A DNA stretch of 32,486 bases, from positions 1 through 32,486 of the forward strand of contig DYET01000088.1 of assembly GCA_020725625.1 (NCBI GenBank), written 5' to 3'. Shown here one piece after another: positions 1 to 32,486 of the stretch (the first letter of the stretch is position 1; each line of letters opens with the position of its first letter). Origin of the DNA: Desulfovirgula sp. (GTDB lineage: Bacteria; Bacillota; Desulfotomaculia; Desulfotomaculales; Desulfocucumaceae). The notes below the pieces were generated by a model that had not been told where the DNA came from, made no database searches, and worked only from the letters and a program-made list of their open reading frames with translations. The position numbers were made by a program, and so were the translations under genes.

Positions 1-129
1 GAAAGGCACTATAATGGCAAAAAACCTACTGACAATGACGAATATGTCCGGCACGAAATAAACGGTCAGGAAATAGACCAGGGCTACAACAACGGCCGCC
101 AGGGCGAGAATTTGCAAAGACCTGTTCAT
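1..129 (-). CDS. N-terminal fragment of a membrane protein, possibly AI-2E family transporter
   Basis: Only the first 43 codons lie in the window; the gene runs off the left edge. It starts with ATG at 129, five bases after the cdsA stop, so it is probably the next gene of the same operon. The visible part begins MNRSLQILALAAVVVALVYF and holds one hydrophobic segment at about residues 7-25 and the start of a second ending at ..IIVPF. The pattern of a short polar start, a membrane helix and a second helix entering a P-F turn resembles the N terminus of AI-2E/PurR-type permeases, but the fragment is too short to be sure. It is not dxr, which often follows cdsA, because there is no nucleotide-binding start. 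Confidence 0.45.
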   Translation of the reverse strand, partial: MNRSLQILALAAVVVALVYFLTVYFVPDIFVIVSRFFAIIVPF

Positions 130-134
130 ACTAC

Positions 135-923
135 TCATCCCGCTACAAAAAGAGTTATAAAATAATACGCGGCAGGGGCGGCAAAAAGCATGCTGTCAAA
201 CCGGTCGAGGATTCCCCCGTGGCCGGGAATCATGCCGCCGGTGTCCTTGATCCCCGCAGACCTTTTCAGGCTGGACTCGAACAGGTCCCCGAGAAGGCCG
301 GCAGCTCCCACCAGCAGCCCCAGAGCGGCCACCACCGAAAGGGAGTCCGCCGGGTATAGCAGATACACCAGGGAAGTCCCCAGCACACTACCGGCCAGGC
401 CCCCGAGGGCGCCCTCGACGGTCTTGCCGGGGCTCAGGCGGGGGGCCAACTTGTGCCTGCCCATCTTTTTACCGACAAAATATGCCGCCGTATCCCCCAC
501 CCATGTTCCCGCCAGCATGGTCAAAACCCAGGCCAGACCGCCGTCCAGCGTCCTGATCAGATAAAAGTACACAAGCAGCCCGATATATAGCGTCCCGGCC
601 AGGCCCGAAGCCACATCCCCGGGCATTACGGCGGGATAACGGATTACCCCGCTCAGCAAAAGTAGCATAACCACCGGTGTCACGGCTAGGCCCAGGGTTT
701 CCGCACCTCCCCGGTAGGCGCTTGCCGACAGGATTAGCACTCCCGCCGTCATGGCCGCCAGTGGGGGCCTTAAGTCCATCCTGACAAATATCTTATTCAG
801 TTCAAAAAGGGCAAGGATCATAATCAAAACAGTTAGCGCAAAATGTGCCCAGCCTCCGTACCAGACTGCCAGCAAAAAAACGGGAATGCCCGCCACGGCG
901 CTCAAGACCCTCTGATAAAGCAA
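135..923 (-). CDS. cdsA: Phosphatidate cytidylyltransferase (CDP-diglyceride synthase)
   Basis: It makes CDP-diacylglycerol from phosphatidic acid and CTP, the branch point for phosphatidylglycerol and cardiolipin, at the cytoplasmic membrane. The 262-residue protein has about eight hydrophobic segments and ends with the family signature at about residues 217-244 (S-x-x-K-R-x4-K-D-T-G-x-x-x-P-G-H-G-G-x-x-D-R-x-D). Length is normal for the family. The start is TTG at 923, preceded only by a weak GGTGA. The gene follows uppS by 19 bases and is followed by the edge gene after 5 bases, so the three are likely co-transcribed. Assignment is secure from the signature. Confidence 0.95.
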   Translation of the reverse strand: MLYQRVLSAVAGIPVFLLAVWYGGWAHFALTVLIMILALFELNKIFVRMDLRPPLAAMTAGVLILSASAYRGGAETLGLAVTPVVMLLLLSGVIRYPAVMPGDVASGLAGTLYIGLLVYFYLIRTLDGGLAWVLTMLAGTWVGDTAAYFVGKKMGRHKLAPRLSPGKTVEGALGGLAGSVLGTSLVYLLYPADSLSVVAALGLLVGAAGLLGDLFESSLKRSAGIKDTGGMIPGHGGILDRFDSMLFAAPAAYYFITLFVAG

Positions 924-942
924 AAGAATTTCACCAGCCTGC

Positions 943-1734
943 TTAATTTAATCCCCCGAACCGGCGCTGCCGCCTCTGGAAATCCACCAGTGCCTGAAGC
1001 AGGTGAATCCTCCTGAAATCGGGCCACATTACGTCGGTAAGCCAGAATTCCGTGTATGCCAGCTGCCACAGCAAAAAATTGCTTACCCGGTAGTCCCCCG
1101 AGGGACGGATCAGAAGGTCGGGGTCCGGCTGGCCGGCGGTATACAGGTGGTTGGAAATGGCCTCCTGGCCTATGTCATCTGGGGACAACTCATTCCTTGC
1201 CACCTTGGCCGAGATCGCCCGGACAGCCTCCACCAGTTCCATCCGCCCGCCGTAATTAAGGGCGATGTTGAAAATCAGCCCGGTACAACTCTCCGTCCTT
1301 TCGTGGGCGATGGCCACCGCCCTGCGGGCATGGGCGGGAAGTTCCTCTATCTTCCCTATGGCCCTGACCTTGACGTTGTTGCGGCAGAGTTCATCAATTT
1401 CTTTATGCAGGTATTCCACCAGCAAATTCATCAGCACATCAATCTCCTCCCGGGGCCGCTTCCAGTTTTCCGTCGAAAAGGCGTAAACCGTAAGGACTTT
1501 CAGCCCGATCTCGGAACTGACCCTAACTATATCTCTCAGCGACTCCACACCCGCTCTGTGCCCGTATGCCCTGGGCATGCCCCTGCGCAGGGCCCACCTG
1601 CCGTTGCCGTCCATTATTATGGCCACGTGCCGGGGCATCCGGGAAGGATCGAGTCTGGTTTTCAATGTCTCTTCACTCACGTCCGCTTCCCTGCCGGAAG
1701 ACCTGCAAATAAAATTGACAATACTCCTGATCAC
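943..1734 (-). CDS. uppS: Isoprenyl (undecaprenyl) diphosphate synthase
   Basis: A cis-prenyltransferase that extends farnesyl diphosphate to the C55 carrier used in peptidoglycan synthesis. The 263-residue protein carries the diphosphate-binding motif MDGNGRWA at residues 41-48 (catalytic Asp42) and, near the C terminus, the family signature around RVSNFLLWQLAYTEFW with the downstream WPDF. Residues 1-34 are a less conserved extension. The GTG at 1734 is chosen as start because GGAGG sits nine bases upstream. It is followed closely by cdsA. Unlike the upstream genes, uppS is separated from the ferredoxin gene by about 280 bases containing a terminator-like hairpin, so it may have its own promoter. 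Confidence 0.95.
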   Translation of the reverse strand: MIRSIVNFICRSSGREADVSEETLKTRLDPSRMPRHVAIIMDGNGRWALRRGMPRAYGHRAGVESLRDIVRVSSEIGLKVLTVYAFSTENWKRPREEIDVLMNLLVEYLHKEIDELCRNNVKVRAIGKIEELPAHARRAVAIAHERTESCTGLIFNIALNYGGRMELVEAVRAISAKVARNELSPDDIGQEAISNHLYTAGQPDPDLLIRPSGDYRVSNFLLWQLAYTEFWLTDVMWPDFRRIHLLQALVDFQRRQRRFGGLN

Positions 1735-1793
1735 CAGGCTAAACCTCCAAATGCCGGGGTAGTTTGATTTAAGTCCGTCAGCGGTTCGGCCAA

Positions 1794-1862
1794 CGGCCCG
1801 TCCTCGGGCGTCCCAATGCCGGGTCCGGCCCGTCCTCGGGTGTGAAACCGGACACCCGGCAT
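1794..1862. repeat. Nested direct and inverted repeats upstream of uppS
   Basis: Two 18-base direct copies (1794-1811 and 1826-1843, one mismatch, 32 bases apart) share CGGCCCGTCCTCGGGYGT, each containing a small CCCG/CGGG hairpin. They overlap an outer inverted repeat, AATGCCGGGT at 1815-1824 against ACCCGGCATT at 1853-1862, which continues inward as CCGG/CCGG. The structure lies between the ferredoxin terminator and uppS. It could be a transcript hairpin or a decayed repeat unit; no protein family explains it. Confidence 0.55.
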
Positions 1863-1972
1863 TATCGATACAATCACAATCATTATATTATAGAAAATCC
1901 TCTTTTAAATACAATTCTCGTCTAAGTACCTGAAAAAGCCGGCACTCACGGGCTGCGGCGACGGCCGGGCTA

Positions 1973-2010
1973 CAAAACAACCCCCTCCGGAAGCGAGGGG
2001 GTTTTGTTGC
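1973..2010 (-). terminator. Intrinsic terminator after the ferredoxin gene
   Basis: A perfect 7-bp stem CCCCCTC (1981-1987) / GAGGGGG (1995-2001) with a 7-base loop. On the minus strand it is followed by TTGTTTTGTA, and on the plus strand by TTTTGTT, so it could act in both directions. It lies 12 bases past the ferredoxin stop. Confidence 0.75.
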
Positions 2011-2012
2011 GG

Positions 2013-2180
2013 TTATTCTTCAACAATGGCTCCGGTAGGACACGAATCGATACACGTGCCGCAGTTCTCACACTTTTCAGGGTCGATTTTGTAAGTCTCT
2101 CCCTCGATAATAGCTTCATTCGGGCAGGATTCCACGCAGGTCCCGCAGGCCAGGCACTCATCGGTGATGCGGTAGCCCAT
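2013..2180 (-). CDS. Small 2[4Fe-4S] ferredoxin
   Basis: A 55-residue electron carrier of the clostridial bacterial-ferredoxin type, cytoplasmic. The sequence starts [15 protein letters not shown] and shows two complete C-x2-C-x2-C-x3-C-P motifs: C-L-A-C-G-T-C-V-E-S-C-P at about residues 9-20 and C-E-N-C-G-T-C-I-D-S-C-P at about residues 37-48, so all eight cluster ligands are present. The ATG at 2180 overlaps the end of the 85-aa upstream gene by 23 bases, which suggests translational coupling. A strong hairpin follows directly. Location between frr and uppS is unusual but the reading is unambiguous. Confidence 0.93.
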   Translation of the reverse strand: MGYRITDECLACGTCVESCPNEAIIEGETYKIDPEKCENCGTCIDSCPTGAIVEE

Positions 2181-2415
2181 TTGCCTTCACACCCCCTTTC
2201 CCAGCTCTGTCCATAATCAACTCATGGACCACGGTGATCACACCGGTATTGCCCCGGACCTGAAGGCGGACGACCCTTTCTTTCCCGCCGCCGGCTGCGG
2301 GGTGGCGCGGCGGGCCTGTCTGCAGCAACTCGACCCGCAGCCCGGCCCTCTCCAGAACCCTTGCGGCCTCGTCCGGGGAAACAGCCAGCACCTCCCTTTC
2401 CAGCAGGTCCGTCAA
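2158..2415 (-). CDS. Small protein of unknown function between frr and ferredoxin
   Basis: An 85-residue protein with TTG start at 2415; the start overlaps the frr stop as TTGA, a classic coupling arrangement, and its own end overlaps the ferredoxin start by 23 bases. Residues 8-30 ([17 protein letters not shown]) resemble the pattern of a PASTA-like or similar small alpha/beta fold in which an EA..L...G.. helix precedes a strand. The second half has alternating hydrophobic residues ([19 protein letters not shown]) typical of beta strands. No signal peptide or membrane segment. The family is not recognised; tight coupling on both sides is the main evidence that it is real. Confidence 0.7.
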
Positions 2416-2969
2416 ACCTGCATAATCTCCTGTTCCTTATTGGCGGTGAGCTGGTCGATTTCTTTTATAAACCTGTCCGTCAACTTCTGAACCTCGTCCT
2501 GGAGCCGGCGCAGTTCGTCCTCGGGAAGCTCGCCCTTTTTCTCCCTGGCCTTAAGGCTGTCGTTGGCGTCCCTGCGCACGTTGCGGATTGCCACCCTGCC
2601 CTCCTCGGCCTTTTTCTTGATCACCTTGACCAGCTCCTGCCGCCTTTCCTGGGTTAGCTGCGGAATGGCCAAACGGATTACGGTGCCGTCACTGGTGGGG
2701 TTTATCCCCAGGTCCGACTTGAGAATGGCCCGCTCTATATCGGGGATGGTGGACTTATCCCACGGCTGGATAACCAGGAGCCTTGCTTCCGGCGCGGAAA
2801 CATTAGCCATCTGGTTGATCGGGGTGGGAGTGCCGTAATAGTTGACCATCACCTTGTCCAGAAGGGCCGGGGTGGCGCGGCCCGCCCTAAGAGAAGCAAA
2901 CTCCTTCTTGACCACATCCACGGTCTTCCTCATGTTGTTTTCGGCTTCCGCAATAATCTCCTTAGCCAA
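2412..2969 (-). CDS. frr: Ribosome recycling factor
   Basis: RRF splits the post-termination ribosome together with EF-G. The 185-residue length is standard, and the sequence shows the RRF landmarks: a three-helix-bundle domain with [17 protein letters not shown] near residue 25 and the hinge followed by [15 protein letters not shown], then the C-terminal helix ending in ..[13 protein letters not shown]. The TTG at 2969 is the start, inside the last codons of pyrH (8-base overlap), with GGGGGTG six bases upstream. It is part of the conserved rpsB-tsf-pyrH-frr order. Confidence 0.96.
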
Positions 2970-3690
2970 TCAATTCACCCCCAACATATGTTCCCACTGT
3001 TTCTCCCAGAATCGCCTTAAGGATGTTACCTCTGTCATTAAGGTTAAAGACAATAAGGGGAATTTTATTGTCCATGCACAGGGATGTGGCGGTGGCGTCC
3101 ATCACCGCCAGTCCCTTGTTCAGCAAATCTATATAGGTGAGCCTGTCAAACTTCCTGGCGTTGCTGTTTTTCATCGGGTCGCTGTCATAAACCCCGTTCA
3201 CCCGCTTGGCCATCAGAATAACTTCGGCTTCTATCTCGGCGGCCCGCAGGGCGGCTGTGGTATCGGTGGAAAAATAAGGGTTCCCGGTTCCGGCAGCGAA
3301 GATGACAACCCTCCCCTTTTCCATGTGCCGGATGGCCCTCCGCCTGATGTAAGGCTCGGCCACCGCCCTCATCTCGATGGCGGTCTGGACCCTGGAATCC
3401 ACTCCCTGCTTCTGCAGCCCGTCTTGAAGGGCCAGGGCGTTAATCACCGTGGCCAGCATGCCCATGTAGTCGGCCGTGGCCCTGTCCATGCCCTTGGCGC
3501 TTCCGGCTACACCCCGCCAGATGTTGCCCCCTCCCACCACTATGGCCATCTGGACCTTAAGCCTGGTGATATCCTCGATCTGGCCGGAAATCGAACTGAC
3601 CACGTCGTGGTCGATGCCGTAGCCGAGGTTCCCGGCCAGCGCCTCGCCGCTCAGTTTTAATACCACCCGGCGGTATTTGGGAGTACTCAT
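2962..3690 (-). CDS. pyrH: Uridylate kinase (UMP kinase)
   Basis: A hexameric bacterial UMP kinase of the amino-acid-kinase fold that makes UDP from UMP and ATP. The protein begins [20 protein letters not shown], with the KLSGE phosphate-binding start, then [10 protein letters not shown], the [16 protein letters not shown] segment and [20 protein letters not shown], all diagnostic. ATG 3690 is preferred over the in-frame ATG at 3705 because GGGAGGT lies six bases before it and the upstream ATG would overlap that site. That gives 242 residues, the usual length. It ends overlapping frr. Confidence 0.96.
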
Positions 3691-3770
3691 CCGACAACCT
3701 CCCATTCATGTCACTATTCTACGGCTGCAAAATATTCCCTTCAGAGCCCGAAGTCAATTTTGAACCCGCA

Positions 3771-4427
3771 CTATGATCCCTTCGCAGCCGCGGCCACCTC
3801 GGCGGCAAAATCGTTTTGCCTCTTCTGCAGACCCTCGCCAAGTTCATACCGGACAAACCTTCGGACCGAGATGTTTTCCCCGATCCTGGCGATGCTCTCG
3901 GTTATCAGCTGTCCCACGGTGATATCGGGATTTTTGATGAAGGGCTGCTCCAGAAGGCACATTTCCTTAAAGAACTTTTCAATCCTTCCTTCCACCATTT
4001 TCTGGATTATTTTTTCCGGCTTGCCCTCGTTGGCTGCCTGGGCGGCGAGGATTTCCTTCTCCCTGGCGATTACCTCCCCGGGAACCTCCTCGCGGCGCAC
4101 GTACTCCGGCCTCGAGGCCGCCACCTGCATGGCAATGTCCCTGACCAAAATCCTGAACTCATCGGTCTTGGCCACAAAATCAGTCTCGCAGTTGACCTCC
4201 ACCAGCACACCGATCCGGCCGCCGCCGTGAATATAGGATTCCACCAGGCCTTCGGCGGTGATCCTGCCCGCCTTTTTGGCCGCCGCGGCCAGCCCTTTTT
4301 CCCTCAGGTAATCTATGGCCTTCTCCAGGTCCCCCTTTACCTCCGCCAGGGCCCTCTTGCAGTCCATCATGCCCGCCCCGGTTCTCTCGCGGAGTTCCTT
4401 TACCAGTGCCGCGCTGATTTCCGCCAT
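3771..4427 (-). CDS. tsf: Elongation factor Ts
   Basis: The guanine-nucleotide exchange factor for EF-Tu. The protein starts [20 protein letters not shown], giving the UBA-like N-terminal domain and the MMDCKRAL signature. The second signature, [12 protein letters not shown], is at about residue 77. The 218-residue length is that of the shorter EF-Ts class. The start is ATG 4427 behind AAAGGAGG. A terminator-like hairpin separates it from rpsB, so tsf output is probably tuned separately from S2. Confidence 0.97.
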
Positions 4428-4560
4428 AACCGATCCTCCTTTATGTCTAAATATTTAAAAATGGGTTCTCGTTTTTAGGTTCAGCTCGATTATGTAGTAT
4501 TATCTCCCAAATCCGGCCCGTTTCAGTCATCAGCCCCAGGCGGAAGCAATCCCAAATCAT

Positions 4561-4616
4561 AACAATAAAAAGGCAGGGGGACACCCGCATGCCACGTCCG
4601 GCCAACGGTGTCCCCA
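4561..4616 (-). terminator. Terminator or attenuator between rpsB and tsf
   Basis: On the minus strand GGGGACACC (4615-4607) pairs perfectly with GGTGTCCCC (4585-4577), a 9-bp stem around a 21-base loop, followed after CTGCC by TTTTTATTGTT. It lies about 20 bases past the rpsB stop and before tsf, as expected for partial termination that lowers tsf relative to rpsB. The long loop could allow alternative folding. Confidence 0.7.
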
Positions 4617-4633
4617 CCCGGCAATTACGCCGA

Positions 4634-5353
4634 TTACAGCGCCGCTGTCTGTTCTCCCTGTTCCACCGGCTCTCCCTGTCTGCCTTCCAATACGGCATCG
4701 GCCATTTTGGCGGTAAGCAGCTTGACCGCCCTGATGGCATCATCGTTGCCCGGTATGACGTAATCCACTTCGTCGGGATCACAGTTGGTATCCACTATTG
4801 CCACAATGGGAATGCCCAGCTTGCGGGCTTCAGCCACAGCAATCCTTTCCTTCCGGGGATCAATGACAAAAATCGCCCCGGGAAGACGGCGCATGTCTTT
4901 AATCCCGCCCAGGAACTTGGTCAGCCGCTCTTTTTCGTGCAGCAGCTCGGCCACTTCTTTTTTGGGCAGGAGGTTCATTCTCCCGTCGGCCTCCATCCGC
5001 TCCAGTTCGTGCAGCCTGTCGATGCGGCGGCGTATGGTCTGGAAGTTAGTCAGCATCCCGCCCAGCCAGCGCTGATTTACATAGAACATGCCGCAGCGTT
5101 CAGCCTCTTCCCTGACCGCTTCCTGGGCCTGCTTCTTCGTGCCGACAAAAAGAATGGAATCACCGCTTCCGGCCAATGACTTGACAAACTCATAGGCCTC
5201 TTCAACCTTGCGCACCGTCTTCTGCAGGTCAATGATGTAAATACCGTTGCGGTCGGTAAATATATAAGGAGCCATCTTGGGGTTCCACCTTCTCGTCTGG
5301 TGTCCGAAGTGAACCCCTGCCTCCAGGAGTTGTTTCATCGATATAACAGCCAT
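4634..5353 (-). CDS. rpsB: 30S ribosomal protein S2
   Basis: S2 of the small ribosomal subunit, bound near S1 on the 30S back. The start ATG 5353 ([20 protein letters not shown]) has GGAGG upstream; a longer open frame extends upstream but is the leader, not protein. Signature parts are present: the [20 protein letters not shown] start and the segment around [19 protein letters not shown]. It is 239 residues long with an acidic tail ([12 protein letters not shown]). First gene of the translation operon. Confidence 0.97.
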
Positions 5354-5463
5354 GATACACCTCCTTCCCGCCTGGTTTTGATTCCCTCCGCCGCCTTCAT
5401 CTCCGGCAAGGCCCGGTGAGGGCACCCTTGCCCGGAATCGGGCGGCGTGTGTAGTTTGCGCCA
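5354..5463 (-). promoter_or_regulatory. Structured 5' leader of rpsB
   Basis: About 110 bases separate the promoter from the S2 start. They contain a stem GGCAAGG (5432-5426 on the minus strand) / CCTTGCC (5411-5405). S2 operons are often autoregulated through leader structure, so this is a candidate S2-binding leader; the match to a known S2 leader class was not tested. Confidence 0.4.
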
Positions 5464-5469
5464 GGATGT

Positions 5470-5499
5470 ATTCTAACATAAATTTGCACCAAATAGCAA
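5470..5499 (-). promoter_or_regulatory. rpsB: Sigma-A type promoter of the rpsB operon
   Basis: On the minus strand TTGCTA (5499-5494), an 18-base spacer and TAGAAT (5475-5470), with TGT just before the -10, giving an extended -10 element. It is the first promoter-like site upstream of rpsB and lies after the codY terminator. Confidence 0.6.
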
Positions 5500-5540
5500 G
5501 GTTTTAAGGCTGTCCGCCAATATTTTTGTCCGGTACATCA

Positions 5541-5569
5541 AAGGGCCGCCCCGTGAGTCGGGGCGGCCC
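5541..5569 (-). terminator. Intrinsic terminator after codY
   Basis: A perfect 11-bp GC stem, GGGCCGCCCCG (5543-5553) / CGGGGCGGCCC (5559-5569), with loop TGAGT. It is followed on the minus strand by TTTGATGT, a short U tract. It closes the xerC-hslV-hslU-codY transcript. Confidence 0.8.
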
Positions 5570-5596
5570 CGTCTTGCCGCTCGGAAGACTTTAGCT

Positions 5597-6400
5597 TCAG
5601 TGCTGCTTCATCCTTTCCAGTTCCTCCAGCAGCCTGTCGTTGAGCACCCTGATATAGGTCCCCTTCATACCCAGGGACTTGGACTCGATCACCCCGGCGC
5701 TCTCAAACTTGCGCAGGGCGTTTACAATCACGCTTCTGGTGATGCCTACCCGGTCAGCTATCTTGCTGGCCACCAGCAGGCCCTCGTCACCCTCCAGCTG
5801 CTTGAAAATGTGGTGCACGGCGTCAAGCTCGGAATACGACAGGGTTCCTAGGGCAATTTGGACCGCCGCCCGCTTGCGGGCCTCCTCCTCCATGCGCCCG
5901 GCCCTCGCCCTCAATATCTCCATGCCCACCACGGTGGCGCCGTACTCGGCCAGGATCAGGTCCTCGTCGGTAAAGTGCTGGTCGAACTTGGCCAGCACCA
6001 GCGTACCCAGGCGGGACCCGGCGCCGACGATGGGAACAACCGTAGTGACCTTGTTGTTGAACTTGCACTTTTTATCGTGACTGAAAACACAAACGTTTAC
6101 AGTCTGGCAGAAATTTGCCTGGGTTTCGTTCATACGCAGAAGGCTTTCATTGAAATCCTCGGGGAAGCCTTCCGGGGATTCGACTATATCCCTCATGATT
6201 TCGCAGGTGAATCCCTTGAGGTACTGGTAGCCCAGGGTTTTCCCCCGCCTGTCGATGATGTAGACGCTGCAACCGATGTTTTCGCTCAGGATGGCGGCGA
6301 TCTCCTTGTAGTCCACCGGGTATCCGGCCGACTTCTGCAGCAGCTTGTTTATCGAACGCGTCTTATCCAGTAAAGCTCTCAACACTCCAGCTCCCTTCAT
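5597..6400 (-). CDS. codY: GTP- and branched-chain-amino-acid-sensing transcriptional repressor CodY
   Basis: A global regulator of stationary-phase and nutrient-limitation genes in Firmicutes. The 267-residue protein has the N-terminal GAF-type ligand domain (about 1-155) and the C-terminal winged helix with the recognition segment [20 protein letters not shown] (about residues 205-224), then the conserved [20 protein letters not shown]. The GAF core contains a cysteine-rich segment ([17 protein letters not shown]), unlike the Bacillus protein. The ATG overlaps the hslU TAA by one base (TAATG), so the two are coupled. Order xerC-hslV-hslU-codY matches that in Bacillus. Confidence 0.97.
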
Positions 6401-7800
6401 TACAGTATATACCGGCTCAAGTCCTCATTCCTCGCAACCTCACTCAACTTGCTGACAACGTATTCCCGATCGATGGTGAAGGTTTTGTTTTCCATCACGG
6501 GAGCATCAAAGGAAAGATCCTCCAGCAGCTTCTCCATTATAGTGTGAAGCCGTCTGGCACCTATGTTTTCCGTTTGCTCATTAACAGTATAAGCGATTTT
6601 GGCGATTTCGACAAGAGAATTTTGTGAAAATTCCACATTCATTCCCTCGGTCGCCAACAGCGCTGTATACTGCTTAATTAGAGAGTTCTTAGGCTCTGTC
6701 AAAATTTGTAGAAAATCCTCCTCGTTGAGGCTGTCCAGTTCCACCCTGATGGGAAACCGGCCCTGGAGTTCGGGTATGAGATCGGACGGCTTGGTCATAT
6801 GAAAGGCGCCCGCAGCTATGAAAAGAACGTGGTCGGTCTTTACCGGGCCGTATTTGGTAACCACTGTGGATCCCTCCACGATAGGCAGGATGTCCCTCTG
6901 CACTCCTCCCCTGGACACATCGGGGCCGGTTATGCCTTCCCTGACCGCAATCTTGTCTATCTCGTCCAGGAAGATTATCCCGCTTTCCTCGGCCCTTTTC
7001 ACCGCCTCCGAGGTAACCTCGTCCATGTCGATCAGCTTTTGGGCCTCCTGCTGAACCAGGATCTTGCGGGCCTCGGCTACGGTAACCCTTCTTTTTTTCT
7101 TCTTCTTGGGGAACAGGTTGCCCAGCATGTCCTGGATGTTGATGCCCATCTCCTCGGCACCGGCCCCGGTAAACACTTCCAGTATCGGCGCTGAGCTTTC
7201 CTCCACCTCTATCTCTATAAACTCGTTTTCCAGTTCACCCCGGGCCAGTTTCTCGCGCAGGCTTTCCCTTTCGAACTCAACCCGGCGGGCCAGCTGGTCA
7301 TGATCGCGGGAAACCTGGCTGTCCTGCTGCCTAGCTCCGCCGAAAAACAGCTCCAGGGGATTCTTTAAGGGGCTGTCGTGCCTGGGAAGCGGGGCAAGTA
7401 TTTCAACAATTCTTTCTTCAGTCATTCTTTTGGCTTTCTCCTCCACCGTGGCCATTTTTTCCGACCGCACCATGCGGATGGAGGTTTCCACCAGGTCCCG
7501 GACCATGCTTTCCACATCCCGCCCGACGTAACCCACCTCGGTGAATTTGGTGGCCTCCACCTTGACAAAGGGTGCCTTCACCAGTTTTGCCAGCCGGCGG
7601 GCGATCTCTGTTTTCCCGACCCCCGTCGGGCCGATCATCAATATGTTTTTCGGCACAACTTCATCCTTAAGGTCCGGGGGGAGCTTGGTCCGCCGGTAGC
7701 GGTTTCTCAGGGCAACGGCCACGGCCTTCTTGGCCTTTTTCTGTCCCACGATGTATTTGTCCAGCTCTGCCACTATCTCATGGGGGGTAAGGTTTTCCAT
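6400..7800 (-). CDS. hslU: HslU (ClpY) AAA+ unfoldase of the HslUV protease
   Basis: The ATPase that unfolds substrates and feeds them to HslV. Visible motifs: Walker A GPTGVGKT at 57-64, pore loop GYVGRD at 90-95, Walker B IIFLDEID, sensor and arginine-finger region around [10 protein letters not shown], and the C-terminal end EDLSRYIL that docks into HslV. The intermediate I-domain is present but short and includes a lysine run ([10 protein letters not shown]). 466 residues is normal. It follows hslV by 45 bases and overlaps codY by one. Confidence 0.97.
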
Positions 7801-7845
7801 CGTTAGACCTCCCGGTTAAAGCCTCTTTTTTTACCCTTTTTTACT

Positions 7846-8376
7846 TTAGAGCTCTTCTACAGTTATTTCGGTATTGGTGTAAACGCAGATTTCGGCGGCG
7901 ATACCCAAGGCCCTGGAAGCTATCTCAGCCGCCGTCAGGTCGGTGTACCTGGCCAGGGCCCTGGCAGCGGCCAGGGCAAAAGGCCCTCCGGACCCAATGG
8001 CCACAATGCCGTCGTCCGGTTCGATCACCTCTCCGCCCCCGGAAATAACGAGCAGGTACTGCCTGTCGGCCACCACCAGAAGAGCTTCCAGGCGCCTCAA
8101 CACCCTGTCCATGCGCCAGTCCTTGGCCAATTCCACGGCCGCCCGCTGCAGGCTACCCCGGTACGACTCCAGCTTGCCCTCGAATTTCTCAAAAAGTGTG
8201 AAGGCATCGGCCACCGAACCGGCAAAGCCGGCCAGCACCGATTTGTTGTGCAGCCGGCGGATTTTTTTGGCCTTGTGCTTTAAGACCGTGTTTTGGCCGA
8301 AGGTAACCTGCCCGTCGCCTGCCATGGCCACCGATTCACCCTTCTTGACGGCCACGATGGTGGTGGAATGAAACAT
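7846..8376 (-). CDS. hslV: HslV (ClpQ) peptidase subunit
   Basis: The threonine peptidase of the HslUV complex. The start ATG 8376 gives [15 protein letters not shown], which leaves the nucleophile Thr a few residues from the end as in Bacillus ClpQ; Gly-Asp-Gly-Gln (GDGQVTFG) follows. GGAAAG upstream supports this start, whereas the longer open frame from 8436 would run into xerC and encode a poor N terminus. 176 residues, family-typical. The C terminus ..[15 protein letters not shown] matches the family. Confidence 0.96.
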
Positions 8377-8432
8377 TTTCTTCTTTCCTTTCGTGTAATA
8401 CTTTCTGAATTCTGGATTCCTCTTATTAACCA

Positions 8433-9359
8433 TCATTCATTATTAGTATCCATTCTAACCCTCGGATGGGCTTTCAGATATACTTCTCTCAGCCTTTGCC
8501 TGGTCAGGTGGGTATAAACCTGGGTAGTGGACAGGTTTTTGTGGCCCAGCATCTCCTGGACCACCCTCAGGTCGGCGCCGCCGTCCAGCATGTGGGTGGC
8601 AAAGGTGTGCCGCAGGGTGTGTGGACTCACGGTGTTCTGAATGCCCAACCGGTTGACGTATTTTTTGATAATCTGCCTGATCCCCCTGTCGCTGAGGCGG
8701 CTTCCCTTGTGATTGACAAATACCGCCTTTTCACCGCTGCTTCCCACCAGCCGGGGCCTGGCCCATTCCAGGTACAGGTTCAACGCCTCCACCGCGTGCG
8801 ATCCCAGAGGCACCACCCGCTCCTTCGCACCCTTGCCCATCACCAGCAGTTCTCCCCCGGCAAGGTCGACATCATCCAGGTCCAGCCCCACCAGTTCCCC
8901 CACCCGGACGCCCGAGGCGTAAAGGGTCTCCAGCAGCGCCCGATCCCTGGCGGACAGCGGGTCGCCTCTCCGGGGCGATTCCATGAGGGCATTGCACTCC
9001 TCCTTGAAAAGAAAGTGTGGAAGTCTCCTGTCAAGCTTGAGGGACGAAACCCCCTTGAGAGGGTTCTTTTCCACCAGCCCTTCCCGGCCCAGGTATCGGT
9101 AAAAGGACCTCCAGGCGGCCAGCCGCCTGGAAATGGAAGTTTTGGCCAGGCCGGAGTAAAAGAGGTCTCCCAGGTATGACCTCATCAGCCTGGCATCCAG
9201 GTCGTCAGGCCTCAAATCTGAATCTTTCTTGCCCAATGCGGCGGCAAAAAAATCTACCCCGTGAAACAAGTCCCGCCGGTAGCAGGCCACCGTGTGGGGA
9301 GAATAGTTCCTCTCAGCCTCCAGGTAATGGATAAAACTGTCGATGTAAGAGTACATCAT
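8433..9359 (-). CDS. xerC: Tyrosine recombinase XerC
   Basis: Site-specific recombinase acting with a partner at dif to resolve chromosome dimers. The 308-residue protein has an N-terminal SAM-like core-binding domain (about 1-100) and the catalytic domain with Arg152 (GVRVGE), Lys176 (GKGAKE), His247 and Arg250 (HTLRH), His273 (LGHKN) and nucleophile Tyr282 (VYTHL). All six catalytic positions are there. The position before hslV-hslU-codY is conserved in Firmicutes. Start is ATG 9359; ATG 9356 is equally possible. Confidence 0.95.
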
Positions 9360-9379
9360 GAACGGCTCTCCTAACTGTC

Positions 9380-9416
9380 CGTCTGTTATTTATTTCTCCT
9401 GTCTACTGTCTCCCGG
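9380..9416. repeat. Degenerate intergenic CTGTCTCC repeat
   Basis: The gap between trmFO and xerC has overlapping copies of a CTGTCT(C/A)C-like unit (TTTCTCCTGTCTACTGTCTC). A similar run lies in the gap before trmFO (10830-10858). Both are on the same strand. This is low-complexity intergenic sequence without an evident coding role. Confidence 0.4.
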
Positions 9417-9426
9417 CCATTAAGCC

Positions 9427-10731
9427 CTAGAGCAATAGCTTAAACTTTTCCAGTGCATCCAGGGCCCTGCGCACAATTGCGGCGTTTCTCTGCCGGCGGT
9501 CCCGGATAGGCCTTTCCAAAGGCGGAAAAAGCCCGAAAGTAATGTTCATAGGCTGAAAGTTATCCGGGTCGGCAGATGTGATATACCGGGCCAGAGAACC
9601 GTGGGCGGTTTCAGGCGGGAAGACGGCCGGGCTTTGGCCCTTGTACAGAAGGCCGGCGTTAATCCCTGCCGCCAGGCCGGAGGAGGCCGATTCCACATAA
9701 CCCTCCACCCCGGTAATCTGCCCGGCAAAAAACAGCCCGGGCCGCACCCTGCACTCGTAGGTGGCATCCAGCAACCCGGGCGAGCTGATGTACGTATTCC
9801 GGTGCATTACCCCGTAACGGACAAACTCTGCCTTTTCCAGGCCCGGGATCATCCTGAAGACTCTCTGTTGCTCGCTCCATTTCAGGTGGGTCTGAAACCC
9901 GACCATGTTGTACAGCGTTCCGGCGGCGTTGTCCTGCCTCAGCTGGACCACCGCATAGGGCCTCCTGCCGGTGGCCGGGTCGGTCAGCCCCACCGGCTTG
10001 AGGGGGCCGTAGCGCATAGTGTCCTCTCCCCGGGCCGCCAGCACCTCGATGGGCATACACCCCTCAAAATTAATCTCCTCTTCAAACTCCCTCCGGGGTG
10101 CCCGGCCGGCCCCGGCCAGCTCTTCCCGGAACCGGAGGTACTCCTCCCTGTCCATGGGACAGTTGATGTAACTGCCCTCGCCCTTGCCGTACCGGGAGGA
10201 AAAAAAAGCCCTTTCCATGTTGATGGACTCCAGCGTCACGATGGGGGCCACAGCGTCGTAAAAATAGAGGTATTCCCGTCCGGTGATCTCCCCGATGGAA
10301 CGCTCCATAGCCTCCGAGGTCAGGGGTCCCGTTGCCAGGACAACTATTCCCCGGCCGGGGATGGATTCCACCTCCCGCCTCACCACCTCCACCAAGGGAT
10401 GGCTTTCAAGGGAACGGGTGACGGCGGCCGAAAACAGGTCCCTGTCCACCGCCAGCGCCCCGCCTGCCGGAACCCGGGTTTGATCGGCGCAAGACATGAT
10501 CACGGAGTCCAGCCGGCGCATTTCCTCCTTCAACAAGCCCACTGCATTTTCCAGAGATGCGGCCCTGAATGAATTGCTGCAGACAAGCTCTGCAAACCCG
10601 CCGGTCCTGTGGGCCGGGGTGGTTTTGGCCGGCCTCATCTCGTAAAGCTTTACCCTGACGCCCATCCGGGCCAACTGCCAGGCCGCTTCCGACCCGGCCA
10701 GCCCGGCGCCGATAACCGTGACATAATCCAA
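9427..10731 (-). CDS. trmFO: Methylenetetrahydrofolate-tRNA-(uracil-5-)-methyltransferase TrmFO
   Basis: A folate- and FAD-dependent enzyme that makes 5-methyluridine at position 54 of tRNA. It opens with the FAD-binding fold, [20 protein letters not shown], and shows the conserved [14 protein letters not shown] and [13 protein letters not shown] segments holding the functional cysteines. The TTG at 10731 is chosen as start since the protein family begins right before the FAD motif and GGGG lies about seven bases upstream; an in-frame GTG/ATG region up to 10785 would add 18 residues. 434 residues. It lies between topA and xerC, a common Firmicute order. Confidence 0.94.
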
Positions 10732-10856
10732 TTTGAATCCCCGCCGTACCGAGTTTAGGAACAGCCGCCCCACCGTGGGCGGCACGAGGATTAAATTTTA
10801 TTTCAGCAAAAATATACGGAATCACTCCCGTCTTCTGCCTCTTGTCTCCTGTTCTT

Positions 10857-13073
10857 CTACCTTCCCGCGGCTATTTTCCCTTCCACGCCCTTCACTTCGC
10901 CCGGGCCGGCCTTGCCCCGGGATTTTCGTTTGTTTCCGCCCTTGTCCCCCGGGGGTGCGGCCTCTTTGGCTTTTTTGCCGCCGCTGCCGGCTGCCCGGAC
11001 TGTTCCCGGTGCCGGGCAGCGGGGGGAAGCACACCTGACTTCCTCTTTCCCCCTGTTCTTCCTGTAAACGGTGAGGCCGCCGCAGAACCGGCATTTTTCG
11101 GGAGTGGGCCGGTCCCAGACGGTAAACTCGCAGTCGGGATAACGGCTGCACCCGTAAAAGGGGCGCCCCTTCTTTGTCCTCCTTAAAACCAGTTCACCCG
11201 AACATTCCGGGCAGTTCACCCCGGTTGGCTCCAGCAGGGGCCTGGTGTAGCGGCACTGGGGAAAGCCCGGGCAGGCCAGGAACTTTCCGTAGCGGCCCAT
11301 CTTCACCACCAGGTTGCGGCTGCAGTTCTCGCACAACTCGTCGGTAACCTCCTGGGCCACCTCCACGTGCCCGATTTCTTTTTCGGCCTTGGCCAAGGTT
11401 TCCCTGAAGGGCCCGTAAAAGTCCCGGAGCACGCCGGTCCACCCCGCTTCGCCCTCCTCCACCTCATCCAGTTTTTCCTCCATGGAGGCGGTAAACTCAA
11501 CATCTATTATATCCCTGAAATATTCCTTCAGTAAGTTCACCACCACCGTGCCCAGCTCGGTGGGATAAAACTGCTTCTTCTCCTTGACCACGTACCCCCT
11601 TTTTTGGATGGTTTCCACTATGGGGGCATAAGTGCTGGGCCTGCCGATCCCTTTTTCCTCCAGGGCTTTAACCAGGGTGGCGTCGGTGTAGCGGGGCGGG
11701 GGCTGGGTGAAATGCTGCTTCGGAACCAGGGATTTTTTCTCCAGCCGGTCCCCTTCACTGAGTTCCGGCAAAACCCTGTTTTCCTCTTCTTCCTGGCCCT
11801 CGTCCCGGCTCTCGGTGTACACCTTCATGAAGCCCGGGAACCTCACGGTTGATCCGGCAGCCCGGAAGGTATACAGGCCGGCCTTTATCTCGACGGTGGT
11901 GGTGTCGATTACGGCCGGGCTCATCTGGCTGGCCACGAAGCGTTCCCAGATCAGCCTGTAAAGCTTGTACTGGTCACCGGACAGAAAATCCCTTATGGCG
12001 TCCGGCTCCCTGGCCACGGAGGTGGGCCTTATCGCCTCGTGGGCGTCCTGGATCCTTCCCTTGGAGGCGGCCTGTTTGAACTTCCCGGCAGCATATTCCC
12101 TGCCGTAGCGGCCGGCTATAAACTGTACGGCCTCCTGTCTTGCGGTATCGGAAACCCTGGTGGAATCCGTCCTGATATAGGTGACCAGGCCGGACGGCCC
12201 CTCCTTGCCCAGATCGATGCCCTCGTACAGCTGTTGGGCCACCATCATGGTTTTCTTGGCGGTGAAGTTCAGCCTGCGGTAGGCCTCCTGCTGAAGGCTG
12301 CTGGTGATGAAGGGTGCCGGCGGCTGGCGCAGTTTTTCCCTGCGCGCTACCCTGGCCACCCGGTAATCCTTTCCCTTGAGGTCGCCGAGAATTTCCTTTA
12401 CCTTTTCCTCGCTGGGGAGATCGGCCTTGTTCTCCCCTATCCTGTACAGCCTGGCCTCAAAGGTTTCTCCCCCGGGCCGGGCCAGCCTGGCGGTCAAAGT
12501 CCAGTATTCCTCGGGGACAAAGGCCCGGATTTCTTCCTCCCGGTCGGTGATCAGGCGGACCGCCACGGACTGTACTCGGCCGGCGCTCAAGCCCTTTTTC
12601 ACCTTTTTCCAGAGCAGCGGGCTGAGGTTGTAGCCCACCAGCCGGTCCAGGATGCGCCTGGCCTGCTGGGCGAAGACGCGGTTGTAATCTATGGGCCGGG
12701 GGTTTTTAACCGCGGCCTGGATTGCGTTTTTGGTAATTTCATTAAATTCAATACGGCACTTACCACCGGGATCGAGGTCCAGCAGGTGCAGAAGGTGCCA
12801 CGCTATGGCCTCGCCCTCGCGGTCGGGGTCGGAGGCCAGGAGGACGTGGTCGGCCTTTTTCACCGCCGCCCTCAAATCCTTGATGATTTCTCCCTTTCCC
12901 CTGATCGGGATGTATTTGGGCTCGAAGCCCCTGTCCGGGTCCACCCCGAACTGGCTTTTGGGCAGGTCTCTCAAATGGCCCATGGAGGCCTTGACAAAGT
13001 ATTTCTTGCCCAGGAACTTGCCTATACTTTTCGCTTTGGCCGGAGATTCCACGATTACCAACGTCTTCCCCAA
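10857..13073 (-). CDS. topA: DNA topoisomerase I
   Basis: A type IA enzyme that relaxes negative supercoils. The 738-residue protein has the Toprim domain with Glu9 and D82-x-D84-x-E86 (SDPDREGE), and the catalytic Tyr299 in GLVTYIRTDSTRVS. The C-terminal part has three zinc-ribbon repeats (C-E-N-C...C-x5-C, C-P-E-C...C-x5-C, C-R-F-C...C-x4-C) and ends in a lysine/arginine/glycine-rich tail of about 40 residues that probably binds DNA. Start ATG 13073. It follows dprA, the usual Firmicute arrangement. Confidence 0.97.
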   Translation of the reverse strand: MGKTLVIVESPAKAKSIGKFLGKKYFVKASMGHLRDLPKSQFGVDPDRGFEPKYIPIRGKGEIIKDLRAAVKKADHVLLASDPDREGEAIAWHLLHLLDLDPGGKCRIEFNEITKNAIQAAVKNPRPIDYNRVFAQQARRILDRLVGYNLSPLLWKKVKKGLSAGRVQSVAVRLITDREEEIRAFVPEEYWTLTARLARPGGETFEARLYRIGENKADLPSEEKVKEILGDLKGKDYRVARVARREKLRQPPAPFITSSLQQEAYRRLNFTAKKTMMVAQQLYEGIDLGKEGPSGLVTYIRTDSTRVSDTARQEAVQFIAGRYGREYAAGKFKQAASKGRIQDAHEAIRPTSVAREPDAIRDFLSGDQYKLYRLIWERFVASQMSPAVIDTTTVEIKAGLYTFRAAGSTVRFPGFMKVYTESRDEGQEEEENRVLPELSEGDRLEKKSLVPKQHFTQPPPRYTDATLVKALEEKGIGRPSTYAPIVETIQKRGYVVKEKKQFYPTELGTVVVNLLKEYFRDIIDVEFTASMEEKLDEVEEGEAGWTGVLRDFYGPFRETLAKAEKEIGHVEVAQEVTDELCENCSRNLVVKMGRYGKFLACPGFPQCRYTRPLLEPTGVNCPECSGELVLRRTKKGRPFYGCSRYPDCEFTVWDRPTPEKCRFCGGLTVYRKNRGKEEVRCASPRCPAPGTVRAAGSGGKKAKEAAPPGDKGGNKRKSRGKAGPGEVKGVEGKIAAGR

Positions 13074-13236
13074 AAAATGACACCTCTTGTAGTTTTCTTA
13101 TCCTGCCGGGGCCGCCCTTTCCCGCGTGGCCGGCGTTTAAAGTCCGAAAACGCCGTCGATCGCAGTCGAAGGCCGGCCGGCAACCGGCGGTTTCCCTGTT
13201 TCCTATAAAGGCTATTATAGACCGGAACAGAATTTT

Positions 13237-14349
13237 TTAAAAGACCATGGTCTGCCTGCGGCCGGCCGACGAATAAACCTTCCCCGGGAGCTGCCGGACA
13301 ATTCCCTTCATCTCGAGAAAGGTAAGGACCGCCAGGACTTTCTGGGCGGGCATGCCGGAACGGTCGACCAAGTCGTCCAGGGTGACGGGCTCACAGGACG
13401 AAATAATTTTTCTGACCGCCTCTTCTTCGGGACTGAGGCTTGCGCCGGGGGCTTCCCGTTCCTCCGGCCTGAAAAGCCTTTCCAGGCCGAGATCTTCCAG
13501 GATGTCCGCGGCGCTCTCCACCGGCCTGGCCCCCTGCCTGATCAGCCGGTTCGGGCCACGGCTCAAATCCGAGGTTACATTCCCGGGCACCGCCATCACG
13601 TCACGCCCCTGGTCAAGGGCAAAATCCGCCGTAATCAGAGCCCCGCTCCTCGGGGCCGCCTCCACTACCACCACTCCCCTGGACAGGCCGCTGATGATTC
13701 GGTTTCTGACGGGAAAATGCCAGGCCTCCGGCCTCGTTCCCAGCGGGAATTCGCTGACAACGGCCCCCTTCCGGGCAATTTCCTCCATCAGCCCGGCGTT
13801 CTCCCCGGGATAGGCCACGTCCAGCCCGCATCCCAGAACCGCGATGGTCCGCCCCCCGGCCTCCAGCGCCCCCCTGTGGGCCGCCGTGTCGATCCCCCTG
13901 GCCATGCCGCTGATTACCGTGACCCCGGACCCAGCCAGGTCCCCGGCCAGCCTCGAAGCCACGGTAAGCCCGTAGCGGGTGGCCTTCCTCGACCCCACAA
14001 CGGCTACCGCCTGGCTGTCGTTTCCAGTTATTTTCCCCCTGACGAAAAGCCCCGGCGGCGGGTCGAAGATGTTTTTAAGAGGTTCCGGGTACTCCGGGTC
14101 ACCGAAGTGCAAAAAGGTGATTCCTTTTCTGTCCAGCAGCGCCAGCTCTGCTTCAGGGTTCACTCCCCGCCGGCGCAGGACCAGCTCCCGGGCGCCCCCG
14201 GCGGTAAACCCCCCTAAGGCTACCAGCTGCTTTTCCGTAGCCTTCCAGGCATCCCCGGCGGACCCGAACCTCTCGACAAGGTGCCAGACCCTTTTGGCCG
14301 CCCCCGGCAGGGTAATCTGCCAGCCCAGAAAAAATTCCCTTTCCTCCAC
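13237..14349 (-). CDS. dprA: DNA-processing protein DprA (Smf)
   Basis: It loads RecA on incoming single-stranded DNA during transformation. The 370-residue protein has an N-terminal helical domain (about 1-70), the Rossmann-like core with VAVVGSRKATRYG, SGMARGIDTAAHRGAL and FPVRNRIISGLS, and a C-terminal winged-helix (DML1-like) domain (LSPEEEAVRKIISSCEPVTL onward). Start ATG 14349. The full domain set suggests a working protein, though natural competence in this organism is not shown by it. It lies upstream of topA. Confidence 0.95.
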   Translation of the reverse strand: MEEREFFLGWQITLPGAAKRVWHLVERFGSAGDAWKATEKQLVALGGFTAGGARELVLRRRGVNPEAELALLDRKGITFLHFGDPEYPEPLKNIFDPPPGLFVRGKITGNDSQAVAVVGSRKATRYGLTVASRLAGDLAGSGVTVISGMARGIDTAAHRGALEAGGRTIAVLGCGLDVAYPGENAGLMEEIARKGAVVSEFPLGTRPEAWHFPVRNRIISGLSRGVVVVEAAPRSGALITADFALDQGRDVMAVPGNVTSDLSRGPNRLIRQGARPVESAADILEDLGLERLFRPEEREAPGASLSPEEEAVRKIISSCEPVTLDDLVDRSGMPAQKVLAVLTFLEMKGIVRQLPGKVYSSAGRRQTMVF

Positions 14350-14451
14350 TTATTCACTTCCCGGTAACATCTTCCAAAATACACAAATGGACATTCGGGA
14401 ACCGTCGTTGGATTTCCTGCCCAAGTCCGAAAATTTTATTATTATTAAAAT

Positions 14452-15423
14452 TTATACTTCGGGGTTGACGGGAAGCCCGAGTTTTAGCCGGGGGTTCCGC
14501 CCCCGCTCCCCTGCCCTGCCGGCGCCGGCGGCCGCCACCAGCCTGCCCAGGGACCGCCGTTGCCCGGACATGTCCGCCAGGATGTCCCCGTATTTGTCAA
14601 GCCGCCTGAAAATGGTGCGAATGTTGAAAGAGGCCGGATTCACCTGTTTTTTTTCCACCTCCTCCCACAGGAGTGGCGTGGACACCGGGGCCCCCGGAAG
14701 AGGCCTCAGGCTGTACTGAAAGGCCATCGTTTTACCCCGGCCGTTCTGCAGATAATCGAGGTAAACCTTGCCCCTCCTCCTGGCCACCGCCCTTTCAACG
14801 GTAGCCTTCCGGGGATGGACCGAGGCAATCAGGTCCGCTATGTACTGCATGGCCGCGGTCACCACGGGGAAAGGGTACTCACCGAATATGGGCACAAACA
14901 GGTGCAGTCCGCTGGCGCCCGAGGTCTTGACAAAGGGTACCAGGCCGAACTCATCCAGGGCCCGCCTGCAAAGCAGCGCGATTTCAACAACGTCGCCCAT
15001 GCCCGATCCCTCGGCGGGGTCAAGATCCATCACCGCAATATCGGGGCAGTCAACGTCGTCCAGAACCGAAAGCCAGGCGTGCACCTCAATGCACGCCTGG
15101 TTGGCCAGCCAGGCAAGGGTCGCCGCATCGTTGCAGACAATGTAATTAACCACTTTTTTTTCGGAATGCGGCACGGGATAGGTTTCAATCCAGTCAGGGG
15201 CGTATTCCGGGCATTCCTTCTGGTAAAAGGAATCACCGCCGATGCCGTCGGGGTACCTCTTCATGACCAGGAGCCTGTTTCGCAGGTGCGGTATGAGAAT
15301 CGGCGCTACATCCAGATAGTACTTGACCAGGTGCGCCTTGGTCAGGCCCTCGGGCCAAAAAACCTTGTCCAGGTTCGTCAGCCAAACTTCACGCCCGTCT
15401 ACCCGGGCAACAGTCTGATTCAC
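14452..15423 (-). CDS. ligD: LigD-type NHEJ polymerase/primase (stand-alone PolDom)
   Basis: An archaeo-eukaryotic-primase-type polymerase that fills gaps and adds ribonucleotides at broken DNA ends. In many bacteria it is one domain of LigD; here it is a separate 323-residue protein. Motif I is IAVMDLDP with the metal ligands Asp133 and Asp135, followed by the SGASGLHLFVPI nucleotide-binding motif and the YLDYLQN segment with the third acidic residue. The GTG at 15423 is used because GGGGG lies seven bases before it and the family begins soon after; the open frame extends to 15561 without similarity. Part of an NHEJ locus with a ligase and Ku. Confidence 0.9.
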   Translation of the reverse strand: MNQTVARVDGREVWLTNLDKVFWPEGLTKAHLVKYYLDVAPILIPHLRNRLLVMKRYPDGIGGDSFYQKECPEYAPDWIETYPVPHSEKKVVNYIVCNDAATLAWLANQACIEVHAWLSVLDDVDCPDIAVMDLDPAEGSGMGDVVEIALLCRRALDEFGLVPFVKTSGASGLHLFVPIFGEYPFPVVTAAMQYIADLIASVHPRKATVERAVARRRGKVYLDYLQNGRGKTMAFQYSLRPLPGAPVSTPLLWEEVEKKQVNPASFNIRTIFRRLDKYGDILADMSGQRRSLGRLVAAAGAGRAGERGRNPRLKLGLPVNPEV

Positions 15424-15496
15424 AGCAACACCCCCGGTATTGCAATGCCTGCTTTTTTTATTTTTTCCTCGCTGCAAAAATAAAATTGCCCGGGGC

Positions 15497-15525
15497 AAAA
15501 AAAAGAGGCCGGGCGGAAGCCGGCC
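15497..15525 (-). terminator. Intrinsic terminator upstream of the polymerase gene
   Basis: On the minus strand GGCCGG (15525-15520) and CCGGCC (15512-15507) form a stem followed by TCTTTTTTTT. It lies after the small membrane-protein gene, so the downstream polymerase gene likely needs read-through or its own start. Confidence 0.7.
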
Positions 15526-15601
15526 CGTTAGCGATATGAACCGGTCACCGGTTTTCTTCACTGGATGAAACTCAAAATTATCCGCCTGGTGCGGCCGTGT
15601 T

Positions 15602-15832
15602 TTACTCCGGGTCTCCTTTTGCCGGCGCGTTTAGATTCCGCAGCATGACATTAATCTCCTCAAAGTCGGCGGTCATTGAATTTATGCCTGTCCTGAAATT
15701 ATTGACGGCCGAAGTCATCCTGACGACTATGTTCTTAAAAACTTCCATTTTGTTTCCGGCTTCCGGATCATTTCCGATTACCAGTAAAATAAGGATTAAA
15801 AACAAAATATACGGGTTGGCCCCATAAGACAT
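15602..15832 (-). CDS. Small single-span membrane protein of unknown function
   Basis: A 76-residue protein that starts MSYGANPYILFLILILLVIG, one N-terminal membrane helix (about 8-20), followed by an amphipathic helical tail (about 27-70) rich in N, M, V and E. The ATG at 15832 has a run of six G six bases upstream, a very strong Shine-Dalgarno site. The N-terminal pattern, glycine and tyrosine before a hydrophobic stretch, recalls small YjcZ-type proteins of spore-formers, but the tail does not, so no family is claimed. It sits between the NHEJ ligase and polymerase genes and ends at a terminator. Confidence 0.7.
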   Translation of the reverse strand: MSYGANPYILFLILILLVIGNDPEAGNKMEVFKNIVVRMTSAVNNFRTGINSMTADFEEINVMLRNLNAPAKGDPE

Positions 15833-15933
15833 GAATTTCCCCCCTCGTCCAAAATTGTTGGGCCGGCCTTTTTTTTTCCATAATATGCCCCCGGTCCGCG
15901 GAGGGTGTCATGATTAAACCCCGGACATCCAGT

Positions 15934-16887
15934 TCAGGGGACTTCGCATTCCTCCACTTCCTTGTCAAACCTCAATCCCTTGAAGCTGGGGTGCCTTAGG
16001 CGGCCTTCGGCGGTTTTTTCAAGATACTCCACCGTACAAACCAGACAGGGTTTTACCCAGACGACACCCCCGGCCTCTTCCCGGGGCACTGCCACCAGGG
16101 GCCGGCTGGTGCGCAGGGGCCCAAGCCTCCGGATCAGTTCCTCCTCCGCCTCCCGGCTGAAGCCCGTGCCCACTTTCCCGGAAAACACCAGACTCCCGTT
16201 TTTATAACCGCACAACACCAGAGCCCCCAGTTTCCGCCCGCCCTTTCCCGCCCTGTAGCCGCAGATGACAAGGTCTGCCTCCCCGGAGAACCTGATTTTT
16301 TTCCAGTAGGAGGACCTTTTGCCAGGCAGGTAGGGGCTGTTCAGGGCTTTGGCCATGATCCCCTCCAATCCCCGGTCCCGGGCCGCCCTGGCGAACAATA
16401 TACCGCTGCCCCTGAGAAAATCGGAAACCACCAGGAAGGGATCCCCCTGCACCGAGTCGGCAAGCATTTCCTTGCGCCTCCTGAGAGGTTCCCCCATTAC
16501 AGGCCCGCCGGAAATATACAGGATGTCGAAGGCCATGTATACAGCGGGCATAGTTGTCGACGCCCGCCTGATTTTCAGGGGGTCGGAAAGCCTCCCTCTG
16601 GCCTGCAGGGACCCGAAGGAAGGGCGGCCTCCCGAAAAAACCACCACCTCGCCGTCCAGGAGGGCCGGCAGGTTTCTCACGGAAAGGTGCAGTCCGGCCA
16701 GTTCGGGAAAGTTGCCGGTGACATCCTTCCGGTTCCGGGAGCGCAGTTCCGTTCCCCCGGAATCGAGGTAAGCCAGGACCCGATAGCCGTCCCACTTGAC
16801 CTCGAACAGGAAATCCGGGCTGTCAAAGGGGTCAGATTTAACGGCCAGCATAGGTCTGATAATCGGGATCGGGTTTCTGCGCTCCAT
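15934..16887 (-). CDS. ligD: ATP-dependent DNA ligase (LigD-type ligase domain)
   Basis: The ligase that seals double-strand breaks in Ku-dependent end joining. A 317-residue protein with adenylation motif KWDGYR (nucleophile Lys31), motif III-like AVYMAFDILYI, motif IV GLEGIMAKALNSPY and motif V region SSYWKKIRF, then an OB-fold domain starting near DLVICGYRAG. No polymerase or nuclease domain is fused. ATG 16887 is preferred to the GTG at 16896 because AAGGTGG lies five bases upstream. Its stop is about 100 bases before the small membrane protein gene. Confidence 0.93.
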   Translation of the reverse strand: MERRNPIPIIRPMLAVKSDPFDSPDFLFEVKWDGYRVLAYLDSGGTELRSRNRKDVTGNFPELAGLHLSVRNLPALLDGEVVVFSGGRPSFGSLQARGRLSDPLKIRRASTTMPAVYMAFDILYISGGPVMGEPLRRRKEMLADSVQGDPFLVVSDFLRGSGILFARAARDRGLEGIMAKALNSPYLPGKRSSYWKKIRFSGEADLVICGYRAGKGGRKLGALVLCGYKNGSLVFSGKVGTGFSREAEEELIRRLGPLRTSRPLVAVPREEAGGVVWVKPCLVCTVEYLEKTAEGRLRHPSFKGLRFDKEVEECEVP

Positions 16888-16975
16888 GGCTTCCACCTTA
16901 ATTTATGGTATATTCTGCATAACTGTCCAATAAATTAAAATAACGACCGCACTTTATTTAACCGGGTGGGAGTCA

Positions 16976-17431
16976 ATGGACACGTCCCTTCTGGTGCTCC
17001 TGGCACTGCTTGTCATTGCCATTATCGGCCGGTCAAACCTGGTGGCCATGGCCAGCTGCATACTGATGGCCATTAAGTTTTCCGGCCTGGACATTGTCCT
17101 GCTCCCTCTTTTGGAAAAAAAAGGGTTGAAATTTGGTCTATTAATCCTGATGGTATACATTTTGCTTCCCCTGGCGAGGGGGCAGGTGAACATCAGGGAG
17201 GTAAGGTACAGCTTCTCCACCGTACCCGGTTTGTTTGCCCTTATGGGGGGGGCCTTGGCCACCCACCTGAACAACGAAGGCCTGAAACTGATGAAAGCCA
17301 TGCCGGAAATTATTTTCGGCATGACCATCGGAACCATCCTGGGAACCGTATTTTTCAAGGGTATACCCTGCGGGCCGGTCATGGCGGCGGCAGTGACGGC
17401 GATATTGCTGGAAATCTACAGCCTGTTTTAA
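16976..17431 (+). CDS. DUF441 family integral membrane protein
   Basis: A 151-residue inner-membrane protein of the DUF441/UPF0756 (YeaL-like) family, function unknown. It has about four hydrophobic segments (residues 3-20, 25-47, 57-65 and 110-150) and the family features ...PLARGQVNIREV and IGTILGTVFFKGIPCGPVMA. It is the only plus-strand gene in the first 21.9 kb and is inserted between the ligase and Ku genes, divergent from the first and convergent with the second. GGGAG precedes the ATG. Confidence 0.9.
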   Translation: MDTSLLVLLALLVIAIIGRSNLVAMASCILMAIKFSGLDIVLLPLLEKKGLKFGLLILMVYILLPLARGQVNIREVRYSFSTVPGLFALMGGALATHLNNEGLKLMKAMPEIIFGMTIGTILGTVFFKGIPCGPVMAAAVTAILLEIYSLF

Positions 17432-17458
17432 CTTGGCTGTAATTTCTAATTCCCATTC

Positions 17459-18316
17459 TTATCCGGCTTTTTCCCTGCGGCCTTTCTTTTTTGCCGCAGC
17501 GGCCCCCTCTCCGTTTTCGGCGGGGGCCCCGGTTCCGCCGGCGCGGGTCTGCCGGGCCAGTTCAATGCTGGCTTTAAGGGCGGACATCAGGTCCACCACC
17601 TTTTCCGCCCCGGGCGCGGCGGGCACCTCCACCTCCCGTCCGCTTATCTTCCCGTGAACGGCCTCTATCAGGGCCTCTCGGTAGCGGTTGGTGTATTTGG
17701 CGGGGTCGAACCGCGAGGAAAGGTTCTCCACCAGGCTTACCGCCATCTTTATCTCGTTTTCGTGCAATTCGGCCCTGTATCCCAGTTCGTCGATGGCCTT
17801 CGGGCTGCGCACCTCGTCCGGGTAAAACATGGTGCTCATGACCAGCACGTCACCTGCCGCCCTTAAAACGGCAAGGGCCTCCTTGCTCCTGATGACCACC
17901 CTGCCCACCGCCACCTTCCTGGAAGCGTCCATGGCCCTCTTCAGCAGGGCGTACACCTTCTGGCCCCCTTCGCCGGGGGCAAGGTAGTAGGCCTTGTCGT
18001 AGTATATCGGGTCTATTTCAACCAGGTCTACAAAGTCGAGGATTTCCACGCTGCGGTTGTTTTCCCCGGGCAGGCGCTCAAAGTCCTCCTCTCTCATGAT
18101 TACAAACTTTCCCTTTTCATACTCGTAGCCGCGGACCACTTCCTCCGCCGGCACCTCGGCGTCGCAATAGGGACAGTATTTGCGGTACTGGATGGGCGTC
18201 TTGCATTTCTCATGGAGGTAATTGAACTTGACGTCCTTCCTTTCGGTGGCCGCGTACATCTTGACCGGCACGTAAATCAGCCCGAAGCTGACCGCGCCTT
18301 TCCACAGGGGGCGCAT
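17459..18316 (-). CDS. ku: Ku protein, NHEJ DNA end-binding
   Basis: A homodimeric ring that binds double-strand ends and recruits the ligase. The start MRPLWKGAVSFGLIYVPVKM at 18316 is the classical bacterial Ku N terminus; GGGTGAT lies upstream, so the 35-residue extension in the open frame is dropped. It carries a CxxC pair (YCPYCDAEV, near residue 47) and the C-terminal segment AAPGAEKVVDLMSALKAS, then a lysine-rich tail (AAAAKKKGRREKAG) of the DNA-binding type. 285 residues is normal. In B. subtilis this system acts in spores. Confidence 0.95.
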   Translation of the reverse strand: MRPLWKGAVSFGLIYVPVKMYAATERKDVKFNYLHEKCKTPIQYRKYCPYCDAEVPAEEVVRGYEYEKGKFVIMREEDFERLPGENNRSVEILDFVDLVEIDPIYYDKAYYLAPGEGGQKVYALLKRAMDASRKVAVGRVVIRSKEALAVLRAAGDVLVMSTMFYPDEVRSPKAIDELGYRAELHENEIKMAVSLVENLSSRFDPAKYTNRYREALIEAVHGKISGREVEVPAAPGAEKVVDLMSALKASIELARQTRAGGTGAPAENGEGAAAAKKKGRREKAG

Positions 18317-18437
18317 GAACGGATCACCCCGATCGCATTTTTTATCGTTATGTTGCCCCCGGAAGCCTGAAAAAATTTGCACCCAGCCAACGGCCGGGAA
18401 ATGCTCCCAGAAGCGTCCCACAAAAATTTTTTACCGA

Positions 18438-18468
18438 ATTATACAACCTATATGTTACAATCAATCAA
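18438..18468 (-). promoter_or_regulatory. ku: Possible promoter of ku
   Basis: On the minus strand a consensus TATAAT lies at 18443-18438. Two overlapping TTGATT sequences (18468-18463 and 18464-18459) lie upstream, giving spacers of 19 or 15 bases, neither ideal. It is about 120 bases before the Ku start in an AT-rich patch. Confidence 0.35.
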
Positions 18469-18573
18469 GTTCTTACATCTTGTTATTAATATACAAGATG
18501 TCTGTTATGTATTACCAGTATAACCCCGGGGGTGTGCCTTCGCTGTGATCAGGTTTGAACAGGCCTCATGGAG

Positions 18574-18629
18574 GCAATAAAAGCCGGCACCCGGGGTTCG
18601 GATTATTAACCAATCCCCGGTTCCCGGCT
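18574..18629 (-). terminator. Terminator of the FtsA-like gene
   Basis: On the minus strand AGCCGG..CCGGGG (18629-18615) pairs with CCCCGG..CCGGCT (18596-18582) across a 3x3 internal loop, then TTTTATTG. It lies past the FtsA-like stop. A smaller GCCTC/GAGGC hairpin follows at 18563-18575. Confidence 0.6.
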
Positions 18630-18673
18630 CTTTCTTGAATCTTGAATTATCCCGCTAGTCGGAAAGCGGGACT

Positions 18674-20716
18674 TTATTCCCAGCCCACCTCGACGACGTC
18701 CCCGTCCTCCAGGGGGTCGGTGTACCCCGCCTGCCGCCCGTTCAGGACGAGCCTTATTTTGGTACCGGAAGTCGGGACGGGGCCGACGTCGATATGGTTG
18801 AAAACGTCCACAAAAATGTATGAGTTCTTGTTGGATAACAGTACTTTTCGGCCGTTCACGGTGATTTCGATGGCCCTTGCCGGGCCGGACCGGCCTGCCG
18901 GCCCCGGGGCGGCCGCCTCCGGCGCCTTCTTCCGGACGAACTCCACAGCGTCACCGGGAAACAGGTTTTTTTCCTCGGAAGCCCTTTTGCCGTTGACATA
19001 TATTTCCTGGACGAACAGGTCGATTCCCTTGATTTCAGCCAGCTGAAGGACGGTCTTTACCTCCCTGATTTCCACCCGGTCGCCGTCGGCTATCTCACGG
19101 TCCGGGGATACCTGTCTGCCGTTGACAAAGTACTGGGGCCCGATATTCTCCAGCTGGCCGCAGATGCGCAGGGGCAATTCCGGGTACCCGCCGGCGAAAT
19201 CGCCCACCGCGGCCCGGGCGTCCTCCCCTCTGACCGCCTTCTGGATGGTTACCCGGTCCCCGTCCGAAAGGGCGGCTTTAAGGTTGGCGGGCTTGCCGTT
19301 TATGAACACCTCGGCCGGCCTGCACAGCCCCCCGTAAATTACCTTTCTCTCCCCGTTCAGGACAAAACGCAAATCCCTCCCGTTTTTACCAACCAGGTCG
19401 CCCAGGTTGTACTCGATCAGCCCCAGGGCGTCAAACACGGTCAGTTCCCTGGAGTGGAACAGCTTGTAGTCCTTCCCGTTGATGTTCACAGTGATGAAGC
19501 TGTGCCCGACGCTGTCCAGGGCCACCTTGGCGATGCCCACCACCGTGACCCCCTCGGGGCCGTTGATTTCCTGATCATCGGCCAGCAGGTCCGGAATGAA
19601 TTTTCTCCCCCGCAGGCCGACCCTCTCCGGGGCCAGCCCGAGCTTTTCGGCGATCCTGTCAGTAAAGGTGGGAACCTGGCCGCCTCCCCCGACACAAAAG
19701 ACCGACTTCGGGGGCCTGTTCCCGTTCAGCCGCAAAATCTCCTCGGTTATCCTGGAGGCGATCCCGTCCAGGACCGGGTCCAGCATTTCCACGGCTTCCG
19801 CACAGCTGATGGTTCTCTCGATCCCCATTATGTCTTTGAATATTATGTCCCCGCCCCCGGCCAATTCCCTCTTCACCGCCTCGGCGGTGTTGAAATCGGC
19901 CAGGCAGCCCTGGGCCAGGGCCTCTGTAATCTCGTCACCGGCCAGCGGGACCATCCCGTAAGCCACGATTGACCCGTCCCTGGTAATGGCGATGTCCGAC
20001 GTGCCGGCGCCGATGTCCAGCAGGGCCAGGTTCAGCAGCCTGTAGGATTCTGGGATGACCGCGCTGGCTGCGGCGATGGGTTCCAGAGTCAGGCTGACCG
20101 GATCCAGGTTGACCCTGCCCAGCACCGAATAAAGGCTGTTGACCACGGAATTCGGAAGGAAGGTGGCCAGCACGTCAACGCCTATTTTCCTGCCGTAATG
20201 GCCCACCAGACTGGTCATGGTATATCCGTTCAGGTAGTAGCCGACCACCGTGTACCCGACACAGTAAAACTCCTCTTCATCGCCGTCCGTGCCTTCCTCC
20301 CGCAGCTGCCGGTGGGCCTCCTTGACGGCATCCATCTCCAGGCCCCGGCAGATGACCGGGTCGATCTCGATGTCGTCCCCTATTTCTTGTTCCATGTGGG
20401 CAAACCGGGTCTTGAGCAACCTGCCGGCCGCCGCGATGGCCACCTTTCCCAGGCTGAACCCCATCTTTTCCTCGAGATCGTTCTTGACCTTCTTGACTGC
20501 CTGGGCCACCTTGAATATATCGTGAATTTGTCCGTCGAAAACGGCCCTGCTCTCGTGTTCAGTGATGCTTTGAGCCAGGATCTTCAGGCTGGCGTCCTCA
20601 ACCCCCGCCACAATGCCGATTACCGTCCTAGTGCCGATGTCCAGGGCGAAAATCGTGTTCTCAGGCTGCCAGCGGGCAGAGCTCTCCAATTTCTCACCGG
20701 AACCTGGCATGATCAT
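18674..20716 (-). CDS. FtsA/PilM-like actin-fold ATPase with C-terminal VNG-DGD repeat tail
   Basis: A 680-residue protein whose first 410 residues form an actin-family ATPase of the FtsA type: phosphate-1 motif FALDIGTRTVIGIVAG (about 23-38), phosphate-2 motif LLDIGAGTSDIAITRDG and the adenosine motif VFCVGGGGQVPTF, with the SHS2-like insertion between. The rest, about 250 residues, is not in normal FtsA. It holds four copies of a V-x-V/I-N-G-x14-D/P-G-D-x-V-x-I pattern at about 470-494, 529-553, 572-596 and 656-680, typical of small beta-grasp modules. ATG 20716 with GGGGAG seven bases upstream is chosen over ATG 20770. It is not the cell-division ftsA, which would sit next to ftsZ. Likely cytoskeletal or membrane-associated; role unknown. 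Confidence 0.8.
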   Translation of the reverse strand: MIMPGSGEKLESSARWQPENTIFALDIGTRTVIGIVAGVEDASLKILAQSITEHESRAVFDGQIHDIFKVAQAVKKVKNDLEEKMGFSLGKVAIAAAGRLLKTRFAHMEQEIGDDIEIDPVICRGLEMDAVKEAHRQLREEGTDGDEEEFYCVGYTVVGYYLNGYTMTSLVGHYGRKIGVDVLATFLPNSVVNSLYSVLGRVNLDPVSLTLEPIAAASAVIPESYRLLNLALLDIGAGTSDIAITRDGSIVAYGMVPLAGDEITEALAQGCLADFNTAEAVKRELAGGGDIIFKDIMGIERTISCAEAVEMLDPVLDGIASRITEEILRLNGNRPPKSVFCVGGGGQVPTFTDRIAEKLGLAPERVGLRGRKFIPDLLADDQEINGPEGVTVVGIAKVALDSVGHSFITVNINGKDYKLFHSRELTVFDALGLIEYNLGDLVGKNGRDLRFVLNGERKVIYGGLCRPAEVFINGKPANLKAALSDGDRVTIQKAVRGEDARAAVGDFAGGYPELPLRICGQLENIGPQYFVNGRQVSPDREIADGDRVEIREVKTVLQLAEIKGIDLFVQEIYVNGKRASEEKNLFPGDAVEFVRKKAPEAAAPGPAGRSGPARAIEITVNGRKVLLSNKNSYIFVDVFNHIDVGPVPTSGTKIRLVLNGRQAGYTDPLEDGDVVEVGWE

Positions 20717-20846
20717 GGGAACACTCCCCTGAAGTCGTTTTATAATCACAATTTCGATATCATGGTACAATTTCCTTTTTCGTCTCGACAGCCCTTTTTA
20801 CCTTAACCGGCATGAACTCCATAAGACCACTTTTCCTTTGAGAGTA

Positions 20847-21863
20847 TCAGGGGACGACAACCCTCGGACCTATGTCTTTAATGGCGGAGCATCCCGTAAG
20901 GATCATGGCCTGCTTCAGCTCGGCGGCCATTTTTTCCAGAACGAACTTAACCCCGCCGGCCCCCGCCCCGAAGGCGCCCCATACCATGGGCCGGCCCACC
21001 AGCACGGCGTCGGCCCCAAGGGCTAGCAGTTTCAACACGTCAACCCCGGAGCGCACCCCGCCGTCGGCCAAGATGGTCAGCACTCCCTTAAGCTCGGCGG
21101 CAATGCCGGGCAGAACGTCGGCGGCCCCGGGCGTGTGGTCCAAAATTCTTCCGCCGTGGTTGGACACCACGATGGCCGCGGCGCCGGCCCTGGCGGCGAC
21201 AACTGCCTCGTCCACCGTCATCACTCCCTTGACGATAAAGGGAAGCCTGGTGGCTGAAACCAGTTCCCTCAACTCCCCTTCGGTCTTGGGACCCACCGGC
21301 TGACCGTGCAGGGCCATGATCACCAGCCCCGCGCCGTCCACGTCAACGCCCACGGCCAGCGCCCCGGCCTTTTCGGCCCTGGCCATTCTTTCGATAACAG
21401 CCTTGTTGGCCCTGGGCTTGATAATGGCGATACCGTTCCCTTCCTCTTCGGCAATGGCCTCCAGCCCGGAATCGAAAAACCCCGGGTCTCCCCCGTCCCC
21501 GCACATGCCTATGGTTCCCGCCTGCCTGCTGCCCTTGATCACCGCCCTGATGAACTCCCTTTCCGTCAGCCGGCCGCCCATGTTGTAGGATGCCCCGGTT
21601 AGGGGCGCCGCCAGTATGGGGAAGGGGATGCCGCGCCCAAAGATTTCGGCGCTGGTGTCGGGATCGGAGGCGCCGTGCAGGGTTCTCAGATTGATTCTGT
21701 ACTTTTCCAGGGCCTGCAGGTTGGCCCTGAATGATGAACCGGTGCCGATTCCCCCCATGCCAGGGACCTCCCCGGCGCACGCCCTGCCGTCACATACCGG
21801 GCAAACCCGGCAGAAGCCCTCCAGCATTTCCTTGGCCTTCTGTCTGATTTCCTTCCAGTTCAA
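20847..21863 (-). CDS. FMN-dependent alpha-hydroxy-acid dehydrogenase family protein
   Basis: A TIM-barrel flavoprotein related to lactate and glycolate oxidases. The 338-residue protein shows the catalytic and FMN segment IVVSNHGGRILDHTPGAADVLP with its His and Arg, ILADGGVRSGVDVLKLLALG, and VLVGRPMVWG, diagnostic for the family. The N terminus is unusual: cysteines in CRVCPVCDGRAC (about 18-29), as in clostridial members, could bind metal or a cluster. In an anaerobe an oxygen-dependent oxidase is unlikely, so a dehydrogenase is more probable. The substrate cannot be told. Start ATG 21863. Confidence 0.85.
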   Translation of the reverse strand: MNWKEIRQKAKEMLEGFCRVCPVCDGRACAGEVPGMGGIGTGSSFRANLQALEKYRINLRTLHGASDPDTSAEIFGRGIPFPILAAPLTGASYNMGGRLTEREFIRAVIKGSRQAGTIGMCGDGGDPGFFDSGLEAIAEEEGNGIAIIKPRANKAVIERMARAEKAGALAVGVDVDGAGLVIMALHGQPVGPKTEGELRELVSATRLPFIVKGVMTVDEAVVAARAGAAAIVVSNHGGRILDHTPGAADVLPGIAAELKGVLTILADGGVRSGVDVLKLLALGADAVLVGRPMVWGAFGAGAGGVKFVLEKMAAELKQAMILTGCSAIKDIGPRVVVP

Positions 21864-21995
21864 TTTAGTCCCCTTTCTTTTATTTAACTACGGCACGGAG
21901 AAACCTATAAAATATTATACATCACAATCCCGGAAAGCAAAGAGCGCATTTCCATCCCGGCGGGCGGAAAAACTAACGTGGGAGGTGATTTTCGC

Positions 21996-22109
21996 GTGCC
22001 CAGGGAAAGAAATATGGAAATGGAAATGGACATAATCAACAAGGAAGCCAATGAAGAGGCCGCCCAGGACTACATCCGGATAAACTTTGAACCGGATGAG
22101 ATTACGTAA
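21996..22109 (+). CDS. Small 37-residue acidic protein
   Basis: A short reading frame with GTG start at 21996 behind GGAGGTGAT at an ideal distance. It translates to 37 residues, beginning MPRERNMEMEMDIINKEANE and ending in FEPDEIT. It is acidic, has no cysteine or membrane segment, and looks helical. The strong ribosome-binding site is the main evidence. It lies in the divergent region upstream of the hydroxy-acid dehydrogenase, just before the deformylase remnant. No family recognised. Confidence 0.55.
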   Translation: MPRERNMEMEMDIINKEANEEAAQDYIRINFEPDEIT

Positions 22110-22217
22110 CGCACGGGCAGTACCATTTGACGTGTACAAAAGTGAGGATTAACCGGCCTGGGCCCCCGGATCTAGCATTGTTATCCGAAATAACGGGGCC
22201 GGTCGGGAGGTGCGGCT

Positions 22218-22410
22218 ATGCCGGCCAGGGATATGCTTCTCCTGGGCGACCCGCGGTTGTACGAGGTTTTTCGCGGAAGTCAGAGAGGAGGAACTGGACT
22301 TTATCAAGTCTATGGCGGGAGACCTGCACGACGCGCTGATTAAATTCAGGAGACGATACCTGGCGGGAAGGGCCATTGCTGCACCCCAGATAGGGGTTAT
22401 AAAACGGCAT
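22218..22410 (+). pseudogene. Broken peptide deformylase-like gene
   Basis: A remnant of a deformylase gene, the enzyme that removes formyl from nascent proteins. GGGAGGTG precedes ATG 22218. The first frame reads MPARDMLLLGDPRLYEV, then an extra T in the run at about 22265-22270 shifts to the other frame, which reads FAEVREEELDFIKSMAGDL and continues to GRAIAAPQIGVIKRHV, including the deformylase motif 1 region (AAPQIG). Deformylases need about 150 residues and the EGCLS and HExDH metal motifs; both are absent because similarity stops at about 22410. So it is both frameshifted and truncated. The truncation cannot be a base-calling error, though the frameshift could be. Confidence 0.8.
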
Positions 22411-22419
22411 GTTAATAGG

Positions 22420-22444
22420 TTGACCCGGACGGATGCCGGGTCAA
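22420..22444. repeat. 9-bp hairpin between deformylase remnant and regulator
   Basis: TTGACCCGG (22420-22428) pairs perfectly with CCGGGTCAA (22436-22444) over a 7-base loop. It lies just past the XRE gene stop, so may end that transcript, but no good U tract follows on either strand. Confidence 0.5.
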
Positions 22445-22467
22445 CGGGAACTGAACCCAACGGTTGA

Positions 22468-22704
22468 CTAATTGTCTACCAGGATAAAAACATCTTCCAC
22501 CCTCTCGCCGAGAGCCCTGGCGATAAGCATGGCCTCCAGGACCGAAGGCGAGGGGATCTCACCGGAAATAATCCTCTCCAGGTGTCCAGGGTCCAGGGCC
22601 GTTTTTTTTACCAGCTGTTCGTGGGTCATCGCTATTTCACGGTTAACCAGGTGATATCTGATTAGGTTTCTGACCTTGTACCTGGCTTGGATATCCTGGA
22701 TCAC
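22468..22704 (-). CDS. Small XRE-family DNA-binding protein
   Basis: A 78-residue helix-turn-helix protein of the Cro/CI (XRE) type. The helix-turn-helix lies at about residues 26-58 (MTHEQLVKKTALDPGHLERI, then the S-x-x-V-L-E-A-M-L-I-A-R-A-L motif). It starts with GTG 22704, with AGGAAGTGG upstream. No ligand or oligomerisation domain is visible, so it is a minimal DNA-binding unit. It is 100 bases downstream of the spoVR C-terminal piece on the same strand and could be read from that transcript. Target unknown. Confidence 0.85.
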   Translation of the reverse strand: MIQDIQARYKVRNLIRYHLVNREIAMTHEQLVKKTALDPGHLERIISGEIPSPSVLEAMLIARALGERVEDVFILVDN

Positions 22705-22807
22705 CAGTAACCACTTCCTGTCTTTTTTGTTTCAAAATAGCACGGCTGGACAGGAACGTCAATCGGTAGATGTTTCCAAGGCAGCAGGCTGCCGGGGGCG
22801 GAGAATT

Positions 22808-24106
22808 TCAAATGAATTTTTTCGACCCCTTTTCACCGTTGTAGGAGAACAGCACCTTCTTGTTGTCCAGCACCGTTTCCAGGTGCACCGGGCGTCCCCA
22901 GAGCCTGTAGACATGGGGAAGCGTGCGCTCCAGATAGAACACGTCAAGCTCAACTCCCTCGTAAAGGTGTTTCAGGTAGATTTCCCCGCGCTTGTTGAAG
23001 TCTCCGTCTTCCACCACTATATAGGGGTAACCGCAGTTGGTCAGGCCGGCCACGATGCCGTCCCGCACGGCCTCCCAGTCCTTGTCTGTGATTTTCCAGT
23101 CATAGCCCACTTTTTTAAACAGGTACAGGTCCATTTCCTCAATTAGTTCCCTGGTCAGGTAATTTCTTAAAAAAGAAATGTCGTTTTCGGTTTCCCTGAC
23201 CTCGAATATTTTCCTCCTTCCCTCGTTTCCCGGACGGCCGTATTTCTTCCTTTCCTCATCGCCCGGGCTGTCCCACCGCTTTTCAATGTCCTCAAATACC
23301 CTCAGCCCCAGCAGGTACGGGTTCAGGCGAAGCTTCGACGGCTGCACCACCCCGGCGTGCATCCTCGAAAACTCAATGGTCTCGTCCTCATCCAGGTCGA
23401 TTTCCCTCATTATTCTGAGGTGCCAGTATGTGGCCCAACCTTCGTTCATAATCTTGGTTTCCATCTGGGGCCAGAAATACAGCATCTCGTCCCGGATTAC
23501 TGAAATTACATCCCTCTGCCAGTCTTCCAGGTCCCTGGCATACTGCATGATGAATAAAAGCAGGTCTTTCTCGGGCCGGGCCGGAATTTTTTTAGGCTTT
23601 TCCTCCTTCGGGCAGCCGCAGTCTTCTTTTTTATCCAGGTCCCACAGGTCGTCGTAGGAGGTCTCTTTTCTTTTCCCGCGGCTGTCCGCTTCGCGGCCGT
23701 GTCCGCCCTTCTCCCCGCAGCCGCAGATCCCGCCGCATCCCCCGGCGCACGGGCCCTTGTCCGTATCATTCAGTGACGCGCCGGCCTCCTTGATATACCT
23801 GTACGGGTTCACATGTTCCTGGATCGAAATCACGGAATCCAGAAAGGCCTCCACCTTTTGCTTATCGTATTTAAACTCGTATTCCCTGAACCGGTTGGCC
23901 GCGCCGGCCATGCTTTCCACCATGCCCCGGGAAGTTTTCCGGAAGTAGGCGTTGTTCTTGAAAAAGTCCGAGTGGGCCAGCACATGGGCCACCACCAGCT
24001 TGTTCTGGATTAAGGTGTTGCCCTCCAGCAGAAAGGCGTAGCAGGGGTCGCTGTTAATCACCAGTTCATAAATCCGGCTCAGGTTGTAATCGTACTGGGT
24101 TTTCAT
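22808..24106 (-). pseudogene. spoVR: spoVR, C-terminal part (separated from its start by the element)
   Basis: SpoVR acts in spore cortex formation and is made in the mother cell. This reading frame of 432 codons begins inside the conserved protein: the usual first ~60 residues are missing and the frame continues upstream only to the junction (coding from 24115). The first residues, MKTQYDYNLSRIYELVINSD, match the middle of the SpoVR start region, and the C terminus (...VHLETVLDNKKVLFSYNGEKG) is complete. There is no proper ribosome-binding site before ATG 24106. Within it a cysteine-rich insertion (C-A-G-G-C-G-G-I-C-G-C-G, plus D-C-G-C-P) replaces a charged linker of other SpoVR proteins. 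No frameshift or stop is present, so it is not decayed. It is called a pseudogene only in this unrearranged form. Confidence 0.95.
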
Positions 24107-24115
24107 TTTTTGATA

Positions 24116-24128
24116 GGCCTTGCCGAAG
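24116..24128. repeat. Left 13-bp core attachment repeat
   Basis: GGCCTTGCCGAAG, identical to 27348-27360. It marks the left end of the element and encodes FGKA of SpoVR on the minus strand, in the same frame as the right copy. Confidence 0.9.
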
Positions 24129-24182
24129 TGTACGTGACAAATAAAATGAACGGCAGTACTGAAAAGTTCTGCCGTATGTAAA

Positions 24183-24211
24183 ATATTTCACAATTTCTGT
24201 AGACATATACT
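24183..24211 (+). promoter_or_regulatory. Possible sigma-E-like promoter for the zinc-ribbon gene
   Basis: AAATATT ending at 24187 and CATATACT (24204-24211) resemble the -35 (kmATATT) and -10 (CATACAnT) of sigma-E promoters. The spacer is 16 bases, one or two longer than usual. It points at the zinc-ribbon gene, 75 bases downstream. Confidence 0.35.
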
Positions 24212-24234
24212 TGTGACTAATGGTACAATTGAAA

Positions 24235-24275
24235 TAATAATATTATTAATGTAAGTAATAATATTATAATGTAAG
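24235..24275 (+). repeat. Tandem 21/20-bp AT-rich repeat before the zinc-ribbon gene
   Basis: Two adjacent copies, 24235-24255 and 24256-24275, differ by one base deletion. Each contains a palindrome (AATAATATTATT at 24236-24247 and ATAATATTAT at 24258-24267) and ends in AATGTAAG. The second contains TATAAT. They lie between the candidate promoter and the ribosome-binding site and could be operators. Confidence 0.7.
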
Positions 24276-24286
24276 GGGTGACACTA

Positions 24287-24529
24287 ATGATATCAAGATC
24301 TTGTCCGGGATGTGATTTGGTATGGTATAGTGCTGATTCGTCAAACACCTGGATTTGCGAGAACTGCGGTGCCGAGATATCCCCGGCCGGTTCCGGCCGC
24401 TTGACAGTCCCCCCTGTACAACTGGTTAAGCACCACCGCCGGGCTCAGCCGGGGAGACTCCTCCCGCTCCCATCCGCTTTCTGCAATTTTCCGGGTCATA
24501 ATACCGGGCCGGTGACCAAAAGCCCGTAA
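24287..24529 (+). CDS. Small zinc-ribbon-like protein of the element
   Basis: An 80-residue protein with ATG 24287 behind AAGGGG. The first 31 residues hold two C-x2-C pairs (S-C-P-G-C and I-C-E-N-C) spaced like a zinc ribbon; the remainder is proline- and histidine-rich with one further cysteine and has no clear fold. It could be shorter in practice. It lies next to the left end behind a possible sporulation-type promoter and tandem repeats, so it is a candidate recombination-directionality factor, by position only. No family is recognised. Confidence 0.6.
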   Translation: MISRSCPGCDLVWYSADSSNTWICENCGAEISPAGSGRLTVPPVQLVKHHRRAQPGRLLPLPSAFCNFPGHNTGPVTKSP

Positions 24530-24583
24530 TAGAATAAGCGGGCTCAAGGGAGAATAAGTGCCGCCCAATCACCCCCGGCGCGG

Positions 24584-24603
24584 ACCGGCATTTTTAGCCG
24601 GTT
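24584..24603. repeat. ACCGGC/GCCGGT hairpin inside the element, left copy
   Basis: A 6-bp perfect stem with loop ATTTTTA between the convergent zinc-ribbon and 66-aa genes. A close relative (AACCGGC-TAATTT-GCCGGTT) lies at 27318-27337. It could end both transcripts but lacks a U tract. Confidence 0.5.
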
Positions 24604-24625
24604 CATGCCATGCCCTGGCCGCATT

Positions 24626-24826
24626 CTACTGTTCCCGAAAGGAAGAACGCATCAGTTCGCCGCCTTCCCTTTCCCGCTGCAGGTCCTGCACCAACGACTC
24701 ATAAATCAGCGGGGTGAATTCGTCCAGGATCCTCTGAGCTATCGCACTTTTCTCCGCCGGAGTAAGCTCTTTCTCGTCTTTGACTGCGCCGTCCGGCATG
24801 ATAAACTTCCTCTCCACCCTGGCCAC
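24626..24826 (-). CDS. Small protein of unknown function (element)
   Basis: A 66-residue protein starting GTG 24826 with AGGGGTGG upstream. It reads MARVERKFIMPDGAVKDEKE, then a helical section with LTPAEKSAIAQRILDEFTPL and ends basic. It looks like a small cytoplasmic helical protein; no cysteine and no membrane part. It is convergent with the zinc-ribbon gene. The family is not recognised. A size of 66 residues makes it a second candidate for a directionality factor. Confidence 0.6.
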   Translation of the reverse strand: MARVERKFIMPDGAVKDEKELTPAEKSAIAQRILDEFTPLIYESLVQDLQREREGGELMRSSFREQ

Positions 24827-24958
24827 CTGACCACCCCTGGTGTAAAATATTCCGGGGGCGGGTTGTCCGATTACTGTCAGGTTGTGGGGGGTTTAAATAC
24901 AGGATTTTCCTGTGGTGTGCCGAAAAGGTTAAGTGGAGGCCTTAGTGAGGTGTATCCC

Positions 24959-25291
24959 ATGCCCGCCGAAAAACCTGAGATGGATAAGGAAATCGGAATA
25001 TCCCGGTCTGAGTCTGAAATTGCTGCCGGAGAAGACGTCGAGAACGAAGCTGAATTTGAGGATGAGGATGAAGAAGAATACGAAGACGGGTTTGAATCAG
25101 AAATCGAGACCGAAATCGAACACCAGACCCCCGAGGTCATTGCCAAAGAGCTGCTGATTACTTTCCTCGAGAAGAACGCCGTGGCCTACCCCGACCCCCG
25201 GCCCGACGAGAGCAGGTATCGGGCGATCGGGAGGGCCATAGGGGAAATGTACAACGGGCTGCTTGAGGAAATCCGGAAAACCGCAGGTTAA
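24959..25291 (+). CDS. Acidic protein of unknown function (element)
   Basis: A 110-residue protein with ATG 24959 behind GAGGTG. Residues 15-60 are extremely acidic, dominated by Glu and Asp (EFEDEDEEEYEDGFESEIE). Residues 60-110 are a normal globular-looking part with VIAKELLITFLEKNAVAYPD and a final helix. The open frame extends upstream, but this ATG is the one with a ribosome-binding site. The acidic run could mimic DNA or bind a basic protein; that is inference. No family recognised. Confidence 0.65.
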   Translation: MPAEKPEMDKEIGISRSESEIAAGEDVENEAEFEDEDEEEYEDGFESEIETEIEHQTPEVIAKELLITFLEKNAVAYPDPRPDESRYRAIGRAIGEMYNGLLEEIRKTAG

Positions 25292-25352
25292 AAAAAATTC
25301 AAGGCCTCCACAAAACCTTTTTTCCCCCGCGCCGAACAATTACCCCCAGGAA

Positions 25353-25682
25353 CTATAATTCGGTGTATTTTTTGCTGGAACCGTAGGCCCTGTCTTCGGG
25401 ATACTTTTCCTGGTTTTTAGATATCTTTTTTAATACAGCGTCTTCAAGATCTATACCCAACTCATACGACAGTAAAAGCAAATAAATAATAATGTCAGCA
25501 AGTTCTTCCTTAATATTCTCCATTTTTTCCTGAACGGCTCTTTCACTGCTTTTCCACTGGAAATTTTCCAGCAGCTCGCAGGCCTCAAGTACTATTGATA
25601 TGGCCAGGTCCTTGGGGTTGTGGTACTGCCTCCAGTTGCGCTTATCCCTGAACTCGACCACTTTGTCAACAAGGTGTTCCAT
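25353..25682 (-). CDS. MazG-like nucleotide pyrophosphohydrolase
   Basis: A 109-residue protein of the MazG/dUTPase-like all-alpha NTP pyrophosphohydrolase group, which removes pyrophosphate from NTPs or dNTPs. The motif E-A-C-E-L-L-E-N-F-Q-W at about 31-41 followed by E-E-L-A-D-I-I-I-Y at about 59-67 supplies the four metal ligands. ATG 25682 has GAGGG upstream. It sits inside the spoVR element, so may be passenger cargo; such enzymes also appear in phages and mobile DNA. Its exact substrate is not evident. Confidence 0.85.
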   Translation of the reverse strand: MEHLVDKVVEFRDKRNWRQYHNPKDLAISIVLEACELLENFQWKSSERAVQEKMENIKEELADIIIYLLLLSYELGIDLEDAVLKKISKNQEKYPEDRAYGSSKKYTEL

Positions 25683-25819
25683 ATTTTCCCTCCGGTGTTT
25701 CTATTTAGAAGAATATTAACACCTTTTATGGCAGCCGGCAAGAACATGCGGTGGAACTATACGCCGGACGGCTTAATCAAAAAGTGATTTCCCAAGGCAT
25801 CGGGTACCAACGTTCATCG

Positions 25820-25837
25820 TATAATGTTGTTAACAAC
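25820..25837 (+). promoter_or_regulatory. -10 box with adjacent palindrome upstream of the recombinase
   Basis: TATAAT (25820-25825) is directly followed by the perfect 12-bp palindrome GTTGTTAACAAC (25826-25837), suited to be an operator. No convincing -35 is seen 17 bases upstream. The recombinase start is 36 bases further on. Confidence 0.4.
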
Positions 25838-25872
25838 CCTCTTTAATAATTGATTTTTTCAGGGGTGGATTA

Positions 25873-27315
25873 ATGAGATCCACGGGAAACCGCACCCTGG
25901 CCATCGTGCGGGTATCCACCGCCGATCAGGCCCGCGAAGAGAGGTACTCGATACCCCACCAGCGATCACACATAACCGAAGAATGCCGGCGCCGGGGCCT
26001 GGAACTGGTGCATTTCTTTGAATTTGTCCAGAAGGGCGGCAGGGTCCTTTCGGACAGATCGAGGGAAAAGGCCGAGGTCCTGAAATTCATAAAGGATTAC
26101 TCCATACACTACGTTATTGTCCACGAACTCGACCGCCTGGCCAGGTCAATGCTGGACACCCTCCTTTTTGTCGATCAGCTGGATAAGATGGGGGTTTCCT
26201 TCATCTCCATCCACGACGGTTTCGACACCAGCACCGCCCAGGGACAGCTGCAAATGCACATCCTGGCCGCATTTGCGGAGTATTTCCGGAAGCAGCTGGC
26301 CAGCAAGGTTGTCGGCGGCATGGTGGAGAGGGCGAAGCAGGGCAGGCACATGGGCCGGCGGCCCCTGGGATACAGGATTGGGCCCGGCGGCCTTGAGGTC
26401 GACGAAGACGAGGCAAAAATAGTCAAAATGATCTACACCATGTACCTGGATCAAAATCTCGGGCTCAGGGCCATCGCCGACCACCTGAACGGCATGGGGC
26501 TGAAAGGCATCAAGGGAGACCTGTGGTCCCACAACACCATCAGGGACATCCTTGAAAACGAGGTGTATACCGGAACCTTCACCTGGTCCGAGATAAGGGT
26601 TGAGAACAACCACCCGCCCATCATCGGCCGGGAAACATGGGAAAAAGTCCAGATCCGCCGGCGGAGAAAAAAGGACCTGGGCGGCCGGTCCCAAAACAGC
26701 TTTTATTTACTGAGCGGCCTTTTACGCTGCGGGGTCTGCGGCCAGGGCACCCTGGTCGGCAGGTATGTCCGGAAGGGAAAGTACCGGTACCGTTACTATA
26801 CCTGCAACAACTACGCGTCCAGGGGCACAACCATGTGCTCGGCGAAGTACATCCGGGCCGACTGGATCGAGAACCGGGTCATGGAAGACATCAGGGAGCT
26901 GATAGCCGATGGGAAGGCCGCAGTAAACCGGGAAATGATCCCCCCGGACGGGGATATCCTGAAGGAGGAGCTGGCGCTCAAGAAAAGGGAGTTGGATCGG
27001 CTCAGGCTCATGATCGTCCGGGCGGCGGAGGCGTATGAGCGCGGGGATTACGACCTGGATTTTTTCTCCCGGCGCAGGGAGATTATTACCAGGCAGCGCG
27101 CGGAACTCGAAAGGGAAATAGAAAATCTCCGGGCCAAAGCCGAGGGCGGGTTTTCCCCGGAAAAACTGGAGGCGAGGATGGGAATGCGGCCGGAGAATGC
27201 CATGGCCGTTGTGACAGAGAGGGAGCCGCTGAAGGTCAAGGCCCGCCTGCAGGTTCTCATCGACCGGGTCGTGGTACGGACACCCGATGACGCCACCATT
27301 TACTACCTCGGGTAG
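25873..27315 (+). CDS. Large serine recombinase (integrase/excisionase of the element)
   Basis: It cuts and joins DNA at attachment sites through a serine nucleophile. The 480-residue protein has the resolvase domain (about 1-150) with Ser15 in AIVRVSTADQ and the catalytic region HELDRLARS, the recombinase domain (about 160-260, with GRRPLGYRI and NPxVY-like ILENEVYTGTF), a zinc ribbon (C-G-V-C-G...C-x10-C) and a coiled-coil (about 350-430). No lesion is seen. ATG 25873 has AGGGGTGG. Its stop is 33 bases from the right 13-bp repeat, the usual position of an integrase beside its attachment site. Confidence 0.95.
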   Translation: MRSTGNRTLAIVRVSTADQAREERYSIPHQRSHITEECRRRGLELVHFFEFVQKGGRVLSDRSREKAEVLKFIKDYSIHYVIVHELDRLARSMLDTLLFVDQLDKMGVSFISIHDGFDTSTAQGQLQMHILAAFAEYFRKQLASKVVGGMVERAKQGRHMGRRPLGYRIGPGGLEVDEDEAKIVKMIYTMYLDQNLGLRAIADHLNGMGLKGIKGDLWSHNTIRDILENEVYTGTFTWSEIRVENNHPPIIGRETWEKVQIRRRRKKDLGGRSQNSFYLLSGLLRCGVCGQGTLVGRYVRKGKYRYRYYTCNNYASRGTTMCSAKYIRADWIENRVMEDIRELIADGKAAVNREMIPPDGDILKEELALKKRELDRLRLMIVRAAEAYERGDYDLDFFSRRREIITRQRAELEREIENLRAKAEGGFSPEKLEARMGMRPENAMAVVTEREPLKVKARLQVLIDRVVVRTPDDATIYYLG

Positions 27316-27317
27316 TC

Positions 27318-27337
27318 AACCGGCTAATTTGCCGGTT
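27318..27337. repeat. AACCGGC/GCCGGTT hairpin at the right end
   Basis: A perfect 7-bp stem with loop TAATTT, beginning three bases past the recombinase stop and ending ten bases from the right core repeat. It may be a terminator or an arm of the attachment site. A near copy lies at 24584-24603. Confidence 0.55.
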
Positions 27338-27530
27338 ACGGATGACGGGCCTTGCCGAAGGTCCAGTGGGAAAACCGTGTGGGCATACCGTAAGCCCCAA
27401 AGGTATAGATAATGTCGGCGGGGCATATTTCAAAGAACATATTGTAGAAGTCAAGGCCCAATTCTCTGGCCTTGGCGGTGATTTTCCCAATGGCTTCCTC
27501 CAGCAGCCCGACCTCATCCCTGACTTTCAT
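27336..27530 (-). pseudogene. spoVR: spoVR, N-terminal part (61 codons, then element)
   Basis: This is the true start of spoVR. ATG 27530 has GGGAGG seven bases upstream. It reads [20 protein letters not shown], then [27 protein letters not shown], the most conserved N-terminal block of SpoVR. After the Ala of FGKA the sequence enters the element, adds R-H-P and stops at 27336. Codons 1-61 join in frame to 24115 downstream, giving ...HWTFGKA-YQKMKTQYDYNL, as in an intact SpoVR. Confidence 0.95.
27348..27360. repeat. Right 13-bp core attachment repeat
   Basis: GGCCTTGCCGAAG, identical to 24116-24128. It encodes FGKA at the end of the spoVR N-terminal part and lies 33 bases past the recombinase stop. 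Confidence 0.9.
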
Positions 27531-27550
27531 TAAAATCCCTCCCTTTATCC

Positions 27551-27579
27551 ACGATATGCTGGGACGGTTGTACAAATTT
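27551..27579 (-). promoter_or_regulatory. spoVR: Possible sigma-E-like promoter of spoVR
   Basis: On the minus strand AAATT (27579-27575), 16 bases, then CATATCGT (27558-27551), partly like sigma-E -10 sites. The -10 is only about 20 bases from ATG 27530, leaving room just for the ribosome-binding site. Match is weak. Confidence 0.25.
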
Positions 27580-27693
27580 ATAAAGTTATTGAACCGGCGG
27601 GAATAAAGCCGAAGCTAAAAAATAAAGGCCGTTGACCGTACCCGCCAGCAGCCCCGGCCCCCCGAGGGGGAATTGCAGCATTATTGCAGCCTC

Positions 27694-28104
27694 TCAGTTG
27701 TTTTCATACTTTTCCAGTATCTCCATGAACTCCTCTTCCCTGCTGTTTCTTACATAGTAGTCAAAGAGAAAATCCATCTGCCTTTTGGTAAGGTGCATAT
27801 CCTTGTGGACCACCACCCGGCCGAGGCTTATCTTAACCCAGCCGTTCTTTTCCAGGGTATACTCCCCGTTCAGCTCGTAGGGAAACCGGTTCACCTTCTT
27901 GTATCCCATCCTGGCCACGAGCTTGTCGGCATAAATCAGGTGGTCGTAATAGTTGCAGGCATAAAAGGTCCCGTCGGGGGAGAGCCAGCCGTCCACCCCG
28001 GCCAGGTCGCCCTGGTAGGGTTCCAGCTTGAAAGTGGTGGCCTCCTCGGCTATCGCATTCAGGCTGTTTTTTATGCTTTCCACAATTTTGGCTATAGGGG
28101 CCAC
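27694..28104 (-). CDS. Protein of unknown function upstream of spoVR
   Basis: A 136-residue cytoplasmic protein. GTG 28104 is chosen (MAPIAKIVESIKNSLNAIAE) because GGGAG sits eight bases before it; the alternative GTG at 28113 would overlap that site. It has a helical N terminus, then a mixed part with aromatic residues (DGWLSPDGTFYACNYYDHL) and a C-terminal helix rich in charged and aromatic residues (MDFLFDYYVRNSREEEF). No motif of a known family is recognised. It ends 163 bases before spoVR and may share its transcript; no sporulation role can be claimed. Confidence 0.7.
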   Translation of the reverse strand: MAPIAKIVESIKNSLNAIAEEATTFKLEPYQGDLAGVDGWLSPDGTFYACNYYDHLIYADKLVARMGYKKVNRFPYELNGEYTLEKNGWVKISLGRVVVHKDMHLTKRQMDFLFDYYVRNSREEEFMEILEKYENN

Positions 28105-28287
28105 GGCAATCACTCCCGCCGGCCTTCAAACCCAAGCAGCTGACTGTCTATGGTTTTAAACATATTTTACCCGTCCGGCTCCGGAATGGCAACTGCCCTG
28201 TAATGAATTGCACTTTTTCGACTGCGAAATTCTCAAAACCATAGTCGTAAATTTCACTCACAATTAAGTGTTTGTATACACTTTCAT

Positions 28288-28347
28288 AGAATCCAGAATA
28301 ATTGTCATCCGCCCGCATGCAATCCTGGATTCTAAATTCTGGATTCT
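28288..28347. repeat. Inverted repeat AGAATCCAGAAT / ATTCTGGATTCT
   Basis: A perfect 12-bp inverted repeat, 28288-28299 and 28336-28347, with a third similar copy (TCCTGGATTCT) at 28323-28333. It lies downstream of ridA and upstream of the unknown gene. The same AATTCTGGATTC motif occurs at 8408-8419 upstream of hslV. Confidence 0.55.
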
Positions 28348-28358
28348 GACCCTGTAAA

Positions 28359-28823
28359 CTAGCCCTTAAGCTTAACAATCATCTCCACTTCCACCGCCGC
28401 TCCCAGGGGAAGTTCGCTCACTCCGACCGCCGCCCTGGCATGCCTGCCGGCCTCCCCGAAAACCTCGCCCAGCAGGTCCGAGGCGCCGTTGAGCACCCCG
28501 GGCTGGCCGGTAAAGCCGGGGGCGCTGTTGACATAACCGGTCACTTTGATTATTCTTTCGATTCCGTCCAGGCTGCCCGCCGCCTCCTTCACCGCCCCGA
28601 GGCAGTTGAGGGCGCAGATTCTGGCGGCCTCGTAACCCTGAACCTCCGTCAGGTCGGCCCCCACCCTGCCCTTGTACCTGAGTTCCCCGTCCACAAAGGG
28701 CACCTGGCCCGAGGTAAATATGTAATCGCCCACCCGGACCGCCGGCACATAGGAACCCGCCGGCCTGGGGGCCGGGGGCAGGTCGATACCCAGTTCTTTT
28801 AGTTTTGCTTCGTACACGCTCAT
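28359..28823 (-). CDS. RidA (YjgF/YER057c/UK114) family protein
   Basis: Members hydrolyse reactive imines and enamines made by PLP enzymes. The 154-residue protein is longer than classic RidA (about 125) with an N-terminal extension, [20 protein letters not shown], the mark of the longer RidA subgroup. It has [15 protein letters not shown], the L-N-C-L-G-A-V-K helix and VEVEMIVKL at the end. The catalytic Arg-type residue of archetypal RidA proteins is not in its usual place in the visible C-terminal part ([12 protein letters not shown]), so imine hydrolysis is not certain. AAGGAGATA precedes ATG 28823. Confidence 0.88.
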
Positions 28824-29086
28824 TATCTCCTTCCCGGTTTGTATAATTCTGATTCCGGGACTCCAGGGCCGGCCCCATTTCCACCCCGTCCAGCCTCTCT
28901 TCGGCGGCCACCAAAACCCCGCCGGAAACGATTTCCATGAACCCGGCGTAGGCTATCCTCCCCCAGTTTTCCCCTTAGAATCACCACCAGTCTGCAGCAC
29001 ATCTCTTTTTTGCGCGTAGGGGCTGATGCTGAACCGGTCTGAACAGAAGACTCCACAGACATCGTCCATAGCTTTGCCGCCCTCAT
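28824..29086 (-). pseudogene. Possible remnant of a small gene upstream of ridA
   Basis: The 497 bases between ridA and the aminotransferase hold no convincing intact gene. On the minus strand one frame has CCRLVVILRGKLGE and the next has RIAYAGFMEIVSGGVLVAAE, which look like consecutive parts of one beta-rich protein broken by a frameshift at about 28945-28960. No family is firmly recognised. The rest of the gap (29087-29320) has a GC-rich 9-bp hairpin (29191-29199 / 29214-29222) and no gene. Confidence 0.3.
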
Positions 29087-29320
29087 TAAAACGTTAATTT
29101 GAATATATTAATATCACCATTTCTCCTTTTTGTCCATAAAAAATCAGCCCGGATTACACCGGAGGGCTGGTAGAACAGCACCCCGGCCGCCGGCGGCGGA
29201 AAACGCCGGCAGACCGCCGCCGCAGTAAAACAGGAAAAACGGGCCCGGTGTTAAATTTATATAACGTGCCATCTCCCATGATCCTGTGTTTCATACATTG
29301 CCGGAAGGGGGTAACGCCTG

Positions 29321-30529
29321 GTGAAAACCCCGGCGGTGGCGGGGGGCAGGCCGGTGCGGGGAAACCCGCTGCCCTTCGCCGCACCAATGATAGATGAGGA
29401 CGACATCCGGTCGGTGGCCGATTCGCTGCGGGGAGGCGTACTCTCCATGGGCAGTGCGGTTGCCCGGTTCGAAGAGGCCTTTGCCTCCTATACCGGGTCG
29501 AAATATGCGGTGGCGGTTTCCAGCGGCGCCGCCGGACTGCACATCGCCCTCATGGCGGGGGGAATCGGCCCCCAGGAGGAGGTCATCGCCTCGCCCCTGG
29601 CCCGCCCGGCTGCGGTCAACTGCATCCTTTACCAAAAGGCTGTACCTGTCTTCACTGACGTCTCCCCGTCAACAATGACCCTGGACCCGGAAAAGGTCCC
29701 GGCCAGGCTGACCGACCGGACCCGGGCCGTGATCATCACCCATTACGGGGGCTTTCCCTGCCGGCTGGACCCGTTGCTGGAAATCGCCGGAGAAAGAAAT
29801 CTCCTGGTCATTGAAGACTCCACCCGCGCCCTGGGCGCCCTCTACCGCGGGAGGATGGCGGGGACATACGGCCACATGGGGGTTTTCAGCTTTTCCGGGC
29901 TGCAGGGTGTGACCACCGGAGAGGGCGGCATGGTGGTCACGGACGACGAGGAAACCGCCCGCTGGCTGGCCATGTTCAGAGACGGCGGAATGATCCGGGA
30001 AAGGGAGAGGCTGACCAGGGACCTTGGGCCCTGGCACCGGGAGATGCAGGACCTGGGCTACAACTACCGGATGACCGAGATGCAGGCGGCCCTGGGACTT
30101 TCACAGATCCAAAAGGCCAACCTTTTCTTAAAGCGGCGGGCGGAAATAGCAAGGAAATACACGGCGGCGCTGGGAGGGCTTGAACAGCTGGTTGTTCCCG
30201 AAATTGCCGAGGGATCCCGCCCCTCCTGGGAAATCTACCCCCTGCGGATTAGGCCCGGCCTCCTGTCAGCCGGCCGCAGGGAAATATTCGAGGCTATCCA
30301 AAAGGAAAACATCGGCTTGGACGTCAACTACCTGCCCGTGCACATCCAGCCGTATTACCTGTGGATTGGCCACCCGGACGTCTGCACCATTGTTGACAGC
30401 CTTTGCCCTGTGGCCGAAGAAATATACGAAAACCTGATCTGCCTTCCTATCTACCCGGCCATGACCGACCGGGACGTGGAGGATGTAATCACGGCGGTTT
30501 ACAGGGTAATCAACCACTTCAGCCGGTAA
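29321..30529 (+). CDS. DegT/DnrJ/EryC1/StrS-type aminotransferase homologue lacking the catalytic lysine
   Basis: A 402-residue protein of the PLP-dependent sugar aminotransferase fold, with the expected layout: N-terminal pockets, SSGAAGLHIAL, the PLP-pyridine Asp in VIEDSTRALGA and the catalytic-loop region FSFSGLQGVTTGEGGMVV. In working aminotransferases that loop is FS-x-x-x-x-K-x-x-T-T-G-E-G-G with Lys binding PLP. Here residue 195 is Gln (CAG, 29903-29905). The usual EDAAHA is EDSTRA. The rest is intact to the end, GTG start behind GGGGGT. So it is a full-length member that may bind PLP non-covalently, do another reaction or be inactive. Substrate unknown; no neighbouring sugar genes. 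Confidence 0.9.
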   Translation: MKTPAVAGGRPVRGNPLPFAAPMIDEDDIRSVADSLRGGVLSMGSAVARFEEAFASYTGSKYAVAVSSGAAGLHIALMAGGIGPQEEVIASPLARPAAVNCILYQKAVPVFTDVSPSTMTLDPEKVPARLTDRTRAVIITHYGGFPCRLDPLLEIAGERNLLVIEDSTRALGALYRGRMAGTYGHMGVFSFSGLQGVTTGEGGMVVTDDEETARWLAMFRDGGMIRERERLTRDLGPWHREMQDLGYNYRMTEMQAALGLSQIQKANLFLKRRAEIARKYTAALGGLEQLVVPEIAEGSRPSWEIYPLRIRPGLLSAGRREIFEAIQKENIGLDVNYLPVHIQPYYLWIGHPDVCTIVDSLCPVAEEIYENLICLPIYPAMTDRDVEDVITAVYRVINHFSR

Positions 30530-30628
30530 AAGTTCCCAAAGGTGCGCAACCAAGATAGTTCTAACAAGATCTTGAAAAACAACAAAGCCAGGATACTGGT
30601 CCTGACCCGTTTTCCCCGCCCGCTGGTT

Positions 30629-31030
30629 TTACCCCAGGGGAAGAAGCTTCATCAGCGTTGAGATTCCCCTGCCCCTGCCGATGTAACCGGGGTCGTAATT
30701 TTTCCAGAACTGATAGGCCCAGGGGGTGTTCAGCTCAAATACCACCGGCCGGTCGGGGAACTTTTCCCGGACATAGTCCACCAGGGCACTGGCGTAACCC
30801 CGCCTGCGGTACTTGGGCCGGGTCTCCACCGACACTATGCCGACCACTCCCTTTTCCGGACACCACGGGGGGTCCAGTTGCCATGCTATTCTGGACACCA
30901 GTTCCCCGTTTTCCAGGACGCCGTTGAAATTGCAGCCGATCAGATCGGAAATCCAGGCGAAGCTCAGCATCTCATCGTCTTCAAAAGTCCGGCACAGAGG
31001 GGAACTGGGGGTGATGCTGATAAGTTCCAT
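30629..31030 (-). CDS. GNAT family N-acetyltransferase
   Basis: A 133-residue acetyl-CoA-dependent transferase. The acetyl-CoA motif A is seen as GIVSVETRPKYRRRGYASAL, with the R-x-x-G-x-A loop, at about residues 66-85; the following helix VDYVREKFPDRPVVFELN and the C-terminal YQFWKNYDP complete the fold. The N terminus carries a less usual SFAWISDLIGCNFNGVLENG strand. ATG 31030 has AGGAAGTG upstream. The substrate cannot be assigned. It is downstream of yhbH by about 175 bases on the same strand. Confidence 0.88.
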   Translation of the reverse strand: MELISITPSSPLCRTFEDDEMLSFAWISDLIGCNFNGVLENGELVSRIAWQLDPPWCPEKGVVGIVSVETRPKYRRRGYASALVDYVREKFPDRPVVFELNTPWAYQFWKNYDPGYIGRGRGISTLMKLLPLG

Positions 31031-31205
31031 ACGAATTCACTTCCTGTTCTCTACGCCCAGACTAATCGCCTACCTTCAATTTGCGGCAAAACCCGGATTT
31101 CGTCAAGTTCTGTATAGTTTCTTTAACACCACCATTCTCTTTTATGATCTTTATTAATTAAATAATCGGTCGGATGCTCCTGTTTTCTCGCCTGGACCTT
31201 TTGTT

Positions 31206-32354
31206 TCAGGCTCTTATGTTTTCCGGGGCCGGGGAAAAAAACTTTTTCAAGGCCGGGTACACGCCGGTCTTGTCCTTTATGGTCACCACCGTGAACTTCT
31301 GGTCGGTTATCTTTTTGTAGGCCGACCTTAAGGTGCTGGTATAATAGTAAGGGCCTTCAATCTCACCGTACCCGACCAGGTTGCACTTAGTCAAAAGCTC
31401 TCCCACCAGCTTAACGCACAGGTCGTTGTCCGAAGCCAAGTTATCCCCGTCCGAGAAATGAAAGGCGTAAATGTTGTAGTCCTGGGGGCTGTACCTCTTT
31501 TCAATTATATCCAAGGCCAGGCGGTAAACCGAAGAGCAGCGCGTTCCGCCGCTTGCGCCCTTGGTGAAAAACTCTTCCTCGGTTGTTTCCTTGGCCTCAA
31601 CGTGATGGGCCAGGAACACAATGTGAACATTCTGGTACTTGGTCCGCAGAAACCTGACCATCCAGAAGAAAAAGCTGCGGGCGATGTACTTCTCGTATGC
31701 ACCCATGGACCCCGAAGTGTCCATCATGGCCAGAACCACGGCGCTGGACTCGAACTTGTAGGTCGTCTCCCAGGTTTTAAAGCGCAGGTCTTCCTTTTTG
31801 ATGCCGTGAATTCCGGGGCTCCCGCTCAGGGCATTGCGCTTCAGCACCTCGTAGATGGTCCGCTTCCGGTCGATGTTGCTTGATATGCCAGTTTTCCTGA
31901 CGTCTTTGAATTCGATGGATTCCGAGGAGAGATCGGGCTTTTTCTTCTTCTCCAGGTTGGGCAGCCCGAGGTCTTCGAAAATTAAATCAGCCAGTTCATC
32001 AATTGAGATATCCGTCTCGTAATAGTCTATTCCCGGTTCCTCCCCGGCCCCTTTGCCCTTGCCGCCCTGCTGCGGCTCCGACCCCAGCACGTCCCCCACA
32101 TTGCTTTTTCCGTCACCCTGCCCGGCGTGCTTCTTTTTCCCCTGATCGAAACGGAAATGGTACTCGTCCAGGGAGCGGATGGGCACCCTGATTACCTTGT
32201 TTCCGTCGGACAGGATGATGCTTTCTTCACTGACTACGTCGGCCAGGTTCTTCTTTAACGCTTCCTTGACCTTTTCCCGGTGACGCTGCCGGTCGATCTC
32301 CCCCTTGCGGTGAAGCGACCAGTCGTCCCGGGAAACCCTGTACAGATCAGACAT
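31206..32354 (-). CDS. yhbH: Sporulation protein YhbH (DUF444)
   Basis: YhbH is a mother-cell sporulation protein that in Bacillus and relatives is encoded with prkA and close to spoVR; its exact role is unclear. The 382-residue protein has a charged N-terminal part, a linker with glycine, lysine and acidic residues (about 65-135) and a von Willebrand A-like domain with the metal-binding D-T-S-G-S motif (MMDTSGSMG, about 215) and THHVEAKETTEEEFF-like segment. ATG 32354 is preceded by GGAGGG. A CATATAAT sequence (32439-32432 on the minus strand), like a sigma-E -10, lies about 80 bases upstream, without a clear -35. prkA is probably beyond the window. Confidence 0.93.
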   Translation of the reverse strand: MSDLYRVSRDDWSLHRKGEIDRQRHREKVKEALKKNLADVVSEESIILSDGNKVIRVPIRSLDEYHFRFDQGKKKHAGQGDGKSNVGDVLGSEPQQGGKGKGAGEEPGIDYYETDISIDELADLIFEDLGLPNLEKKKKPDLSSESIEFKDVRKTGISSNIDRKRTIYEVLKRNALSGSPGIHGIKKEDLRFKTWETTYKFESSAVVLAMMDTSGSMGAYEKYIARSFFFWMVRFLRTKYQNVHIVFLAHHVEAKETTEEEFFTKGASGGTRCSSVYRLALDIIEKRYSPQDYNIYAFHFSDGDNLASDNDLCVKLVGELLTKCNLVGYGEIEGPYYYTSTLRSAYKKITDQKFTVVTIKDKTGVYPALKKFFSPAPENIRA

Positions 32355-32486
32355 CTTGTATCCCTCCTGGGTAGCCGTAAGTGATATTAAACCAGAAAAC
32401 TGTCGGCCTCCGCGCCGCCCTTGAGTATTACATTATATGCCCGGCCGGCAAAAGGAAGAATGTTTCAGTGCCCTCAATAAAGGGAA

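Follow-up and report, generated by a model that had tools for sequence, protein, structure and literature searches.

Does a sugar-aminotransferase homologue that has lost its PLP lysine remain an enzyme, or is it retained for another function? This question is raised by an open reading frame in the 32,486-nucleotide stretch of Desulfovirgula sp. DNA analysed here (contig DYET01000088.1), which we call the window. The frame runs from a GTG start to a TAA stop and has no internal stop codon. A Shine-Dalgarno-like sequence precedes it (Table 1). The protein is intact with a normal start, as described in the initial annotation. The protein matched PF01041 over residues 23–393 with 332.7 bits against a gathering score of 19.8. 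Among the NCBIfam profiles, PseC (TIGR03588) gave the best full-length match, with 333.7 bits against an equivalog cut-off of 423.5, and so it falls short of that cut-off. The AF2 model (pLDDT 84.9, pTM 0.86) had fold type I (aspartate-aminotransferase), and in Foldseek comparisons this predicted model gave TM values of 0.84–0.85 against ArnB, perosamine synthase and PseC.

From the phmmer alignment we observed that FSFSGLQGVTTGEGG of the query lies opposite FSFFGNKIITTGEGG of GDP-perosamine synthase, and therefore Q195 occupies the Schiff-base position. The initial annotation had read a Gln195 (CAG) at the PLP-lysine site and a change of EDAAHA to EDSTRA. The former was confirmed by this alignment and by the orthologues described below, and the latter was also seen, with D166 retained and the O3′-binding His replaced by Arg169.

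Table 1. Positions of the lysine-less gene, its altered site and its neighbours in the window
Feature	Position	Strand	Basis or remark
Lysine-less PseC-type DegT/DnrJ/EryC1/StrS homologue, 402 aa	29321..30529	+	ORF, PF01041, TIGR03588, AF2, Foldseek
Shine-Dalgarno-like GGAAGGGGG	29303..29311	+	9 nt 5′ of GTG start; read from the sequence
Ala70 for phosphate-binding Thr (Spr1654 Thr59)	29528..29530	+	T in 40/40 Lys rows, 17/40 lysine-less rows
Arg95 for PLP-packing aromatic (PseC Phe84, Spr1654 Tyr84)	29603..29605	+	F in 40/40 Lys rows, 5/40 lysine-less rows
Asp166, pyridine-nitrogen aspartate, retained	29816..29818	+	D in 39/40 lysine-less rows
Arg169 for PLP O3′-binding His	29825..29827	+	H in 40/40 Lys rows, 15/40 lysine-less rows
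Ser192 for substrate/amino-donor His (Spr1654 His196)	29894..29896	+	H in 40/40 Lys rows, 7/40 lysine-less rows
Codon 195, CAG (Gln), Schiff-base lysine position	29903..29905	+	phmmer alignment, orthologue alignment
PYYLWIGHPDVCT segment with W348, P352, C355	30350..30388	+	All three invariant in 40/40 lysine-less rows
GNAT-family neighbour, convergent	30629..31030	−	Profile match; neighbour in G001 and G005 too
YhbH sporulation protein (TIGR02877)	31206..32354	−	Profile match; neighbour in G001 and G005 too

Homologues were searched in 113 genomes of the order Desulfotomaculales and 398 of the phylum, and 82 proteins were aligned. The genomes surveyed included Desulfotomaculum gibsoniae (G086; PMC4148979), D. 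acetoxidans (G030; PMC3035247) and D. ruminis (G039; PMC3569383), an f11 genome whose lysine-less gene is at C1:1265186–1266289. We observed that the Schiff-base column of the 82 proteins holds Lys in 42, Gln in 24, Asn in 7, Ala in 4, Gly in 2, Ser in 2 and Glu in 1. The 40 rows with a residue other than Lys are full-length orthologues from Desulfotomaculales, and two further members, G071 (Q) and G058 (A, a fragment), bring the lysine-less orthologues to 42 genomes. Neither Lys nor His occurs at this column in any of the 40 full-length rows of the clade. Gln195 is shared by the two nearest relatives, G001 and G005 (82% and 73% identity; records L032 and L033, Peptococcaceae MAGs). As Gln is kept in these two and Lys is found in none of the 40 rows, Gln195 is not a chance event.

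The initial annotation had left room for orthologues all carrying Lys, which would point to a recent point mutation or a sequence error. We found Lys to be missing across many families of the order; a recent mutation or sequencing error at codon 195 is thereby ruled out, and the change is old and selected. Lys was present in every match fetched from elsewhere in the phylum apart from one contig, G234:C296 (L162). We did not accept it as a lysine-less member from outside the order; it is probably bin contamination, because the flagellar operon on this contig resembles that of family f11 and the bin is 83% complete and 4% contaminated.

A maximum-likelihood tree was built from 81 proteins. It grouped all 40 lysine-less rows in one clade (support 98/97) nested among Lys-bearing PseC-type enzymes, and this clade persisted at 94/91 when the active-site segments and columns were removed. 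Its sister consists of Lys-bearing proteins of families f8, f14, f5 and f2, also of Desulfotomaculales. The lysine-less gene and this sister never occur together in one genome, and so they behave as one orthologous gene. The tree and the alignment indicate that the lysine was lost once, long ago, and that its replacement has since varied between Q, N, A, G, S and E. The single-base change from Lys proposed in the initial annotation is feasible at the codon level, but the substitution goes back to a deep branch of the tree and did not arise in the window genome. Gln is present in 24 of the 33 rows of the larger subclade, and the conservation of the column is somewhat above that of the median site (rank 148 of 402); this retention could reflect a specific role for Gln. 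Pairwise dN/dS values were 0.06–0.145 for the lysine-less genes and 0.125 for a pair of the Lys-bearing sister. The lysine-less gene is kept as a protein under purifying selection.

Next, we compared the rest of the cofactor and substrate site with the structure of Spr1654 (PMC5936713), in which Lys199 forms the Schiff base, Asp170 contacts the ring nitrogen and His173 the O3′, Tyr84 (Phe84 in PseC) packs on the PLP ring, Ser194 and Thr59 contact the phosphate, Glu205/Gly206 act via water, and His196 serves the amino donor and the sugar. Contacts were mapped by their spacing from the lysine and the insertions given in that paper; the window equivalents are, in the same order, Q195, D166, R169, R95, S190, A70, E201/G202 and S192. 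The mapped positions are invariant in all 40 Lys rows. In the lysine-less rows the ancestral residue is left to very different extents (Table 1): Gly202 in 39 of 40, Ser190 in 25, Asn248 in 23 and Glu201 in 18, and position 95 holds His in 22 rows and Pro in 10. We take Asn248 to be a phosphate contact from the other subunit, as in ArnB. Ser190 has become Asp in 12 of the 40 rows, in most of f3 and f11, where the acidic side chain should repel the PLP phosphate. When the columns invariant in Lys rows were considered, the lysine-less rows kept the residue 43% of the time in active-site columns and 75% of the time in the others (p = 0.0024). No conserved lysine gained elsewhere was found in the alignment of the lysine-less clade, and a relocated lysine or a conserved substitute catalytic residue was rejected as it left no sign there.

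The site of the window copy may not be empty. The pocket has gained Arg95 and Arg169, and the window lineage retains Asp166, Ser190, Glu201 and Asn248, so it is possible that it still binds PLP or PMP, a PLP–sugar adduct or another anionic ligand. Loss of the lysine does not by itself empty such a site, since crystals of ArnB K188A, going by the title of the PDB entry, contain both PLP and UDP-Ara4N. We also observed that the three invariant residues of the PYYLWIGHPDVCT segment are mostly present in the Lys-bearing sister and largely missing from PseC proper; confidence of the AF2 model is low at 347–356.

The genomic position of the gene varies among the families. In f3 (N/E/G), f11 (Q) and f17 (A/S/G) it lies upstream of flgB-flgC-fliE-fliF-fliG-fliH-fliI, usually 150–700 bp and up to 2.7 kb from flgB, and in f3 and f11 fliD, a FliT/FlgN-like gene and flaG stand just ahead of it (FliS and FliH were assigned by position, and the identity of FliG also by a separate search). 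The Lys-bearing sister of f8 and f5 is likewise located upstream of flgB. In f1 (the family of the window), f16, f12, f18 and f10, the gene occupies other positions; in the window, as in G001 and G005, a GNAT gene and yhbH face it in convergent orientation. FliG was found in 40 of the 42 lysine-less genomes and in 49 of the remaining 71 (Fisher p = 7e-4, phylogeny ignored), and in the two exceptions, G065 and G090, the gene copies are relocated. The flagellar link may be history and not function, because these two genomes lack FliG and because the gene is off the cluster in f1, f16, f12 and f18.

PseB scored over the cut-off in only 7 of the 42 lysine-less genomes. The window genome, which is 97% complete, gave no match to PseB or PseI at E ≤ 1e-60. 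The protein is therefore independent of pseudaminic-acid synthesis; co-occurrence of the gene with this pathway was considered and dropped (p = 0.25). Several f8 genomes have the Lys-bearing sister upstream of flgB and no PseB over the cut-off (for example G014 and G054; L137, L140 and relatives), and the substrate of the sister itself is for this reason probably not the PseB product.

In one genome, G009 (L051), the element TAAA-N15-GCCGATAA spans 48 to 22 bases 5′ of the lysine-less gene and matches the flagellar sigma-D consensus in full (12/12, with 0 of 40 shuffles as good). Scans for sigma-D, sigma-E and sigma-G sites revealed no promoter type common to the lysine-less genes, and CATACATT at about −30 in the window was discarded as a promoter, the relatives giving no support. 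No operon partner is conserved across the families. RidA (28359–28823) was rejected as a partner, since it does not adjoin the lysine-less gene in either G001 or G005. In f16, f12 and f18 a class I/II aminotransferase is encoded close by, perhaps only because these families have their gene order in common.

Elsewhere in the window, codY (5600–6400) has rpsB (4637–5479) directly after it, and hslU, a XerC-like integrase gene, a GidA-family gene, topA and dprA are on the other side. In Bacillus subtilis, a large fla/che operon lies between codY and rpsB. FliG of the window genome is on a separate contig, C193. A LigD-type primase-polymerase adjoins an ATP-dependent DNA ligase at 14455–16896, these being parts of a bacterial end-joining system, and an ORF at 18674–20770 encodes a 698-aa FtsA/PilM-like ATPase whose C-terminal half has weak TGS/ThiS-like (ubiquitin-like) matches, an unusual mix of domains.

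The explanation that we favour, with a probability of roughly 60%, is that the protein is a PseC-derived pseudoenzyme of single origin that has lost transaminase function and is probably a binding or scaffold protein for flagella or surface glycans. The ancestor would have been a PseC-type nucleotide-sugar aminotransferase gene upstream of flgB-flgC-fliE-fliFGHI, in some families directly after the filament genes fliD-fliS-fliT-flaG, a locus that is still occupied in many genomes. One loss of the lysine was followed by lineage-specific decay of the other catalytic and cofactor contacts, and the predicted fold is kept by purifying selection. We infer that the resulting protein can no longer transaminate with PLP and has been retained as a pseudoenzyme. 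It is most likely a dimer, and its old cofactor/nucleotide-sugar pocket or its surface would serve a binding or scaffold role in flagellar assembly or on surface glycans. The window copy would have moved from the flagellar locus to its present place beside yhbH. The marks of a pseudoenzyme are seen here: the catalytic motif is lost, the predicted fold and selection are kept and no catalytic residue has migrated. A bolder and more tentative version would be an order-wide, dedicated factor for motility or surface assembly, in which the dead enzyme upstream of flgB became a ligand sensor or scaffold and was later relocated in several families, with a new role.

Among the fates listed in the initial annotation, an inactive or regulatory protein fits best and a new ColD-like reaction fits poorly, since the replacement varies and the ring-packing aromatic, O3′-binding and substrate-binding residues are gone. 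Made from the letters of one sequence, that annotation had no view of the association with flagellar loci, of the broader erosion of the site or of Gln being just the most frequent of several replacements. A more specific form of our favoured explanation is a sensor: the defunct site would bind some anion, for instance PLP or a nucleotide sugar, and signal the level of this ligand to flagellar or envelope assembly. The pocket, turned basic (Arg95 and Arg169 in the window, His at 95 in many) upon a conserved scaffold, and the place of the gene beside flagellar genes in f3, f11 and f17 agree with such a sensor. However, the protein has no effector domain and the ligand is only hypothetical, and as the pocket letters vary between families one common ligand is doubtful; in this specific form the proposal is rather doubtful.

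It is unlikely that the protein has stayed catalytic but with changed chemistry, such as that of a PMP-dependent dehydratase, with Gln195 or another residue doing the work of the lysine. There are true PMP enzymes of the same superfamily, ColD, E1 and SpnQ, in which His replaces the lysine (PMC8987622), and the four contacts retained in the window lineage, together with the Gln held across several families, would suit such a reaction. However, the lysine-less clade conserves no acid/base residue where those enzymes use His, which makes a ColD-like dehydratase unlikely; moreover, most f3 and f11 members carry Asp in place of the phosphate-pocket Ser, and profile matches in the window revealed no 4,6-dehydratase or other sugar gene adjoining the gene.

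Another proposal, which we regard as improbable, is that the protein is the non-catalytic subunit of a heterodimer with an active PseC, analogous to LCB1, the non-catalytic partner in serine palmitoyltransferase. Eleven lysine-less genomes do have a second PseC-type match (E ≤ 1e-100), which in G001 and G005 is a Lys-bearing PseC within a pse cluster. But the only other DegT protein of the window genome shares 36% identity and branches well away from the lysine-less clade, and PseB is rare among the 42 genomes, as described above. Finally, gene decay, or an artefact of sequencing or assembly, has nothing but the odd residue in its favour and next to no likelihood in view of the full-length frame, the low dN/dS and the shared loss of the lysine in 42 genomes, in a single clade, and the initial annotation was right that this is not a simple pseudogene.

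Our favoured reading, a pseudoenzyme, bears on annotation: PseC/ArnB-type sugar aminotransferases are annotated as active from the family match alone, and a PF01041 match would label the lysine-less clade as aminotransferases in every genome that carries it. The clade also offers a natural series from a PLP enzyme to a non-enzyme, with a single loss that has a definite place on the tree, living sisters at the same locus and graded decay, for example in the phosphate Ser, which has become Asp in two families and is intact in others. It further draws attention to a protein, as yet uncharacterised, that is associated with the flagellar cluster in spore-forming sulfate reducers and related bacteria. 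Pseudoenzymes as such are already known, and so are lysine-less relatives that carry out new reactions. In the literature searched we found no pseudoenzyme described from the PseC/ArnB group, no lysine-less PseC, and no order-wide lysine-less clade inside the PseC group with a Lys sister at the same flagellar locus.

Among known systems, the protein resembles PseC (UDP-4-amino-4,6-dideoxy-N-acetyl-beta-L-altrosamine transaminase) in its predicted fold (TM 0.84 to 2fnu), in its nesting among PseC-type proteins and in the ancestral place of its clade beside flagellar genes. It differs from PseC in scoring below the TIGR03588 cut-off, in the replacement of the Schiff-base Lys and of the equivalents of F84, H173, H196 and T59, and in belonging to a genome without PseB and PseI. 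The nearest solved sequences and structures are those of GDP-perosamine synthase (3bn1/3dr7; 34% identity) and ArnB (1mdo/4oca; 32%), but both have the lysine and a complete cofactor site, engineered K-to-A mutants excepted. The Lys-bearing PseC-like orphan gene of f8, for example in G054 (probably Desulfotomaculum kuznetsovii), is its sister in the tree and shares the locus upstream of flgB and most of the W348/P352/C355 segment, whereas its PLP site is complete. With the PMP-dependent 3-dehydratases ColD, E1 and SpnQ it has in common a sugar-aminotransferase fold without the Schiff-base lysine; in those enzymes the acid/base His is conserved, whereas in the lysine-less clade the residue varies and is never His. 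With pseudoenzymes in general, as portrayed in a review (PMC10211241), it shares a fold retained under selection after the catalytic motif has gone.
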